This document shows, in pieces, positions 1 through 64,000 of a stretch of 64,000 nt of DNA. A program made the position numbers and the translations under genes. The first letter of the stretch is position 1. Each line of letters opens with the position of its first letter. The notes beneath the pieces are model-generated. The model saw only the letters and a list, made by a program, of their open reading frames with translations. It was not told the origin of the DNA and did not search any database. Origin of the DNA: Burkholderiales bacterium (GTDB lineage: Bacteria > Pseudomonadota > Gammaproteobacteria > Burkholderiales > Nitrosomonadaceae); contig JABTUQ010000004.1 in the NCBI GenBank assembly GCA_015075225.1, forward strand, positions 1-64,000, written 5' to 3'.

Positions 1-805
1 TTACCTGATAAGGCAGTTCATCAATAATGATGCTGTGACGGTTACCCTTATCCAACTCCTCAAAATGCGTTCTGGCGCGCATGATGACGCGCCCTCTTCC
101 GGTATGGTATCCATCCTTGATGCCGGAAATACCGTAGATGATTCCTGCGGTAGGGAAATCCGGTGCCGGAATACAGGCCATCAACCCGGTAATATCCACA
201 TCCGGATCGCGTAACAACAACAGACAGGCATCAATAACTTCGCCAAGATTATGAGGCGGGATATTGGTCGCCATACCCACTGCAATACCGGATGATCCGT
301 TGATCAACAGATTAGGTATTTTGGCCGGAAGGATCAGGGGTTCCTGTTCGGAACCATCATAATTAGGCCCGAAATCAACTGTACTCTTGTCCAGGTCCGC
401 CAGTAATTCATGCGCAATACGCGACATGCGGATTTCGGTATAACGCATGGCTGCGGCATTATCGCCATCGATCGAACCAAAGTTACCCTGTCCGTCAACC
501 AGCATGTAACGAAGAGAAAAAGGCTGCGCCATGCGCACAATAGTGTCATAGACGGCAATGTCACCGTGTGGGTGATACTTACCGATTACATCTCCGACGA
601 TACGGGCGGATTTTTTATATGGACGATTCCAGTCATTGGATAGCTCATGCATGGCAAAAAGTACGCGGCGGTGTACCGGCTTCAATCCATCACGCACGTC
701 AGGCAAAGCCCGGCCCACGATAACGCTCATCGCATAGTCGAGATAAGAGCGCCGCATTTCGTCTTCAAGACTGACGGGCAGGGTTTCTTTGGCGAATGGT
801 TCCAT
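1..805 (-). CDS. gyrA: DNA gyrase subunit A, N-terminal part (cut by the window edge)
   Basis: This is the ATP-dependent type II topoisomerase subunit that cuts and rejoins DNA to introduce negative supercoils. The 268 visible residues cover the N-terminal winged-helix and tower region. They include the opening [20 protein letters not shown], the stretch [18 protein letters not shown], and [10 protein letters not shown] with the catalytic Tyr. Numbering runs in step with E. coli GyrA. Position 83, normally Ser in E. coli, is Ile (codon at 557-559), while Asp87 is kept. The start ATG at 803-805 gives the usual [10 protein letters not shown] opening. The gene lies 75 bases downstream of hpnM on the same strand and continues past base 1. 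GyrA is preferred over ParC because of the opening sequence and the [20 protein letters not shown] stretch. Confidence 0.95.
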
Positions 806-880
806 GTATGAATCGCTTTATTGGTGGGATATTCGGATTATTTCAGCGTAGGTACGACATTACATCTTGCCATTTCAGCA

Positions 881-1513
881 TCACTTCTGGTTCTGCTCGA
901 TATGAGAAGTTTTCTGATTCAACATATCAATCAAGGCGTTAATGCCATTTTTATGCAGTACGGCGCTGTATTCAGCCCGTTTCAGGGCCAGATCACTGAC
1001 GCCATCAACCACAATATTGATAATGCGCCAGCTTTCACCGGGCTTGTGCAATACGTAATTAAAATTAACCGTACTGTTATCGGCTTTGACTAGCTGACTA
1101 CGCACCAGAACTCGCCCTCTCGGTAACTGTGTTTGTTCGAGAATCCTGAATTGCTCGCCATCATACTGATTAAACCGGTCCGCATAAGTGGCAACGCTGT
1201 TGGTCTGAAACGCCTGGATAATGGCTTGCTGCTGGCCAGAATCAAGCTTTACCCAGTGCGCACCCAATACAGAGCGGATAATTACCGCAAGATCGTGTGT
1301 CTGCTGAATAACAGGAGTCAGGAGTTTCAGGCGACTACCGTAACCAGCTTTTTGTCCTTGCTGCATTGCCTGGATCAATGCATCCTGCAGGGTAATCACT
1401 ACCCGTTCGGCGCTTCCATTTTCAGGTGACTCCGCCCGCAATCCGGTTGCCATCAGCAACATGGCAACCAGCAATAATTTAATTATTGAGCTAATTGTGT
1501 TCGGAAGCTTCAT
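881..1513 (-). CDS. hpnM: Hopanoid-associated periplasmic protein HpnM (MlaC/Ttg2 family)
   Basis: A 210-residue protein with an N-terminal signal peptide (hydrophobic core about residues 10-24, cleavage probably after GLRA). The body matches the MlaC/Ttg2D lipid-carrier fold family, with segments such as YADRFNQYDGEQFRILEQ and WRIINIVVDGVSDLALKRAEY. Family members bind phospholipid in the periplasm. The HpnM subgroup is found with hopanoid genes and is thought to help move hopanoids. Its start overlaps the end of hpnB by 23 bases, so translation is probably coupled. The order hpnH-hpnB-hpnM supports the hopanoid assignment over a general Mla transporter, and no mlaD/E/F partner is nearby. 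The transport role is inferred from the family. Confidence 0.8.
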   Translation of the reverse strand: MKLPNTISSIIKLLLVAMLLMATGLRAESPENGSAERVVITLQDALIQAMQQGQKAGYGSRLKLLTPVIQQTHDLAVIIRSVLGAHWVKLDSGQQQAIIQAFQTNSVATYADRFNQYDGEQFRILEQTQLPRGRVLVRSQLVKADNSTVNFNYVLHKPGESWRIINIVVDGVSDLALKRAEYSAVLHKNGINALIDMLNQKTSHIEQNQK

Positions 1514-2621
1514 AACGTCGATTTTTCCAGTGTGCCCGTACTCCCCGCCAGTATCTGAAGGCGGATGTCCAGGTCATCATGAGATAAAGAGTACCAATTA
1601 CAGGCAAAGCTACCGCCCAGAAGGGTGAACTTCGATAGAATCTGAGTATGGGTGTATAAACAATAAACATGGCCAGCCAGGCAAGAAGGCTACTGGCCAC
1701 AAAAACCGTATCCGGATAAAAAAATGCAGACAGAGGTGCGCACCAGAACATACTGGACATGATCAGCGTACATAACAGCAGCAACGGCAATGAATAATGC
1801 AGCTGTGTAAATGCGGTACGAGCCACGGTATTCCAGATATCGGCAAGGCTGTCATAACCACGATGACTTTGCACTGCGTGACTGAGCCCGATCCAGGTTC
1901 TGTAACCAGCGTGTTTAACCTGGGCTGCCAACGTGCAATCATCAATCAGAGCATGATGAATACTGGTAAACGCATTAATTGATTTCAATACCCTGGTTTC
2001 AACCAGAATGCACCCTCCCGCAGCAGCAGCCATGCGCGATTTTGGCTCATTTGACAACTTGAACGGGTACAACAACTTGAAAAAAAATATGAAAGCCGGC
2101 ACCAGAAGCCGCTCGAAAAAACGTTGTACAGGCAATTCCGCCATCAGGGATACCAACGACAGATTTTCCTGACGAGCCTTATTCAGCAAGGTACCTAAAA
2201 TACCGGGCGACAAACTGATATCCGCATCAAGCAGCAAGGTATACCGGGTCTGCACCTGTTGCAAACCCTGCTCCAGCGCCCATAGCTTCCCACTCCAGTT
2301 TTTGGGCGGAATTGTACCGGAGATGATTTCAACTCCCGGTCGTCTTACCAAGGCTGCAGTTCCATCTTCCGACTGATCATCAATCACGATAATTCGCAAA
2401 CCCTCGCCTTGTGTCTGAAGTTTGCTCAAGGTTTGATCAATGAATTGCACTTCGTTGCGAGCAGGAATCAGCACCGTAACATCATCAAGCTGTTGCTCTG
2501 CTTGCAGGGTTGCCAGCGGCTCCAGCTGTTCCCGTGTACCCCATGCGCGCCATGGCGCCAACAAAGTAGCCCACCAGCATAACATCCCTGCTAAAGCCAG
2601 ATATATCACCCACACGGCCAC
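1491..2621 (-). CDS. hpnB: Hopene-associated glycosyltransferase HpnB
   Basis: A 376-residue membrane-anchored family 2 glycosyltransferase. An N-terminal TM helix (about residues 3-22) is followed by the GT-A core: VTVLIPARNE, then IIVIDDQSEDGT, then the metal-binding LLLDADISLSPG, and a later HALIDDCTLAAQVKHAGYRTW that carries the acceptor-side acidic residues. Three or more hydrophobic segments close the C-terminus (about 275-360). The length fits the HpnB family (about 380). The sugar donor and exact hopanoid acceptor are not established from sequence. It sits 48 bases after hpnH and overlaps hpnM, as expected for a hopanoid side-chain operon. HpnI is less likely given this layout. Confidence 0.85.
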   Translation of the reverse strand: MAVWVIYLALAGMLCWWATLLAPWRAWGTREQLEPLATLQAEQQLDDVTVLIPARNEVQFIDQTLSKLQTQGEGLRIIVIDDQSEDGTAALVRRPGVEIISGTIPPKNWSGKLWALEQGLQQVQTRYTLLLDADISLSPGILGTLLNKARQENLSLVSLMAELPVQRFFERLLVPAFIFFFKLLYPFKLSNEPKSRMAAAAGGCILVETRVLKSINAFTSIHHALIDDCTLAAQVKHAGYRTWIGLSHAVQSHRGYDSLADIWNTVARTAFTQLHYSLPLLLLCTLIMSSMFWCAPLSAFFYPDTVFVASSLLAWLAMFIVYTPILRFYRSSPFWAVALPVIGTLYLMMTWTSAFRYWRGVRAHWKNRRYEASEHN

Positions 2622-2669
2622 AGCCCTTGATGCACTGGAATAAAAATGTTTATGGCAGGCAAAGAAATG

Positions 2670-3833
2670 TCAGTTATCCGGACCCGGAGAGTGGTCTGTT
2701 GATGGCGCAGCGGCTTTATGCTCAACGCTGACCGGTATGGGAAAAGGCTTTCGCTTGTCAGTATTGCTCTGCGACCTGCTGCTTGTCTGCAAAGGATCGG
2801 GCGCCATGGGTCCCTCCACACGCGGGCCACGCATGCTGACCCGCAATGCCTTGAGCGGATGAGCAAAAGTATCATTGATGGCGGTAGGCTCAAATCCACA
2901 GTGCGCCATACAATTTGCACATTTTGGATTATTGCCGACGCCATAACGATCCCAATCCGTCTCCTCCATCAATTCACGGAAGCTTGAGGCATAGCCTTCA
3001 TCCACCAGCAAATAACACGGCCGCTGCCACCCGAACAGATTACGCGTGGGATTTCCCCATGGCGTACACTGATAATTCTGATTACCTGCAAGAAAGTCCA
3101 GATACAGACTGGAGTGATTAAATTTCCAAGGTGTTTTGCGGCTTTTACCAATCTGGAATATAGAGCGAAACAACCGCTTGCTTACCGAGCGCTGCAGGAA
3201 TACATCCTGCCGTGGAGCGTGTTCATAACTGAACCCTGGAGAGACATTAATACCCTCTACTCCAAGTGCTGTTGCAGTATCAAAGAATTCGGCCACTTCC
3301 TCAGCCGTTTCATTCTGGAACAAGGTGCAATTGACTGTCACCCGGAAACCGCGTTGCAATGCCTGCTCAATCACCGGAATAACCTTGTCATACACTCCTT
3401 CACGACATACGGACGCATCGTGATGCTCCCGATTACCATCAAGATGAATGGAAAACGTCAGATAAGGCGAAGGCTGGTAATCGTCCATACGCGCATCCAG
3501 CAACAATGCATTAGTGCACAGATAGACAAATTTCTTGCGCTGAATAATGCCTTGTACAATTTCTGGCATTTCCTTATGAATCAGCGGCTCACCACCAGCA
3601 ATAGATACAACCGGGGCCCCACATTCATCCACGGCATGCAGGCATTCTTCAACGCTCAGGCGGCGCCGTAATGTTTCCTCGGGATAATCAATCTTGCCGC
3701 AACCCGCACAAGCCAGATTACATTGAAACAACGGCTCAAGCATCAACACGAGCGGATAACGCTTATTGCCCGCGAGCTTTTGCTTCAAAATATAACTGCC
3801 AACCCGGTATTGCTGTAAAAAAGGGACGCTCAT
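2670..3833 (-). CDS. hpnH: Adenosylhopane synthase, radical SAM (HpnH)
   Basis: HpnH joins an adenosyl group from SAM to diploptene, the first step in making extended C35 hopanoids. The 387-residue protein has the radical SAM cluster motif C38-x3-C42-x2-C45 (CNLACAGC), then VVSIAGGEPLIHKEM (the GGE SAM-binding motif), a TFSIHLDG strand and a C-terminal Cys-rich segment NNPKCANCMAHCGFEPTA. The last 50 residues are low-complexity and Pro/Ser-rich, longer than I would expect for the core enzyme. An AT-rich leader with a GGAGAAAA ribosome site precedes the ATG. It heads the minus-strand set hpnH-hpnB-hpnM. Squalene-hopene cyclase is not in this window. Confidence 0.93.
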   Translation of the reverse strand: MSVPFLQQYRVGSYILKQKLAGNKRYPLVLMLEPLFQCNLACAGCGKIDYPEETLRRRLSVEECLHAVDECGAPVVSIAGGEPLIHKEMPEIVQGIIQRKKFVYLCTNALLLDARMDDYQPSPYLTFSIHLDGNREHHDASVCREGVYDKVIPVIEQALQRGFRVTVNCTLFQNETAEEVAEFFDTATALGVEGINVSPGFSYEHAPRQDVFLQRSVSKRLFRSIFQIGKSRKTPWKFNHSSLYLDFLAGNQNYQCTPWGNPTRNLFGWQRPCYLLVDEGYASSFRELMEETDWDRYGVGNNPKCANCMAHCGFEPTAINDTFAHPLKALRVSMRGPRVEGPMAPDPLQTSSRSQSNTDKRKPFPIPVSVEHKAAAPSTDHSPGPDN

Positions 3834-4047
3834 TATTAAATTTTCTCCATTTCTTCACACCAGCTAATGTGCTGATCTTTTTTCTGACGCTACTCTTAAC
3901 CCCGCTGAGTTATTTACCCCTGGAAAATTACTCACCAATTCGGTAGCAAACAACAAATAGAAGAATAAAATCAGAAAATTACCGGATAGGGCACGCTGGC
4001 ATCGCTATTAATAGCATAGTTGTAAACCGCAATTCCAGAAATATGAA

Positions 4048-4135
4048 TGGCGGAAGCGGTGAGATTCGAACTCACGGATGGTTGCCCATCGCTGGTTTTC
4101 AAGACCAGTGCCTTAAACCGCTCGGCCACGCTTCC
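4048..4135 (-). tRNA. tRNA-Ser(TGA)
   Basis: An 88-base minus-strand tRNA with the long variable arm of class II tRNAs. The acceptor arms GGAAGCG and CGCTTCC pair, and the anticodon loop CTTGAAA gives anticodon TGA. A T-arm TTCGAAT is present and CCA is encoded (4048-4050 read in reverse). It lies alone between hpnH and tkt. Confidence 0.96.
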
Positions 4136-4370
4136 TTCCGTTTGATACCCAACTCTGGATCAACCCGATGTGGAATGATACCTTTCAATTGATAATTTTA
4201 CCACGCTCATTCCCCTCATTCCTGCCCGAAATCCAATAAAAATAGAGAAATCACACCTCGTATTGTGAACTATTTGGACTTGAGTGATAATTGTTGCTTT
4301 GCCGATTTTTGTTGTCCTGTGGTGCACAACATTGAAGCGATGGTTTTTGAATAATCGAGGATGAAAATAA

Positions 4371-6389
4371 ATGAAGGAAGCATTTAACGATTTCGGCACA
4401 CCAGTATTCAATAATTTAACCAGCGCAATTCGTGCACTGGCCATGGATGCTGTCCAAAAAGCCAATTCCGGTCATCCAGGCATGCCAATGGGCATGGCGG
4501 AAATAGCAGAAGTTTTATGGATCCATCACATGCGCCACAATCCGGCAAACCCCAAATGGGCAGATCGTGATCGATTTGTATTGTCGAATGGTCACGGCTC
4601 CATGCTGATCTATGCCTTGCTCCATCTGACAGGATACGACCTGTCGATTGAAGATATTAAAAATTTCCGCCAACTTCACTCCAAAACGCCAGGGCATCCG
4701 GAATATGGTTACACTCCAGGCGTGGAAACCACCACAGGACCGCTGGGACAAGGGATCACCAATGCTGTCGGCATGGCGCTGGCAGAAAAAATTCTGGCAG
4801 AGGAATTCAACCGGCCTTATTTCCCGATAGTAGATCACCACACTTATGTATTCCTGGGCGATGGCTGCATGATGGAAGGGATTTCCCATGAAGCCTGTTC
4901 GCTGGCGGGAACGTTAAAACTGGGCAAATTGATTTGCTTCTACGACGACAATGGCATTTCAATTGATGGTCATGTCGAAGGATGGTTTACCGACGACACT
5001 CCCAAGCGCTTCGAATCCTATGGCTGGCACGTCGTGCCAAATGTAAACGGACATGATCCTGTGGCAATACAGGCTGCTATTGAAGCCGCAAAAAAAGTAC
5101 AGGACAAACCCACATTGATCTGCTGCAAAACGGTAATCGGCATGGGCTCACCCAATAAAGCCAACACCAGCAATATTCATGGTGCCGCGCTTGGAAATGA
5201 GGAAATTGCCGCAGCCCGGCCACATATCGGCTGGAATTATCTACCGTTTGAAATCCCACAAGAAGTTTATGATGCGTGGGACGCACGTGCAAAAGGCCAG
5301 GCGCTGGAATCCGCATGGAATAACATGTTCGCGGAATACAGCAAAAAATATCCAAATGAAGCTGCAGAATTTACGCGCAGAATGGCAGGAGAATTGCCTG
5401 CCAAATGGGCTGATCATGTTGAAGGTGTTATCAGCCAAATCAATGCCAGAGAAGAAACCATTGCTACGCGAAAAGCATCACAAAATTCAATTGAAGCACT
5501 AGCGCCAGTATTACCTGAGATGCTCGGAGGATCGGCAGATCTGGCCGGCTCCAACCTCACCATGTGGTCTGGCTCCAAGGGAATCAGTGCAAGCGCCACT
5601 GGAAACTACGTTTTTTATGGTGTTCGCGAGTTTGGCATGAGCGCCATCATGAACGGCTTATCACTGCATGGTGGAATCATCCCCTATGGCGGAACCTTCC
5701 TGATGTTCTCCGAATACGCACGCAATGCACTGCGCATGGCTGCGTTAATGAAGATCCGTAACATTTTTGTATTCACGCATGATTCGATCGGATTGGGCGA
5801 GGATGGACCGACCCACCAACCGGTTGAGCAAACTGCTACATTGCGCATGATTCCCAATATGGATGTATGGCGCCCGTGCGACACTGTTGAGTCGATTATT
5901 TCATGGGTAGCCGCCATCGAACGCAGAGACGGCCCATCTTCCCTCATATTTAGTCGTCAGAATTTGGCTTTCCAGAAACGGGATGCAGTCACCATTAGCT
6001 TGATCAGAAAAGGCGGATATATCCTCTCGGAGGCAGCAAACGGAAAACCGCAGGTAATAATTATTGCCACCGGCTCGGAAGTTGGACTTGCAATGTCTGC
6101 ACAAAAAACACTGGCAGAAGGCGGCATCGCGGTTCGCGTTGTATCCATGCCATGTACCAATATTTTTGACAGACAGGATCAGGCATACCGGGATAGTGTT
6201 CTACCAAAAGGTGTTCGACGCGTGGCTATAGAGGCTGGTGTAACTGACTACTGGCGTAAATATGTCGGACTTGAGGGAGAAGTCATCGGGATCGATAAAT
6301 TCGGTGAATCTGCCCCTGCAGAAAAATTATTCGAATATTTTGGGTTTACCGTTGAACATGTCGTAAATGCGGCAAAAAGAATCATATAA
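4371..6389 (+). CDS. tkt: Transketolase
   Basis: A thiamine-diphosphate enzyme that moves two-carbon ketol units between sugar phosphates in the Calvin cycle and pentose phosphate pathway. The 672-residue length is standard. Visible marks are the early [21 protein letters not shown], the ThDP-binding [13 protein letters not shown] with DDN further on, the SADLAGSN segment of the middle pyrimidine domain, [14 protein letters not shown] with the catalytic Glu, and [21 protein letters not shown]-terminal transketolase domain closes with [22 protein letters not shown]. It is the first gene of the plus-strand Calvin/glycolysis block and is followed 63 bases later by gap. In an autotroph this copy probably serves as cbbT. 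Confidence 0.97.
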
Positions 6390-7460
<1,071 letters not shown>

Positions 7461-7490
7461 GCCACAAAAATAATCTGTAAAAACGTACTA

Positions 7491-7560
7491 AGAATGACTG
7501 CTTCACCTGGTCATTCTAAAAATAATGCTGTATCCGGTTTGATCCGGTTACAGCATTATT
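7491..7560 (+). terminator. Two adjacent stem-loops downstream of gap
   Basis: The first hairpin pairs AGAATGAC (7491-7498) with GTCATTCT (7510-7517) and is followed by AAAAATA. The second pairs 7521-7537 with 7544-7560 with a single T-T mismatch and a six-base loop, giving 16 base pairs starting AATAATGCTGTA. Neither has a clean U-run after it on the plus strand, so either may be a terminator of reduced strength, an mRNA 3' end stabiliser or a processing site. The placement 30 bases after the gap stop supports a 3'-end role. Confidence 0.55.
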
Positions 7561-7895
7561 GCTTTAACCAAATAATTTTCAGGGCATGATGCGTCTGTAG
7601 GGCTGGTTGAGTGACTATTTTATTGCTCGGTAAAAATCTATAACAAAACCCATGGATTTCCGATCAGGCAACAAAATATCTTCAAGGCATACATCGACTC
7701 ACAAACAGATAAAGCGTGTTTCCCTAAAAAACTATTTGTGTTCAATGGACTGGAAAAGTATTTTTCGTAAACGGAGCTGGATGTAACAGACAAGTCAATG
7801 AATATTTTTAATAATCCCGACCTGTTTTTTCAGCACACCCAAGCTTGACTATGTCTTTATCACCCCTCTAAGTTAACTAATCATGTGGAGTCAAC
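7561..7895. other. Gene-free interval before pgk
   Basis: About 335 bases of AT-rich sequence with no credible ORF, tRNA or large repeat. It must hold the pgk promoter if the hairpins upstream end the gap transcript. I see no consensus -35/-10 pair that I would defend. A TGGAG ribosome site at 7886-7890 serves the GTG start of pgk. Confidence 0.5.
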
Positions 7896-9074
7896 GTGTC
7901 AGTTATTAAACTTGTCGACCTAGATCTGAAGAATAAGCGCGTTTTTATCCGCGCCGACCTGAATGTACCTGTAAAAGATGGCAAAGTAACTTCAGATGCC
8001 CGTATTACTGCCTCAATGGCAACAATCAATCATTGTCTGAAACAAGGTGCAAAAGTGATGGTGACCTCGCATCTGGGGCGTCCGGAAGAAGGGGTATGGA
8101 CAGAAGAAAATTCTCTCCAGCCAGTCGCAAACGATATTAGCCAGAGACTGGGAAAAACTGTCAGGTTGATTAAGGATTGGGTTGATGGCGGATTTGAAGT
8201 TGCTCCAGGAGAATTGGTCATCTTGGAAAATTGCCGGATCAACAAAGGTGAAAAAAAGAATCTCGAAGATACCGCAAAAAAATATGCCAATCTGTGCGAT
8301 GTATTCGTGATGGACGCTTTTGGTACTGCACATCGTGCCGAAGCTTCAACACACGGTATCGCCAAGTATGCACCTGTTGCCTGTGCAGGTATTCTGCTTA
8401 CCGAGGAACTTGAAGCTTTGACCAAAGCGCTGCACCAACCTGCACATCCATTGGTAGCCATCGTAGGTGGATCCAAAGTTTCCACCAAGCTAACAGTACT
8501 GGAATCTCTCGCTGAGAAAGTAGATCAACTCGTTGTTGGCGGAGGCATTGCCAATACATTTCTCAAAGCCGCAGGCAACAATATTGGCAAATCCTTATGT
8601 GAGGACGATCTCGTACCCGTAGCAAAATCTCTGATGGAGAAGATGAGCAAACGTAATGCAACCATTCCTATCGCTGTGGATGTCGTCGTCGGGAAAAAAT
8701 TTGCTGCAGACGAACCTGCTGTTTTAAAAGAAGCCAATACCGTTGCTGATGACGACATGATTTTTGATATTGGCCCTAAAAGTGCACAGGATCTGGTTGA
8801 TATCATCATGAAAGCCGGCACAGTAGTCTGGAATGGCCCGGTCGGTGTATTTGAATTTGATCAATTTGGCGCAGGAACTCACGCTATCGCCAAGGCTATT
8901 GCCGAAACAAATGCCTTCACCCTGGCCGGAGGAGGCGACACAATTGCCGCCATTCAGAAATATGACATCTACGACAAGGTTTCATACATATCTACTGCTG
9001 GAGGAGCGTTCCTCGAATTTCTGGAAGGTAAAAAATTACCCGCTGTCGAGATACTGGAATTACGGGCGAAGTAA
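7896..9074 (+). CDS. pgk: Phosphoglycerate kinase
   Basis: Catalyses phosphate transfer between 1,3-bisphosphoglycerate/ADP and 3-phosphoglycerate/ATP, run in the ATP-consuming direction during CO2 fixation. The 392 residues are full length. The N-terminal substrate site has [23 protein letters not shown] and [11 protein letters not shown]. The hinge has [13 protein letters not shown], and the nucleotide site has [16 protein letters not shown] and AGGGDTIAA. Translation starts at GTG (7896), placed seven bases after TGGAG, and this gives the canonical short N-terminus [11 protein letters not shown]. It is followed 25 bases later by pyk, so the two are probably cotranscribed. Confidence 0.97.
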
Positions 9075-9099
9075 GGTCTAAAAAGATTTTCTTCCAGGA

Positions 9100-10602
9100 A
9101 TGACAGAAATGATGCGAAGAACAAAAATTGTAGCAACACTGGGGCCAGCTTCCACTAACCCTGAAGTATTAGGGCGAATGATTGAGGCCGGTGTCGATGT
9201 CGTCCGTATCAATTTTTCACACGGAACAAAAGATGAACATGTTGCTGCTGTAGAACTGGTTCGTTCGCTTGCCCGTTCTCTTGGCCGTACAGTAGGTGTA
9301 CTGGCTGATCTGCAAGGCCCCAAAATCCGTATCGGCAAATTCGAACAGGGAAAAATCCGGCTCAATGCCGGGGATGAATTCATACTCGATGCCGAATGTC
9401 AGCTGGGAAACCAGGAACGGGTTGGACTGGATTATCGGGAACTGCCCAACGATGTTGAAGCAGGCGCCACGCTTCTACTGGACGATGGGCGTATTGTTTT
9501 CACGGTTACCAAGGTCCGGGGTAGCGAAATCTTTTGTGAGGTGGTGCAAGGCGGAATACTCTCCAATAACAAAGGTATTAACCAGAAAGGTGGGGGATTA
9601 AGCGCCCCGGCACTCACTGCAAAAGACTTGGTAGATATCAAGACTGCTGCCATGATGGGAGCTGATTACCTTGCGGTATCCTTCCCCCGCTCTGGCGAAG
9701 ATATCAGACGTGCGCGTGCATTGATGCATGAGGCGCAGGGGCATAGCCTGCTCATGGCAAAAATTGAGCGTTCGGAAGCCATTCTGGCACTGAGTGATAT
9801 TCTGGAAGCATCCGACGCGATTATGGTGGCTCGCGGTGATCTTGCTGTTGAAGTGGGAGATGCTGCGGTTCCAGCCTTGCAAAAACGTATGATTCGTTCC
9901 GCACGCGAAGCCAACAAGCTGGTGATTACCGCCACGCAAATGATGGAATCAATGATCTCCAACCCCATCCCGACGCGTGCAGAAGTATCCGATGTTGCAA
10001 ATGCCGTGCTGGATGGAACCGATGCAGTCATGCTGTCTGCAGAATCTGCTGCAGGGCAATACCCGGTTGAAGCAGTTGAAGCCATGGCGAGAGTGTGTCT
10101 CGAAGCTGAAAAGGAATATACACTCAACTTTGGTTCGCGCCGTGCTCCGGATATAGCGCCGAGCAGTATCGAAGAAGCGATTGCGCGAGCCACCATGTAC
10201 GCTGCTGGCTCTCTCAAAATCCAGGCAATTGCTGCATTGACGCAGAGCGGTGTAACTGCTTTATTTATGTCTCGCAGGAGCTCCAGGGTACCTATTTTTG
10301 CACTCAGCCCGCAAGAAGATACATTGAGTAAAGTGACCCTTTTTCGCGGAGTTTACCCGATAGAGTTTGGCCAAGGTTTGTGTGACCCTGAAATCATCCT
10401 CGGTCTGGCTGAAGAAGAATTACTCAGGCGGGGAGCAGTGCGAAATGGTGATTTGATCATCATGACTATTGGCGAACCAGTCGGTAAAGCAGGCGGAACG
10501 AATACCATGAAGATTATCAAAGTAGGCAGCACCACAAAAAGCGCACCAACTGGCAGAGAAGGGATGATCCAGCAATCTTTTTCCAATCCACACAATCTGT
10601 AA
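9100..10602 (+). CDS. pyk: Pyruvate kinase
   Basis: Makes pyruvate and ATP from phosphoenolpyruvate at the end of glycolysis. The 500-residue protein opens with RRTKIVATLGPAS and has DVVRINFSHG, the barrel motif LADLQGPKIRIGKF, and LMAKIERSEAI with the catalytic Lys/Glu. The signature VARGDLAVEVG, ITATQMMESMI and SDVANAVLDGTDAVMLSAESA follow, then a C-terminal regulatory domain. The start could be the first ATG at 9100 or the in-frame ATG at 9109 or 9112; family proteins begin close to RRTKIV, so the shorter forms are plausible. It lies between pgk and fba, an arrangement that links the Calvin-cycle genes to carbon flow into pyruvate. Confidence 0.96.
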   Translation: MTEMMRRTKIVATLGPASTNPEVLGRMIEAGVDVVRINFSHGTKDEHVAAVELVRSLARSLGRTVGVLADLQGPKIRIGKFEQGKIRLNAGDEFILDAECQLGNQERVGLDYRELPNDVEAGATLLLDDGRIVFTVTKVRGSEIFCEVVQGGILSNNKGINQKGGGLSAPALTAKDLVDIKTAAMMGADYLAVSFPRSGEDIRRARALMHEAQGHSLLMAKIERSEAILALSDILEASDAIMVARGDLAVEVGDAAVPALQKRMIRSAREANKLVITATQMMESMISNPIPTRAEVSDVANAVLDGTDAVMLSAESAAGQYPVEAVEAMARVCLEAEKEYTLNFGSRRAPDIAPSSIEEAIARATMYAAGSLKIQAIAALTQSGVTALFMSRRSSRVPIFALSPQEDTLSKVTLFRGVYPIEFGQGLCDPEIILGLAEEELLRRGAVRNGDLIIMTIGEPVGKAGGTNTMKIIKVGSTTKSAPTGREGMIQQSFSNPHNL

Positions 10603-10607
10603 GAACC

Positions 10608-10632
10608 GCGCCATGGCAAGATCACATGGCGC
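10608..10632 (+). terminator. Stem-loop downstream of pyk
   Basis: Perfect eight-base arms GCGCCATG (10608-10615) and CATGGCGC (10625-10632) with a nine-base loop sit six bases after the pyk stop. No U-run follows, so this may be a weak terminator or a 3'-end stabiliser between pyk and fba. Confidence 0.4.
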
Positions 10633-10840
10633 AGTCTGATTGACAATGAAAATGATTTATAATCAGCGGGTTTAGGATTAAAAACTGCAAGGGTATTTTA
10701 TTTATCACAGCCATCTGTAGCTGATAATCCCCATTGTTCTGGATTGTGGAGGCTTATGCTCCATGTACGCCCCTTCAGAGATAAAAAGTTTAGTTGTATC
10801 AGGAAATCAATGTATTAATTTCATATAAAAGGAGAGTTTA

Positions 10841-11905
10841 ATGGCACTTGTATCTCTACGACAGTTACTGGATCACGCAGCCGAAAATGGTTACGGACTT
10901 CCTGCTTTTAACGTAAACAACCTTGAGCAAATCCACGCCATCATGCAGGCTGCTGACGAATGCGACAGCCCAGTCATCATGCAGGGCTCTGCTGGTGCAC
11001 GCAAATACGCAGGTGAAGCTTTCCTGCGCCATCTGATTGCTGCCGCTGTTGAAGCCTATCCGCATATCCCGGTTGTCATGCACCAGGATCATGGTGCCTC
11101 ACCAGCAGTATGTATCAACGCCATCCGCAGTGGTTTCTCCAGTGTCATGATGGACGGATCACTGGAAGAAGATGGAAAAACACCTTCTTCATTTGAATAC
11201 AACGTGGATGTTACTTCCCGTGTAGTGGCAATGGCGCATGCAGTTGGCGTTTCCGTAGAAGGTGAGCTGGGTTGCCTGGGGTCACTCGAATCCGGCCAAG
11301 GTGAAGCAGAAGACGGTCATGGCGCTGAAGGCCAGTTGTCACACGATCAATTATTGACCGACCCAGAGCAAGCTGCGGATTTCGTCAAGAAAACCGGCGT
11401 GGATGCACTGGCCATCGCCATCGGAACTTCTCACGGCGCCTATAAATTCACCCGCAAACCCACGGGAGATATTCTCGCCATCCAGAGAATCAAGGAAATT
11501 CATCAAAGAATTCCCAACACTCATCTGGTCATGCATGGCTCCAGCTCTGTTCCACAGGAATGGCTGGAAATCATCCGCGAATTCGGTGGTGATATGAAAG
11601 AAACCTATGGCGTACCCGTAGAAGAAATTCAGCAGGGTATCAAATATGGTGTACGCAAGGTCAACATTGATACCGACATCCGTCTGGCTATGACAGGCGC
11701 GATTCGCCGCCATCTGGCCAAAAACAAAAGCGAGTTTGATCCGCGCAAATTCCTGAAAGATGCAACAGTGGCTGCCAAGGATATTTGCAAAGCACGTTTC
11801 GAGGCATTTGGTTCTGCTGGCCAGGCCAGCAAAATAAAACCGATCTCGCTGGAAACCATGGCTAGCCGCTATCTGCGTGGCGAATTAAAAGCAATCATCA
11901 AGTAA
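10841..11905 (+). CDS. fba: Class II fructose-bisphosphate aldolase
   Basis: Condenses dihydroxyacetone phosphate with glyceraldehyde-3-phosphate in the Calvin cycle and gluconeogenesis; class II enzymes use a divalent metal. The 354-residue protein shows the zinc-site motif [10 protein letters not shown], the [13 protein letters not shown] segment, [14 protein letters not shown], then [25 protein letters not shown] and [17 protein letters not shown]. The length and these motifs match the CbbA-like subtype of autotrophs better than the short E. coli FbaA type. A strong AAAGGAGAG ribosome site lies just before the ATG. The gene ends in a strong shared terminator facing ppk. Confidence 0.96.
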
Positions 11906-11920
11906 TCTATAAAAAAGAAT

Positions 11921-11970
11921 ACCCCGCAGATTTCCGGAAGCAATCAAACCGGAGCTGCGGGGTGTTTTTT
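11921..11970. terminator. Bidirectional rho-independent terminator between fba and ppk
   Basis: ACCCCGCAG (11921-11929) pairs with CTGCGGGGT (11955-11963), extended inward by TCCGG and CCGGA. GTTTTTT follows on the plus strand. On the minus strand the stem is followed by ATTCTTTTTTAT. It can therefore end both fba and the converging ppk transcript. Confidence 0.9.
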
Positions 11971-11984
11971 ATCTGACTGCCGAA

Positions 11985-14109
11985 TTATTCGGCTGCATCC
12001 TGTTTTACTGCAGCCAGCTTTGTCAACAATTCTTCCTGAGCACTGAACCTGTTGTTTTTTCTGGAGGATTTACGCCTGTAGTAACCATCGCCATTCATTT
12101 CCCAGGCTTGCACGTTATCGCGTAAATAAGGCTTCAAACCTTCGAGAATAACCCGCTTCTTCAAGCGTGGATCAAGCACCGGAAAACAGATCTCCACGCG
12201 GCGGAAAAAATTCCGGGACATCCAGTCGGCACTGGATAGATAAACATTATGCTGTTTGCCATTAAGAAAATAGAAAATCCGAGTATGTTCAAGAAATCGC
12301 CCGACAACAGAACGCACACGGATATTGTCCGATAATCCCGGCACACCAGGACGTAGCGCACAAGCGCCTCGTACAATCAGATCAATTCTTACGCCCACAA
12401 CAGAAGCTGCATAAAGCGCTTGAATGACGGTCGGCTCCAGCAAGGCATTCATTTTGGCAATGATGGCAGCTGGTTTCCCCTCGTTGGCATGCCTGATTTC
12501 CTGCTGAATGCTATTCACAATCTGGCTGTGCAGGCTGAAGGGTGATTGCCAGAGGTGTTTCAACTTGCTCGCCTTGCCCAGCCCAGTCAGTTGCAAAAAT
12601 ACCTCACTGACATCGGCGCAAATTTCCTCATGACAGGTCAGCAAGCCGAAATCCGTGTATACACGGGCCGTACCAGGATGATAATTTCCCGTCCCCAAAT
12701 GCACATAACGCTTTAGCTGGCCTGCTTCACGCCGTACCACCATGGCCATTTTGCAATGCGTTTTGTGGCCAAAAACACCGTAAATGACATGTGCCCCCAC
12801 TTCTTCCAGCCGTTTCGCCCAGTTGATGTTGGCTTCTTCGTCAAACCGGGCCAGCAGCTCCACCACAACCGTTACTTCCTTGCCCAGCCTGGCCGCCGCT
12901 ACCAGCGCCTCCATCAGCGTTGAATCCGCACCCGTACGATAAACAGTTTGCTTGACCGCAACCACATCCGGATCTGCGTAGGCTTGCTGAATAAACTCAA
13001 TCACCGGTTGGAAGGATTGATAGGGATGATGCAGCAGAATATCGCCCTTGCTGATCAACTCGAAAATATTATGCGTCTTCTTTTTTTGCGGTGAAAAAGG
13101 TAACCCGGGAATGAAACGCGGAAATTTAAGCTCCGGCCGGTCAATCAGATCAAATACCTGCATCAGGCGCGCCAGGTTAACCGGCCCGTTCACCTGAAAA
13201 AGATCTTCATCCTGCAGCGAAAACTGGCTCAGCAAAAACTCCACCATCTGTTGCGAACAATTATCTGCCACCTCCAGCCGGACTGCATCCCCCAGATGAC
13301 GCTGCGACAATTCACCCTGCAATGCGATACGAAGATTTTTTATTTCTTCCTCATCAACAAACAAATCACTATTGCGCGTAACGCGAAACTGATAACAGCC
13401 AACCACATGCATGCCGGTAAAAAGCTCTCCAACGTGCGCATGAATTATGGATGACAGGAAGATGAAGGTATAGGCGCTACCGCCGATTTCCTTGGGCAAC
13501 CGGATCACGCGCGGCAAAATGCGCGGTGCCTGAACGATTGCCACACCGGAATTACGGCCAAACGCATCTTTTCCTTCCAGTGCAACTGCAAAATTCAGGC
13601 TTTTGTTCAACACGCGCGGAAAAGGATGAAGAGGATCCAGACCAATAGGCGTGAGCATCGGCATCAGTTCGCGAAAGAAAAAATTCCTGATCCATTCGCG
13701 CTGGCCATCATTCCAGGCATCGCGCCGCAAAAAACAGATCCCCTGCTCCGCCAGAGCAGGCAAAACATCTTCATTAAGCAACTGGTATTGCTGTGAAATC
13801 AGATCGCGGACTTGCCCGGAAACGCGCTCGAATGCCTGATCCGGTGCCACACCATCCGGACCAGAAGCAGGCGCATCCAGCTTGATCTGCTCTTTAAGCC
13901 CGGCGACACGCACCTCGAAAAATTCATCGAGATTGCTGCTGACGATGCAGATAAAACGCAAACGCTCCAGCAGGGGCGTTTTTGTCATCAGCCTGCGCCA
14001 ATACCCGGCGATTGAATTCAATCTGGCTGAGTTCGCGGTTCAGAAATTGTTTCGCCACCGGCATATCCGGTTTGGAAACCCATGCCACATCCTGTTCATG
14101 ATCAATCAT
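11985..14109 (-). pseudogene. ppk: Polyphosphate kinase 1, frameshifted near the N-terminus
   Basis: PPK1 makes polyphosphate reversibly from ATP. The C-terminal 660 or so residues are intact in one frame. They include ERLRFICIVSSNLDEFFEVR, the catalytic-His region HCKMAMVVRREAG and HLGTGNYHPGTA, and RVEICFPVLDP. The first 38 or so residues (MIDHEQDVAW through LNRELSQIEFNRRVLAQADD) lie in another frame. The frames cross at a run of five A (minus strand; T-run at 13979-13983). Family alignment in this stretch (E. coli ADKSNPLIER) suggests two A are missing, which would restore DKKTPLLER. Removing one A would give DKTPLLER. Either a real lesion, programmed slippage or a homopolymer error would explain it. 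It converges with fba and is followed upstream by the small iron-trafficking gene. Confidence 0.88.
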
Positions 14110-14169
14110 GGAGACGATTGCCTGGCCCAAGTTTTGAAGTACAAACCAGCCATAACCGGCTGGCCTGAT

Positions 14170-14442
14170 TTATTTTTCGGGAGGAATATAACCTACCGGC
14201 TGGTCAGCGCCATCACCAAAGAAATAGGCTTCCATCTGAGTGGCGAGATACTTGCGCGACTTCATATCCGCCATATTCAGCCGCATTTCATTCAGCAGCA
14301 TCGTCTGGTGCTTGATCCATTGCCCCCAGGCTTCCTTGGAAACATTATCAAAAATCCGTTTACCCAGTTCACCAGGATAAGGCGGGAAATCCAGTCCATC
14401 CGCCTCGCGCCCGAGTTTGATACAGTTCACTTGTCTTGCCAT
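14170..14442 (-). CDS. yggX: Fe(2+)-trafficking protein, YggX family
   Basis: A 90-residue cytosolic protein of the YggX family, which protects iron-sulphur enzymes from oxidative damage and is linked to iron handling. Recognised from [20 protein letters not shown] with its single conserved Cys7, [19 protein letters not shown], and [18 protein letters not shown]. The usual family length is about 90. It is transcribed toward ppk, 60 bases away. No iron-responsive operator was recognised upstream. Confidence 0.93.
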
Positions 14443-14564
14443 AGCATTAATTTCTTTAAGATTTATATACGCCTGTTTTTATGAAATACAGACACTGTGC
14501 CGAGCAGGGTCATGAGTTTATAACATTTTCTCCTGACGAGGCACCGTGAGGACACCGCCACAAC

Positions 14565-15110
14565 TTATTCCCCGGAATCTCGCAACATCAATCCCATGAT
14601 GTAGTCATCACATTCCTGTCCGCCCATGTTGAATTTGCGGTAGCCCAGTTTGCGAAAACCCATGTGGGTATAAAAACCGATAGCCGCGTGATTCCGCACA
14701 TACACCCCGAGCAGCAAACGTTCCGCGCCAAATGACCGTACCGCTGCGATGGCTTCCTCCAGCATCCTCCTGCCCAGACCATTTCCCTGAAATTTGCTGA
14801 ACACATAAATACGTTTCAGTTCATAGTCCCGAAGCGAAATATCTGCCAATGGCAGTTCGGCTGGCGAGATCACCATATACCCGACAGGAGCCTGACCCGG
14901 ACTGATTTCTGCCAGCCACAGCTTATAACAGCTATCTGCCAGCCAGCTACGATAACACTCAATCGAATGCGCATTGGCGCAGTGCTTCAGAATGTTTGAT
15001 CCCTCAAGCACATCGGCGAAGGTTTCAAGAAAGGTCGCCTGCCCGACAAGCGCGAGCGCCCCCTCATCGCCCGGCAAACAAGCTCTTATCCGGATATCAG
15101 ATTTCGCCAT
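14565..15110 (-). CDS. GNAT family N-acetyltransferase
   Basis: A 181-residue acetyltransferase with the GNAT acetyl-CoA-binding motif A as YVFSKFQGNGLGRRMLEEAI (Q-x-x-G-x-G), then the motif-B strand LLLGVYVRNHAAIGFYTHMGFRKLG. Substrate cannot be told from sequence. The ATG at 15108-15110 is preferred over an upstream TTG (15131), because the latter abuts the stop of the gene before it and has no ribosome site I can see. It follows the unknown secreted protein gene directly, so the two may be cotranscribed. Confidence 0.85.
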   Translation of the reverse strand: MAKSDIRIRACLPGDEGALALVGQATFLETFADVLEGSNILKHCANAHSIECYRSWLADSCYKLWLAEISPGQAPVGYMVISPAELPLADISLRDYELKRIYVFSKFQGNGLGRRMLEEAIAAVRSFGAERLLLGVYVRNHAAIGFYTHMGFRKLGYRKFNMGGQECDDYIMGLMLRDSGE

Positions 15111-15131
15111 CAGTACTGTTGTGATAACCAA

Positions 15132-15620
15132 TCACTTCGTATCCGTGGAAAAACGGGGAAGTACCGTACCCGAGTTCTGGTATTGCGGCCTTACCAGACT
15201 ATGATCGCGCAATGCAGGCACAATCTGGCGCTCATCTGTGCGAAATGGCTCCACTACCGGTTGTAACCCCGCCCGCCAGGCTTCCATGGCCTCATCCACC
15301 AGCGGCGCTCCCTGCCCAAATACGGGTTTTGGCTGGAATTGTTTCCTGCGCTGTTCGTAGCTCCGGTATTGCGGCCACACCGTGCAACCCGCTGGAGGAA
15401 AGCAGGGATACAACCATTGCACATCCGGATATACCGGCATGACTTGCGCAGAAAAAGGAAAATATGGCAAACCACCACCGATCCAGATTTCCGGAAAAAC
15501 CAGAACCGACCGACCGTGGCCATATAAAAGGCCAGAAGCGGAAAAGCATGCACCGAAGAAAACAGCCAGCGCAACCAATATCCACGGCTGTTTGTACCAC
15601 GCTCTCATTAACTGTCTCAT
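15132..15620 (-). CDS. Unrecognised secreted or anchored protein
   Basis: I do not recognise this family. The 162-residue protein has an N-terminal hydrophobic segment (about residues 12-30, including ILVALAVFFGACFSASGLLYG) that could be a signal peptide or single TM anchor. The Cys in FFGAC is a weak lipobox match at best. The rest is rich in Pro, Tyr, Trp and Gln (for example PPAGCTVWPQYRSYEQRRKQ), which suggests a small envelope protein. The ATG at 15620 is chosen because the hydrophobic segment then starts close to the N-terminus; a reading from 15698 would add 26 residues without a signal-like start. It is divergent from the DUF89 gene. Confidence 0.5.
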   Translation of the reverse strand: MRQLMRAWYKQPWILVALAVFFGACFSASGLLYGHGRSVLVFPEIWIGGGLPYFPFSAQVMPVYPDVQWLYPCFPPAGCTVWPQYRSYEQRRKQFQPKPVFGQGAPLVDEAMEAWRAGLQPVVEPFRTDERQIVPALRDHSLVRPQYQNSGTVLPRFSTDTK

Positions 15621-15723
15621 ACCAGAATCATTCCCTGTTACCTTCACGCCCCAAAATGCAAATGAAACCGGGTCCAGCCAGTACAATGCCGAATCCAACC
15701 CGCAAATTCAACTCTGCCTAATC

Positions 15724-16848
15724 ATGTCAACCCCTCTGCCGCCTCTTTTGACAACCAATGAACCCGGCTCCTTTGCCGCATTCACACTGGAAAAACGATT
15801 GCCAGCTATTCTGGATAACCTGGCAAAGAACGCTGATGCGCTGCAAACACAGACTCTTCAACAACTGGCCACGGAAATACGGAAAAAAACCATCACGCCA
15901 CTGCCCCCACTCGTTTTTGGCTCGCTTGACCAGGCCATCAAGCCCTATACCGGCCGACGCTGGGCAGATATGCCCTATCTTGCTGTTGAACTTTATTTTT
16001 ATGCACGTATTTTGCTGGCCTTTGGCTATGCTGCAAATACATTGATTGATCCCTTCCGGCCAGCCAAACAGCAAGCCAATCTGCAAGCCATCGAATCACT
16101 CGCCACCCTGGCGGATTATTGCGATGAAGATTGCAGCACCATCCATCTGCTGCGCTGGTCAGTCATGGGAAATATCGCTGACCTCAGCCAGTACGCCATC
16201 CCGGAAGCGGATCAGGTTTCATTGCTCATGGATGAAAGCAACACTGCGGAAGCCTTGCTTGATTCCTGCCCGAACCAAATTGACTACGTGTTCGATAACG
16301 CCGGAATGGATGTACTGGCTGATCTGCTGCTGATACGACGAATCAGCAGACATTGTGCACGAATCGTCGCACATGTCAGACCATGGCCGATGTTTGTATC
16401 GGATATGACCATGGCTGATATAACGCACCTGATGGGTGAACTGATCGCTTCACCCATCGCGACAGTACAAACACTGGGAGAAGATATTACGCGGCTGCTA
16501 CACCAGAACCGGCTGGTTCTGCGCGCCAGCCCGGCTTTGGGTCTGCCGATATGTTTCTGTGAGGATGAAACGCTTGTCCATAAAACTTTTGAAAATACAG
16601 AACTGGTGCTCTTCAAGGGCGATCTGAATTACCGCTATTTTGCCGGTGATCGCCGCTGGCCGCATACCACGGAAAAACAGTTCTTTTTTGAACGATTCGG
16701 CCGATCGGCCGTGTGCTTTCGTATGCTGAAATCGGAAGTACTGGTCGGCCTACTGGCTGACATTGCCGCCCAAACACTTCAACTGCCATCCGGCTGGCTG
16801 ACCAGTGGCCGCCACGGAGTCATTCAGGTGTTTATCGGTCGTCGATAA
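15724..16848 (+). CDS. DUF89 (ARMT1-like) damage-control phosphatase family protein
   Basis: A 374-residue protein with the DUF89 marks: the metal-site region YVFDNAGMDVLADLLLI (Asp and Asn ligands, about residues 190-206), VAHVRPWPMFVSDM, and near the C-terminus VLFKGDLNYRYFAGDRRWP, a hallmark loop. DUF89 members are metal-dependent phosphatases that clear damaged or surplus phosphometabolites such as sugar phosphates. The ATG at 15724 is chosen although the frame is open further upstream, because upstream residues look like non-coding translation and lie over the divergent gene. The substrate here is unknown, but the nearby sugar-phosphate genes make a metabolite-repair role plausible. Confidence 0.85.
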   Translation: MSTPLPPLLTTNEPGSFAAFTLEKRLPAILDNLAKNADALQTQTLQQLATEIRKKTITPLPPLVFGSLDQAIKPYTGRRWADMPYLAVELYFYARILLAFGYAANTLIDPFRPAKQQANLQAIESLATLADYCDEDCSTIHLLRWSVMGNIADLSQYAIPEADQVSLLMDESNTAEALLDSCPNQIDYVFDNAGMDVLADLLLIRRISRHCARIVAHVRPWPMFVSDMTMADITHLMGELIASPIATVQTLGEDITRLLHQNRLVLRASPALGLPICFCEDETLVHKTFENTELVLFKGDLNYRYFAGDRRWPHTTEKQFFFERFGRSAVCFRMLKSEVLVGLLADIAAQTLQLPSGWLTSGRHGVIQVFIGRR

Positions 16849-16851
16849 AAA

Positions 16852-17355
16852 TCATGCAATGATTGCAAATGAAAATAGTATTAGCGCTGCTGTAACAGTC
16901 ACCTTGAACTGCCATATCCCTGTTTTTACAAATGCGTTACCAGCCAGTTTTTTGAAAGAAGGCTCTTCCCAGCACTCAGCTTTAGCATTGATCAGAATCA
17001 GAAAATCTGAAGCCTTGCCCTTCAGGACATACTTTACAGCTTCATTCTGCATACGCTGATAACGATTCCGCTCCGTTACGAGACTGTTGTAATTCTCTTT
17101 GCAAAATTGCCATACATACAACCACCCGAGTATCGCGTAAACCAGAAACACAAAAATTAACGTAATCGAGGACCAGGGGGATCCCAAAGCTATCGCGACC
17201 TGTTTTACCTTGTCTGCATTGACCAGGCTCACCATTGCAACACCTGCAACGAATGTCCAGAGACTGATTGCAATTCTCCACTCAACCGTTTGCAGCACTT
17301 CTACCCGCTTGAGGTGCAGTTCTGCAATCTTCAGGCACAAATCTTCCCTGTTCAT
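16852..17355 (-). CDS. Small unrecognised membrane protein
   Basis: A 167-residue protein of no family I recognise. Three hydrophobic segments are visible: ISLWTFVAGVAMVSLV (about 25-42), ITLIFVFLVYAILGWLYVW (about 64-82) and a C-terminal VTVTAALILFSFAIIA. Between the second and third is a charged Tyr/Arg-rich stretch with VTERNRYQRMQNEAVKYVL. The start at the ATG 17353-17355 is favoured because a GGGAGGGG ribosome site lies just before it. It is flanked by the DUF89 gene (convergent end, 3 bases away) and flgL. Function unknown. Confidence 0.6.
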   Translation of the reverse strand: MNREDLCLKIAELHLKRVEVLQTVEWRIAISLWTFVAGVAMVSLVNADKVKQVAIALGSPWSSITLIFVFLVYAILGWLYVWQFCKENYNSLVTERNRYQRMQNEAVKYVLKGKASDFLILINAKAECWEEPSFKKLAGNAFVKTGIWQFKVTVTAALILFSFAIIA

Positions 17356-17430
17356 ATCCCCTCCCAAAGTAAACTGTCCCCAGTTTACCCGGGATACCCG
17401 GAAGCTATCCAGGCCGATGCCTGGTCAGAA

Positions 17431-18333
17431 TCAAATGATATTGAACAGTGATAAACCTGATACGCGGTTGAAGGTTTTTTGCGAGGCTTCAAGCAAGGCC
17501 TGCTGGCGCGCCATGTCGGATATGGCCTGCGCGAAATCCAAATCCTGCAGACGTGAGAGTGATTGCTGATACTGGACGGCGGTATCTTCACCAATCTGCT
17601 GCAGGGCATCTATTTCCTGCAGCCCTGATCCCGCTGCTGCGCGTTTAGTCAGCACATTGTCCAGCGCAACATCAAGATCCTGCAGCGCCGTGCTCACCGC
17701 ACTACTCAAGGCCGCTCCACCACCGGGCGTTTCCAGTGCTGTAATAAAATCATTAACCGTATCAAACAGACTCTGGCCACCCGGTTCAAAAATGGCATCA
17801 CCAGTTTCGCTGACCGGCAACAACCGGGAGCCGGAAACCTGTATCAAACGCTGCCCTTGATCACCTTGATACGTCACACTGCCATTCGCCTGTTCAAAAG
17901 GCTGGGTCCCCCCCTTAAAACCGGAAAACAGATAATTGCCCTGTTCATCTTTGGTATTCGCCAACCCCAGCAAGTGCTCGAAATGACCACGCAATTCTGT
18001 GGCCATCATCTGCCGCTCATTATCGGAAAACGCCGGGTTGCCCGCAGCCACCGCCATGGTACGTACATTTTGAATCACATTGGAAATACTGCCGAGAGTG
18101 CTGTCCACCTGCTGAAGGCTGTCCATTGCCCGATGACGATTGTCCTTGTACTGCTCGTTCAGCGAGAGCGATTGCGACAATTCATGCGCACGCGCCGCTC
18201 CAATCGGATCATCCGAAGGCGTCATGATGCGTTTGCCGGTGGAAAGGTGCTGCTGCAGTTTGAACATGCCCTCCTGCTGCTGCAACATGGATCTGACGCC
18301 CTGGTCATAAAGTGTGCTGGTACTTACGCGCAT
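17431..18333 (-). CDS. flgL: Flagellar hook-filament junction protein FlgL
   Basis: FlgL (HAP3) joins the hook to the flagellin filament. The 300-residue protein has the flagellin-like N-terminal helix MRVSTSTLYDQGVRSMLQQQ, the motif LSTGKRIMTPSDDPIGAARA, and the C-terminal helix FAQAISDMARQQALLEASQ ending LSLFNII. The ATG at 18331-18333 is used because AAAAGGAATTTATC precedes it and it gives the conserved MRVST start. It is the last gene of the minus-strand flg cluster, nine bases or so after flgK once the leader is allowed for. Confidence 0.95.
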   Translation of the reverse strand: MRVSTSTLYDQGVRSMLQQQEGMFKLQQHLSTGKRIMTPSDDPIGAARAHELSQSLSLNEQYKDNRHRAMDSLQQVDSTLGSISNVIQNVRTMAVAAGNPAFSDNERQMMATELRGHFEHLLGLANTKDEQGNYLFSGFKGGTQPFEQANGSVTYQGDQGQRLIQVSGSRLLPVSETGDAIFEPGGQSLFDTVNDFITALETPGGGAALSSAVSTALQDLDVALDNVLTKRAAAGSGLQEIDALQQIGEDTAVQYQQSLSRLQDLDFAQAISDMARQQALLEASQKTFNRVSGLSLFNII

Positions 18334-18362
18334 GATAAATTCCTTTTCTGTCAAAAAACGGA

Positions 18363-19748
18363 TCAGATTCTGAGCAACGAATCAAACAGCGAGTTGCTGA
18401 TTTCGATCACCTTGCTGGAAGCCTGGAACATCTGCTGATAGCGCAGCAGATTGGCCGCTTCTTCCTCCAGATTGACGCCAGACAAGGATTGCCGTGCCTG
18501 ATCTGTCTGTGCAAGCAGACTTTCCTGCGCCTTACTGGTCACTTCCAGCTCACGGGTTTTGTTGCCTACCTGATTCACCAGCTTTGCATAGGCTGATTGA
18601 TACGACATTCCGCCTTGCAAGGTATTTTCTGTCTGCAGCCTGGCAAGCGACAAAGCATTAAGGTTATTCGTCACCCCGCCAGTGCTATCTGCCGCCGCAA
18701 TTTCTGCGGGATCACTGATAGCCACCCGGATGCTTCCGGCGGCATGAGCTGGATCCGTGATGACAAAAAAATCTCCACCCCAATTACCCTGTAAATCCAG
18801 CCCTTCCTGGTGTTGTGCGTTGAATGTATTGGCAAACCCCAAGGCAAGCTGATGAAAATCGTTCTGCACGGAATCCAGTGTCTCGCTGCGAAACGCCAGC
18901 AATCCTCCCAGACTTCCGCCCTGCAACTGGTGTTCCGGCAGTAACACCTCACCCTGGCTCAGATCCATGGCCACGGTCATCCGCTGTGGATCGCCGGGTG
19001 AAGCCACTGCCTTGAGCGCCATGGCGCTGGATCCAACCACCAGTGACTGACCATTGCCGATGAATACATTGAAATGTCCGTTGCTCTGGCGCACAACATC
19101 CACGTTGGCAAACTGGCTCAGGTTACGGATCAGTGCATCACGCTGATCGAGCAGATCATTGGCTGGCTGACCGTTGGCATGACTCTCCATCGCCTGGATA
19201 TTGGCATTCAATCCAGCAATCTGCTGCGCAAGTGAATTGATCTCGGCCACATTACCGGCAATCTGGCCATTCACCCCTTCGCGCATTTCCGACAAACGTT
19301 GATCCATCTGCTGAAACCGGGAAACCAGTGATTCGGCACTACTCAGCATCGCCTGACGGGAAGGAATAGAAGAAGGATTGGAAGCCACGCCCTGTACTGC
19401 ATTGAAAAAATCATGCAGCGCTGGCGTCAACCCGGAAGTAGTATCCGCCAGCATGTTGTCGATCTGTTTGATCTCGTTGTAATGGCTGTTCAGCTGGCTG
19501 CTTTGTGCCTGAGCCTGAAGTGACTGGCTATCCAGATACTGGCTGTAGATGCGCTGTACCGTCGAGATATGCACACCCCGCCCGAGAAACCCATGGCTGT
19601 TAGCTTGCGGCGTATTGGCACTCTGCAGAGCTTGTTGCCGGTTATAGCCCGGGGTAGTTGCATTGCTGATATTGTGGCTGGTCGTCAGCAACGCTGTCTG
19701 CGCCGCCTGCAAGCCGGAAACACCCACACTCATCACACTGTTTGTCAT
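18363..19748 (-). CDS. flgK: Flagellar hook-filament junction protein FlgK
   Basis: FlgK (HAP1) is the first junction zone above the hook. The 461-residue protein begins VGVSGLQAAQTALLTTSHNI with SNATTPGYNRQQ, the rod/hook family N-terminal motif. The C-terminal EEEAANLLRYQQMFQASSKV ends in the helix IEISNSLFDSLLRI. It is shorter than the enteric protein (about 547), with the loss in the variable middle domain. It lies 30 bases before flgL, and 110 bases separate it from flgJ, so an extra promoter there (class 3, as is common for flgKL) is possible but not recognised. Confidence 0.95.
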   Translation of the reverse strand: MTNSVMSVGVSGLQAAQTALLTTSHNISNATTPGYNRQQALQSANTPQANSHGFLGRGVHISTVQRIYSQYLDSQSLQAQAQSSQLNSHYNEIKQIDNMLADTTSGLTPALHDFFNAVQGVASNPSSIPSRQAMLSSAESLVSRFQQMDQRLSEMREGVNGQIAGNVAEINSLAQQIAGLNANIQAMESHANGQPANDLLDQRDALIRNLSQFANVDVVRQSNGHFNVFIGNGQSLVVGSSAMALKAVASPGDPQRMTVAMDLSQGEVLLPEHQLQGGSLGGLLAFRSETLDSVQNDFHQLALGFANTFNAQHQEGLDLQGNWGGDFFVITDPAHAAGSIRVAISDPAEIAAADSTGGVTNNLNALSLARLQTENTLQGGMSYQSAYAKLVNQVGNKTRELEVTSKAQESLLAQTDQARQSLSGVNLEEEAANLLRYQQMFQASSKVIEISNSLFDSLLRI

Positions 19749-19858
19749 CGCTTTATCCTTGATTTTTCGTGAATCATTTGTATTTGTTTACGGCAAAAAC
19801 CCGATGGAATTGAGTCAACCATCATCACAATTTGGGGTATTTTTCCGCTTCAATATCG

Positions 19859-20872
19859 CTATATGCCCAGCGCACTGCTGTTAATGATCTTCAGCAGTTT
19901 TTCCGCGTAAGCAGGATCAGTTGCATAACCCGCCTGCTGCAATCCCCAGGCAAAAGCAGTGGCACTGCGGCTTTTCACCACTGCTGCGTAACGGGGATTG
20001 TTCTGCAGCAACCTGGCGTAATCACGGAAAGCTTCTTCATACGAACCATAAGCCCTGAATTTCTCGCGCAATTTCTGCGGTTTGCCATCGATGTATTCGG
20101 TGGTCACGGTTTCCACCACCTTTCCATTCCAGCTCTCGCTCGCCTTGATACCAAACAGATTGAAGCTCGGCTGATTATCCGCACGGCGAATCTGATGTTT
20201 TCCCCAGCCGGTTTCCAACGCTGCCTGCGCAATCATGAAATGTTCCGGAATGCCGGTTTCATGCGATACCTTGCGGGCATGCGGCAATACATTCATGACA
20301 AACTCGCGGGGCTGATCAACTGCCTGCATATCCGGTTCATCATTGCGCGTACTCGAAGCCATGCCCACTCTATTCACATCAGCGGCTGGTGATACTTTCG
20401 AGAAACTCGGCTTGACGGATGACCGCTCTAACCCGGACCAGAGCCGGGCAGGCAAATCCTTCATTTGCCCCGGCGCCAGCGAAATCAGCGGCTCGTCATT
20501 CTTTCCGGTGATCGCAGTCAATAGCGAATCAGCCTGACCGATAGCGTTATCCGGCAACTGCTCCTGATCAATCGTTTTTGACAATTGCTTCACCATCATC
20601 TCTGCCAGACCGACTCCCTTTTCGGAAAGATTCTGTACCAGTTGCTGATCGAGCATCTGTGTATAGAAACGCGATTGCTCGCTGTCGAACAGTCCATCCT
20701 TGGGCGTGGCTTCGCGCATGCTCTTTACCATCATGTTGAGGAACAGGGCCTCAAACTGTTTCGCCGTCTGTTTCAGCGCTTCCTGCGGATCCCGCCGGGC
20801 CTGATTGCGCAATTGATCGACTGCTTGCGCATCGATGGCCAGCTGGCCGGAAAGATCGGATGAATTGATCAT
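19859..20872 (-). CDS. flgJ: Rod-cap protein with peptidoglycan hydrolase domain, FlgJ
   Basis: FlgJ caps the growing rod and clears peptidoglycan for it. This 337-residue version has both domains. The N-terminal rod-cap part is marked by QFEALFLNMMVKSMREATPK and SRFYTQMLDQQLVQNLSEKG. The C-terminal glucosaminidase part is marked by HFMIAQAALETGWGKHQI, FNLFGIKASESW and YGSYEEAFRDYARLL, including the catalytic-type Glu. A Pro/Ser linker (about 150-190) separates them. It is placed between flgI and flgK, 21 bases after flgI. Confidence 0.95.
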   Translation of the reverse strand: MINSSDLSGQLAIDAQAVDQLRNQARRDPQEALKQTAKQFEALFLNMMVKSMREATPKDGLFDSEQSRFYTQMLDQQLVQNLSEKGVGLAEMMVKQLSKTIDQEQLPDNAIGQADSLLTAITGKNDEPLISLAPGQMKDLPARLWSGLERSSVKPSFSKVSPAADVNRVGMASSTRNDEPDMQAVDQPREFVMNVLPHARKVSHETGIPEHFMIAQAALETGWGKHQIRRADNQPSFNLFGIKASESWNGKVVETVTTEYIDGKPQKLREKFRAYGSYEEAFRDYARLLQNNPRYAAVVKSRSATAFAWGLQQAGYATDPAYAEKLLKIINSSALGI

Positions 20873-20893
20873 GTCGTCGTTAGCACCAGATGA

Positions 20894-22006
20894 TTAGATG
20901 ATTTCGAGTTCCGCCCGCAATGATCCGGACGCCTTCAGTGCCTGCAAAATAGCCAGCAGATCCTGCGGGGTAGCGCCGATCGCATTGAGCGCCTTCACCA
21001 CATCGGCCAGACTGGCCGATCCCGGCAGCAACATCAAATTTCCCTCTTCCGAACGCACTTCTATTTGTGATTGCGGTACCACAGCTGTTTCACCACGTTG
21101 GGCAAACGGCCCCGGCTGGCTGATGATCGGCTGGGTATTGATGATTACTGAAAGATTGCCATGCGCCACCGCGCTCGGCTCAAGCGTCACCATCTGGTTC
21201 ATGACGACCGATCCGGTACGCGCATTGATGATGACCTTAGCGGCAGCCAGTGATGGTGCAATATCAAGATCCTCAATCTGGGAAATGAAAGTGACACGCT
21301 GGCTGTTATCCATTGGCGCCCTGATCTGGATAACTCGCCCGTCCAGTGCTGTGGCCGTGCCACGCGGGAACCGGCCATTGATGCTTTCCACGATGCGCCG
21401 TGCATTGGTAAAGTCGGTTTCGCGCAGTTCCAGATGGATATACTCTCCCTGCCCCAGCACAGTCGGCACGGCGCGCTCCACAATTGCACCGGCACTGATA
21501 CGCCCTGCACCCAAATGGTTGATCTGGACACTGCTGCCAGCCGAACTCGCCCCGGCACCGCCAATCACCAGATTACCCTGGGCCACGGCATACACCTGAT
21601 TATCGATTCCTTTCAACGGCGTCATTAGCAGGGTGCCGCCACGCAAACTCTTGGCATTACCCATGGAAGAAACGGTCACGTCAATCTGTTGCCCTGGTTT
21701 GGCAAATGCCGGCAGTGCGGCCGTCACCATCACCGAGGCCACGTTACGCAACTGCAGATTGGTGCCGGGCGGCAGATTCACACCCAGTTGCCCCAGCATG
21801 CTGAGAATGCTCTGTACAGTAAACGGTGTTTGCTGAGTCTGGTCACCCGTGCCATCCAGCCCCACCACCAGACCATAACCGATCAGCTGATTAGTACGCA
21901 CCCCCTGGATATTGGCCAGATCCTTGATACGTTCAGCAACAACTGGCTGGGAAAAAATCAGGCAAAGCAACAATCCGAAATGCAGGATTCGTTTAAAGAA
22001 TGTCAT
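20894..22006 (-). CDS. flgI: Flagellar P-ring protein FlgI
   Basis: FlgI forms the periplasmic P-ring around the rod. The 370-residue length is standard. An N-terminal signal peptide (hydrophobic part of LHFGLLLCLIFSQPVVA) is followed by ERIKDLANIQGVRTNQLIGY and GLVVGLDGTGDQTQQTPFT, then IVESINGRFPRGTATALDGR and the C-terminal VKALNAIGATPQDLLAILQA. It follows flgH by 22 bases on the minus strand, in the usual order flgH-flgI-flgJ. Confidence 0.96.
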   Translation of the reverse strand: MTFFKRILHFGLLLCLIFSQPVVAERIKDLANIQGVRTNQLIGYGLVVGLDGTGDQTQQTPFTVQSILSMLGQLGVNLPPGTNLQLRNVASVMVTAALPAFAKPGQQIDVTVSSMGNAKSLRGGTLLMTPLKGIDNQVYAVAQGNLVIGGAGASSAGSSVQINHLGAGRISAGAIVERAVPTVLGQGEYIHLELRETDFTNARRIVESINGRFPRGTATALDGRVIQIRAPMDNSQRVTFISQIEDLDIAPSLAAAKVIINARTGSVVMNQMVTLEPSAVAHGNLSVIINTQPIISQPGPFAQRGETAVVPQSQIEVRSEEGNLMLLPGSASLADVVKALNAIGATPQDLLAILQALKASGSLRAELEII

Positions 22007-22027
22007 GTTGAAATATCCCCGTCAGGT

Positions 22028-22732
22028 TCAGAAAGGTGAAATGGACATAAAGAAACGCGACAGCCAGCCCATGGTTTGTGCCTCATCCAGATAACCGTTG
22101 CCCCGGTATTCGATGCGCGCATCCGCCACCTGAACCGACGAAATGGTGTTGTTGATAATGTTGATCGGATTGACCACCCCGGACAACCGGATGAATTCAT
22201 GCCCCTGATTGATGCCGATCTGCTTTTCTCCGCTCACCTGCAAATTGCCGTTGGGCAGAATGTCGATCTCCGTCACAGCGATCGTTCCAGTAAAATTGTT
22301 GTTACTGGAGCTTTCCCCCTTGCCATCGAACTTGTTACTTGAAGTCGCTTCCAGATCGAGATCCTGAAAAATTGCCTTGAACGGCAAACCAAGGAATGAC
22401 GGCACCGACAGTCCAACTTCGCCTGCACGCTGGGCATTGCTGCCAGTTTTCTTGCTCGCGTTGGTTTTTTCGTTGAGCATGACGATGATGGTGTCGCCAA
22501 TGCTGCGGGCACGCCGATCCTCAAACAGCGGGGTATAACGCAATCCGCCCTGATAGCTGTACGCTGCCTGAAAAATTCCTCCACTGGTCTGGCTGGGAGG
22601 AATGGACGGCAGATCATGCGGCCGCATGGTCATGGGCTGCTGCACCTTGGGAGTGGGCGTGATCGCACACCCCGATACCGCGCAAAGCATGGCAACAAGT
22701 ACGGGCAAAAACAGCTGGCTAACATTTTTCAT
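22028..22732 (-). CDS. flgH: Flagellar L-ring lipoprotein FlgH
   Basis: FlgH forms the outer-membrane L-ring. The chosen ATG at 22730-22732 gives a clear lipoprotein signal: [20 protein letters not shown] then GC, so Cys21 or the neighbouring Cys would be lipidated at AVSGC. An earlier in-frame start adds 16 residues that do not look like a signal peptide. Family marks are [20 protein letters not shown], the Asn/Ser-rich middle, [24 protein letters not shown] residues (here [20 protein letters not shown]) and [20 protein letters not shown]. About 234 residues. Confidence 0.94.
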
Positions 22733-22802
22733 AAACAGTCTCACGATTCCTGTACAAGGTTCGCTTGCAAAATCCGGCATGGCGCAGTAACAAACAGATT
22801 CA

Positions 22803-23585
22803 TCAAAGTTGCGTCAACCGCGCCAGCATCTGGTCAGAAGTCGAGATTGATTTCGAATTGATTTCATAGGCACGCTGCGTCTGGATCATCTCGACCAGCT
22901 CCTCCACCACATTCACGTTGGAAGTTTCCACGAACCCCTGATTCAGCAACCCGATTCCATTGGTACCCGGAATGCCCGGGTTGGGTACACCGCTGCTCAT
23001 GGTTTCAAGATAAAGATTCTCGCCAAAGCGCTGCAGCCCGGCCGGATTGATAAACGTGGTCAACTGAATGTTGCCCACCGGCACCGGTGAAGGCGAACCC
23101 GCCGTCAGCACGGACACCGTGCCATCCCGCCCAATCGTGATATTCAGTGTATTCGGCGGAATCGTGATGGAGGGCTGCAGCGGGAAGCCACTGGAAGTCA
23201 CCATCTGTCCATCCTGATCAGACTGGAATGCGCCATCCCGGGTATACGCCAGCGTGCCATCCGGCAACAGAATCTGGAAAAATCCCTCTCCCTGAATCGC
23301 CACATCACGCGTATTGCCGGTCTGCTGCAGATTCCCCTGCAAAAAGATATTTTCAGTTGCCACCGGCCGCACCCCGGTTCCCAGCTGCAGGCCGGAAGGC
23401 AGGCGCGTGCGTTCGGAAGACTGGGCACCCGGCTGGCGGACAGTCTGATACAGCAGATCCTCGAATACCGGACGCATCCGCTTGAAACCATTGGTACTGA
23501 TGTTGGCCAGATTGTTGGCGATCACATCCATCTTGGTCTGCTGGGCATCCAGACCGGTTTTCGAAATCCATAATGAGCGAACCAT
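22803..23585 (-). CDS. flgG: Distal rod protein FlgG
   Basis: FlgG makes the distal rod. The 260-residue protein starts [20 protein letters not shown] with [19 protein letters not shown], the rod/hook N-terminal signature, and includes [22 protein letters not shown] residues ([20 protein letters not shown]). It ends [20 protein letters not shown] and [15 protein letters not shown]. An AAAGGATAACGCT ribosome site precedes it. Located between flgF and flgH as expected. Confidence 0.96.
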
Positions 23586-23648
23586 AGCGTTATCCTTTCA
23601 GCGTAATTAATAATTCACCGGAAATATCCAGCCCGGCATTTACCTGCA

Positions 23649-24392
23649 TCAACCTCTCAGTGTCATGATTTCACTCGCCTGCTGGGCGTTCTGCTGGGCG
23701 TTTTCGAGCATCTTTATTTGCATATCGAACTGGCGGGCCAGCGTAATCATTTTCACCATCTCGCCAACCACATTGACATTGCTGCTTTCGAGCGCGCCAT
23801 CGATCAGGGTAACTTTTTCATTGACCGGCGCCTGCCCACCTTCCTTCAACCGGAACAGGCCATCCTCTCCCCGGACGAGCTGCTCTGCCGGCGGATCGAC
23901 CAACTTGATGCGGCCAACGATTGATACCGCAGTCATTCTCGAATCCGATGGCAATACCGAAACACTGCCATCCTTGCCAATTGCGATGCGGCTATCGGGC
24001 GGAATCGAGATGGGGCCGGATTCTCCCTTGACGTTGAACCCCTGTTGCGTCTGCAATATGCCGTTGGCGTCTATCTTGAGATTGCCATGCCGGGTATAGG
24101 CTTCCTCGCCATTTTCCAGTTGCACTGCGATCCAGCCAGAACCCAGCACCGCCACATCCAGCGGGCGATCCGTCTGCTGGATCGCGCCTGGCGTGAAATC
24201 CGCACCTGTCGTTGAATCCAGTACAAATGCACGAGTTGGCAATGTATCCCCATAAACCGGCACTGCCCGGAACGCATCCGTCTGCGTCCGGTAGCCCGTG
24301 GTCGAGGCATTGGCCAGATTATGGGAAACCGTTGCCTGCTGGGTCAGGGTATGCAGTGCGCCGGTCATGGCGGTATAAATCAGTCTATCCAT
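23649..24392 (-). CDS. flgF: Proximal rod protein FlgF
   Basis: FlgF is a proximal rod subunit. The 247-residue protein begins MDRLIYTAMTGALHTLTQQA with TVSHNLANASTTGYR, has PLDVAVLGSGWIAVQLENGE in the middle, and ends SSNVNVVGEMVKMITLARQF with a Gln-rich tail before EIMTLRG. It lies 63 bases before flgG and 39 bases after flgE in the direction of transcription. Confidence 0.96.
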   Translation of the reverse strand: MDRLIYTAMTGALHTLTQQATVSHNLANASTTGYRTQTDAFRAVPVYGDTLPTRAFVLDSTTGADFTPGAIQQTDRPLDVAVLGSGWIAVQLENGEEAYTRHGNLKIDANGILQTQQGFNVKGESGPISIPPDSRIAIGKDGSVSVLPSDSRMTAVSIVGRIKLVDPPAEQLVRGEDGLFRLKEGGQAPVNEKVTLIDGALESSNVNVVGEMVKMITLARQFDMQIKMLENAQQNAQQASEIMTLRG

Positions 24393-24431
24393 TTCAGGTC
24401 ACCACCAAATCAGGGTTAAACAGGAAATTCA

Positions 24432-25688
24432 TCAGATATTCATGATGGACTGCATCACTGAATCCTGCGTCTCGATGGTCTTGGCATTCGCCTGATACAC
24501 GCGCTGCGTCATGATTAGGCTGACCAGCTCGGTCGTCAGATCGACATTGGATTCCTCCACCGCTGATGATTGCAGTGAACCCAGGACACCGGTTTGTGGA
24601 GCACCTACCAGCGGCAATCCGGATTCGGCGGTCTCGCCCCACTGGTTATTTCCCATCGGCTTGAGGCCATTGGGATTGGAGAAGCCTGCCAGCGCCAGCT
24701 GCCCGAGTGTCCGCGTGACGCCGTTGGTATAGCTTCCCCTGATCTCTCCACTGTCAGAAATGCTGTACCCGGCCAGACGCCCGGAAGCAAACCCATCCTG
24801 ATTCATCATGTTGACGCCAAACTTGCTGCCAAACTGGGTGGAACGGGTCAAATCCAGTGAAAACGCAAGTGGCTGGATGGATGTGTCATCAAAATTCACA
24901 CTGACCGTAAATGGCGCTGACGGATTCATGATCCCGCTGGAATCAAAAGTCAGCGTTGATGCACTCAATGCCACCGTACCTCCACCCGCGCTTGTCGCTC
25001 CCTCCACTGCGGCATGTACTTCCCAGTCAGTTGAACTGGTTTTCTGGAAATACAAGGTCATCACATGGGAATTACCAAAACTGTCAAACACCTCACCCGA
25101 AGTAGAATGCGCATAAGTCGATGAAACGGTTGGATCAAAAGCTGGAGCTACTCCAGGTGGTACGGTCGGAGTAGTAGTCTGGGTTGCCAAATCTATACGC
25201 GCATCCAGATTCATCCCTGCCGTAAAACTGGTGGTAGGTTTCGGCGTCATATCTGCCGTGGGCAACCGCAGATTAACTGGTATGTTAGGAATGATCTGAC
25301 CAGCGGCATCCGCAGAAAAACCGGTGACGTTGTAATTGCTTGCATTCACCAGAAAGCCATCTTTGTCCAGATGAAACTGGCCATTACGGGTATAGCTGAT
25401 TGCGCCGTTATTGCTCATCCGGAAAAAGCCGTTTCCGGTAATCGCCACATCCAGCGGATTATTGGTAGGGGTTACGTTTCCCTGGGTAAATTCCTGTGCA
25501 ATGGCAGCGATCTGCGTACCAATTCCGATCTGGTTCCTGCCCCCTCCCAGCGCGTTGGCATAAACATCAGCAAACTGCGCTTGTGATTGCTTGAAACCGA
25601 CCGTGTTGGCATTGGCGATATTGTTACCGGTGACATCCAGCTTGGCTGAAGCTGCTCTTAATCCACTCAATCCGTGTTGAAAACCCAT
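24432..25688 (-). CDS. flgE: Flagellar hook protein FlgE
   Basis: FlgE builds the hook. The 418-residue protein has the N-terminal MGFQHGLSGLRAASAKLDVT and NNIANANTVGFKQSQAQFA, then PLDVAITGNGFFRMSNNG. A Thr/Ser-rich variable central domain (about 140-300) follows, and the C-terminal SNVDLTTELVSLIMTQRVYQ with ETQDSVMQSIMNI. A strong AGGAGAG ribosome site lies just upstream. Placed after flgD. Confidence 0.96.
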   Translation of the reverse strand: MGFQHGLSGLRAASAKLDVTGNNIANANTVGFKQSQAQFADVYANALGGGRNQIGIGTQIAAIAQEFTQGNVTPTNNPLDVAITGNGFFRMSNNGAISYTRNGQFHLDKDGFLVNASNYNVTGFSADAAGQIIPNIPVNLRLPTADMTPKPTTSFTAGMNLDARIDLATQTTTPTVPPGVAPAFDPTVSSTYAHSTSGEVFDSFGNSHVMTLYFQKTSSTDWEVHAAVEGATSAGGGTVALSASTLTFDSSGIMNPSAPFTVSVNFDDTSIQPLAFSLDLTRSTQFGSKFGVNMMNQDGFASGRLAGYSISDSGEIRGSYTNGVTRTLGQLALAGFSNPNGLKPMGNNQWGETAESGLPLVGAPQTGVLGSLQSSAVEESNVDLTTELVSLIMTQRVYQANAKTIETQDSVMQSIMNI

Positions 25689-25704
25689 GATTTACTCTCC
25701 TGAC

Positions 25705-26382
25705 TCAGAATATTTTTTTAATATCATCCATACCGACATAGCCCAATCTGCCTACCTCCAGCAGTGCGCCATCCTTGCCTGCCTGAGCACTGCTGACCGA
25801 ACCAAACGCCAGAGTTGAAGCAGATACTTCCTTGTTGCCACGCATTGCCTTCAGTGCAAAGCTGTATTGCCCGTCCGCAGCCGCATTCCCATTGTTGGCC
25901 AGGCCATCCCAGGCAAAGGTGCCCACGCCAGCCGCCTGCGCACCCAGATCAATCTCACGCACGGCCAGACCAGCACTATCCTTGACAGTGACGACAAGTT
26001 TATCCACCGGCTCAGCCAGTTCGAATCCGCCGATACCGGCATGGTTTTCCAGTTGCATGCCTGTTCCCGGAATCAGCACACCACGTCCAATCATGGTGGC
26101 CGCTTCAAACGAACGCCGCGCATCGGAGTCGGATATTAGTTTTTCCAGTGTATTGTTGAGTTTGTCGATACCGCTTACGGTGCTGATCTGCGCCATCTGG
26201 CTGGTCACTTCCGCGTTATCCATCGGGTTGAGCGGGTCCTGATTCTGCATTTGTGTCACCAGCAGTTTGAGAAACCGGTCCTGCATATCCTCATCGCTCT
26301 TGCGGGCCGTTTTAGTACTGTTGCCATTCGAGGCCAGCAGTTCGGACAGGGTGGAATTGTTTTGCACCTGGCTCATATTCAT
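25705..26382 (-). CDS. flgD: Hook-cap scaffold protein FlgD
   Basis: FlgD caps the hook while FlgE polymerises and then leaves. The 225-residue protein has the conserved DRFLKLLVTQMQNQDPLNPM with DNAEVTSQMAQISTVSGI at the N-terminus. A FlgD Ig-like C-terminal half follows with FAWDGLANNGNAAADGQYSF. An AAGGAGAA ribosome site precedes the ATG. It starts a few bases after flgC ends. Confidence 0.95.
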   Translation of the reverse strand: MNMSQVQNNSTLSELLASNGNSTKTARKSDEDMQDRFLKLLVTQMQNQDPLNPMDNAEVTSQMAQISTVSGIDKLNNTLEKLISDSDARRSFEAATMIGRGVLIPGTGMQLENHAGIGGFELAEPVDKLVVTVKDSAGLAVREIDLGAQAAGVGTFAWDGLANNGNAAADGQYSFALKAMRGNKEVSASTLAFGSVSSAQAGKDGALLEVGRLGYVGMDDIKKIF

Positions 26383-26388
26383 TTCTCC

Positions 26389-26793
26389 TTATTGGCCGAT
26401 TGAAAGGGTTTTCTGCAGCAATGTCTTGGTCACGTTCATCATGTCAACGCTGTTCTGGTAGGAACGCGAAGCCGACATCATGTTGACCATTTCATCCACC
26501 GCATTGACATTGGGCAGAGTGACATAGCCCTTTTCATCCGCCATTGGGTGCTTGGGGTCGTACACCACCCGCATGGGTGATGGATCATGCACAACACCCG
26601 CTACCTTGACGCCCTTTGCCTTGTCCGCTGTAACATCGATCGTGCGGAATACGACCTGACGGGAACGATAAGCTTCACCGGTGGAACTGGTGGCACTGTC
26701 TGCATTGGCCAGGTTACTGGCCACGACGTTCAGGCGCTGTGACTGGGCTGCCATGGCCGAACCGGCCACGTTAAATACACTGAATAAAGACAT
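26389..26793 (-). CDS. flgC: Proximal rod protein FlgC
   Basis: FlgC is a proximal rod subunit. The 134 residues match the family length. The N-terminus MSLFSVFNVAGSAMAAQSQR with LNVVASNLANADSATSSTGE is followed by VVHDPSPMRVVYDPKHPMAD and NAVDEMVNMMSASRSYQNSV near the C-terminus. GAAGGAGCC lies upstream as a ribosome site. It follows flgB by five bases. Confidence 0.96.
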   Translation of the reverse strand: MSLFSVFNVAGSAMAAQSQRLNVVASNLANADSATSSTGEAYRSRQVVFRTIDVTADKAKGVKVAGVVHDPSPMRVVYDPKHPMADEKGYVTLPNVNAVDEMVNMMSASRSYQNSVDMMNVTKTLLQKTLSIGQ

Positions 26794-26798
26794 GATTG

Positions 26799-27212
26799 TC
26801 AGGCTCCTTCTTTAATGGCTGATAACAGAGTGCGGAACTGGCCGCTGATAAACGTCAGCCCGGCGTCATAACGCATGGCGTTATCGACAAATTGCATACG
26901 TTCGGTATCCATATCGACAGTATTGCCATCGATGCTGGGCTGTTGTGGAATGCGGTATTGTTTGGGTACCGAGGTAATTGATCTGAAATCCGCCAGACCA
27001 ATATGTCTCGGTGCGGTTGTTGCCAGGGCAGAATGCTGTATCGCCTGGGATGATTGCGCGTTCTGCATCGCTTTGGAAAAATCGAAATCCTTCGCCTTGA
27101 AGCCGGGTGTATCGGCATTAGCAATATTCCCCGACAGCAATTCCTGCCTGGCTGCCCGCAATCCCAGCGCTTTCTGGTTAAAACCGAGCAGATTGTCCAG
27201 TTTGTTGATCAT
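26799..27212 (-). CDS. flgB: Proximal rod protein FlgB
   Basis: FlgB is a proximal rod subunit and the first gene of the minus-strand cluster. The ATG at 27210-27212 is chosen because GCAGGAGGAAAAC precedes it, giving a 137-residue protein of normal length. A longer reading from 27272 adds 20 residues that do not fit the family. It opens MINKLDNLLGFNQKALGLRA with ELLSGNIANADTPGFKAKDF, and ends with a YDAGLTFISGQFRTLLSAIK helix. The divergent gene is flgA. Confidence 0.95.
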   Translation of the reverse strand: MINKLDNLLGFNQKALGLRAARQELLSGNIANADTPGFKAKDFDFSKAMQNAQSSQAIQHSALATTAPRHIGLADFRSITSVPKQYRIPQQPSIDGNTVDMDTERMQFVDNAMRYDAGLTFISGQFRTLLSAIKEGA

Positions 27213-27366
27213 GTTTTCCTCCTGCAAAGTAGTCATAAATACATATGCAGAAACCATGCCAGACTGAATCAATCTTTTCTTTGCGGCTAATGGATCAAAT
27301 TGGCACCTGATCCCCCTTCAATTTCCAGATTAGCCAGAACGTTGCGGCGATACCATGCGGAACGTA

Positions 27367-27395
27367 GCGGCAAAAATTGCCGCCTGCGGCAAAAA
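27367..27395. promoter_or_regulatory. Inverted and direct repeat in the flgB-flgA divergent interval
   Basis: GCGGCAA (27367-27373), AAA, TTGCCGC (27377-27383) form a perfect 7-base inverted repeat. GCGGCAAAAA recurs in direct orientation at 27386-27395. The three half-sites sit about 45 to 73 bases before the flgA start and 155 or more before flgB. They could be a regulator site for one or both flagellar transcripts, but no FlhDC or sigma-28 consensus was identified. Confidence 0.4.
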
Positions 27396-27439
27396 CTGTC
27401 CGCATTGACCATCAACACAGATGCTTAACCCTACCTGCC

Positions 27440-28129
27440 ATGAGAATGAAATTTTTATTGCTTGCGCTCGCAAGCACCCTGACCACAACAGCCATCGCCG
27501 CAGAAAATCCATCGGCAGCTGTTATATTCAAGGCGGTCAATGACTTTGTGCGCGAGGAAACCCGCCAGCTGCCCGGCAGAGTCGTGATCAGGATAAACCA
27601 GCCGGATTCACGTCAAATACCGCGTTTGTGCCAGCAACCCCAGCCTTTTCTGCCCGCTGGTGGACGGGTGTGGGGAAAATTCTCGGTGGGTGTGCGCTGT
27701 CAGGATGAAGCCAGCTGGACGCTGTACGTGCCAGTTGAAATCGAAGTAAATACCGGTGTCGTCCATGCCGCACGACCGATCAGCATGGGAAAACCACTGG
27801 ATATGCAGGATATTGTGATCAAGGAAGCGGATCTGGTACGCATTCCCGGGGGGGCAATAACGGATGCAGATCAGGTGATTGGCAAGGTGGCAACGAGCTT
27901 TCTGGCTTCAGGCCAACCCATACGATCACACCAGCTTCGTGCCCCGTATGTGATCTCGCGCGGACAAAAAGTGCGGCTGACCGCTACCGGATCAGGATTT
28001 GCCGTCAGTATCGAGGGCGAGGCACTGACTGACGCTGCCGAAGGCGACACCGTGCAAGTGCGCAATCACACCGGACGTATTATCCGGGGCATTGCACGTC
28101 AGGATGGAATAGTCGAGATAAAACAGTAA
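27440..28129 (+). CDS. flgA: P-ring assembly chaperone FlgA
   Basis: FlgA is the periplasmic chaperone needed to build the FlgI P-ring. The ATG at 27440 gives a signal peptide MRMKFLLLALASTLTTTAIA and a mature part of about 208 residues. An ATG at 27446 is equally possible. An upstream in-frame start at 27377 would put 21 odd residues before the signal and lies over the operator-like repeats. The C-terminal SAF/ChapFlgA domain is visible in ISMGKPLDMQDIVIKEADLV, PIRSHQLRAPYVISRGQKV and VQVRNHTGRIIRGIARQDGI. No flgM or flgN follows; the next sequence is repeats and a decayed IS. Confidence 0.93.
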   Translation: MRMKFLLLALASTLTTTAIAAENPSAAVIFKAVNDFVREETRQLPGRVVIRINQPDSRQIPRLCQQPQPFLPAGGRVWGKFSVGVRCQDEASWTLYVPVEIEVNTGVVHAARPISMGKPLDMQDIVIKEADLVRIPGGAITDADQVIGKVATSFLASGQPIRSHQLRAPYVISRGQKVRLTATGSGFAVSIEGEALTDAAEGDTVQVRNHTGRIIRGIARQDGIVEIKQ

Positions 28130-28162
28130 ACCAGTGATTTCCCCGCCGCACTGCAACCATCC

Positions 28163-28256
28163 TTGCGAATACCGTAAGCATGAAGCAATCCAGTTGGCCG
28201 ATTGCAAGGATTGCTGGATTGCCGCGTCGGCCTGTGACCTCCTCGCAACGACGGAG
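28163..28256 (+). repeat. Dispersed repeat, copies M1a and M2a
   Basis: M1a (28163-28194) starts TTGCGAATACCG and ends GAAGCAATCCAGT. M2a (28213-28256) starts GCTGGATTGCCGCG and ends CGCAACGACGGAG. The GCAATCCAG end of M1a and the CTGGATTGC start of M2a are inverted complements, so they can fold across the 18-base gap. Near-identical copies occur at 28387-28502. The style, a short non-coding repeat with a GAAGCAATCC core, is common as dispersed repeats in bacterial genomes. Confidence 0.75.
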
Positions 28257-28386
28257 TTCTGAAAAAGAGCCATTTTTCTTCACTGCCGGAAAGCAGGGTT
28301 GTAGCACCATGTGGTGGTGTCGTGAACATGGCTGGTTAAATTGGGAGAGTTGGTGCGCGGGGTATACCCTATACGGCTGATTACGA

Positions 28387-28502
28387 GCTGGATTGCCGCG
28401 TCGGCCTGCGGCCTCCTCGCAACGACGGAGTGAACGGCTGGCGAACACCGTTTCGCCCCCTTCGCCGTCTTTGCGAATACCGAAGGTGTGAAGCAATCCA
28501 GT
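28387..28502 (+). repeat. Dispersed repeat, copies M2b and M1b
   Basis: M2b (28387-28430) matches M2a in 42 of 44 positions by eye. M1b (28471-28502) matches M1a except for about five positions in the middle. Here the order is M2 then M1, so the block from 28163 to 28502 reads M1-M2-unique-M2-M1. The unit M2b-M1b is bounded by CTGGATTGC and GCAATCCAG, a 9-base terminal inverted repeat about 115 bases apart, like a small MITE. Confidence 0.7.
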
Positions 28503-28602
28503 AGCAACGGTGATGGAAATCCGGATCCACCGGATCACCGCGCAGCTCGTGAATGGCGGGTTGACATCCTCGCTGCCCTGAAGGACAGCGATTCCTACGG
28601 CG

Positions 28603-28623
28603 CTCAGGCGACAATCGCCTGAG
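28603..28623 (-). ncRNA. Possible remnant of a TnpB guide-RNA (omega RNA) scaffold hairpin
   Basis: A perfect 9-base stem CTCAGGCGA (28603-28611) and TCGCCTGAG (28615-28623) with a CAA loop lies about 57 bases beyond the tnpB stop toward the element's right end as read on the minus strand. In this family the tnpB 3' region and element end encode the guide RNA. With TnpB broken, no function is expected here. Assignment is by position and shape only. Confidence 0.35.
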
Positions 28624-28679
28624 TCGCTCGATGGAGTTCCTGCTTCGCTGGATGGCCCGATTGCACCATTCCTCACAGG

Positions 28680-29217
28680 CTAAAACGCGATGCCCTCGCT
28701 TAGGATATTGATTGCGCCGACGAGATCGGCGTTTTCTTCAAAGCCACACTCGATGCACTCAAACTTGGCCTGCGTCTGCCGGTTGTCTTTCGACACATGA
28801 CCGCAGCACGGACAGGTTTGACTGGTGTATTGCGGCGGCACGGCGACGACGAAACCGCCATTCCATGCTGACTTGTACTCAAGCTGTCGCCGAAACTCGA
28901 ACCAACCTGATCGAGAATCGAAGATCTCAAGCCGGACTTCTGTTTCACGTGCTTGCCGTGCTGTTCGCTGTTGCCCTGATCGAGTTTGATGCCTTGCGGA
29001 TAGCGGAAGCTATCTGAAACGCCTTTTTTCTTGAAGCGCGGGAAATCGGCACGCTTCTCGAAGAAGTTCTTGTAGGCGCGTTCCAGATTCTTGAGCGCCT
29101 GTTGCAAGGCCAGCGTCTTGTTGTAGACGTACCGACACGAACCGGCAAATCGGCGCGAGGGTGCTGCTGTTCGCCGTTGAGCTGTAGCTCGAATCGATAG
29201 GCTTGAAGACGTTGCAT
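28680..29217 (-). pseudogene. tnpB: TnpB (IS605 OrfB) remnant with internal deletion and frameshifts
   Basis: TnpB is an RNA-guided nuclease of IS200/IS605 elements. The fragment starts [18 protein letters not shown], shifts frame, and continues [19 protein letters not shown] with [20 protein letters not shown]. After [11 protein letters not shown] it jumps to [13 protein letters not shown], losing most of the RuvC-like middle. A second frameshift near 28907 (one G missing after SILDQ) leads to [18 protein letters not shown] and the zinc-ribbon [20 protein letters not shown] with [20 protein letters not shown]. The C-terminal zinc finger is therefore intact but the nuclease core is not. About 180 codons remain, against roughly 370-400 normally. 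Confidence 0.88.
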
Positions 29218-29229
29218 GTCGCAGTATAG

Positions 29230-29656
29230 TTTTGGTCTATGGAAGAAACAACGACATTCGGCGCGGACGACACTGTGTTTTTTAACATCGCATGTCCATT
29301 TGGTCTTTGTGGCGAAATATCGGCGAAGTATTCGACTCCAGCAGCTATCGACAGGCTGCGCGAACTGTTTGCTGGCAAGGTTTGCAATGACTTTGAGGCG
29401 CAACTGGTCGAAATGGACGGCAGAGCGCGACCATGTTCATTTGCTGGTCGGCTATCCGCCGAAAGTTCGGTATCAGCTTTGGTTAATGTTTGAAAGGCGC
29501 ATCCAGTCGCGTGCTGCGGAAAGAAAGGCCGGACATCGCCAAACGCTTCTACAACGCGGGCGCTGTGGTCGCCTTCCTACTTCCGCATCCTCTTGCGGCG
29601 GCGCTCCGATCAGCATCATTCGTCAATACATTGAGCAGCAGGAGGCGCCAACTTAA
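29230..29656 (+). pseudogene. tnpA: TnpA (IS200-type Y1 HuH transposase) remnant, frameshifted
   Basis: TnpA is the single-strand DNA transposase of IS200/IS605 elements. Parts of one protein are spread over all three plus-strand frames. HVHLVFVAKYRRS is followed by a piece with RLRELFAGKVCNDFEAQLVE, then the HuH motif DHVHLLVGYPPKV, a piece with SRVLRKERPDIAKRFY, and finally GGAPISIIRQYIEQQEAP with the catalytic Tyr. At least three or four indels separate them, so no active protein can be made. It is divergent from tnpB with a gap of about ten bases. Confidence 0.85.
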
Positions 29657-29760
29657 CGGCAGAGAAGGAGTCCTGCGGACTCCGCGCCATCCATCCTCGA
29701 CCTGAACGCCGGGGCTTTCCGCGCTAACTGGTAAAACAGGCAGGTAAATGTTGCGTGGGG

Positions 29761-30711
29761 TCAGATCTGATTGGCCAGAAACAATTCCTGTCCCAGTGTG
29801 GCACGCTCTGCTGCTGAAGCAGGAATGTTCTCCAGTTTTGCTATTTTTTCCAGCAAACGGCTCATCCCCCTGCGATTGGCAATCTGGATGGATAAACCGG
29901 GGCGCGCATTGAGCTCCAGCACCAGCGGGCCCAGTTCCCGGTCAAGTACGACATCCACACCCAGATACCCCAGCCCCACCAGATCGTGGCATTGTGCTGC
30001 CAGTGTCAGCAATTTATGCCAGTGCGGAATTTCCAGTCCGCTGATGGTCGCACCTGTATCCGGGTGCTGTTCGATTGGAAAATTCTGCCAGATGGCATGG
30101 GTTGTACGGCCTGTCACCAGATCAATGCCGGCACCGACTGCGCCTTGATGCAGATTGGCCTTGCCATCCGACATGCGAGTCGGCAAGCGCACCATGCAGG
30201 CAACCGGAATTCCCCTGAACACGATGGTGCGAATATCCGGCACGCCACGATAGGAAACTGCTTCGAACAGCGGATCAAACTTGACCCGGTATTCAATTAG
30301 CGCCTGATCAGGTTGTCCGCCCAGGCTGTAAAGGCCGCTGAGTACGTTGGACAGGTGGTATTCGATGTCTTCTTCGGTCAGCAGATCGCCATTGCTTTGC
30401 CGGTAGCGGTTGTTGAGCCTCCCGGTAATGACACAGATACCGCTTCCACCCGAACCATGCGCCGGTTTGATCACAAAATCCTCATGATCCTTGACGATTT
30501 CCGGAAAATTGGCGACATCATGCTGAATCTCGATCACGCCATACAGCTCGGGCACGGCAATGCCGGATGCCAGCGCCAGGTATTTGGTCCGCAGCTTGTC
30601 GTCCACCAGCGGATACAGCGAACGCTTGTTGTAGCGCAGGATGAAATCAGCATTGCGCTGATTCATCCCCATGACGCCGCTCTTCTTTAGCTTTTCAAAA
30701 AATCCGAACAT
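29761..30711 (-). CDS. RimK-like ATP-grasp ligase (alpha-L-glutamate ligase-related)
   Basis: A 316-residue ATP-grasp protein. FVIKPAHGSGGSGICVI is the nucleotide-binding segment. YRVKFDPLFEAVSYRGVPDI and GLGYLGVDVVLDRELGPLVL with ELNARPGLSIQIANRRG give the metal-binding Asp, Glu and Asn residues. Relatives add amino acids (often Glu) to a carboxyl group of a peptide or protein. The ATG at 30709-30711 is chosen since it lies 4 bases after the stop of the upstream membrane-protein gene. Together with the two genes before it, it forms a known three-gene module; its substrate is not known to me. Confidence 0.85.
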   Translation of the reverse strand: MFGFFEKLKKSGVMGMNQRNADFILRYNKRSLYPLVDDKLRTKYLALASGIAVPELYGVIEIQHDVANFPEIVKDHEDFVIKPAHGSGGSGICVITGRLNNRYRQSNGDLLTEEDIEYHLSNVLSGLYSLGGQPDQALIEYRVKFDPLFEAVSYRGVPDIRTIVFRGIPVACMVRLPTRMSDGKANLHQGAVGAGIDLVTGRTTHAIWQNFPIEQHPDTGATISGLEIPHWHKLLTLAAQCHDLVGLGYLGVDVVLDRELGPLVLELNARPGLSIQIANRRGMSRLLEKIAKLENIPASAAERATLGQELFLANQI

Positions 30712-30715
30712 GGTG

Positions 30716-32248
30716 TTATGGCTTGTTGCGCGCAAATGCACGGAAACGCCAGAGCTCCATCAGCCGGTAACCCGAATAGCGGCCCAGCAACAGGATGGCC
30801 GCCAGCACCACCAGCAACAACTCCGGAAACACAAAAAACATATACTGGAATTCACCGATATTCATGGCGAGGTATCCCATTACTGCCACCAGAAGACTGC
30901 CCGATACCTGCTTGAATGCTTCCGCCGGCCCGGCTTCCTCCCAGGTGAGCGACATACGCTCGATCGTCATGGTCATGATCACCATCGGGAACAGCGCCAC
31001 GGACAGCCCCATCTCAAACCCGAGCTTGTGCATGATGACACTCACCCCCGCCATCAACAGCACAACCATGGTCAGCACCGCTGCCAACCGGGGAACCAGC
31101 AGCAGCTTCAGCTGCTCGACATAGGCACGCAGCAACATCCCGAGCCCCACAATCAGACTAAACAGGAGCAGCCCCCAGAACAATTCGGTTTCGCGAAACG
31201 CCAGCGCAATCAGAATGGGCATGAACGTACCAAAAGTACGTATGCCGATGATGTTGCGCATGAACACAACGACCAGCGCCCCCAGCGGCACCATCAGCAG
31301 CACCTTGTACACATTCTGGGTATGCACTGGCAGGGAATACAGCGAAAATTCCATCAGATGCGAACCTTTTTCCGCTGAGCGGAATCCGGCAATGTTGACG
31401 GTCTCCTGCAACGTCCTGCCCACCGAATACTGGATGCCGGATTCGGAAGCGCCTTCTATCGAGAAAATACGGTCGTCATCAATCTGCCAGATAATGAAAT
31501 CCGCTGGCAAACCTTCCCGGCCATCCTTGATATTGAGCGTGCGCCACTGCTCACCGTCATAAACCTGCAGAAAATGCTCCAGATCCGTGTATTCCTTGTT
31601 GTCCTGCAAACGCAAGCCACGAACGACACGGGAAGGGATACGGGCACCCGCCAGAATCCAGTTCAGGCTTTTGGCCAGATTGCGTGTCCGGCTGACATGC
31701 TTCATCAGCAACTTCAAATCCGGTACGGATACGGCAGTGTTCAACTGCTCGATCACCCGCTGCGCGAAAGAAACGGTATCGGCAGACTGCTGGCGCGCCT
31801 TGTCCAGCACGCTCCGGATCACCGGCGCCAGATCCTCGGGATATTCGGGCGGTTTTGGATACACCGGTGCAGCCTCCTGTTTCTGCACAGTCTCCCCGTT
31901 TTCGAACAGCACCACCCGGTAAAACAACAACTGCTTGCCCTCCGCCCTGCGCTTGGCCCAGCGTGCAATGCGGCCGGTACTATCCTGCTCGATCGCCAGA
32001 CCGTAATCCGCGCTGACAAAATCTTCGTCAAGAATCGAATACCCGGCCGGATTGAAAAGCAGCGGCAAGGTGACTTTAATTGCGCTATCCGGCTTGGCAC
32101 GGAAGCTAACACGGGCTTCGATATTCCAGACCTGCGCCTGCTCGGACGCCGTCAACGGCAAGCCAATCACGTTCACCTTGTAATAGGCCAACCCCAGTCC
32201 CACGAGGCACAGGATAAAAGACAGCAAATACAGATGCAGTTTTCTCAT
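30716..32248 (-). CDS. Inactive transglutaminase fused to seven TM helices (UUP1-type)
   Basis: A 510-residue inner-membrane protein. An N-terminal TM helix (about 5-24) is followed by a large periplasmic domain of transglutaminase fold without an obvious catalytic Cys-His-Asp set (RTRNLAKSLNWILAGARIPS, then TDLEHFLQVYDGEQWRTLNI). The C-terminal half has seven hydrophobic segments (about 320-495, including VYKVLLMVPLGALVVVFMRN). It overlaps the protease gene by 4 bases (ATGA), which suggests translational coupling. In this type of module it may present a peptide to the neighbours. Function is inferred from family context, not shown here. Confidence 0.85.
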   Translation of the reverse strand: MRKLHLYLLSFILCLVGLGLAYYKVNVIGLPLTASEQAQVWNIEARVSFRAKPDSAIKVTLPLLFNPAGYSILDEDFVSADYGLAIEQDSTGRIARWAKRRAEGKQLLFYRVVLFENGETVQKQEAAPVYPKPPEYPEDLAPVIRSVLDKARQQSADTVSFAQRVIEQLNTAVSVPDLKLLMKHVSRTRNLAKSLNWILAGARIPSRVVRGLRLQDNKEYTDLEHFLQVYDGEQWRTLNIKDGREGLPADFIIWQIDDDRIFSIEGASESGIQYSVGRTLQETVNIAGFRSAEKGSHLMEFSLYSLPVHTQNVYKVLLMVPLGALVVVFMRNIIGIRTFGTFMPILIALAFRETELFWGLLLFSLIVGLGMLLRAYVEQLKLLLVPRLAAVLTMVVLLMAGVSVIMHKLGFEMGLSVALFPMVIMTMTIERMSLTWEEAGPAEAFKQVSGSLLVAVMGYLAMNIGEFQYMFFVFPELLLVVLAAILLLGRYSGYRLMELWRFRAFARNKP

Positions 32249-32829
32249 TCGGATTTTCCGGAATCAGTGGGTTCGCCACCTTTCTTTTTTTTCTTGGTAT
32301 GGCCGCACACCGCCCTGGTGAGATAAGCGCGCGCCGGATCAACCACTACATAACCGGCCAGCGCCTTGCGCCCGAGCAACACCGGGTAATTCAGCGCGCG
32401 GCGGTCAATCAGATCGAATTCGGTTTCCCGGACCTCATCGGCCAGACAAATCTCCATGGCAATCACCGGGCGCTCCTGCGAAGGACCATCATGCTGTTTG
32501 ATTTTCACCATCCGCACCAGCGGGCGCTCGATTTCAACGAAACGTCCGCCTTTATCCTTCCTGAAATCAAACGTAAATTTGACCCATGTCTTGCCATTTT
32601 TCCTGAACACATTGATATCGCGTGCGCTCAAGGAAGACGTATTGGCGCCGGTATCAATCCGCGCAGGCGTCTTGATTCCCCAGGGCTCCAGGCGGACAAA
32701 CTCCACCCAGCCAACGGTTTTCAGAGGCTCCTGGGAATCCGTGCTTTTTTCTGCCAAAGCCGTGCCACCTGGCACCAGCAACCATAAAACCATAACGGGG
32801 ATGAACAACAACAGTCTGATTAAGCGCAT
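32245..32829 (-). CDS. Retropepsin-like aspartic protease (ATP-grasp module partner)
   Basis: A 194-residue secreted or periplasmic protein with an N-terminal signal (LLLFIPVMVLWLLVPGGTALA). The single aspartic-protease motif is RIDTGANTSSLSARDI (DTGA), the form seen in retropepsin-like homodimers. LNYPVLLGRKALAGYVVVD is the second family segment with a conserved LGR. The C-terminus ends in a Lys run, KKKKKGG. First gene of the protease, 7TM, ATP-grasp operon, so it probably processes or removes a tag or substrate handled by the others. Sometimes annotated as an ATP-dependent zinc protease, for which I see no sequence support. Confidence 0.82.
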   Translation of the reverse strand: MRLIRLLLFIPVMVLWLLVPGGTALAEKSTDSQEPLKTVGWVEFVRLEPWGIKTPARIDTGANTSSLSARDINVFRKNGKTWVKFTFDFRKDKGGRFVEIERPLVRMVKIKQHDGPSQERPVIAMEICLADEVRETEFDLIDRRALNYPVLLGRKALAGYVVVDPARAYLTRAVCGHTKKKKKGGEPTDSGKSE

Positions 32830-32939
32830 GGATTTTCTGTAGTCATCAAAAAAATCATTCCAGAGGCGGATAACGCTACCGGAGAAAGGCAGGGCCGTTC
32901 AACAGCCACACAAATTGAAATTGGTAATCAGGAATCAAA

Positions 32940-33013
32940 TGGAGCGGGTGAAGGGAATCGAACCCTCGTATGCAGCTTGGGAAGCTACCGTTCTACCATT
33001 GAACTACACCCGC
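32940..33013 (-). tRNA. tRNA-Gly(CCC)
   Basis: A 74-base minus-strand tRNA with acceptor GCGGGTG, D-arm GTTCAATGGTAGAAC, anticodon loop TTCCCAA (anticodon CCC, reading GGG), T-loop TTCGATT and an encoded CCA (32940-32942). It resembles E. coli glyU closely. It sits between the protease module and the accessory region, but its 3' end faces away from that region. Confidence 0.95.
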
Positions 33014-33232
33014 CTGTTTATGGAACCAGTGAGCCACATCCGCAAGGCTTGCAAAACCTGCACCGGCAACCATCAAAAACCATAAAACAATGCAGGGCGA
33101 TTATAACAAGACATTTTCCGGCTTGAACCGTTTTCGAGGCACCATCAACCAGATTGAAAACAAGGATAAAATGCACACCTTCCATGACAAAGGCAAAAGC
33201 GGCCTCCGTCCGGCAAACCACACCCGCACGAC

Positions 33233-36004
33233 ATGAACGCAGTAGAAATCGAACAAGCCATTACCAGCCTGGCCAATGCAGCCTTTGACCATGAAAATTT
33301 CCCCTATGATTTTCTGGCTGCTTTCGGCAACAAGGACACCACACTCAAGCGCCTGCGCGCGGGCGTATCGAACAAATCCGATCTCGGTGGAGTGTTGCAA
33401 ACCAGCAACATCCACATCGCAGTGGCCCCACCGGGAGCAGTCACAACAACACTGACAGCGCTCAGAGCCAGCCCCGCCACCACCCGTTACAAGGCCAAAT
33501 TCATTCTGGCAACCGATGGCGAAACCCTCGAAGCCGAAGAACTGGACAGCGGAGACACCATCGCCTGCGCCTACCCGGATTTCCCCGACCACTTCGGCTT
33601 CTTTCTGCCGCTGGCGGGTATTTCCATCGTCCGGCAAATCCGCGATAACGCTTTCGACATCCGCGCCACCAGCCGCCTCAACCGCCTGTATATCGAACTG
33701 CTAAAAGATAATCCTGACTGGGGCAATGCCGAACGCCGCCCGGAAATGAATCACTTCATGGCACGGCTGATCTTCTGCTTTTTTGCCGAAGATACCGACA
33801 TTTTCCACAGCAGCGGCCTCTTTACTGCCACTCTCGAACAGATGAGCGCGCGCGATGCCAGCAACACCCACGCTGTTATCAGCGAAATCTTCCGCGCCAT
33901 GAACACCGCCATCGACCAGCGCAGCCAGGCCAGCCTGCCACGCTGGGCGGACATCTTCCCTTACGTCAATGGTGGCCTGTTTTCCGGCAACGTAGCCGTG
34001 CCGCGCTTTTCCAGAATCGCTCGCAGCTACCTGTTGCACATCGGCCAGCTCGACTGGACCCAAATCAACCCGGACATCTTCGGCTCCATGATCCAGGCCG
34101 TGGCCGACGACGAAGAACGCGGCGCACTCGGCATGCACTACACCAGCGTGCCCAACATCCTCAAAGTGCTCAACCCGCTGTTTCTGGATGATTTGCGCGA
34201 AAAACTGACCGAGGCGGGTGACAACAAGCTCAAACTGCTCAATTTGCGCAAGCGCCTCGCCCGCATTCGCGTATTTGATCCGGCGTGTGGTAGTGGTAAT
34301 TTTCTGGTGATTGCCTACAAACAACTGCGCGAAATTGAACACACCATCAACGAACGCCGCGATGAAAAAGGCCAGAAATCCGAAATTCCACTCACCAATT
34401 TTCGCGGTATCGAACTGCGCGATTTCCCCGCCGAAATCGCCCGCCTCGCCCTCATCATCGCCGAATACCAGTGCAATGTTCGTTACCTCGGGCAGCGGGA
34501 AGCACTGGCGGTTTTCCTGCCGTTGAGTCAGGACAACTGGATCACCTGCGGCAACGCCCTGCGGCTGGACTGGCTCAGTATCTGCCCGCCCACCGGCACC
34601 GGCATGAAACTGCAAGGCGATGATCTGTTTGCCGCCCCGCCAGAACACACACCCATTGATTTTGAAAACGAAGGCGGAGAAACCTACATCTGCGGCAACC
34701 CGCCGTATCTGGGCAGCACCTGGCAAAGCGCCGAACAAAAAGCTGAACTACAAACGCTGTTTGAGGGCCGTGCTAAAAACTGGAAGTCGCTGGATTATGT
34801 GGCGGGCTGGTTGATCAAGGCAGCGGATTATTGTCGCTATACGCCCGCCATGGCCGCCTTTGTTTCCACCAACTCCATTTGCCAGGGCCAGCAAGTCCCC
34901 ATCCTCTGGCCGCTGATCTTCGCCCAGGGTAGCCAGATTGCCTTTGCCCACACCAGTTTCAAATGGGCCAACCTGGCCGCGCATAACGCCGGGGTGACGG
35001 TGGCGATCATCGGCATCAGCAATCAGCCGTGCACCCCGCGCCGTCTGTTTGCGCTGGATAACGCGGGCGAAACCATGGAACGCCAATGCGAATACATCAA
35101 CGCCTATCTGGTGGCCGGGGCGGATGTGATCGTGGAAAAGGCAGTGCGCCCTTTATGCGGACAAACAGAAATGAGTTTCGGCAACAAACCCGTGGACGGT
35201 GGCCATTTGCTGCTGTCGCACGATGAAGTGCAAGCCTTGGGGCTGAACGCCGCCCAGCACGCTCGTTTCATTCGCCGTATCTACGGCTCGGCCGAGTTTA
35301 TTCGTGGATTAGAACGCTATTGCCTGTGGATTGAAGATGCACATCTGGAAGAAGCGCAAGCCATTCCCGCCATAGCTCAACGTATCGAGGGCGTACGTGC
35401 TATGCGCCTGCAAAGCCGCGACAAAGGCGCCAATGACATGGCGACACGGGCACATCAGTTCCGGGAGATGTATTCTGGGGTGCAATCAACTATTATCGTC
35501 CCTCGCGTTTCCTCCGAATCACGTAAATATTTGCCTTGCGGTTATGAATCTGTCGGAACCATTGTTGCAGATGCAGCCTTCGCCCTCTACGACGCGCCCC
35601 TCTGGAACATGGCCCTTATCGCCAGCCGCCTGCATCTGATCTGGATCGCCACCGTCTGCGGCAAGCTGAAAACCGATTTTCGCTACTCCAACACCCTCGG
35701 CTGGAATACGTTTCCCGTACCCACCCTGACCGAGAAAAACAAGACTGATCTCACCCGCTGCGCCGAGAACATCCTGCTCGCCCGCGAAGCCCACTTCCCC
35801 GCCACCATCGCCGATCTCTACAACCCGGACACCATGCCAGACAACCTGCGCGCCGCCCACGACCACAACGACGAAGTGCTGGAACGCATCTACCTCGGCC
35901 GCCGCTTCAAAAACGACACCGAACGGCTGGAAAAACTGTTTGACCTGTATACCAAAATGACTGTCAAACAGAACAAAAAAACAACTTCACCGGCGGTTGA
36001 TTGA
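33233..36004 (+). CDS. Class I adenine DNA methyltransferase of the MmeI-like type, no visible nuclease lobe
   Basis: A 923-residue protein. The SAM-binding motif DPACGSGNF is at residues 349-357 and the catalytic NPPY is at 489-492, the N6-adenine methyltransferase order. A C-terminal region (LYNPDTMPDNLRAAHDHNDE, then FKNDTERLEKLFDLYTKMT) matches MmeI/type IIL enzymes, preceded by a probable target-recognition region (about 620-830). MmeI proteins have an N-terminal PD-(D/E)xK nuclease; here the first 300 residues (with RYKAKFILATDGETLEAEEL) show no recognisable D-E-x-K set. It may therefore be modification-only and rely on a nuclease in trans, such as the GIY-YIG protein 5.3 kb downstream. 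That link is inference. No clear ribosome site precedes the ATG. Confidence 0.85.
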   Translation: MNAVEIEQAITSLANAAFDHENFPYDFLAAFGNKDTTLKRLRAGVSNKSDLGGVLQTSNIHIAVAPPGAVTTTLTALRASPATTRYKAKFILATDGETLEAEELDSGDTIACAYPDFPDHFGFFLPLAGISIVRQIRDNAFDIRATSRLNRLYIELLKDNPDWGNAERRPEMNHFMARLIFCFFAEDTDIFHSSGLFTATLEQMSARDASNTHAVISEIFRAMNTAIDQRSQASLPRWADIFPYVNGGLFSGNVAVPRFSRIARSYLLHIGQLDWTQINPDIFGSMIQAVADDEERGALGMHYTSVPNILKVLNPLFLDDLREKLTEAGDNKLKLLNLRKRLARIRVFDPACGSGNFLVIAYKQLREIEHTINERRDEKGQKSEIPLTNFRGIELRDFPAEIARLALIIAEYQCNVRYLGQREALAVFLPLSQDNWITCGNALRLDWLSICPPTGTGMKLQGDDLFAAPPEHTPIDFENEGGETYICGNPPYLGSTWQSAEQKAELQTLFEGRAKNWKSLDYVAGWLIKAADYCRYTPAMAAFVSTNSICQGQQVPILWPLIFAQGSQIAFAHTSFKWANLAAHNAGVTVAIIGISNQPCTPRRLFALDNAGETMERQCEYINAYLVAGADVIVEKAVRPLCGQTEMSFGNKPVDGGHLLLSHDEVQALGLNAAQHARFIRRIYGSAEFIRGLERYCLWIEDAHLEEAQAIPAIAQRIEGVRAMRLQSRDKGANDMATRAHQFREMYSGVQSTIIVPRVSSESRKYLPCGYESVGTIVADAAFALYDAPLWNMALIASRLHLIWIATVCGKLKTDFRYSNTLGWNTFPVPTLTEKNKTDLTRCAENILLAREAHFPATIADLYNPDTMPDNLRAAHDHNDEVLERIYLGRRFKNDTERLEKLFDLYTKMTVKQNKKTTSPAVD

Positions 36005-36145
36005 TGGAATCATGCGCTGCATCATCGTGGCCTGTACCGAAAGCAGGAATACGGATATCCGGGTGACTATTCGGGCAGGAAGAAGGAATTTTTGCGTTTG
36101 AAGATCCATCGCCGAATACACTTGGTACAACCGCTATAGACAAAA

Positions 36146-36721
36146 ATGACAAGAAAGAACCCAAAGGGTAACGAAGCTCCCACCTACGGAGAAGCAGATT
36201 TGCCCAATAAAAAAATTATTATTATCGCTGGCCCCAACGGCGCCGGAAAAACCACCTTTGCACGTTCCTTTTTACCTGCCGAGGCCGGATTGCTACGTTT
36301 TATCAATGCCGATTTAATTGCAGCCGGGCTATCGCCCTTTATACCGGAAGCAGCTGCCATCAAAGCCGGACGGCTAATGCTGGAAGAAATCCGGCAATGT
36401 GTGCAACAAGGTGAAAGTTTTGCTCTGGAGACGACTCTTTCTGGCCTGGGTTATTTGCAGCATATCGAGCAGTGGCGCTTGCTGGGCTATCAGGTAAGCT
36501 TGTTTTTCCTGAGCTTGCCCGATGCAGAAACGGCGATTGCCCGTGTGGCCGAACGAGTACGGCAGGGTGGTCATGATATTCCCGAGCCTGTCATTCGCCG
36601 CCGTTTCACAGCAGGCAAACGAAATTTTATCCAGCGTTACCGCAATCAGGTGAGCGACTGGGCACTTTACGACAATGCTGGCAATATGCCTATATTGCTG
36701 GAATGGGGAGAAAACACATGA
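36146..36721 (+). CDS. Zeta-toxin-like P-loop kinase
   Basis: A protein of up to 191 residues with Walker A GPNGAGKT at 29-36, followed by INADLIAAGLSPF, FALETTLSG and a VIRRRFTAGKRNFIQRY segment. These match the zeta-toxin/PezT-like family, whose members phosphorylate UDP-sugar or other small substrates and act as toxins or regulators. The first ATG at 36146 lacks a ribosome site; a TTG at 36200 (LPNKKIIII) sits seven bases after GGAGA and gives the short N-terminus usual in relatives, so it may be the real start. The next gene overlaps it (ATGA), as in a TA pair with the partner second. Toxicity is inferred. Confidence 0.8.
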   Translation: MTRKNPKGNEAPTYGEADLPNKKIIIIAGPNGAGKTTFARSFLPAEAGLLRFINADLIAAGLSPFIPEAAAIKAGRLMLEEIRQCVQQGESFALETTLSGLGYLQHIEQWRLLGYQVSLFFLSLPDAETAIARVAERVRQGGHDIPEPVIRRRFTAGKRNFIQRYRNQVSDWALYDNAGNMPILLEWGENT

Positions 36722-36912
36722 ACAAACCCGATATTTCACAAGCCAGAAATCCGGATCTCCGTGCCTCACTGATCGCCCTGCAGCGTGCGGCAGAAATGGC
36801 ACGCCAAACGGCGATACAAACCAATACCGCCATCGTGCTGATACAGGATGGTAAATTGGTAAAAATTACCGCACAGCAATTGCGGGAGATGGCGTGTATG
36901 GACAACGCCTGA
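36718..36912 (+). CDS. Small partner of the zeta-like kinase, putative antitoxin
   Basis: A 64-residue protein starting MNKPDISQARNPDLRASLIA. It shows an Ala-rich amphipathic stretch (LQRAAEMARQTAIQTNTAIV) then a short LIQDGKLVKITAQQLREM end. Its ATG overlaps the kinase TGA (ATGA), so translation is coupled. Small proteins with this N-terminal pattern often follow kinases of this kind, but I know of no assigned name. An antitoxin role is suggested only by size, coupling and position. A longer reading from 36703 exists but is less likely. Confidence 0.6.
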   Translation: MNKPDISQARNPDLRASLIALQRAAEMARQTAIQTNTAIVLIQDGKLVKITAQQLREMACMDNA

Positions 36913-37184
36913 ATGGCAAGTACCAAGTGGTGACTTCTGGGCAATCTTCCACTTTGCCTTCCCAAATGTACACCAGCGACGACGGCCACGCCAGCTTCAT
37001 CTTCGGATAGAGGGCGACAGTATCTGGCTGGATCAGCTGAAATTTCGAGCTGTTCCAGACCGCCAAACAGAACATTTCTCTGCATGCAAAAAATATCTTT
37101 GAAGATAGGGAGTTACGTCAGGATTCAGTTTGAACCATGTTACACTTATATTTTCTAATATATTTTATTTGTATGAGGTGTGCC

Positions 37185-37412
37185 GTGTCGCAAATCACGC
37201 TTTATCTTGATGACGAAATCCAGACGCTGATTGAGCAGCGTGCCAAAGCCAGCGGACTTTCCAAAAGCCGTTGGGTGGCTGAATTCATTACCAAATATGC
37301 CGCGCAAGAATGGCCGCAGGACTGTCTGGAGCTGGCGGGGCGTTTTGCCGATTTTCCGCTGCGCGAAGAAACGCCCCCACTACCTGCTGATACATCGCGC
37401 CTGGAATTCTGA
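37185..37412 (+). CDS. Ribbon-helix-helix (CopG-like) antitoxin, VapB-type
   Basis: A 75-residue DNA-binding antitoxin. The GTG at 37185, six bases after GAGG, gives the family start MSQITLYLDDEIQTLIEQRA with KASGLSKSRWVAEFITKY (ribbon-helix-helix), and a C-terminal LAGRFADFPLREE that probably wraps the toxin. An ATG 12 bases upstream is possible, but relatives start at SQITLYLD. The upstream stretch is AT-rich and may hold the autoregulated promoter. It is followed nine bases later by the PIN toxin. Confidence 0.85.
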   Translation: MSQITLYLDDEIQTLIEQRAKASGLSKSRWVAEFITKYAAQEWPQDCLELAGRFADFPLREETPPLPADTSRLEF

Positions 37413-37421
37413 GCACCAAAC

Positions 37422-37826
37422 ATGCTGATTCTGGATAGTAATACCATCAGTTATTATTTTCGCGGAGATCCGCATGTGGTGCCGCATTTGCAGGTACAAC
37501 GTCCACAGGATGTAGCTGTACCCGCCATTGTGGAATACGAACTACGCTACGGCTTGCTGCGTTTGCCGCCCGACATTGCCGCGCCACGTCTGGCTGCGCT
37601 GACTACCCTGCTGCTGCCCATGCAAAAATTGCCTTTCGACAGCGAATGCGCCGACCATGCTGCACGCATTCGAGCAATGCTGGAGGCAGCAGGTAATCCT
37701 ATTGGGCCGCACGATATTCTGATTGCCGCCACAGCCTTGCGCCATGGCGCTGTGCTGATCACGCGCAACGTGCGTGAGTTTTCCCGGGTACCGGGTTTGC
37801 AATGGATAAACTGGCATGAGGATTGA
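37422..37826 (+). CDS. vapC: PIN-domain ribonuclease toxin, VapC-type
   Basis: A 134-residue PIN nuclease. The acidic residues expected at the metal site are visible: Asp5 in MLILDSNTISYYFRGD, Glu in VPAIVEYELRYGL, and Asp in IGPHDILIAATALRHGAVL. VapC toxins cleave tRNA or rRNA. It forms a standard pair with the RHH protein just before it. The motif LDSNTIS has Ser where the usual form is LDTN, a mild change that leaves Asp5 in place. Confidence 0.87.
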   Translation: MLILDSNTISYYFRGDPHVVPHLQVQRPQDVAVPAIVEYELRYGLLRLPPDIAAPRLAALTTLLLPMQKLPFDSECADHAARIRAMLEAAGNPIGPHDILIAATALRHGAVLITRNVREFSRVPGLQWINWHED

Positions 37827-37997
37827 GCCAATCCACACACAACAAACGCCATACCGGAGCAGAAGTACAAGAAGTGATCAATCACCTCACTGCATTAAGG
37901 AGAAGCCGATTTATTCCATCTTCATGACATGGTGACCCAGTTCCATTGCCATCCCGATTATTGACATACGAATTTCTTTAATGTCACAAATCCGCCG

Positions 37998-38061
37998 TTT
38001 TCTGAAATAAAACTTGTACGAACACCATTATTTGACATATGATTTCCGTTATTTCAGAAAA
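37998..38061. promoter_or_regulatory. Inverted repeat upstream of the Fic gene, putative operator
   Basis: TTTTCTGAAATAA (37998-38010) and TTATTTCAGAAAA (38049-38061) are perfect 13-base inverted repeats, 38 bases apart and ending about 19 bases before the Fic start. A direct near-repeat TTGACATAYGA occurs at 37961 and 38032. This may bind an autoregulator or form a hairpin in the message; no regulator was recognised next to it. Confidence 0.5.
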
Positions 38062-38079
38062 ACAGCATGTTTTTGATAT

Positions 38080-39213
38080 ATGGATATAGTAGATTTCCAG
38101 GCTGGCGATTATGAACATCGCTATGAGTACAAGGCGTTTGTCCCTGCGCTGATTTGTCATGAATGGGTGATTGCTGATGCAGAGTTGACCGCACTGCTTG
38201 GCCGCGCAGATCGTGCGCTGGGGGAGTTGAATGCGTTTAGTCAGCTGATTCCCGATATTGATTTCTTCATCCGGATGCATGTTGCCAAGGAAGCCACGCA
38301 ATCCAGCCGGATTGAGGGTACGCAGACAAATATCGAGGATGCTTTCAAGGATATCAACGACCTGAAACCTGAAGAGCGGGACGATTGGACTGAGGTTCAG
38401 AACTACATCCGGGCAATCAATTTTGCTATCGCCTCCCTGGAAACACTGCCATTATCATCGCGCTTGCTGCGCCAGACCCATGCACAATTGCTGCAGGGGG
38501 TTCGGGGTGAGCATAAACAGCCGGGCGAGTTCCGGGTTAGCCAGAACTGGATAGGGGTCAGCTTGAAACATGCTGCCTTTGTACCGCCACACCACGAACG
38601 GGTGCCTGATTTGATGAGCGATCTGGAGAAGTTTCTCAACACCGGTGAGCATTTTGCACATCCGCTGATTCGTATTGCCATTGCGCATTATCAATTTGAA
38701 ACCATACATCCGTTTCTGGATGGTAACGGCCGGCTAGGACGGCTGATGATTTCGCTCTATTTGGCATCTGCAGGGCTGCTACATAAGCCGGCACTGTATC
38801 TATCCGATTATTTCGAACGTAACAAAACGGCTTATGTGGATCATCTGATGGCTGTTCGCCAGGGCAATCACCTGCGGGCCTGGCTGATTTTTTTCCTGTA
38901 CGGCATCGAGGAAACTGCGCGTGCTTCGGCTGCGGTGTTTCGTGCTGTGATCGGGTTAAAGCAGTGTATCGAGCGGGATGTGTTACCCCGTTTCAGCGCC
39001 CGGCGGCAAAACAATGCGCATGAGCTGATGCGGCACCTGTATGCGCGCCCCGTGATTGATATCAAATGGACGACAGACCTCATTCAATCTTCAACCAATA
39101 CAGCAGCCGCATTGATTGCGGATATGGTTGATTCCGGCGTGCTGATCGAAGTTACCGGGCAGCACCGCAATCGCCTGTTTGTGTTTAAAGACTATCTCGA
39201 TCTTTTCAAATAG
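38080..39213 (+). CDS. Class II Fic family adenylyltransferase
   Basis: A 377-residue Fic protein that would transfer AMP (or a similar group) from a nucleotide to target proteins. The catalytic motif HPFLDGNGRLGR occupies residues 210-221. The N-terminal inhibitory helix motif SSRIEG (75-80; S-x3-E-G) marks class II, in which the enzyme is self-inhibited. A C-terminal winged-helix region (about 315-377) includes SSTNTAAALIADMVDSGVLI. It starts without a good ribosome site and ends one base before the helicase start, so it is probably transcribed with it. Target unknown. It may be a toxin-like element or an integral part of the defence operon. Confidence 0.92.
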   Translation: MDIVDFQAGDYEHRYEYKAFVPALICHEWVIADAELTALLGRADRALGELNAFSQLIPDIDFFIRMHVAKEATQSSRIEGTQTNIEDAFKDINDLKPEERDDWTEVQNYIRAINFAIASLETLPLSSRLLRQTHAQLLQGVRGEHKQPGEFRVSQNWIGVSLKHAAFVPPHHERVPDLMSDLEKFLNTGEHFAHPLIRIAIAHYQFETIHPFLDGNGRLGRLMISLYLASAGLLHKPALYLSDYFERNKTAYVDHLMAVRQGNHLRAWLIFFLYGIEETARASAAVFRAVIGLKQCIERDVLPRFSARRQNNAHELMRHLYARPVIDIKWTTDLIQSSTNTAAALIADMVDSGVLIEVTGQHRNRLFVFKDYLDLFK

Positions 39214-39214
39214 C

Positions 39215-41281
39215 ATGATGATGAAATCCACTCCCTCCATTTCTGTCACTTACGCGCAAAACGGCCGCTCGGCCAGATCCAACGAGCTGGGGATGCGCCC
39301 GATGCAGGAGCGTGTTTTCGAGCGGCGCGGAGAGCAGTATCTGCTGATCAAATCGCCGCCAGCTTCCGGCAAGAGCCGGGCGCTGATGTTTATTGCACTG
39401 GACAAGCTGCACAACCAGGGGCTGAAGCAGGCCATCATCGTGGTGCCGGAGAAGAGTATCGGTGCCAGTTTTGCCAATGAGCCGCTGACCCGATCCGGTT
39501 TCTGGGCGGACTGGATGGTGATTCCGAAATGGAATCTGTGCAATGCACCGGGGACAGATGATGGCGGCAAGGTCAATTCGGTCGGCGCATTTCTTGAAAG
39601 TGATGACAAGGTGCTGGTTTGCACGCATGCCACTTTCCGTTTCGCGGTGGACAAGTTTGGTGTGGCAATGTTTGATGGCCGCCTGATTGCGGTGGATGAG
39701 TTCCACCATGTTTCCGCCAACCCGGACAACAGGCTGGGCGCGCATCTGGGAGAATTCATCAACCGGGACAAGGTGCATATTGTGGCGATGACTGGTTCCT
39801 ACTTCCGGGGCGATGCGGAAGCCGTGCTGACCCCTGCTGACGAAGCCCGGTTTGAAACGGTCACCTATACCTATTACGAGCAACTCAGTGGCTATGCGCA
39901 TCTGAAACAGCTCGATATTGGCTATTTCTTCTATTCCGGTTCCTACATTGACAGCATTCTCAAGGTGCTCGATCTAGCCGGGAAAACCATCATTCATATC
40001 CCGAATGTGAATTCGCGCGAAAGCACGAAAGACAAGATCAGAGAGGTGGAACATATCATCGAGGCACTGGGGGAATGGCAGGGGGCCGATCCGGTCACCG
40101 GGTTCCAGCTGGTCAGGACAGCGGATGGCCGGTTGCTCAAAATCGCCGATCTGGTGGAAGACGACCCGGCCAGGCGGGAGAAAGTATCCGCCGCGCTGAA
40201 AGATCCGGCACTCAGGCTTCACCGCGACCATGTGGACATCATCATCGCGCTGGGGATGGCGAAGGAGGGGTTTGACTGGATCTGGTGCGAACACGCGCTG
40301 ACGGTGGGTTATCGCTCCAGCCTGACCGAGATTGTGCAGATTATTGGCCGCGCCACCCGCGATGCACCGGGCAAGATCCGCACCCGTTTCACCAATCTGA
40401 TCGCCGAGCCTGACGCCTCTGCACAGGTTGTTACCGAGGCGGTGAACGATACGCTCAAAGCCATCGCGGCCAGTTTGTTGATGGAGCAGGTGCTGGCGCC
40501 CCGCTTCGAATTCAAGCCAAAGAATTCAGCCAGCAGTCCGCAGGCAGGGTTTGATTATGGCGAGCAGGGCTATCAGCCGGATCAATGCAATGTGGGTTTC
40601 AATCACGAAACCGGACAATTCCAGGTCGAGATCAAGGGATTGAGCGAGCCGAAAAGCCCGGAAGCCAGTCGCATTTGCCAGCAGGATCTGAACGAGGTGA
40701 TTGCCAGTTTCGTGCAGGACAAAACGGCGATCGAGCGCGGGTTGTTCGATGAAGAGCTGGTGCCGGAAGAACTGACACAGCTGCGCATGGGCAAGATTGT
40801 CCGCGAAAGATACCCGGAGCTGGATGCGGAAGATCAGGAGGCGGTGCGCCAGCACGCTATTGCCGCGCTCAATCTGACGCAGCAGGCCAGACAGTTTGTG
40901 TCCGGAGATGGCAATGGCATGGGCGAACCTGTCGCCAATACGGCCCTGATCGAGGGGGTACGCAAATTTGCCATGGATGTACGCGAACTGGATATTGATC
41001 TGATTGATCGCATCAACCCGTTCAGCGAGGCGTATGCCATTCTGGCCAAGGCGATGAGCGAGGAAAGTTTAAGACAGGTGGCTGCCGTGATCGGGGCAAA
41101 ACGTACCAGCCTGACGCCGGAAGAAGCCAGGGAGCTGGCGGTTCGCGCTGTATCTTTCAAAAAGGAACGGGGGCGCGTGCCCTCTCCCACTTCGGCCGAT
41201 GCCTGGGAAAAACGCATGGCAGAAGGTGCTGCCGCGTTTATGCGCTTCAAAAAAGAGGGTAGCTATGGCGAACGAACCTGA
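39215..41281 (+). CDS. SF2 (DEAD/DEAH-like, ResIII-type) helicase
   Basis: A 688-residue helicase-like protein with Walker A PPASGKS (48-54), Walker B AVDEFHH (159-165, a DEFH box), motif III MTGSYF (192-197) and motif VI VQIIGRATRDAPG (374-386). A C-terminal region of about 300 residues has no nuclease motif I can see. Unlike classic type III Res subunits it thus lacks its own endonuclease and may pair with the following GIY-YIG protein, which it overlaps by 17 bases. Start codons ATG at 39215, 39218 and 39221 run together; any may be used. Together with the methyltransferase this suggests a restriction-like system. Confidence 0.88.
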   Translation: MMMKSTPSISVTYAQNGRSARSNELGMRPMQERVFERRGEQYLLIKSPPASGKSRALMFIALDKLHNQGLKQAIIVVPEKSIGASFANEPLTRSGFWADWMVIPKWNLCNAPGTDDGGKVNSVGAFLESDDKVLVCTHATFRFAVDKFGVAMFDGRLIAVDEFHHVSANPDNRLGAHLGEFINRDKVHIVAMTGSYFRGDAEAVLTPADEARFETVTYTYYEQLSGYAHLKQLDIGYFFYSGSYIDSILKVLDLAGKTIIHIPNVNSRESTKDKIREVEHIIEALGEWQGADPVTGFQLVRTADGRLLKIADLVEDDPARREKVSAALKDPALRLHRDHVDIIIALGMAKEGFDWIWCEHALTVGYRSSLTEIVQIIGRATRDAPGKIRTRFTNLIAEPDASAQVVTEAVNDTLKAIAASLLMEQVLAPRFEFKPKNSASSPQAGFDYGEQGYQPDQCNVGFNHETGQFQVEIKGLSEPKSPEASRICQQDLNEVIASFVQDKTAIERGLFDEELVPEELTQLRMGKIVRERYPELDAEDQEAVRQHAIAALNLTQQARQFVSGDGNGMGEPVANTALIEGVRKFAMDVRELDIDLIDRINPFSEAYAILAKAMSEESLRQVAAVIGAKRTSLTPEEARELAVRAVSFKKERGRVPSPTSADAWEKRMAEGAAAFMRFKKEGSYGERT

Positions 41282-42452
41282 TCTCGATGAACTGGCAGCC
41301 GAACTGGCTGATTTTGCCCCGCCGGAGAAACAGGCGGGACACTCGGCGCGCGAGGAACGCATTATTGCCGGATTCGAGGAGATCCAGCGGTTTGTGGGAC
41401 AGCATGGCCATCTTCCACGACATGGCGAAGATGGTGATATTTTCGAGCGGCTTTACGCCGTGCGGCTGGATCGCCTGCGTGCGCTGGAGGAATGCCGGGC
41501 ATTGCTGGCTCCGCTCGATCATCAGTGTTTGCTGAACACCGCTGGCGTACAGGAATCGCAAGGCGACTATTCCCTGACGGATGAAGAACTGTTGAACGAA
41601 CTGGAAGATGCGGCAGATTCAGTTGATATTACCGGGCTGCGCCATGTGCGCTCCCAGGCTGAAATCAGGACTGCGGAGGAGATTGCAGCGCGGTACCCAT
41701 GCGCTGATTTTGAAACATTCTCTCCTTTGTTCAGCCAGGTACAACACGATTTGAAAGCGGGCTCACGGCAGGCACGCCGTTTTATGGGTGATGCCCGGGT
41801 GGATGCGGGTGATTTTTTCATTCTGGGCGGACAAACTGTTTATGTCGCGGAAAAAGGGGAGGAATTCACTACTCCCCAGAATCAGCCGGATGCCCGTTTA
41901 CGGGTGATTTATTCGAATGGCACCGAAAGCAATCTGCTGATGCGCTCGTTACAGCGTGCGTTGAACAAGGACGAAACCAGCCGGAGAATTACCAGAAAGG
42001 AGCAGGGTTCGTTGTTTGGCACGGTGATGGAGGAAGCGGATATTGAAAGCGGCACCATTTATGTGCTGCGCAGCCTGTCGAACCATCCTTTTATTGCCGA
42101 ACACCGCCTGTTGATTCATAAAATCGGCGTAACCGGCGGTACGATTGAAACACGCATCGGCTATGCAGCACTCGATGCCACTTATCTGCTGGCCGGAGTG
42201 GAGATTGTGGCTACCTGGAAATTGGCCGGGATCAACCGCACCAGGCTGGAAGCATTGTTCCACCGCATTTTTGCTCCAGCACAGCTCGACCTGACCATTC
42301 AGGACCGGTTTGGCCACCCGGTCAGACCAAGAGAATGGTTTCTTGTGCCATTCCATATTATTGACGAAGTGGTGAAACGCATTCTGGATGGATCCATTTC
42401 TGATGTGATTTACGACCCGGAAACGGCCAGTCTGGTTAGCCTGCATCCGTAG
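41265..42452 (+). CDS. GIY-YIG nuclease family protein (T5orf172/MUG113-like)
   Basis: A 395-residue protein. The C-terminal third carries a GIY-YIG domain: SGTIYVLRS (I265-Y266), IHKIGVTGG (K286-I287-G288), ETRI with R297, and TRLEALFHRIF with E329. The N-terminus (REERIIAGFEEIQRFVGQHG, then DIFERLYAVRLDRLRAL) looks like a conserved family domain of unknown role. The ATG at 41265 is chosen for its AGAGGGT ribosome site inside the helicase end, giving a 17-base overlap. GIY-YIG proteins cut DNA in repair, homing and some type II restriction enzymes. It converges with the MEKHLA gene, overlapping it by 17 bases. As the only visible nuclease of the set, it is the candidate effector. Confidence 0.85.
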   Translation: MANEPDLDELAAELADFAPPEKQAGHSAREERIIAGFEEIQRFVGQHGHLPRHGEDGDIFERLYAVRLDRLRALEECRALLAPLDHQCLLNTAGVQESQGDYSLTDEELLNELEDAADSVDITGLRHVRSQAEIRTAEEIAARYPCADFETFSPLFSQVQHDLKAGSRQARRFMGDARVDAGDFFILGGQTVYVAEKGEEFTTPQNQPDARLRVIYSNGTESNLLMRSLQRALNKDETSRRITRKEQGSLFGTVMEEADIESGTIYVLRSLSNHPFIAEHRLLIHKIGVTGGTIETRIGYAALDATYLLAGVEIVATWKLAGINRTRLEALFHRIFAPAQLDLTIQDRFGHPVRPREWFLVPFHIIDEVVKRILDGSISDVIYDPETASLVSLHP

Positions 42453-42921
42453 TAGATAGCGCTTCCCACTCCGGGATCAGGGCCGCCTGCCCGTAAAATT
42501 GACCTGTTTCATCCAGCAGGTTCCAGACGGTTGCATGGCGGATCAAAAACCGGCGGCCATCGGCTGCAATGCGGATTCCCGTGTAATCATCGATGTAGCC
42601 ATCGCGCAATACCCGTTCCAGCAGGCGCTCCCGTTCCGTTCGCTCCAGTGGTTCTGCCGACAGGCGCGAGGGCATTCGGGTAAATGCGTCCCGGGTCATG
42701 CCAAATAGCCGCAAGGCGGTCTGGTTGCCGTAATTGAACACCGGATCAGGCTGGGTGCCATGCGAAACCAGCGCGAAAGGCGCCTGTTCCAGCCATGCCA
42801 CGGCCTCACTGGCAGTTAGTTCCGGGTTGAACAAATACCGGCCGGTGCAGCGGCGGTAGCTTTCCTGCAGAATCGCCACGTGACGTGCTGTTTGATCGTT
42901 TTTACTGTCAGATGAATGCAT
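42436..42921 (-). CDS. MEKHLA domain (PAS-like) protein
   Basis: A 161-residue protein with the MEKHLA domain, a PAS-like fold. Marks are FNYGNQTALRLFGMTRDAFT with MPSRLSAEPLERTERERLLE and the C-terminal YIDDYTGIRIAADGRRFLIR with GQFYGQAALIPEW. The ligand and role are unknown; a sensing or redox function is possible from the fold only. The ATG at 42919-42921 is used, with a longer start four residues upstream possible. It converges on the GIY-YIG gene with an overlap and is divergent from thiS. Confidence 0.8.
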   Translation of the reverse strand: MHSSDSKNDQTARHVAILQESYRRCTGRYLFNPELTASEAVAWLEQAPFALVSHGTQPDPVFNYGNQTALRLFGMTRDAFTRMPSRLSAEPLERTERERLLERVLRDGYIDDYTGIRIAADGRRFLIRHATVWNLLDETGQFYGQAALIPEWEALSTTDAG

Positions 42922-43097
42922 GGCTGTGAACAATCTCCATCACCCGGACTGGCACGGTGTTTACCGGGTTCAATGTCGTATGGATCAGGCAGGGTATGCG
43001 CTGATACGGAAGGTTTCCGCCCTACCATCCGGCCAGACCCGCATGCTAGAATAAATCCCTTCGTTTTTGGGCTGCCTTTGGCTATTTTCTGAAAATC

Positions 43098-43298
43098 ATG
43101 CAACTCACTATCAACGGACAGCAACAAAGTTACGATGGCCCGCTGAATGTCCAGCAGCTCATAGAAAAGCTGTCTCTGCAGAACAAACGCATTGCCATCG
43201 AACGCAACGGCGAAATCATCCCGCGCAGTCAGTTTCCTGAACAACTCCTCAATGAAGGCGATCAACTGGAAATCATTGTGGCGGTGGGCGGTGGCTGA
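43098..43298 (+). CDS. thiS: Sulphur carrier protein ThiS
   Basis: ThiS carries sulphur as a C-terminal thiocarboxylate to build the thiazole of thiamine. The 66-residue protein has a ubiquitin-like fold and the required C-terminal Gly-Gly in VAVGGG. MQLTINGQQQSYDGPLNVQQ starts it. It is followed 65 bases later by thiG. I saw no TPP riboswitch in the 164 bases upstream. A GCTAGAATAAA stretch near 43050 is a possible -10 region. Confidence 0.95.
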   Translation: MQLTINGQQQSYDGPLNVQQLIEKLSLQNKRIAIERNGEIIPRSQFPEQLLNEGDQLEIIVAVGGG

Positions 43299-43363
43299 TT
43301 TTCCGGGCATTCAACTGCTGATCTGATGCCTTCTTTCAACTGACAAACACCTCTGGCGCTTTT

Positions 43364-44170
43364 ATGGAATCTCTCGTTATTGCTGGCAAAAATTATTCCT
43401 CCCGTTTATTGCTGGGAACGGGGAAGTACAGGGATTTCGCGCAAACCCGGGCCGCTGTCGATGCCAGTGGCGCGCAGATCATCACTGTTGCCATACGCCG
43501 CACCAATATCGGGCAGAACCCCGGCGAGCCGAATCTGCTGGATGTGCTGCCTCCATCGCAGTTTACGTTGCTGCCCAATACTGCCGGCTGTTACACGGCA
43601 GCCGATGCCGTGCGCACGCTGCGGCTGGCGCGCGAACTGCTCGATGGTCATGCCCTGGTGAAGCTGGAAGTGCTGGGCGATCAGAAAACGCTGTTTCCCG
43701 ATGTGGTGGCCACTATCGAGGCCGCAAAAATTCTGGTCAAGGATGGTTTTGATGTCATGGTTTATACATCGGATGATCCGATTATCGCGCGGCAGCTGGA
43801 AGACATCGGCTGTGTAGCCATCATGCCACTGGCTTCGCTGATTGGCTCCGGCATGGGCATTCTCAACCCGTGGAATCTGCAGATCATCATAGACAACGCC
43901 CGCGTGCCGGTGATTGTGGATGCTGGTGTCGGCACTGCATCGGATGCCACCATTGCGATGGAGCTTGGCTGCGATGGTGTGCTCATGAACACGGCTGTGG
44001 CCAGTGCCCGTGATCCGGTGCTGATGGCTTCGGCCATGCGCAAGGCGGTTGAGGCTGGGCGCGAAGCCTGGCTGGCCGGACGCATGCCGAAGAAGGTTTA
44101 CAAGGCCAGCCCAAGTTCTCCGGCGGAAGGCATGTTTACCGGAACTCAACCACCTGCTGCAAACAGTTAG
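43364..44170 (+). CDS. thiG: Thiazole synthase ThiG
   Basis: ThiG condenses the deoxyxylulose phosphate-derived sugar, dehydroglycine and ThiS-bound sulphur into thiazole phosphate. The 268-residue TIM barrel opens [20 protein letters not shown], has [20 protein letters not shown] with the Lys that forms the imine, and [39 protein letters not shown] with the phosphate site [12 protein letters not shown] follows. It is paired with thiS on the plus strand. Confidence 0.96.
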
Positions 44171-44199
44171 ACTGCGCACCTCCTCACAGGAAACCGTCC

Positions 44200-44874
44200 T
44201 TGTCTGCTCACCCTCCGATTCGCAGCTATGTCCTTCGTCAGGGACATTTTTCCAATGCGCAGCGTCTGGCGTATGACACGCTGCTACCGCAATACGGCAT
44301 TCCTTTTTCTGAAGAACCGGTGGATCTGGAGCAGATTTTCGGGCGAATAGCCCCCAGAATCCTGGAGATTGGCTCGGGCATGGGCGAAACCACTGCCGAA
44401 ATTGCCAGACAGCACCCGGAAAAAGATTTTGTGGCGATCGAGGTGCATGCACCGGGGATCGGCAGTTTGCTCGACCGGATCGGCAAACAGGCACTGACCA
44501 ATCTGCGCATTATTCCGCACGATGCAAAACTGGTTCTGCAGCAGATGTTTGCTGATGCATCACTGGATGGCGTGCATATTTTTTTTCCGGATCCATGGCC
44601 CAAGGCACGGCATCACAAACGCCGCCTGATTCAGCCGGATTTTGTTTCACTGTTGTGTGACCGGCTAAAACCCGGGGGGTATCTGCATGCTGCTACCGAT
44701 TGGGAAGACTATGCCATCCATATTCTGCAAGTGTTGAGCAGCGAAAAACGGCTTGCCAATACCGCCACTGACTACGCTGTCCGCCCATCCTACCGGCCGC
44801 TGACCAAATTTGAACAGCGCGGCGTGAAGCTTGGCCATACCATCCGCGATATTATCTTCACCAGAATCGCCTGA
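44200..44874 (+). CDS. trmB: tRNA (guanine-N7-)-methyltransferase
   Basis: TrmB makes m7G46 in tRNA. The 224-residue protein has the SAM motif ILEIGSGMGETTAEIA, the family mark DGVHIFFPDPWPKARHHKRR (PDPWPK) and LKPGGYLHAATDWEDYAIHI, with the C-terminal YRPLTKFEQRGVKLGHTIRD. The start is TTG at 44200, about eight bases after a CAGGAAA sequence; no in-frame ATG gives a full N-terminus. It follows thiG by 29 bases and may be cotranscribed with it. Confidence 0.94.
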   Translation: MSAHPPIRSYVLRQGHFSNAQRLAYDTLLPQYGIPFSEEPVDLEQIFGRIAPRILEIGSGMGETTAEIARQHPEKDFVAIEVHAPGIGSLLDRIGKQALTNLRIIPHDAKLVLQQMFADASLDGVHIFFPDPWPKARHHKRRLIQPDFVSLLCDRLKPGGYLHAATDWEDYAIHILQVLSSEKRLANTATDYAVRPSYRPLTKFEQRGVKLGHTIRDIIFTRIA

Positions 44875-44879
44875 ACAAA

Positions 44880-44899
44880 TGCGCAGTCATCACTGCGCA
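44880..44899 (+). terminator. Stem-loop downstream of trmB
   Basis: TGCGCAGT (44880-44887) and ACTGCGCA (44892-44899) are perfect arms with a CATC loop, five bases after the trmB stop. No U-run follows, so it may be a 3' stabiliser rather than an efficient rho-independent terminator. Confidence 0.4.
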
Positions 44900-44993
44900 A
44901 TCACCGGATAACACGTAGTCATCCCTCTTTCCGACATCAAAAAATCCTGGCCCGTGTCGTTGATATGGTTTTGACCATCTTTACGGACATCTC

Positions 44994-45572
44994 ATGAATC
45001 TGGCCATTTTTTTCTACATTCTGCTTGCCGTGACCATCACCCTGCTGGTCATTGGCGTTCTGATCTATAACAGTCTGGTGGATATCAAGCACACTGTTTC
45101 TCAGGCATGGTCGAATATCGACGTGCTCTTGAAACAACGTCATGACGAACTTCCCAAGCTGGTTGAAACCTGCAGGCAATACATGCGCTATGAGCAGGAA
45201 ACACTCAGCAGGGTGATGGAAGCACGGACGCGCATTGCCAGCGCCCGCGAAACAGGCAATTTACCCGCTCTGGGTGCGGCAGAAAACGTGTTGAGAGCCG
45301 GTCTTGGGCAGCTCTATGCTGTCTCAGAAGCGTATCCGGAACTCCGGTCCAGCGAAAAATTTCAGCATTTGCAAACCCGCATCACCGGCCTGGAGAACGG
45401 GATCGCTGACCGGCGCGAGTATTACAACGAAGCCGCCAAGAACAACAATATCCGCATCGAGCAATTCCCTGACATCCTCATTGCTCGGTGGTTCGGATTT
45501 GGTGCGCGCTCGTTGCTGGAATTTTCCGATACCGACAAACGCGATCCGGACTTGAATACACTGTTCAGCTGA
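44994..45572 (+). CDS. lemA: LemA family protein
   Basis: A 192-residue protein with one N-terminal TM helix (about 4-25, FFYILLAVTITLLVIGVLIY) and a helical cytoplasmic or periplasmic domain with SLVDIKHTVSQAWSNIDVLL and EYYNEAAKNNNIRIEQFPDI. GFGARSLLEFSD lies near the C-terminus. LemA proteins occur widely; their molecular role is not settled. The next gene, 12 bases away, encodes a GIDE-domain membrane protein, a pairing seen in other bacteria that suggests a shared envelope task. Confidence 0.92.
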   Translation: MNLAIFFYILLAVTITLLVIGVLIYNSLVDIKHTVSQAWSNIDVLLKQRHDELPKLVETCRQYMRYEQETLSRVMEARTRIASARETGNLPALGAAENVLRAGLGQLYAVSEAYPELRSSEKFQHLQTRITGLENGIADRREYYNEAAKNNNIRIEQFPDILIARWFGFGARSLLEFSDTDKRDPDLNTLFS

Positions 45573-45584
45573 TCTGGCGAGATT

Positions 45585-46526
45585 ATGGACAGTGCTGCAA
45601 TCAGCCTGGTGCGCAGCCTTGATCCGGAAGAATACGGATTTACGCTGGTTTTCCTGATCGTGGCAGCGCTGATCGTTTTTTACTGTTTCATTCGTGAATG
45701 GAAGCGGTGGCATTTGATCAAGGACATGCCCACAGCACGTTTGCGTTCTGCTCATCAGGGGTATATCGAGCTGGAAGGCAAGGGCAGATCTGTTGCCGAT
45801 CAACCCGTTTTTGCACCGCTATCCAACCACGAATGCCTTTGGTATCACAGCCGGATCGAACGCAAGGAAACCATCCTGGAACAAAAACGCAGCCGGGTCG
45901 AATGGAAAATCCTGTATCAGCACACCAGCTCGAACTCATTTTTGCTGGATGATGGCACAGGCACCTGCCTGGTTAATCCGGAAGGAGCGGAAATCACCAG
46001 TAACGAAAAACTGGTCTGGCACGGAAACACCGAGTGGCCAACACGCACCCGGGTACTGGACAACGATTCGGCCATTGTCGCGATGACCAGCCGTTATCGC
46101 TACAGCGAACAGCTGATTTTGCCCGGACAGCGGCTGTATATCCTCGGCCAGCTGCAAACCGGATCTCCGGCCATGGAACAGCCGGTACGGGAAATTGCCC
46201 GCAACCTCATCAGCGACTGGAAGCTGGATCAACAACAGTTACTGGAACGATTTGATACCAACCGCGATGGCGAAATTGATCAGGCGGAATGGGAAGTGGC
46301 ACGCGCAGCGGCACTTTCACAGGCACAAGCCCTGCATGGGCAATTGTTGCAGGAGCCTGAAATCCATCATGTCTTCAGGCCGGAAGATGACAGGCGGCCA
46401 TTCATCATATCGACTCACCCACAAACAGAACTGATCCGCCAATACCGCCGCAATGCACTGATTGCGCTGGCAGCCTTCCTGGGCATAACAGGCTGCGCCA
46501 TCTGGCTATCCCAGGTTTACGGGTAA
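45585..46526 (+). CDS. GIDE-domain membrane protein with an EF-hand
   Basis: A 313-residue protein with TM helices near both ends (about 18-36 and 288-307). The middle shows the GIDE/BAM-like domain of the E3-ligase-like family: NHECLWYHSRIERKE, SSNSFLLDDGTGTCLVNPEG and SEQLILPGQRLYILGQL. No RING finger is present, so ubiquitin-ligase activity is not expected. Residues 224-235 (DTNRDGEIDQAE) form a perfect 12-residue EF-hand loop with acidic or Asn ligands at 1, 3, 5, 9 and 12, suggesting calcium binding. It follows lemA by 12 bases and is probably cotranscribed. Confidence 0.85.
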   Translation: MDSAAISLVRSLDPEEYGFTLVFLIVAALIVFYCFIREWKRWHLIKDMPTARLRSAHQGYIELEGKGRSVADQPVFAPLSNHECLWYHSRIERKETILEQKRSRVEWKILYQHTSSNSFLLDDGTGTCLVNPEGAEITSNEKLVWHGNTEWPTRTRVLDNDSAIVAMTSRYRYSEQLILPGQRLYILGQLQTGSPAMEQPVREIARNLISDWKLDQQQLLERFDTNRDGEIDQAEWEVARAAALSQAQALHGQLLQEPEIHHVFRPEDDRRPFIISTHPQTELIRQYRRNALIALAAFLGITGCAIWLSQVYG

Positions 46527-46571
46527 ATTTCTTTCCTTTTCAACACCCGGTCAGTCTTTGATAAAGACAGC

Positions 46572-47792
46572 TCAATCCGCTGCTTTTTCCGGTTCTGGCA
46601 GAAAAATCTCCAGCAGATCATTCAGAAACCGTCTACCGTCAGATGTCGGCCGGATGCAACTATGCTGCCATTCGATCAGTCCGCGATCCCTGGCTTCGGT
46701 CAGTAAATGCTGAATGGATGCCACCGGCAATCCGGTACGCAGATGGAACAATCTGGGATCAAAACCCTCTGTCAGCCGCAGTGCATTCATCATAAATTCG
46801 AAAACCCGGTCCTGCGGCCCTATTTCCTGCGCTGTGAAGAGCAGATCTTCAAGGCTGGCGTTGGCCAAGGCCGCCTGCTCCTGGTATTGCCGGGGGTGTT
46901 TGTGACGCATCTGCCGGATGATTTTTTCACGAAAGCTGATTTTGCTGTGCGCTCCGGCCCCGATTCCCAGATAGTCCCCATACTGCCAGTAGTTCATATT
47001 GTGCATGCATGTTTTGCCAGGCTGGGCAAACGCCGAGGTTTCGTAGTGCCGATAGCCTTTTTCCGCCAGCACGCGCTCAATCATGATCTGCATATCGGCA
47101 GAGGTATCTTCATCCGGCAATTTCGGCGGCTGGCGATAAAACGGTGTATTGGGTTCGATTGTCAGGTGATAGGCAGAAATATGGGGCACGCCCCAGCTGC
47201 ACGCGGTTTCAATATCCTGCAACGCTTCATCCGAGGTCTGATCCGGCAGTGCGTACATCAGATCCAGATTGATATTGCTGAATTGCCGCAATGCCAGTTC
47301 AACTGCACGGGCCGCCTGATCACCATCATGGATGCGGCCCAGTGCCTGCAGGTGCCGGGAATTGAAGCTTTGAATACCAATGGATAGCCGGTTGATGCCG
47401 GCTGAATGAAAATCGGTGAATTTTTGCGCTTCCAGTGTACCCGGATTGGCTTCCAGAGTAATTTCAATACTGGGCGCAAGCGGCAGCAGCATGCGCGCGT
47501 GGGAAAGAATTGCATCAATAGAGGCCGCGCTGAACAAACTGGGTGTGCCTCCCCCAAAAAACACGCTGGTTACCGGCCGCCCCCAGATCAGTGGCAACGA
47601 TAATTCCAGATCGCGCTTGAGTGCATCTACATACCCGGATTCAGGCAGCTCGCCATCAGGATTGATCGCATGCGAATTGAAATCACAATAAGGACATTTT
47701 CTGACGCACCAGGGCAAGTGAATGTATAGCCCCAGAGGAGGGAGTTCAAACAGACGAGGAGATGTTGAGCGTGGTGTGGATGAAACGGACAT
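46572..47792 (-). CDS. hemW: HemW-like radical SAM haem chaperone
   Basis: A 406-residue protein with the radical SAM motif C29-x3-C33-x2-C36 (CVRKCPYC), VTSVFFGGGTPSLFSAASID, and EITLEANPGTLEAQKFTDFH with NRLSIGIQSFNSRHLQALGR. HemW relatives bind haem and were long misannotated as oxygen-independent coproporphyrinogen oxidase. The cysteine present in HemN after CDFN is missing (FNSH), fitting HemW. It lies convergent to the GIDE gene and starts a minus-strand run with rdgB, rph and map upstream. Confidence 0.93.
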   Translation of the reverse strand: MSVSSTPRSTSPRLFELPPLGLYIHLPWCVRKCPYCDFNSHAINPDGELPESGYVDALKRDLELSLPLIWGRPVTSVFFGGGTPSLFSAASIDAILSHARMLLPLAPSIEITLEANPGTLEAQKFTDFHSAGINRLSIGIQSFNSRHLQALGRIHDGDQAARAVELALRQFSNINLDLMYALPDQTSDEALQDIETACSWGVPHISAYHLTIEPNTPFYRQPPKLPDEDTSADMQIMIERVLAEKGYRHYETSAFAQPGKTCMHNMNYWQYGDYLGIGAGAHSKISFREKIIRQMRHKHPRQYQEQAALANASLEDLLFTAQEIGPQDRVFEFMMNALRLTEGFDPRLFHLRTGLPVASIQHLLTEARDRGLIEWQHSCIRPTSDGRRFLNDLLEIFLPEPEKAAD

Positions 47793-47846
47793 ATTTTCCA
47801 GGTTGGCTACGCGAATATAAATATGATCGCAAGCGGATTATCACAA

Positions 47847-48449
47847 TCAGGCGGGTGCCTTCCCATTCCCTGTCAGTACTTGTACCAGCCGGGCCAGCGC
47901 CTTGCCTCGGTGGCTGATTTTGTTCTTGTCTTCCATGGAAAGCTCGGCAGCGGTTTTTCCCAGGCCCGGCAGAAAAAAATGCGGGTCGTAGCCAAATCCA
48001 CCCTGGCCGGCTGGTTCGGCGATGATCTCGCCATGCCATGTGTCTTCGACAATAACGGGTTGTGGATCCTGCCCGTGGCGCAGTAGCACGATCACACAAT
48101 AATAATAGGCGCTGCGGTCGGGCTGTCCGTGCAATGCCTCGATCAGCTTGCGGTTGTTACGCTCATCCGAGCGAGGTTCACCCGCAAAACGGGCGGAAAA
48201 GACACCAGGCTCCCCCTTCAGGGCACGCACACAAATCCCGGAATCATCCGCCAGCGCGGGCAATCCGGTTGCCAGACTCGCATGGCGCGCCTTGGCGAGC
48301 GCATTTTCCACGAAAGTCATGTGCGGCTCATCCGCTTCTGTTACCCCGAGTGATGCCTGGGTAACAACTTCAATGCCCAGCGGAGCGAGCAATCTGCTGA
48401 TTTCTGCCAGCTTTCCCGCGTTATTGCTGGCGATGACGATTTTTTTCAT
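47847..48449 (-). CDS. rdgB: Non-canonical purine NTP pyrophosphatase (RdgB/HAM1)
   Basis: Removes ITP, dITP and XTP from the nucleotide pool. About 200 residues from the ATG at 48447-48449, which gives the family start MKKIVIASNNAGKLAEISRL. A longer reading adds 24 residues lacking family support. Other marks are LPALADDSGICVRALKGEPG and GFGYDPHFFLPGLGKTAAEL with the C-terminal NKISHRGKALARLVQVL. It is 54 bases upstream of hemW and 31 after rph, so the three are probably one transcript. Confidence 0.95.
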   Translation of the reverse strand: MKKIVIASNNAGKLAEISRLLAPLGIEVVTQASLGVTEADEPHMTFVENALAKARHASLATGLPALADDSGICVRALKGEPGVFSARFAGEPRSDERNNRKLIEALHGQPDRSAYYYCVIVLLRHGQDPQPVIVEDTWHGEIIAEPAGQGGFGYDPHFFLPGLGKTAAELSMEDKNKISHRGKALARLVQVLTGNGKAPA

Positions 48450-48480
48450 GAGTAAATGCACGCCCGGGCTACCTTCATTG

Positions 48481-49209
48481 TCAGGATACAACCGCTTCAA
48501 GTGCTTTCTGCTGCAGGTCAAACAGCTCCTGTAATCCCTGCTGCGCCATATTCAGCATGGTATCCAGCTCCTGTCGGCTGAAAACAACCTTTTCTGCGGT
48601 CCCCTGGATCTCCACCAGCCCCAGATTGCCAGTCATGATCACATTCAGATCGGTATCGCAGCTGGAATCTTCCAGATAATCCAGATCCAGCAAAGGCTGG
48701 CCTTTCAGTATGCCAACCGAAACGGCTGCCACCTGATCCCGGATCGGGTTGTGCGATATCAGCTTTTTTGTACGCAAATGTTCGACTGCATCGCACAAAG
48801 CGACGAATGCACCTGTAATACTGGCAGTGCGGGTGCCGCCATCTGCCTGGATTACGTCACAATCAATCTGGATGGTACGTTCACCCAGCTTTTCCAGATC
48901 TACAACCGAGCGCAACGCCCGTCCGATCAAACGCTGGATTTCCATAGTGCGCCCCGACTGTTTGCCCTTGGATGCCTCGCGCTGCATCCTTTCTCCCGTG
49001 GAGCGTGGCAGCATGCCATATTCAGCCGTCAGCCAACCCTGTCCGGCTCCTTTGAGAAAAGACGGAACCTTCTCGATGATGCTGGCAGTACAAATCACTT
49101 TGGTTTCACCATACCCGATCAGGACTGAACCTTCGGCATGCCGGATATAGTGGCGGGTTATGGTGACCGGACGCATTTGCGCAGGTGTACGATTATTTGA
49201 TCGGGACAT
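48481..49209 (-). CDS. rph: Ribonuclease PH
   Basis: A phosphorolytic 3'-5' exoribonuclease that trims tRNA ends. The 242-residue protein starts with [20 protein letters not shown] and has [17 protein letters not shown] and [20 protein letters not shown]. The phosphate site lies in [20 protein letters not shown] with [20 protein letters not shown]. The order map, rph, rdgB, hemW on the minus strand is common in betaproteobacteria. Confidence 0.96.
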
Positions 49210-49273
49210 TTTTATTATCTGTTTTGTGAACCGGGAAGCGAATCATTCAGCCTGTCAATGAGGAATATCAGAC

Positions 49274-50083
49274 TCAGAAACGACCAGCGGCTGGCTTGGC
49301 GGGAGATTCTGAAGAAACGGTCAGCACTTCGTAGCTGTCATCTGTTACCAGAATGGTGTGTTCCCACTGTGCGGACAGGCTGCGATCCTTGGTAATCACT
49401 GTCCAGCCATCCGGCATGTGTTTGATGGCGGCCTTGCCCGCGTTGATCATGGGTTCGATTGTAAAAATCATGCCAGATTTAAGCTCGATTCCAGTGCCGG
49501 CACGGCCATAATGCAAAACTTGGGGATCTTCATGGAATTTCGCGCCAATACCATGCCCGCAGAATTCCCTGACAACACTGTAACCAGCTCCTTCCGCAAA
49601 ACGCTGGATGGCAGCACCAATATCACCTAACCGCTTGCCGGGACGCACTTCCCCGATGCCGCGCCACATCGCTTCATAGGTCAATTCACACAGGCGCCTT
49701 GCCTGAATGGACGGCTCACCGGTGTAATACATGCGACTGGTGTCACCGTGGTAGCCGTTATAAATTACCGTGACATCAATATTAACGATATCTCCATCCT
49801 TGAGCTTTTTATCTCCCGGCACGCCATGACATACCTGATGATTCACAGAGGTGCAGATAGATTTGGGATAGGGACTATGGCCAGGTGGTGCATAGTTAAG
49901 CGGAGCGGGTATCGTGTTCTGCACATCGACCATGTAGCGGTGACAAAGCTCATCCAGCTCACCCGTCGTAACACCGGGGGCCACATAAGGCCCGATATAA
50001 TCCAGCACCTCGGATGCCAGCCTTCCAGCAATCCGCATGGTTTCAATTTCCTGCGCTGTTTTAATATGAACCACCGCCTGCAC
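49274..50083 (-). CDS. map: Methionine aminopeptidase, type I
   Basis: Removes the initiator Met from new proteins. The 269-residue protein shows ICTSVNHQVCHGVPGDKKLK, the metal ligands in IVNIDVTVIYNGYHGDTSRM (two Asp), GHGIGAKFHEDPQVLHYG (His), MIFTIEPMI (Glu) and AQWEHTILVT (Glu). The C-terminal tail of about 15 residues (VSSESPAKPAAGRF) is a small extra. It starts the minus-strand run toward hemW, 64 bases before rph. Confidence 0.96.
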   Translation of the reverse strand: MQAVVHIKTAQEIETMRIAGRLASEVLDYIGPYVAPGVTTGELDELCHRYMVDVQNTIPAPLNYAPPGHSPYPKSICTSVNHQVCHGVPGDKKLKDGDIVNIDVTVIYNGYHGDTSRMYYTGEPSIQARRLCELTYEAMWRGIGEVRPGKRLGDIGAAIQRFAEGAGYSVVREFCGHGIGAKFHEDPQVLHYGRAGTGIELKSGMIFTIEPMINAGKAAIKHMPDGWTVITKDRSLSAQWEHTILVTDDSYEVLTVSSESPAKPAAGRF

Positions 50084-50207
50084 TCCAACTTGTCTTAATC
50101 ATGATGAATAATATTTCGGGGAACCCGTAGTAAATCCGGAGCAACCAATCCTTTTTCAAAAATTGCCGAGTGCGCAACCTTCCTTTAGTAGCACCGCCTG
50201 TTATTTT

Positions 50208-50819
50208 TTATAAGCGGCTGCATTCGGTAATTTCCAGTTTTGTTTCCGGGAACCGGTGCGCCAGTTGCTGAATGGCTTCAGTCATTTGTGCTGTCGGATT
50301 GCGAATCTCAAACTCGAATTGCTTCCAGGTTTGTTCGCTATTGATCACTTGCCCCACGCCCTTGCCTTTCAATTCTTCAACCAATGCGGTTGCTTCTAAA
50401 GCATCCAGGAGGATCGCAAGAGAAATTGCATTATGCCACGGATCGTTCGCATTTTCCTGTACATGCAAATAAGAAACCCCCGATTTTTCCAGCTGCTCAA
50501 TCTGTTTCGCAGCTGCGCGTGCGTTGCGTAACGAAGGAATATGCACCCAATGCACTGTCACTTCGCCTCCGGAAATCTCAGTGACATGATTTTGCCCCGA
50601 TTTCCATCCGGAAATTTCTGCTCTGGCATATTGCACAACAGGCCCGGCCAGCCTCTCCCATTTGAAACACGCAACTGTAGCTGGCAACAATTCAATCTTT
50701 TCCGGATGGATCAGGGATATTGGAGCAGAACGGTCTTCATCCGGCCCGCTGTGAAGATATAAGGCAGCCAAAATATTTGCCAACAACAGGAAAATTGAAA
50801 AACTTCTCATTCCATACAT
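50208..50819 (-). CDS. Unassigned membrane-anchored protein with a SPOR-like C-terminus
   Basis: I do not recognise a named gene. From the ATG at 50817-50819 the protein is 203 residues. It has an N-terminal TM segment (about residues 5-22, FSIFLLLANILAALYL). A middle part follows, and then VHWVHIPSLRNARAAAKQIE with SGVSYLHVQENANDP and ISLAILLDALEATALVEELK, which resemble two half-repeats of a SPOR-type fold in length and pattern. That is a weak comparison, and no direct SPOR motif is certain. The start at MYGM is not backed by a good ribosome site; an internal ATG at 50810 is possible. It is divergent from the cytochrome c4 gene. Confidence 0.55.
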   Translation of the reverse strand: MYGMRSFSIFLLLANILAALYLHSGPDEDRSAPISLIHPEKIELLPATVACFKWERLAGPVVQYARAEISGWKSGQNHVTEISGGEVTVHWVHIPSLRNARAAAKQIEQLEKSGVSYLHVQENANDPWHNAISLAILLDALEATALVEELKGKGVGQVINSEQTWKQFEFEIRNPTAQMTEAIQQLAHRFPETKLEITECSRL

Positions 50820-50840
50820 TTTGTGTAGATGACTACGGCG

Positions 50841-50870
50841 TTTACTGCAGCCAGCAAAACTTGCTAGAAT
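50841..50870 (+). promoter_or_regulatory. Possible sigma-70 promoter of the cytochrome c4 gene
   Basis: TTTACT (50841-50846) and an extended -10 TTGCTAGAAT (50861-50870) are spaced 18 bases apart and point to the plus-strand gene starting at 50925. The -10 is a fair match, the -35 weaker. Untested. Confidence 0.35.
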
Positions 50871-50924
50871 ACACAACTATTTACCGACTTTTACCAGAAA
50901 CTAACCTTATAACCCTATACGATC

Positions 50925-51560
50925 ATGAAACTCACTGGAATTACTGTAGCAGCAATCGCACTCACATTTTCCGGCTTTGTGTCTGCCGAAGCTCCGGCTG
51001 CAGGCGATGTTGAGAAGGGCAAAGAAATTGCGGCGGGAATATGCGCCGGCTGTCACAACCCGGATGGTAACAGCGCCATCCCCATCTATCCTATTCTTGC
51101 CGGACAGTACCCTGGGTATCTTGCCAAACAGTTGCATGATTTCAAGGCGGCAGAAGGTGAAACAGCCAAACGTGATAACCAGATTATGGCACCCATGGCA
51201 GCCACTTTAAGCGAGGATGACATAGCAAATCTTGCAGCCTTCTATTCACAACAAAAACCTCAATCCGGCCCTGTTACCGATGCCTCTTTGGTGAAAGCTG
51301 GTGAAAGATTATATCAAGGCGGCAATCTGGAGAACTCTATTCCCGCATGTTCCAGCTGCCATTCTCCTGATGGACAGGGTATTCCTCCACACTACCCCAA
51401 AATTGATGGCCAACATCCTGGCTATACCCTCTCCCAGTTACAAGCATTCCGGCAGGGGACACGCAAAAATGATACGAACAGCGCCATGCAAACAATTGTT
51501 TCCCGCATGAGCGAGCAAGAAATGAAAGCTGTATCCGAATATATTGCTACGCTCAAGTAA
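50925..51560 (+). CDS. Dihaem cytochrome c4
   Basis: A periplasmic electron carrier of 211 residues with a signal peptide cleaved after about residue 21 (FSGFVSA). The two haem sites are CAGCH (40-44) and CSSCH (142-146), each followed by a Met-containing region (near M88/M91 and around VSRMSEQEM). The domain-duplicated layout, GICAGCHNPDGNSAIPIYPI and HYPKIDGQHPGYTLSQLQAF, is the c4 type. In ammonia oxidisers and other proteobacteria such proteins feed terminal oxidases; that use is inferred. It ends at a strong terminator. Confidence 0.93.
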   Translation: MKLTGITVAAIALTFSGFVSAEAPAAGDVEKGKEIAAGICAGCHNPDGNSAIPIYPILAGQYPGYLAKQLHDFKAAEGETAKRDNQIMAPMAATLSEDDIANLAAFYSQQKPQSGPVTDASLVKAGERLYQGGNLENSIPACSSCHSPDGQGIPPHYPKIDGQHPGYTLSQLQAFRQGTRKNDTNSAMQTIVSRMSEQEMKAVSEYIATLK

Positions 51561-51584
51561 TATAACTCAATTAGTCAAGCTAAT

Positions 51585-51618
51585 AAAAAGGGCTGGTTCT
51601 TGCGGACCAGCCCTTTTT
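51585..51618 (+). terminator. Rho-independent terminator of cytochrome c4
   Basis: AAAAAGGGCTGGT (51585-51597) and ACCAGCCCTTTTT (51606-51618) are perfect 13-base arms, with the U-run included in the second arm. About 25 bases after the stop. The symmetry means it could work on the minus strand too. Confidence 0.92.
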
Positions 51619-51849
51619 ATTGGCCATTACGACAAAATAGAAAATGGTTAAAGTTCCAGTGTATTCTGAGGTGCCGCTGGTTACGTACTAAAACCATATC
51701 GAAACCCGGGATTTTAACAGCCACACACAAAGCAAGAATGGTTACAGGCAACCGTTTATATTATCTGGAAATTTTCAGAATAAAAAAACAAGTAAAGCAA
51801 GGTGCAAGAAATAACTGTGTAATACAAAAACACATCCTGCCACTGTAGT

Positions 51850-51888
51850 AAAAAAGCCCCTTATTCATATACAAATAAGGGGCTTTTT
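51850..51888 (-). terminator. Rho-independent terminator of the tRNA-Ile2 gene
   Basis: On the plus strand AAAAAAGCCCCTTATT pairs with AATAAGGGGCTTTTT across an eight-base loop. It sits directly after the tRNA 3' end on the minus strand and ends in a run of T on that strand, so it most likely terminates the tRNA transcript. The form is symmetric. The 230 bases between it and the c4 terminator hold nothing I recognise. Confidence 0.85.
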
Positions 51889-51891
51889 ATT

Positions 51892-51968
<77 letters not shown>

Positions 51969-52030
51969 TGATGACAGAAAATTTTATTCCTTCTTAGCTT
52001 GCCAACCAAACAGGATTAACAAATAAATTA

Positions 52031-54295
52031 TCAGGAGTTCCCGCTATCGAGGAAACTACGCAAGCGGTCAGATCGAGCAGGGTGTCTCAGCTTACGCAAC
52101 GCTTTTGCTTCTATCTGACGAATACGCTCACGCGTTACATCAAACTGCCTTCCAACCTCTTCCAAAGTATGATCGGTATTCATTTCGATACCGAAACGCA
52201 TACGCAATACCTTAGCTTCCCGGGGAGTCAACGAATCAAGCACATCTTTTGTAACAGTGCGCAAACCAGCGTAAACAGCAGCATCTGCCGGCTCCATCGT
52301 TGAAACATCCTCAATAAAATCTCCCAAATGAGAATCTTCATCATCACCAATGGGAGTTTCCATTGAAATTGGCTCTTTCGATATCTTGAGAATCTTTCTA
52401 ATTTTTTCTTCTGGCATTTCCATCTTTTCAGCCAACACCGCTGGCTCCGGCTCCTGCCCGGTTTCCTGCAATATCTGACGAGAAATACGATTCATTTTAT
52501 TAATCGTCTCAATCATATGCACCGGAATACGAATGGTCCGAGCCTGATCTGCGATAGAGCGCGTAATTGCCTGACGGATCCACCACGTTGCATAGGTTGA
52601 GAATTTATAACCACGTCGATATTCAAATTTATCAACGGCCTTCATCAACCCGATATTACCTTCCTGAATCAGATCAAGAAATTGCAACCCACGATTAGTA
52701 TACTTCTTGGCGATTGAAATCACCAATCGCAAGTTGGCTTCAGTCATTTCACGTTTAGCGCGACGAGCCTTGGCTTCACCCGTCGTCATTCGCCGGTTAA
52801 TTTCCTTGAGTTCTTTGATGGGAATACCTGCCTGTTTCTGAAGCTCAAGCATTTTTTGCTGCTGTTCCATCACTGCTGGACGAAAATGCTCTAATGATTG
52901 GCTATAAGACTGGGCAGACTCGATTTCTGAATTAATCCAATCAATATTTGTCTCATTGCCAGGAAATGCCTTAATAAAGTAGTTTCGAGGCATTCCTGCC
53001 CGTGTAACGCACAGCTCCGCAATTTTACGTTCACAATTGCGAATGTCGCTCACAATATCGCGCTGCATATCACATAATTTCTCAACCATCTTGGCAGAAA
53101 AACGCATTGCCATCAGCTCGGAAGAAATTTTCTCTTGTAGCTGCTTGTACTTTTTATCGTGACGATCATCTTTCTTGCTGATGATTTTCTTCATACCTTC
53201 ATAGGTCTGACGAATCACCGTAAAGCGCTCCAGAACCTCAGTTTTCATCTTTAGCAGATTAGCACTGGCAGCCGCCATTTGATCGTCTTCCGAATCCTCA
53301 GAATCAAAATCTTGATCCAATGATTCTTCAGGCATTTCCTTGCCCATGATTTCCTCTGAATCATCATCCAGAAAACCATCGACGAGTTCATCTGCACGAA
53401 GCCGGTCACTTTCCACGTCGGCAGCCAATTCCAGTACGTTCTCTATGATTGTCGGGCAGGCAGAAATCGCCTGTATCATATGCCTCAGTCCATCTTCGAT
53501 ACGTTTGGCAATCTCTATTTCACTCTCGCGGGTCAATAGCTCTACCGATCCCATTTCACGCATATACATCCGCACCGGATCTGTAGTACGACCAAATTCA
53601 GAATCCACACTGGAGAGCGCAGCTTCAGCCTCTTCAACAACATCTTCATCAGTTACTGCTGTTGCCGCATCCGACATTAATAAAGCTTCCGCATCAGGAG
53701 CTTCATCGTGTACGGAAATGCCCATATCGTTGATCATGCTGATGATACCTTCGATCTGATCAGCTTCCAGCATATCATCCGGCAAATGATCATTAATCTC
53801 GGAGTAGGTCAGATAACCTCTTTCCTTACCCTGCATGATCAGTTTCTTTAAACGCATCCGCCTTAACTCAATATCATCGTCTGACGATATTGATGCGTCT
53901 TCCTCATTCGAACCAATGTTTTGTTTTTCCGAGGATGTAGCCTTATTTTTTTTGCTTACTTTGGTTTTTTCGGAAACATCATCAAGGGCCGCCAGATCCT
54001 CCAATTCACTCTCAGAAGACAACACACTCTGCTCTTGCTCTACGGAAACAGCAAGGTCATCGTTCGGCTTGGCTACTTTGACAGATTTTTTCCTAGAAGC
54101 AGCAACCGTCTCTTTTTTTACAGGTGCAGATTCAGCCTTGTCACTCGTGATATTTTTAGTGCTTTTTTTTGCAGTAACCTTAACCACATGTTCTACACTC
54201 GCCGAGCGCGATTTACCGCTTTTTGTTTCTACCACTTCTTCTGTAGACGTAACGATATTTTTCTTAGCTGATTCCGACACTTTAGTTTTTGCCAT
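52031..54295 (-). CDS. rpoD: Primary sigma factor RpoD (sigma-70)
   Basis: The housekeeping sigma factor. From the ATG at 54293-54295 it is 754 residues, longer than E. coli (613). A charged Lys/Ser/Glu-rich N-terminal extension of about 140 residues precedes region 1.1 ([20 protein letters not shown]). Region 1.2 is [20 protein letters not shown]. Regions 2.3-2.4 show [20 protein letters not shown], and region 4.2 [20 protein letters not shown] with [20 protein letters not shown] at the end. A GTG three codons upstream is a less likely start. It is the last of the rpsU, yqeY, dnaG, rpoD set. Confidence 0.97.
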
Positions 54296-54480
54296 GCAGA
54301 GCACCCATTAAGACTAGAGAAAAATCAAACAGAAAGCCTTTAATTATACCAAACTTCCAATGTATTTCGAATATATGAAGGATACGACTGAATTCAATAG
54401 CAGCCTCACGATCACAAACACCATCCCCTGTTTTTTATAACCAATAATCAACAAATATGAGAAAACTCAACTCGGGCAAG

Positions 54481-56283
54481 TTATGAAAGCATGAGTTGGC
54501 GCAATTCATTTTTCTCTTCCAAGGTAAGTGAAGCAAGTGACCGGCTGTGCAATTCCGCTATTCTTGATCTACGATGCACCTCCCGCAAACGCTCGATTCC
54601 CCCGATAAATTCGGCATCAATATTCCAGCTCTCGTCTTTTACATAAACATCTCGGATTATGTTCTCCAACAAATCATGGTGGGAAGTTTGATCAAAATAC
54701 GACAAAATCGTTACCAAATTTAATTCTTCCTCCGAAGCGCGCACCGCCGCCCCCAAAAAATCCACCAAAGCAATCAACAACGCCTTTTCCTCACTTTGAT
54801 CTCCACTTACCAAAAGCAGATTCATGTCTATCCGATTTGCATAATCCGGGGAATGTAGCAAAATCTGGATCAATCTGCGATACGGTGTTACAGATAGAGG
54901 TCTGGATACTTCAGAGCGCCGCACGGAAGGTCGATCCTTCTTTCCTGTTTTCAGGAATGTCGCCAATTGATTCTGCTCCACCCCAGCCAGTTCGGACACA
55001 CGCCTCATCAGCATAAATCCAAATATTGGAGCATTAATTTGTGCTAATAGTGGACCTGCCAGCTGAATCAAGCGCGCACGCCCCTCACTTGTTCCGATAT
55101 TCACACGAGTAGACAAACCATTACAAAAAAACACCGACAATGGCAATGATTTTTCCAGAAGCTCTTCAAATGCCATCCGGCCATACTTGCGAATATAGCT
55201 GTCCGGATCTTCTCTATCCGGCAAAAATAAAAACTTGATGTCCTTTCCGTCCTTGAGCTGGGGCAGGCTCGTTTCCAGCGCACGCCATGCAGCCTTGCTC
55301 CCCGCCTCATCGCCATCAAAACAGAAAATTACCTCATCCGTATGACGCAAGAGTTTCTGAATATGCGTAGCTGTCGTGGCCGTTCCCAAAGTAGCCACCA
55401 CATTTTCAATACCGTATTGCGCCAGCATCACCACATCCATATAACCCTCAACTACGACAACCCGGCCTGACTTGCGAATTGCCGGGCTGGCATGCACCAG
55501 GTTATAGAGCTCGCGCCCTTTGATAAACAGAGAGGTTTCTGGTGAATTCAGGTATTTTGGCTCGCCTGCGCCTAGCGCACGCCCGCCAAACCCGATAATT
55601 TTTTTCTTCCGATCAAAAATTGGAAATACAATTCGGTGACGGAAACGATCATGATTTCTCTTGCCATCATGCGCCACAACCAAGCCTGCATGCACCAACG
55701 GATGATCGGGGTCATCAAAAGGATAATCTGCAAAGACTCCGGAAAGATTTTGCCAGCCGGGAGGTGCATAACCAATGCCAAACTGCAACGCAGTTTGCCC
55801 CAAAACTCCCCGGGTTTTCAAGTAGGTAATTGCCTCTTCTGATTGCTTGAGTTGCTGCCGATAAAATCTTGCTGCCTGCTCCATTCGCTCATATAAATCA
55901 ACAGAAGGCGAGGATAATTCAGTTTTTTCCTCTACACCTGGATTAGCAGTAGCCACCTTCCCCGCATTGGAAACACTTGCATAAACGGCGCTCTGAACAG
56001 GAATCTGCAAACCTGCATGTGCCGATAGACTCTCCACAGCCTCAATAAAACTGAGGCCACTATGCTCCATCAAGAAATTGATGGCGTTACCATGTCTGCC
56101 ACAACCAAAACAATGGTAAAACTGCTTGGATGAATTTACCGTAAACGAAGGGGTTTTTTCATTATGAAAAGGGCAACATGCAGTATAGTTCGCACCTGCT
56201 TTTCTGAGCTGAAAATGTCGCGTAACCACATCGACAATATCAATGCGCTCCAGTAACTCCTGAATAAACGATTGTTCAATCAT
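54481..56283 (-). CDS. dnaG: DNA primase DnaG
   Basis: Makes RNA primers for replication. The 600-residue protein starts with the CHC2-type zinc-binding domain (ACCPFHNEKTPSFTV, then FYHCFGCGRHGNAINFLMEH). The catalytic core TOPRIM segment follows: VVVVEGYMDVVMLAQYGIEN and EVIFCFDGDEAGSKAAWRAL. The C-terminal helicase-binding domain has IQILLHSPDYANRIDMNLLL. It precedes rpoD by 186 bases on the minus strand, the classical macromolecular synthesis arrangement. Confidence 0.96.
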   Translation of the reverse strand: MIEQSFIQELLERIDIVDVVTRHFQLRKAGANYTACCPFHNEKTPSFTVNSSKQFYHCFGCGRHGNAINFLMEHSGLSFIEAVESLSAHAGLQIPVQSAVYASVSNAGKVATANPGVEEKTELSSPSVDLYERMEQAARFYRQQLKQSEEAITYLKTRGVLGQTALQFGIGYAPPGWQNLSGVFADYPFDDPDHPLVHAGLVVAHDGKRNHDRFRHRIVFPIFDRKKKIIGFGGRALGAGEPKYLNSPETSLFIKGRELYNLVHASPAIRKSGRVVVVEGYMDVVMLAQYGIENVVATLGTATTATHIQKLLRHTDEVIFCFDGDEAGSKAAWRALETSLPQLKDGKDIKFLFLPDREDPDSYIRKYGRMAFEELLEKSLPLSVFFCNGLSTRVNIGTSEGRARLIQLAGPLLAQINAPIFGFMLMRRVSELAGVEQNQLATFLKTGKKDRPSVRRSEVSRPLSVTPYRRLIQILLHSPDYANRIDMNLLLVSGDQSEEKALLIALVDFLGAAVRASEEELNLVTILSYFDQTSHHDLLENIIRDVYVKDESWNIDAEFIGGIERLREVHRRSRIAELHSRSLASLTLEEKNELRQLMLS

Positions 56284-56372
56284 TTACCAGCAAGAAGCTC
56301 CGATTAGGATACCGCGTGCTATTCACCCGGAATAGCCGACAAGAAAACAAAAATCAGCAGTGTTGGATCAGT

Positions 56373-56816
56373 TTATGAGATTTTTTCTTTAACGAACTGG
56401 GATACCTTCCCCATATCGGCTTTGCCTGCCAATTTCGGTTTAAGTAATGCCATAATCTCCCCGATCTTGAGAGATCCACTTTCTCCAATTGAAGCAATGG
56501 CCTCGGTAATTACGGCATCCAGCTCGACATCACTTAGGGCCTTCGGCATATAAACCTGCAGCACCTCCACCTCAAATTTTTCAATATCCGCCAGATCCTG
56601 ACGCTCTGCTGCCTCATACTGCGTAATAGAATCCCGACGCTGCTTAAGCATTTTTTCTATTACCGTAATCACAGCAACATCATCCAGTTCAACTCGCTCA
56701 TCCACTTCTTTCTGCTTCAAGGCAGCCTGCAGTAAACGAATCGCATCACGGCGCTTTACGTCTCCCGCACGCATAGCTGATTTCATATCCTCAGTTATTT
56801 TCTGCCTTAAATTCAT
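56373..56816 (-). CDS. yqeY: GatB/YqeY family protein
   Basis: A 147-residue protein of the YqeY family, related to the tail of the amidotransferase subunit GatB. Marks are MNLRQKITEDMKSAMRAGDV with RRDAIRLLQAALKQKEVDER, and the C-terminal IGEIMALLKPKLAGKADMGK. Its biochemical role is not established, though tRNA-related function is possible. Located between rpsU and dnaG, as in many proteobacteria. Confidence 0.93.
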   Translation of the reverse strand: MNLRQKITEDMKSAMRAGDVKRRDAIRLLQAALKQKEVDERVELDDVAVITVIEKMLKQRRDSITQYEAAERQDLADIEKFEVEVLQVYMPKALSDVELDAVITEAIASIGESGSLKIGEIMALLKPKLAGKADMGKVSQFVKEKIS

Positions 56817-56853
56817 TGAGTAATCGATTTGATCTTTGGAGAGGAAAAGGGAA

Positions 56854-57066
56854 TTAATACAGTTTCGGGGGAAGCATTTGGCTACGCAAACGCTTGTATG
56901 TACGCTTTACTGCTGCAGCATGCTTGCGTTTACGTACTGCTGTGGGTTTCTCATAAAACTCACGGGCACGCAACTCGGTTAGCAAACCGGTTTTCTCAAT
57001 AGAACGCTTAAAGCGCCGCATCGCAATTTCAAATGGCTCGTTTTCCTTGACTTTAACAGTAGTCAT
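56854..57066 (-). CDS. rpsU: Ribosomal protein S21
   Basis: S21 helps base pairing between mRNA and 16S rRNA on the 30S subunit. The 70-residue protein has the usual [20 protein letters not shown] start and a basic tail ([20 protein letters not shown]). It begins the minus-strand set that continues with yqeY, dnaG and rpoD. The 261 bases upstream to tsaD hold no gene and probably carry both divergent promoters. Confidence 0.96.
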
Positions 57067-57327
57067 AAAATGATAATTCCTTTCGGTCTCCTCTGATTAC
57101 CTTATAGATTTACAGAATAATTCCCAATTGCCCTGCAGTCGAAACTAAGTTATAAAGCACACCGACGGCAGCTTGAATTATGTTGCCACAACAATAACGC
57201 CACCAGCCAATTTTTTCCCAAGACCAGCTCATCTAATTGGCCTCGAAAAATCCCGCTAGTTTAACACTATTCATTTTTTTTCAAAAGAAAGTTTGGTGAT
57301 CACACATAACTACAGTGAAATTGTAAA

Positions 57328-58341
57328 ATGCTTGTTTTAGGTATTGAAACTTCGTGCGATGAGACCGGTGTAGCGCTCTATGATACCGATCACGGCCTCC
57401 TTGGCCACACACTGCATTCCCAAGTCGATATGCACAGTGAATATGGTGGTGTTGTACCCGAGTTGGCTTCGCGCGACCACATTCGCCGTGTATTACCGCT
57501 TATCAGACAATTATTCGGACAAACGGATATTTCTCTCGAATCTATCGACGCTATCGCCTATACCCAAGGCCCGGGACTTGCAGGAGCCTTGCTGACTGGA
57601 GCAAGTTTCAGTTCTGCCCTGGCCTTTGCACGTCATATACCAATCTTGAATATCCATCATCTTGAAGGCCATCTGCTTTCCCCGCTTTTATCCGATCCGG
57701 CACCCTGTTTTCCGTTTATAGCGCTGCTGGTTTCCGGAGGACACACGCAACTAATGCGGGTCGATGGCATTGGACAATACCAGCTTTTAGGTGAAACAGT
57801 AGATGATGCCGCCGGAGAAGCATTTGATAAAACCGCGAAATTACTTGGTCTCGGCTACCCTGGTGGGAAATTCCTGGCGGAACTCGCCACCCAAGGCCAG
57901 ATGGGACGATTCAAACTTCCGCGCCCCATGCTTAACAGCAATGATCTGAATTTCAGTTTCAGCGGGTTAAAAACAGCCACAGCCCTGCTTATTCATCAGC
58001 ACAAAACAAGCAGCCAGGATCGGGCCGATATCGCATACGCTTTTGAGGATGCCGTGACGGATGTACTGGTAAAAAAATCCACCGCTGCTCTGAATTTCAC
58101 CGGATTGAAACAACTGGTCGTTGCGGGCGGCGTGGGAGCAAACAGCCGATTGCGGAAAAAATTACAGCACCACCTGGGCGGTATCGGTATCAGCATCTTT
58201 TTTCCCGAACTGGAGTTTTGTACTGATAATGGCGCAATGATTGCACTGGCAGGAGCGTTACGTTTACAGCAATGCAATGGATTACACGAACCGAGTGGCA
58301 GCTTTACCGTCAAGGCTCGCTGGAATCTGGAAGATCTATAA
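57328..58341 (+). CDS. tsaD: tRNA N6-threonylcarbamoyladenosine synthase subunit TsaD
   Basis: TsaD transfers the threonylcarbamoyl group to A37 of ANN-decoding tRNAs. The 337-residue protein opens [20 protein letters not shown] and has the metal ligands in [17 protein letters not shown] and the [16 protein letters not shown] region (His-x3-His). [39 protein letters not shown] and [20 protein letters not shown] complete the ATPase-like fold. It is divergent from rpsU, as commonly found, and converges with plsY 16 bases on. Confidence 0.96.
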
Positions 58342-58357
58342 AAACAACCTCCGCCTG

Positions 58358-58960
58358 CTAACTGCTTTTACCTATCCTCGACTCCCTGCCGGCAATCAGA
58401 TTGGTGACGTTCGATCGGTGTTTCAATATCAAAAGAGTCGAGATGATCAGCACAGTTATCACCAATTCCATTCTTCCCAGCAAAAAATAGGCGTACAACG
58501 GTGCAAGCAGAGCGGATAACAATGCAGACAACGAAGAAATACGCGAAACTACAGCCACGATTATCCATGTTGAAACTGCAAGCAACCCCAGCCAGGGATT
58601 CAACCCTAACAGTATGCCCGCTGATGTGGCAACACCCTTTCCTCCCTTGAATGCCAGAAACACTGGAAACAAGTGCCCAAGAAAAACCGCAAGAGCAGCA
58701 CCGGCAACCATCTCATCACCCAATTGCCAGACCTCAACCAGATATTTTGCCACCACAACCACTACCCACCCTTTTCCTGCATCACCCAGTAAAGTCAGCG
58801 TGGCTGCAGCTTTCTTGCCCGTCCGCAATACATTGGTCGCCCCGGGATTCCCGGAGCCATAGCTGCGCGGATCCGGCAACTTGAATAACTTGCTCGCAAT
58901 CACCGCAAAAGAAACCGAGCCCAGCAAATAGGATGAGAGAATAAGAGCAGCAGCAATCAT
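58358..58960 (-). CDS. plsY: Glycerol-3-phosphate acyltransferase PlsY
   Basis: Integral membrane enzyme that acylates glycerol-3-phosphate from acyl phosphate. The 200 residues have five or more TM segments and the family signatures YLLGSVSFAVIASKLFKLPD with RSYGSGNPGATNVLRTGKK, then VFLAFKGGKGVATSAGILLG, which carry the active-site Ser, Asn and Gly residues. Convergent with tsaD and divergent from folB, 84 bases apart, as often seen. Confidence 0.95.
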   Translation of the reverse strand: MIAAALILSSYLLGSVSFAVIASKLFKLPDPRSYGSGNPGATNVLRTGKKAAATLTLLGDAGKGWVVVVVAKYLVEVWQLGDEMVAGAALAVFLGHLFPVFLAFKGGKGVATSAGILLGLNPWLGLLAVSTWIIVAVVSRISSLSALLSALLAPLYAYFLLGRMELVITVLIISTLLILKHRSNVTNLIAGRESRIGKSS

Positions 58961-59044
58961 GAAAGTTATAGCTTCCCAGCAAACAAATTAAAATTGAACA
59001 ATCTGGTAAATCTTCACCTAACCAAAGTAGCCTTAAACCAAACC

Positions 59045-59398
59045 ATGGATATCATCTTTCTCAAAGAATTCAGAATTAAAACCTTGATTGGCATTTATCC
59101 GTGGGAAAGAAAAATTCCACAAACCATTGAGTTGAATATCGAGATTGCACTCCCTTCTCAACAAGCCAGCAAAAGTGACCGTATCGAAGATGCTCTGGAT
59201 TATTCACAAGTTGTGCATAAAATTAGCACAACACTCCATCAACAACATTTCTCCCTGCTTGAAACACTGACAGAAAATATTGCTCAGCTGATTCTGACTG
59301 AATTTGGCTCGCCCCGGGTAAAGGTCAGCGCAGCAAAACTTAACGTTATCCCAGGTGTGAAACAACTTGGCATTTGTATCGAACGAAGCAGGCAATAA
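59045..59398 (+). CDS. folB: Dihydroneopterin aldolase FolB
   Basis: Cleaves 7,8-dihydroneopterin in folate synthesis. The ATG at 59045 gives a 117-residue protein starting MDIIFLKEFRIKTLIGIYPW; an earlier in-frame start at 58994 adds 17 residues without family support. The catalytic Glu region is IGIYPWERKIPQTIELNIEI, with DALDYSQVVHKISTTLH and VSAAKLNVIPGVKQLGICIE later. It stands between plsY (divergent) and queC (convergent). Confidence 0.93.
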   Translation: MDIIFLKEFRIKTLIGIYPWERKIPQTIELNIEIALPSQQASKSDRIEDALDYSQVVHKISTTLHQQHFSLLETLTENIAQLILTEFGSPRVKVSAAKLNVIPGVKQLGICIERSRQ

Positions 59399-59433
59399 TT
59401 CCCCCTTCCAAGCAACTTTCTGAAATTACAACC

Positions 59434-60111
59434 TTACTGATGCTGGTAATACGTTGGATCAGGAATATTCGCTGACTCGAAACCAGCTCGCCGGATATGG
59501 CATGCATCACATAATCCACACGCATACCCGGCTGCATCGGCCTGGTAACAGGAAACCGTAAGACTGTAATCCAACCCCAGTTCCATACCGCGCCGGATAA
59601 TGTCACGCTTGGGCAAATCAATCAAAGGAGTATGTATGGCCAGCTCTCTCCCCTCTCGTCCTGCTTTTGTAGCCAGATTGGCCATTTTTTCAAAAGCGTG
59701 AATATAGTCAGGACGGCAATCGGGATAGCCTGAATAATCCACCGCCGTCACACCTATAAAAATATCCTGGCTACTCAGCACCTCTGCCCAGGCTAGAGCC
59801 AGAGACAACATAATGGTGTTACGTGCAGGAACATAGGTAACTGGCACGCCGGTACTGGTACCGTGCATGGGAACAGCAAGAGAAGCATCGGTCAACGCCG
59901 AATTGGCCAGAACTGTCAGATCGAGCTTGAGAAACTGGTGATCACTAACTTGCAAAGATTGTCCGATCCTCGCTGCGGCAGCCAGTTCGGCAACATGGCG
60001 CTGACCATAATCAATACTGAGTGCGTAGCAGGAAAATCCGTCATGCTGGGCGATTGCAAGCGTGGTAGCAGAATCCAGCCCACCGGATAACAATACAATC
60101 GCATTTTTCAT
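59434..60111 (-). CDS. queC: 7-cyano-7-deazaguanine synthase QueC
   Basis: Makes preQ0, the precursor of queuosine and related bases. The PP-loop ATP pyrophosphatase motif [10 protein letters not shown] is at the N-terminus. A zinc site is formed by Cys residues in [20 protein letters not shown] near the C-terminus, and [20 protein letters not shown] is a family segment. The ATG at 60109-60111 gives [11 protein letters not shown]; a start two codons upstream (60117) is also in frame. It is followed by nothing on its strand until the convergent folB. queE lies 21 bases upstream. Confidence 0.95.
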
Positions 60112-60132
60112 AAGCATTGTCCGCCTTGCACT

Positions 60133-60768
60133 TCATTTTCCGGCACATTCCCCCCAAAGCAACTTGTGTAACTGTAACTGCAAACGAACAGGCAACCGGT
60201 CTCGCAAGATCCAGCCCGCAAGCTCGGCCGGAGCGAGCTGGTTATAGGCCGGAGAGAATAAAACCGGGCAAATTGTATCCAGCTTCAGCTCAAGGAATTT
60301 TTGTCTGGCCCAGCTATAATCAGCCTGATCACACAGCACAAACTTGATTTCATCATGGGATGTCAAACAGATAAGATTATCCCAGTAATTTTTTTCAACT
60401 TCACCTGAACCCGGTGTCTTGATGTCCAGAATTCGCGATACGCGTGGATCAACCTGTGAAACATCCAGAGCACCACTGGTTTCCAGAGAGACGGAATAGC
60501 CTCGGTCACACAATGCAGTCAGTAAGATCAGACAATCAGCCTGGGCCAGTGGCTCACCACCCGTAACCGTAATAAAGCGCGGAGAAAATGAAGCCACCTC
60601 ACTGATGATCGCGTTGATATCCATACTCTTCCCGCCAGAGAATGCATAACTGGTATCACAGTATCCGCAACGCAACGGACATCCGGTCAGACGCACAAAC
60701 ACTGTGGGCAACCCCATACGACTGGTTTCACCCTGAAGCGAGAAAAAAATTTCTGAAATTCGTAACAT
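60133..60768 (-). CDS. queE: 7-carboxy-7-deazaguanine synthase QueE
   Basis: A radical SAM enzyme that contracts the pterin ring to 7-carboxy-7-deazaguanine. The 211-residue protein has the cluster motif C30-x3-C34-x2-C37 (CPLRCGYC) and FITVTGGEPLAQADCL, with VSLETSGALDVSQVDPRVSR. It precedes queC on the minus strand, which together with the absence of queD and queF nearby gives a partial pathway here. The tol-pal-cpoB block follows upstream, a layout common in proteobacteria. Confidence 0.95.
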   Translation of the reverse strand: MLRISEIFFSLQGETSRMGLPTVFVRLTGCPLRCGYCDTSYAFSGGKSMDINAIISEVASFSPRFITVTGGEPLAQADCLILLTALCDRGYSVSLETSGALDVSQVDPRVSRILDIKTPGSGEVEKNYWDNLICLTSHDEIKFVLCDQADYSWARQKFLELKLDTICPVLFSPAYNQLAPAELAGWILRDRLPVRLQLQLHKLLWGECAGK

Positions 60769-60869
60769 CCGTAACCTTAACGGAGCAGGAAGACTCTACC
60801 TTACTGCAGAGGAAAATTTTGAAACGTGGAGCAAACCAGGTTGTATTTTGGCAAAAACCCGACCAAAAC

Positions 60870-61700
60870 CTATTTCAACGATACTAAGCGTTGCCTGGCT
60901 TTAGCAGCAGCCTCAGTACCGGGATAGTTGGCAATAAGATTTTCCAGTATCTTTCTGGCTGCCATCTTTTGACCAGTTTCAATCTGGCTACTCGCCATAT
61001 TTAAAAGTCCATCGGGTACTTTGGGACTATCCGGGTAAACATCAAGTAACCGTTGCTGGGCAGCAATCGCCTTGTCGAAATTTCTTGATGCATAGTGCGC
61101 ATTGCCAATCCAGTAAGCTGCAGAAGGTGCAAGCGCCGACCGTGGGTACTGCACCAGAAAATTCTCGAACCCGGCGATAGCTCCAGAATAATCTCCGCCT
61201 TTAATCAAGGCATAGGCCGCATCATAGCGACCACGCTGAGTTGCATCGGGCAACTGCAGAATCACGGTTGATTTTTTGGATTCTGCGCTCTTTATTTCTT
61301 TTGCCTCAGCCGCAGGTGATTCGGATGGCGGTGCGTACCCCCTGGAATCAGGCGCAGGAGCTCCTGTGGAACCTGGTTCAATCTGACGCAAACGGTTGTC
61401 AATATCCAGATAAAAATCCTTTAGCTGCTTGCGTAGCGACCTGTTCTCCTCTTCCAGCATCTCCATCTGACCCCGCAGCTTGCCCATCTCATCCTTGAGG
61501 TTCTCAGCCTGGGTATGCAACTCAATCAAGGCTTGCCCCATGAGAACCTCTTCGGTACGCTGCATGCGCGCTTCCATTTCCGTCACTTTTGTGCGTAAAA
61601 CATCCAGTTGTTCGCGTGTTTCAGAATCACTGAATAGCGCAGCCTGAGCCATACTGCAGCTCAGCAGCAAAAACAATGGCAGGAAAGCGCGCAAGAACAT
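60870..61700 (-). CDS. cpoB: Cell division coordinator CpoB (YbgF)
   Basis: Periplasmic protein that links peptidoglycan synthesis with Tol-Pal constriction. The 276 residues have a signal peptide (FLPLFLLLSCSMAQA), then a coiled-coil trimerisation helix (about 28-105, with LEEENRSLRKQLKDFYLDID). A Pro/Ser-rich linker and TPR repeats follow, seen in YDAAYALIKGGDYSGAIAGF, SALAPSAAYWIGNAHYASRN and ANYPGTEAAAKARQRL. Its start overlaps the pal stop by one base, so the two are coupled. The last gene of the Tol-Pal operon in this window. Confidence 0.95.
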   Translation of the reverse strand: MFLRAFLPLFLLLSCSMAQAALFSDSETREQLDVLRTKVTEMEARMQRTEEVLMGQALIELHTQAENLKDEMGKLRGQMEMLEEENRSLRKQLKDFYLDIDNRLRQIEPGSTGAPAPDSRGYAPPSESPAAEAKEIKSAESKKSTVILQLPDATQRGRYDAAYALIKGGDYSGAIAGFENFLVQYPRSALAPSAAYWIGNAHYASRNFDKAIAAQQRLLDVYPDSPKVPDGLLNMASSQIETGQKMAARKILENLIANYPGTEAAAKARQRLVSLK

Positions 61701-62215
61701 TAATATTCTCCCTGATAGAGAATGTCGGTACGGCGATTCTCGGACCAGGCAGATTCATCATTCCCCAGCGCACGCGGTTTTTCTTCACCCAGGCTAACAG
61801 CTTCAACCTGCTGATCCCGCGCACCGGATAGCAGCAGAACATCCTTTACGCTGTTTGCACGACGCTGTCCCAGCGCAAGATTGTATTCACGACTTCCACG
61901 CTCATCGGTATTACCTTGCAGCAACACCTGTGCATTCGGGTTATCACGCAAATAAGCGGCATGTGCCAGCACCAGCTCGCGATACTCTCCTTTTACAGCA
62001 TAGCTATCAAAATCAAAGTAAACACTGCGGCGAGATAAAATATTGTTAGGATCCTGCAAAGGATTCATTCCAAAACCACCAGATCCTGCACCGCCACGCG
62101 CCCCCTCTCCTTCGCTGCCATACGAATGATCCTCAACATCAGAAGTTTGTTGAGCATTATCGCTGGCACAAGCTGACAACATGCAAACTACCAGTACCGC
62201 AAAGATTTTTTTCAT
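61700..62215 (-). CDS. pal: Peptidoglycan-associated lipoprotein Pal
   Basis: Outer-membrane lipoprotein that binds peptidoglycan in the Tol-Pal complex. The 171-residue protein has a lipobox in MKKIFAVLVVCMLSACASDN (LSAC). A Gly/Glu-rich linker follows, and the OmpA-like domain shows VYFDFDSYAVKGEYRELVLA, LLQGNTDERGSREYNLALGQ and RRANSVKDVLLLSGA, with the peptidoglycan-binding Asp and Arg. Ends at cpoB, and 61 bases separate it from tolB. Confidence 0.96.
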   Translation of the reverse strand: MKKIFAVLVVCMLSACASDNAQQTSDVEDHSYGSEGEGARGGAGSGGFGMNPLQDPNNILSRRSVYFDFDSYAVKGEYRELVLAHAAYLRDNPNAQVLLQGNTDERGSREYNLALGQRRANSVKDVLLLSGARDQQVEAVSLGEEKPRALGNDESAWSENRRTDILYQGEY

Positions 62216-62276
62216 TTCTCACCATAAATAAATAGAACGTTAAACCATGCTTTTGAGGATTATTCCCCTCCCTGTC

Positions 62277-63550
62277 TTAGCGCTGTTTCAGTAATGGCCC
62301 CCAAACCGCCTCCCGGATATTTCCCATCGGCTGGGAAAGACGACTCCTCGTCTGCCCATCACTTGAAACGATGGATAATATACCATGCCCACCCGTTTCA
62401 GTTGCGTACAGAATCATGCGGTTATTGGGGGAGAAGCTGGGAGATTCGTCAAAATTGGAGTCCGTTAGCAACTGCATCTGCCGGGTTGCCAGATCCTGCA
62501 CCGCAACACTGAATCGGCCAGCGTTTCTGTGAATATAAACGAACCGTTTTCCATCCACACTGTAACGCGGGCTGACATTGTAACTTCCTTCAAACGTCAA
62601 TCTTTCGGCAGCACCTCCCGATACCAGCATACGGTATCTGCGGACTTCCCTCGATCCGAAGTAAACATCAGCCATCTGCCATCCGGTGAGAAGCTGGGTT
62701 CTGTATCAATCCCCGGGCTTTGCGAAATCCTCTGCAATCCACTTCCATCAGCGTTAATCAGATAAATTTGTGATCCGCCGTGTAATGTCAGGACAACAGC
62801 CAGCTTACTACCATCAGGCGACCATGCCGGAGCACTGTTACTACCCTTGAAGTTCGCCACAGCTTTACGTTCCCGGGTTGCCAGTGTCTGCACATAAACT
62901 ACCGGTTTTTTCTTTTCAAAGGACGTATAGGCAATTCTCCCGCCGTCTGGGGACCATGCCGGAGAAATGATCGGCTCGGTATATTCAATCAAGGAACGCG
63001 CATTGAATCCGTCGTAATCCGACACCTGGAGTGCGTACTGGCTCCCCTGTTTCTTGACAAAAGCAATACGGGTACTAAACGCGCCGGGCTCACCTGTCAG
63101 CGTCTCATACACAATATCCGCAATTCGATGTGCAAAGGCGCGCAATTGCTCGGCTGTAACCGCTCCACTAAATCCGGTCAGTTGCGTCTGTTTGACGACA
63201 TCCAGCAAACGAAAACGAATATCTATCCGTCCGTCCGGCAGCATGGAAGTGCTGCCGACAACAAGTGCGCTCGCACCACGCCCCTGCCAATCGAGATATC
63301 TGATTTGCTCAGGTTCCTGTGAACCTAATCCCATAGGATCCACCAGTTTAAACAACCCGGTACGTTCCAGATCTGCCGATACAATCGCTGAAATATTTTG
63401 TGGAAGCCCTCTTTCTCCATTAAACGGCGCAATTGCAATCGGAATTTTGTTACTACCTCCGCCAAAAATTTCAATATTGAGTGCAGCCTGCAGAGGAACA
63501 CTCACCCACAGCAACAGGAACATGACAGCGCAATACAGAAAATTACGCAT
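62277..63550 (-). pseudogene. tolB: TolB beta-propeller protein, reading frame broken by small indels
   Basis: TolB is the periplasmic propeller of the Tol-Pal complex. The signal peptide is MRNFLYCAVMFLLLWVSVPL with QA after it, followed by IPIAIAPFNGERGLPQNISA. Propeller repeats such as ISPAWSPDGGRIAYTSFEKK and SAPAWSPDGSKLAVVLT lead to FSPDGRWLMFTSDRG. The frame then breaks within 62634-62650 and resumes as YRMLVSGGAAERLTFEGSYN and MILYATETGGHGILS to the stop. Comparing expected SDRGGSPQIYRML-like sequence, an extra G in the GGG at 62648-62650 and a lost TA near 62634-62637 explain it (net minus one). A start at 63595 overlapping tolA is in frame but gives no signal-like N-terminus. May be a sequencing or assembly error in an otherwise standard operon. 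Confidence 0.85.
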
Positions 63551-63581
63551 ACGAGCCGCCATATCAGGGTACAAATACAAA

Positions 63582-64000
63582 TCAGGATTTTTCATGGTAA
63601 TAAACTTTAAGATCTAGGTTACGAAAAGCATTAAACAACGCAGGATCTGGCGGCAATGGCAACGGTTTGGCAAGATAGATTGCTCGCTCCACCGCTTCAT
63701 CAAACGAAACATAACCACTTGATTTACGTAAAGTAGCTGTCAAAACATCTCCTCCAGGTAGCAAGGTGACAGAAAATTCAGCAAACGGATCTCCAGGAAG
63801 ATCTGGAGGCATAATGATCCGGCTACGAATCTTGGCCTCGATCATGGCTTTGTATTTATCGATTTCACCATTAGCTTTGGATTGTGCTGCAGCTGTCTCA
63901 CCAGTATGCTGCTGTGCCATTTTTTGTGTTGCAGCAGTCTGAGGCGGCGTTTCTTCCTTTTTCCCGGTTTTTTGGTCAGTGTTTTTAACTGGTTCGGCCT
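63582..64000 (-). CDS. tolA: TolA, C-terminal part (cut by the window edge)
   Basis: TolA spans the periplasm from the inner membrane to Pal and TolB. Only the last 139 residues are inside the window. A Lys/Glu/Gln-rich helical part (KTGKKEETPPQTAATQKMA, then AAAQSKANGEIDKYKAMIEA) leads to the C-terminal domain with IRSRIIMPPDLPGDPFAEFS, VTLLPGGDVLTATLRKSSGY and YLAKPLPLPPDPALFNAFRN. It is the gene before tolB on the minus strand. The start and TM anchor lie beyond base 64000. Confidence 0.92.
   Translation of the reverse strand, partial: AEPVKNTDQKTGKKEETPPQTAATQKMAQQHTGETAAAQSKANGEIDKYKAMIEAKIRSRIIMPPDLPGDPFAEFSVTLLPGGDVLTATLRKSSGYVSFDEAVERAIYLAKPLPLPPDPALFNAFRNLDLKVYYHEKS

Follow-up and report, generated by a model that had tools for sequence, protein, structure and literature searches.

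The closest described system is DnmA (YeeA)-YeeB-YeeC of Bacillus subtilis, which in excerpts of two papers consists of an MmeI-like methyltransferase without endonuclease motif, an SF2 helicase and a T5orf172/GIY-YIG protein (PMC7261158, PMC9973331). According to the same excerpts, a Type I-like model for these three proteins was proposed years ago, and restriction by the B. subtilis trio was tested and none was found (PMC7261158, PMC9973331), while DnmA is reported to be without endonuclease activity (PMC7261158). In the excerpted account, deletions in Vibrio crassostreae reportedly increased phage sensitivity; Morgan et al. 2009 is cited here through the excerpts of PMC7261158 and Piel et al. 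through those of PMC9973331. An excerpt of PMC12707154 names DnmA once, as an orphan. The names of these families are absent from PMC12839542, PMC12458937 and PMC13092281, save for the word "methyltransferase" in PMC13092281.

Here we analysed a 64,000-nt stretch of DNA from a Nitrosomonadaceae bacterium (the window, meaning the whole stretch). Its Nitrosomonas-like locus consists of a methyltransferase gene, cargo genes, a helicase gene and a GIY-YIG gene, all full-length open reading frames placed as in the initial annotation. The cargo between methyltransferase and helicase comprises a zeta-like gene and a small ORF that overlaps it, a VapBC-like pair and a Fic protein. The features are the following:

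32940..33013, minus strand: tRNA-Gly(CCC), left flank of the island (ARAGORN and Rfam)
33233..36004, plus strand: MmeI-like adenine DNA methyltransferase (DnmA-like), 923 aa, nuclease triad lost (Pfam, phmmer, triad alignment)
33233..33709, plus strand: MmeI_N domain without the D-E-K triad, codons 1-159 (Pfam and triad alignment)
34613..35749, plus strand: exchangeable specificity stretch, about codons 461-839, covering the NPPY part of the methyltransferase core and the recognition domain (boundaries approximate)
36146..36721, plus strand: zeta-toxin-like P-loop protein, 191 aa, cargo (Pfam Zeta_toxin, 38.1 bits, cut-off 22.3)
36703..36912, plus strand: small ORF overlapping the zeta-like gene, possibly an antitoxin judging by position; no family match
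37185..37412, plus strand: VapB-like antitoxin, cargo, start uncertain (precedes VapC; NikA-like match below cut-off)
37422..37826, plus strand: VapC-like PIN-domain toxin, 134 aa, cargo (Pfam PIN, E 7e-21; NCBIfam VapC models below cut-off)
38080..39213, plus strand: Fic protein, 377 aa, cargo (Pfam Fic_N and Fic; PADLOC SoFic, 382 bits)
39218..41281, plus strand: SF2 helicase/translocase (YeeB-like), 687 aa (Pfam DEAD, invariant motifs, model and fold comparison)
41265..42452, plus strand: GIY-YIG/T5orf172 nuclease-like protein (YeeC-like), 395 aa (Pfam MUG113 and T5orf172 above cut-off)
42436..42933, minus strand: MEKHLA-domain gene, right flank, outside the system (Pfam MEKHLA)

The tRNA-Gly(CCC) gene is also kept in two relatives without an intact system, and the homology of the chromosome to two relatives starts at about position 42463. 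The initial annotation had taken the arrangement for a pairing not found in known systems; this view is not supported, because excerpts on B. subtilis DnmA-YeeB-YeeC describe the same three parts (PMC7261158, PMC9973331). In the window, too, a triad-less MmeI-like methyltransferase is followed on the same strand by a conserved helicase and a GIY-YIG/T5orf172 protein. With a probability of roughly 70%, we read this trio as a split restriction-modification system consisting of a methyltransferase, a motor and a GIY-YIG cutter, with exchangeable specificity and a cargo slot.

The methyltransferase had been recognized earlier by its MmeI-like features, and the Pfam domains MmeI_N, MmeI_hel, MmeI_Mtase, MmeI_TRD and MmeI_C were all found above cut-off. 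A phmmer comparison with MmeI (5HR4) gave an E value of 1.6e-135 over residues 89-450 and 485-911. The initial annotation had also seen no PD-(D/E)xK motif in the first 300 residues of this protein and had proposed checking its N-terminus for a nuclease fold. The MmeI_N domain itself is still recognisable in the sequence (Pfam, E 6e-32), and the catalytic triad is gone. The full D-E-K triad is absent from all 77 methyltransferases linked to the other two families, the window's included, whereas 14 of 16 unlinked enzymes have it; these 16, each >700 aa, are those that were aligned out of 18 unlinked MmeI-type loci. In the triad columns of the linked proteins, D is replaced by Q (77/77) and K by G or D (77/77), and E is retained in 19. 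A loose triad pattern that does not depend on the alignment occurred in the N-termini of 8 of the 77 linked enzymes and of all 15 unlinked ones compared, the matches in the unlinked locus L027 being due to chance. The methylation motifs are conserved in the linked proteins, with DPxCGxGNF in 78/78 and NPP[YFW] in 75/78.

Locus L027, unlinked and without triad, lies on a contig that stops 652 bases past the methyltransferase; two ORFs follow, by eye a ParDE pair, so that the locus may belong to a further trio whose slot is occupied.

For the helicase, the start was taken to be the ATG at 39218, whereas the frame in the ORF list begins with a TTG upstream of it. Its assignment to SF2 in the initial annotation holds: Pfam DEAD scored slightly above the cut-off (27.9 versus 26 bits) and ResIII slightly below it (20.9 versus 22.5), and K52, D160-E161, R378 and R381 are invariant in 46 of 46 relatives. 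The GIY-YIG gene was taken to start at 41265 because the seven closest relatives are also 395 aa long, which gives the 17-base overlap with the helicase gene noted before (41265-41281). Its membership in the GIY-YIG superfamily is supported by the Pfam matches and by Y266, K286, G288, R297, E329 and H333, which do not vary among the 50 relatives aligned and include the catalytic Tyr, Gly, Arg and Glu positions. In PADLOC-DB 2.0.0, the best model for the methyltransferase is REase_MTase_IIG (961 bits); the helicase is not well covered by any model (best E 0.006), and the GIY-YIG protein has no match at all.

Conserved co-occurrence of the three families, on which the three-protein reading had been made to depend, was found. 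Loci were identified through the helicase in a first set of 80 and a second set of 37, which may share species. A GIY-YIG gene lies downstream of the helicase in 80/80 and 37/37 loci, and a methyltransferase gene upstream on the same strand in 77/80 and 36/37, all misses being at contig ends. These counts include partial methyltransferase copies at the end of a contig or stretch (L059, L063, L067, L076, L104, L123, L176, L182, L183) as well as interrupted or shifted ones (L119, L168, L175, L187); neighbours were not counted for G203 (fragment), G257, G549 and G522 (contig ends) and G855 (weak). The helicase was detected in 13 of 369 genomes of the class sample and 24 of 398 of the phylum sample, numbers that include the window's genome and a few fragments. 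An MmeI-type methyltransferase is located on the same contig in 12 of the 13 positive genomes of the class sample, the thirteenth match being a 94-residue fragment. Five loci with the trio belong to the class that includes a Fictibacillus genome, and their helicases are 44-81% identical to the window's. Among 5426 complete E. coli genomes, 88 have a helicase match that covers at least 80% of the protein, and 99 have a match of any length; one strain with the trio, E. coli G5, came from a healthy person. As the gene order is conserved across such distant bacteria, chance is not an issue.

Within the 77 linked methyltransferases, mean identity falls from 75% in the N-domain and 69% in the methyltransferase core to 44% in the recognition domain. 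Full-length versions of all three proteins were available for comparing their histories in 69 of the 80 first-set loci, and in 27 of the 37 second-set loci plus the window. In the 69 loci, 60-residue methyltransferase windows starting at positions 1-391 track the helicase (r 0.29-0.59), whereas the correlation is lost in windows that start at 451-811 (r -0.03 to 0.07). For residues 1-450 versus 481-832, the correlation with the helicase was 0.73 versus 0.10 in 20 further sequences and 0.76 versus -0.02 in another 8. Hence, residues 1-450 share the history of the helicase, unlike the stretch of about 450-840. In four E. coli alleles, helicases and GIY-YIG proteins are each 96-99% identical, with recognition domains only 38-51% identical. 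By comparison, these patterns show a Type I-like exchange of specificity, in which a stretch of the methyltransferase is swapped with motor and cutter held constant.

The gap between methyltransferase and helicase is a recurrent cargo slot for varied genes. Of 113 loci, 61 have a gap longer than 200 bp and 52 a shorter one (L064, L110, L121 and L196, without methyltransferase and at contig ends, were left out), and the slot holds extra ORFs on the operon strand in 56 of 113, with varying contents, some of toxin/defence families. The suggestion that the toxins are later insertions stands in part: the TA genes and fic look like variable passengers, and the window's zeta, VapC and Fic proteins had no tblastn match between methyltransferase and helicase in 117 other loci, but in the slots of other loci Pfam detected ParE toxins and, for L081, a toxin of the PIN family. 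The VapB-like gene is 92% identical at the DNA level, across 246 bp, to a copy in a relative. The Fic protein scored 172 bits with the NCBIfam SoFic model, under the cut-off of 550 bits. Literature searches on the trio and on genes embedded in restriction-modification operons listed no work on such a slot in these genes. The slot is a place to seek further defence genes.

Other explanations have to be weighed against a split restriction-modification system. The methyltransferase might be an orphan with a restriction relic, serving gene regulation or merely hitchhiking next to a helicase and a GIY-YIG protein that no longer restrict. This is the conclusion published for B. subtilis, as far as excerpts of the two papers go (PMC9973331, PMC7261158), and it would suit a Nitrosomonas relative in which remnants of VapB and VapC and 23 residues of the helicase are left at the same site. 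However, all three core frames are intact in the window, invariant catalytic positions in 46 helicase and 50 GIY-YIG relatives are not expected of relics, and the exchange of specificity beside a constant motor points to a working pair, so that we consider this explanation unlikely. It is far less probable still that the methyltransferase is a stand-alone Type IIL/IIG enzyme that cuts alone among unrelated neighbours. The REase_MTase_IIG label and the presence of MmeI_N would favour such an enzyme, but the loss of the triad in every linked protein, the nearly complete linkage and the excerpted report on DnmA without endonuclease activity (PMC7261158) speak against it.

The whole locus could also act as one abortive-infection unit, its core guarding zeta, VapC and Fic proteins that harm the cell once the core is blocked. 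The additional operon-strand ORFs in about half of the slots, the Fic stop codon only 4 bases upstream of the helicase ATG and PrrC, described in an excerpt as a known example of guarding within a Type I locus (PMC3710099), are compatible with this idea. Yet, cargo varies from locus to locus and the gap is short in 52 of them, and therefore the core does not need the cargo; moreover, TgvAB, embedded in a Type I operon, protects even with restriction by the host system disabled, as an excerpt states (PMC11411939). We regard a single abortive-infection unit as quite improbable.

As a split restriction-modification system, the locus would function as follows. Judged by its family, the methyltransferase would use its built-in recognition domain to read an asymmetric site, and would methylate adenine. 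Codons 1-159, the triad-less nuclease domain, were kept, probably as the docking part for restriction partners. Invading DNA that is unmethylated would recruit the SF2 helicase, which, as its fold class and motifs suggest, would move along it, and the GIY-YIG protein with its conserved catalytic residues would cut. Specificity shifts by swapping the stretch of the methyltransferase gene, as the comparison of loci shows, leaving motor and cutter unchanged. The zeta-like gene, VapBC and Fic may provide back-up, or their only role may be to stabilise the island. The proposal of the initial annotation that modification, translocation and cutting are divided over three proteins is thus backed by the anatomy, the linkage and the invariant GIY-YIG residues (50/50); its restriction part is unproven, and the B. 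subtilis test was negative. We infer restriction by the window locus. More tentatively, and with less than even odds, the trio could represent a modular restriction class in which the dead MmeI nuclease domain is a docking platform for motor and GIY-YIG protein, combined with a specificity cassette and a slot for toxins or other defences that the core may restrain.

Should the trio restrict, PADLOC-DB 2.0.0, whose label denotes a IIG enzyme that acts by itself, misnames a widespread defence and misses both its motor and its cutter. The intact E. coli versions, with near-identical motor and cutter and differing recognition domains, make the question directly testable.

Type I restriction-modification systems have a separate HsdS, and their HsdR unites a PD-(D/E)xK nuclease and the motor in one chain. 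Here, in contrast, a single chain carries both recognition and methylation, motor and nuclease are separate proteins, and the nuclease is of the GIY-YIG family. Shared with Type I are a variable recognition part with a constant motor and nuclease, and embedded toxin/defence genes as described in excerpts (PMC3710099, PMC11411939). MmeI (Type IIL) has the identical five-domain methyltransferase architecture, but a PD-ExK motif is reported, in an excerpt, for its N-terminal domain (PMC7261158), whereas the window protein, like all 77 linked ones, lacks the PD-(D/E)xK triad in this chain. DISARM and BREX resemble the locus in having an adenine methyltransferase and a helicase in a defence-like cluster, with partial matches of the methyltransferase to DrmMI (94.7 bits) and PglX, but the nuclease here is GIY-YIG, and the best two NCBIfam models of PglX reach 25-26 bits, far below their cut-offs of 400-500. 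DISARM is characterised by DrmA, DrmB and DrmC next to DrmMI or DrmMII, and BREX by PglX together with PglZ and BrxC/PglY. Among the matches listed for eight island proteins (for the methyltransferase, the best 25 of 37) there was no DrmA, DrmB or DrmC, which argues against DISARM, and among those listed for the eight there was no PglZ or BrxC, which argues against BREX. DnmA-YeeB-YeeC, compared by its description in excerpts (PMC7261158, PMC9973331), has the same three parts in the same order with TA genes near by; these lie beside the B. subtilis trio rather than between methyltransferase and helicase, and no Fic protein is mentioned in the excerpts. The trio is of an already described and widespread kind that matches the DnmA-YeeB-YeeC arrangement, to which the present analysis adds the cargo slot and the Type I-like exchange of specificity in the methyltransferase.

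The island in the window is bordered by a tRNA gene and a MEKHLA-domain gene and carries a trio consisting of an MmeI-like methyltransferase, an SF2 helicase and a GIY-YIG protein, with additional genes in the slot between methyltransferase and helicase:

32940-33013, tRNA-Gly, one border of the island
33233-36004, + strand, MmeI-like methyltransferase
between methyltransferase and helicase, + strand, zeta-like gene overlapped by a small ORF
between methyltransferase and helicase, + strand, VapBC-like pair
between methyltransferase and helicase, + strand, Fic protein
39218-41281, + strand, SF2 helicase
41265-42452, + strand, GIY-YIG protein
42436-42933, MEKHLA-domain gene, other border of the island

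The genome is Nitrosomonas-like, with one Nitrosomonas sp. among the helicase matches at 98-99% identity. Broken ORFs at 28700-29660 are, by eye and by their motifs, presumably remnants of an IS200/IS605-type element.

In PMC7261158 and PMC9973331, Bacillus subtilis DnmA is described as methylating GACGAG and having no endonuclease motif; YeeB (SF2 helicase) and YeeC (T5orf172) follow, an order kept among DnmA relatives, and a Type I-like system proposed by Morgan et al. 2009 is reported. Transformation and three phages were unaffected in B. subtilis, and a study cited there found higher sensitivity to some phages upon deletion of dnmA and yeeB in V. crassostreae. Toxin or defence genes embedded in restriction-modification operons are likewise known from PMC3710099 (associations of PrrC, DOC and RhuM) and PMC11411939 (TgvAB). 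Hence, the window's trio belongs to an already described kind. The slot, the comparison of E. coli alleles and the history that dead domain and helicase share were not found in the portion of the literature searched on the trio and on embedded genes.

As protein-search queries, helicase and GIY-YIG protein each gave at least 8000 candidates, so both families are large. In the best 80 loci by helicase (the named loci; near relatives, 77-83% identical), GIY-YIG directly followed the helicase in 80/80 and the methyltransferase stood upstream on the same strand in 77/80, the other three reaching contig ends first. Helicase matches occurred in 13/369 genomes of a class draw, 24/398 of a phylum draw and 4/41 of a genus draw, the window's own genome counted each time, and in 8/250 genomes from the class of a Fictibacillus genome (two known beforehand, one weak). 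A second set of 37 loci from independent genome draws, which takes in a distant clade (helicases 43-51% identical), had GIY-YIG in 37/37 and the methyltransferase in 36/37 (the miss being a contig end), ordered as in the window. In L119, L168, L175 and L187 the methyltransferase is interrupted or shifted, possibly by decay or sequencing error, and helicase and GIY-YIG are still readable. Helicase relatives were present in 264 plasmid records; in 154 the match spans ≥80% of the helicase, and 118 of all 264 are predicted to be conjugative. Only two phage records matched, both partially. After GIY-YIG, the E. coli loci L230 and L234 both carry a BRO-N domain gene, which is adjoined by yagL and yagM, at L234 also by intF.

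As a comparison set, 16 MmeI-type enzymes >700 aa were taken from the class sample in genomes without the trio helicase. The D-x9-E-x-K nuclease signature was kept in 14 of these; one was truncated and one (L027, contig end) had no signature. Among 78 helicase-linked enzymes including the window's, 77 could be scored, one having no N-terminus: 77/77 had Q in the D column and either G or D in the K column, and 19/77 still had E in the E column. Thus, the MmeI_N domain is kept and its catalytic set gone. The methyltransferase signature DPxCGxGNF was present in 78/78 linked enzymes and NPP[YFW] in 75/78. Mean identities for N-domain, methyltransferase core, recognition domain and C-terminal domain were 75, 69, 44 and 85% in the 77 linked enzymes and 54, 55, 47 and 56% in the 14 unlinked ones; judged by these alignments, the triad-less domain is well conserved. 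The PADLOC model REase_MTase_IIG (PDLC03598) scores 961 bits on the window's triad-less enzyme, and such loci may therefore be tallied as Type IIG restriction enzymes.

The slot measured 14-92 bp in 33/77 named loci and 399-7008 bp in 44/77. It exceeded 200 bp in 17/36 second-set loci, in near relatives (15/23) more often than in distant ones (2/13; Fisher p 0.006, rows sharing descent). Helicase-GIY-YIG gaps of such width occurred in 0/80 named and 2/37 second-set loci, the latter being L167 and L193 with an extra ORF (177 and 96 aa). Operon-strand ORFs filled 56/61 wide slots (41 named, 15 second set); the remaining five had only doubtful ORFs on the opposite strand. A Pfam scan of 85 proteins (81 slot ORFs ≥90 aa and four window proteins) found 48 families, of which the 25 most frequent include RhuM (13/85), DUF1016_N (8/85), YhcG_C (7/85), HATPase_c_4 and Schlafen-AlbA_2 (3/85 each), PDDEXK_4, PIN (one the window's) and ParE (2/85 each), and single matches to YobI-ATPase, DUF559, YafQ, AAA_15, Fic (the window's) and reverse transcriptase. 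The PADLOC candidate PDC-S05 matched 13 proteins (among 25 of 316 families listed), presumably the RhuM group. Many slot genes belong to no recognised family, as 10/20 representatives scanned singly had no Pfam family. With tblastn, the window's zeta, VapC and Fic had no match in the slots of 117 other loci; L061, L095 and L173 have Fic-like genes outside the slot, upstream of the methyltransferase. The slot was empty in 8/8 E. coli loci read and held one gene (260 aa) on a Sinorhizobium plasmid. L236 (G233 contig 152, reverse strand) has a triad-less MmeI-like methyltransferase directly followed by two ORFs resembling a ParDE pair by eye, after which the contig ends; it is probably another trio with a toxin-antitoxin pair in the slot.

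A probable decayed copy of the island is found in the Nitrosomonas relative G1033, as separate pieces on two contig ends (contigs 54 and 66; L226, L217). One end carries tRNA-Gly and then VapB (92% identical over 246 bp), the other a VapC block (88% identical across 454 bp) next to the MEKHLA gene. Between VapC block and MEKHLA gene lies a 69-bp piece whose translation corresponds to helicase residues 237-259 (best relative 65% identical; E 8e-6 against 46 sequences). These pieces indicate that the trio probably once stood at this site and was lost while VapBC stayed. An ORF alongside the VapB and VapC pieces is, by eye, a transposase.

Distances of helicase and GIY-YIG correlated with r 0.72 in the 69 named loci having all three proteins. 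When 60-residue methyltransferase segments were compared with helicase distances in these loci, r was 0.29 to 0.59 for starts 1-391, 0.30 at 421, -0.03 to 0.07 for 451-811 and 0.15 at 841; partial saturation is possible in the fast recognition domain, but the slower segments 451-510 and 811-870 likewise gave 0.07. The N-domain correlation exceeded that of the core by 0.29 (taxon resampling 0.16-0.42). Second-set sequences gave r 0.73 (20 sequences) and 0.76 (8 sequences) for residues 1-450 versus 0.10 and -0.02 for 481-832. Between four E. coli alleles from five loci, helicase and GIY-YIG were each 96-99% identical, methyltransferase residues 1-160 91-98%, 161-450 83-99% and the C-terminal 77 residues 86-95%, the recognition domain only 38-51%. 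At the level of sequence, these comparisons demonstrate that the specificity stretch moves independently of motor and cutter. Helicase and GIY-YIG might instead be a relic, with which a variable recognition part beside a constant motor and cutter is hard to reconcile.

With its anatomy, conservation and specificity exchange documented here, the window's trio is most likely a split restriction system that works and is Type I-like. The dead MmeI_N domain would recruit the restriction partners, the helicase would translocate along DNA and the GIY-YIG protein would cut it; cargo genes in the slot may have a guarding role. Type I systems diversify by a variable recognition part with constant motor and cutter, and the trio resembles them in keeping motor and cutter constant and the recognition part variable.
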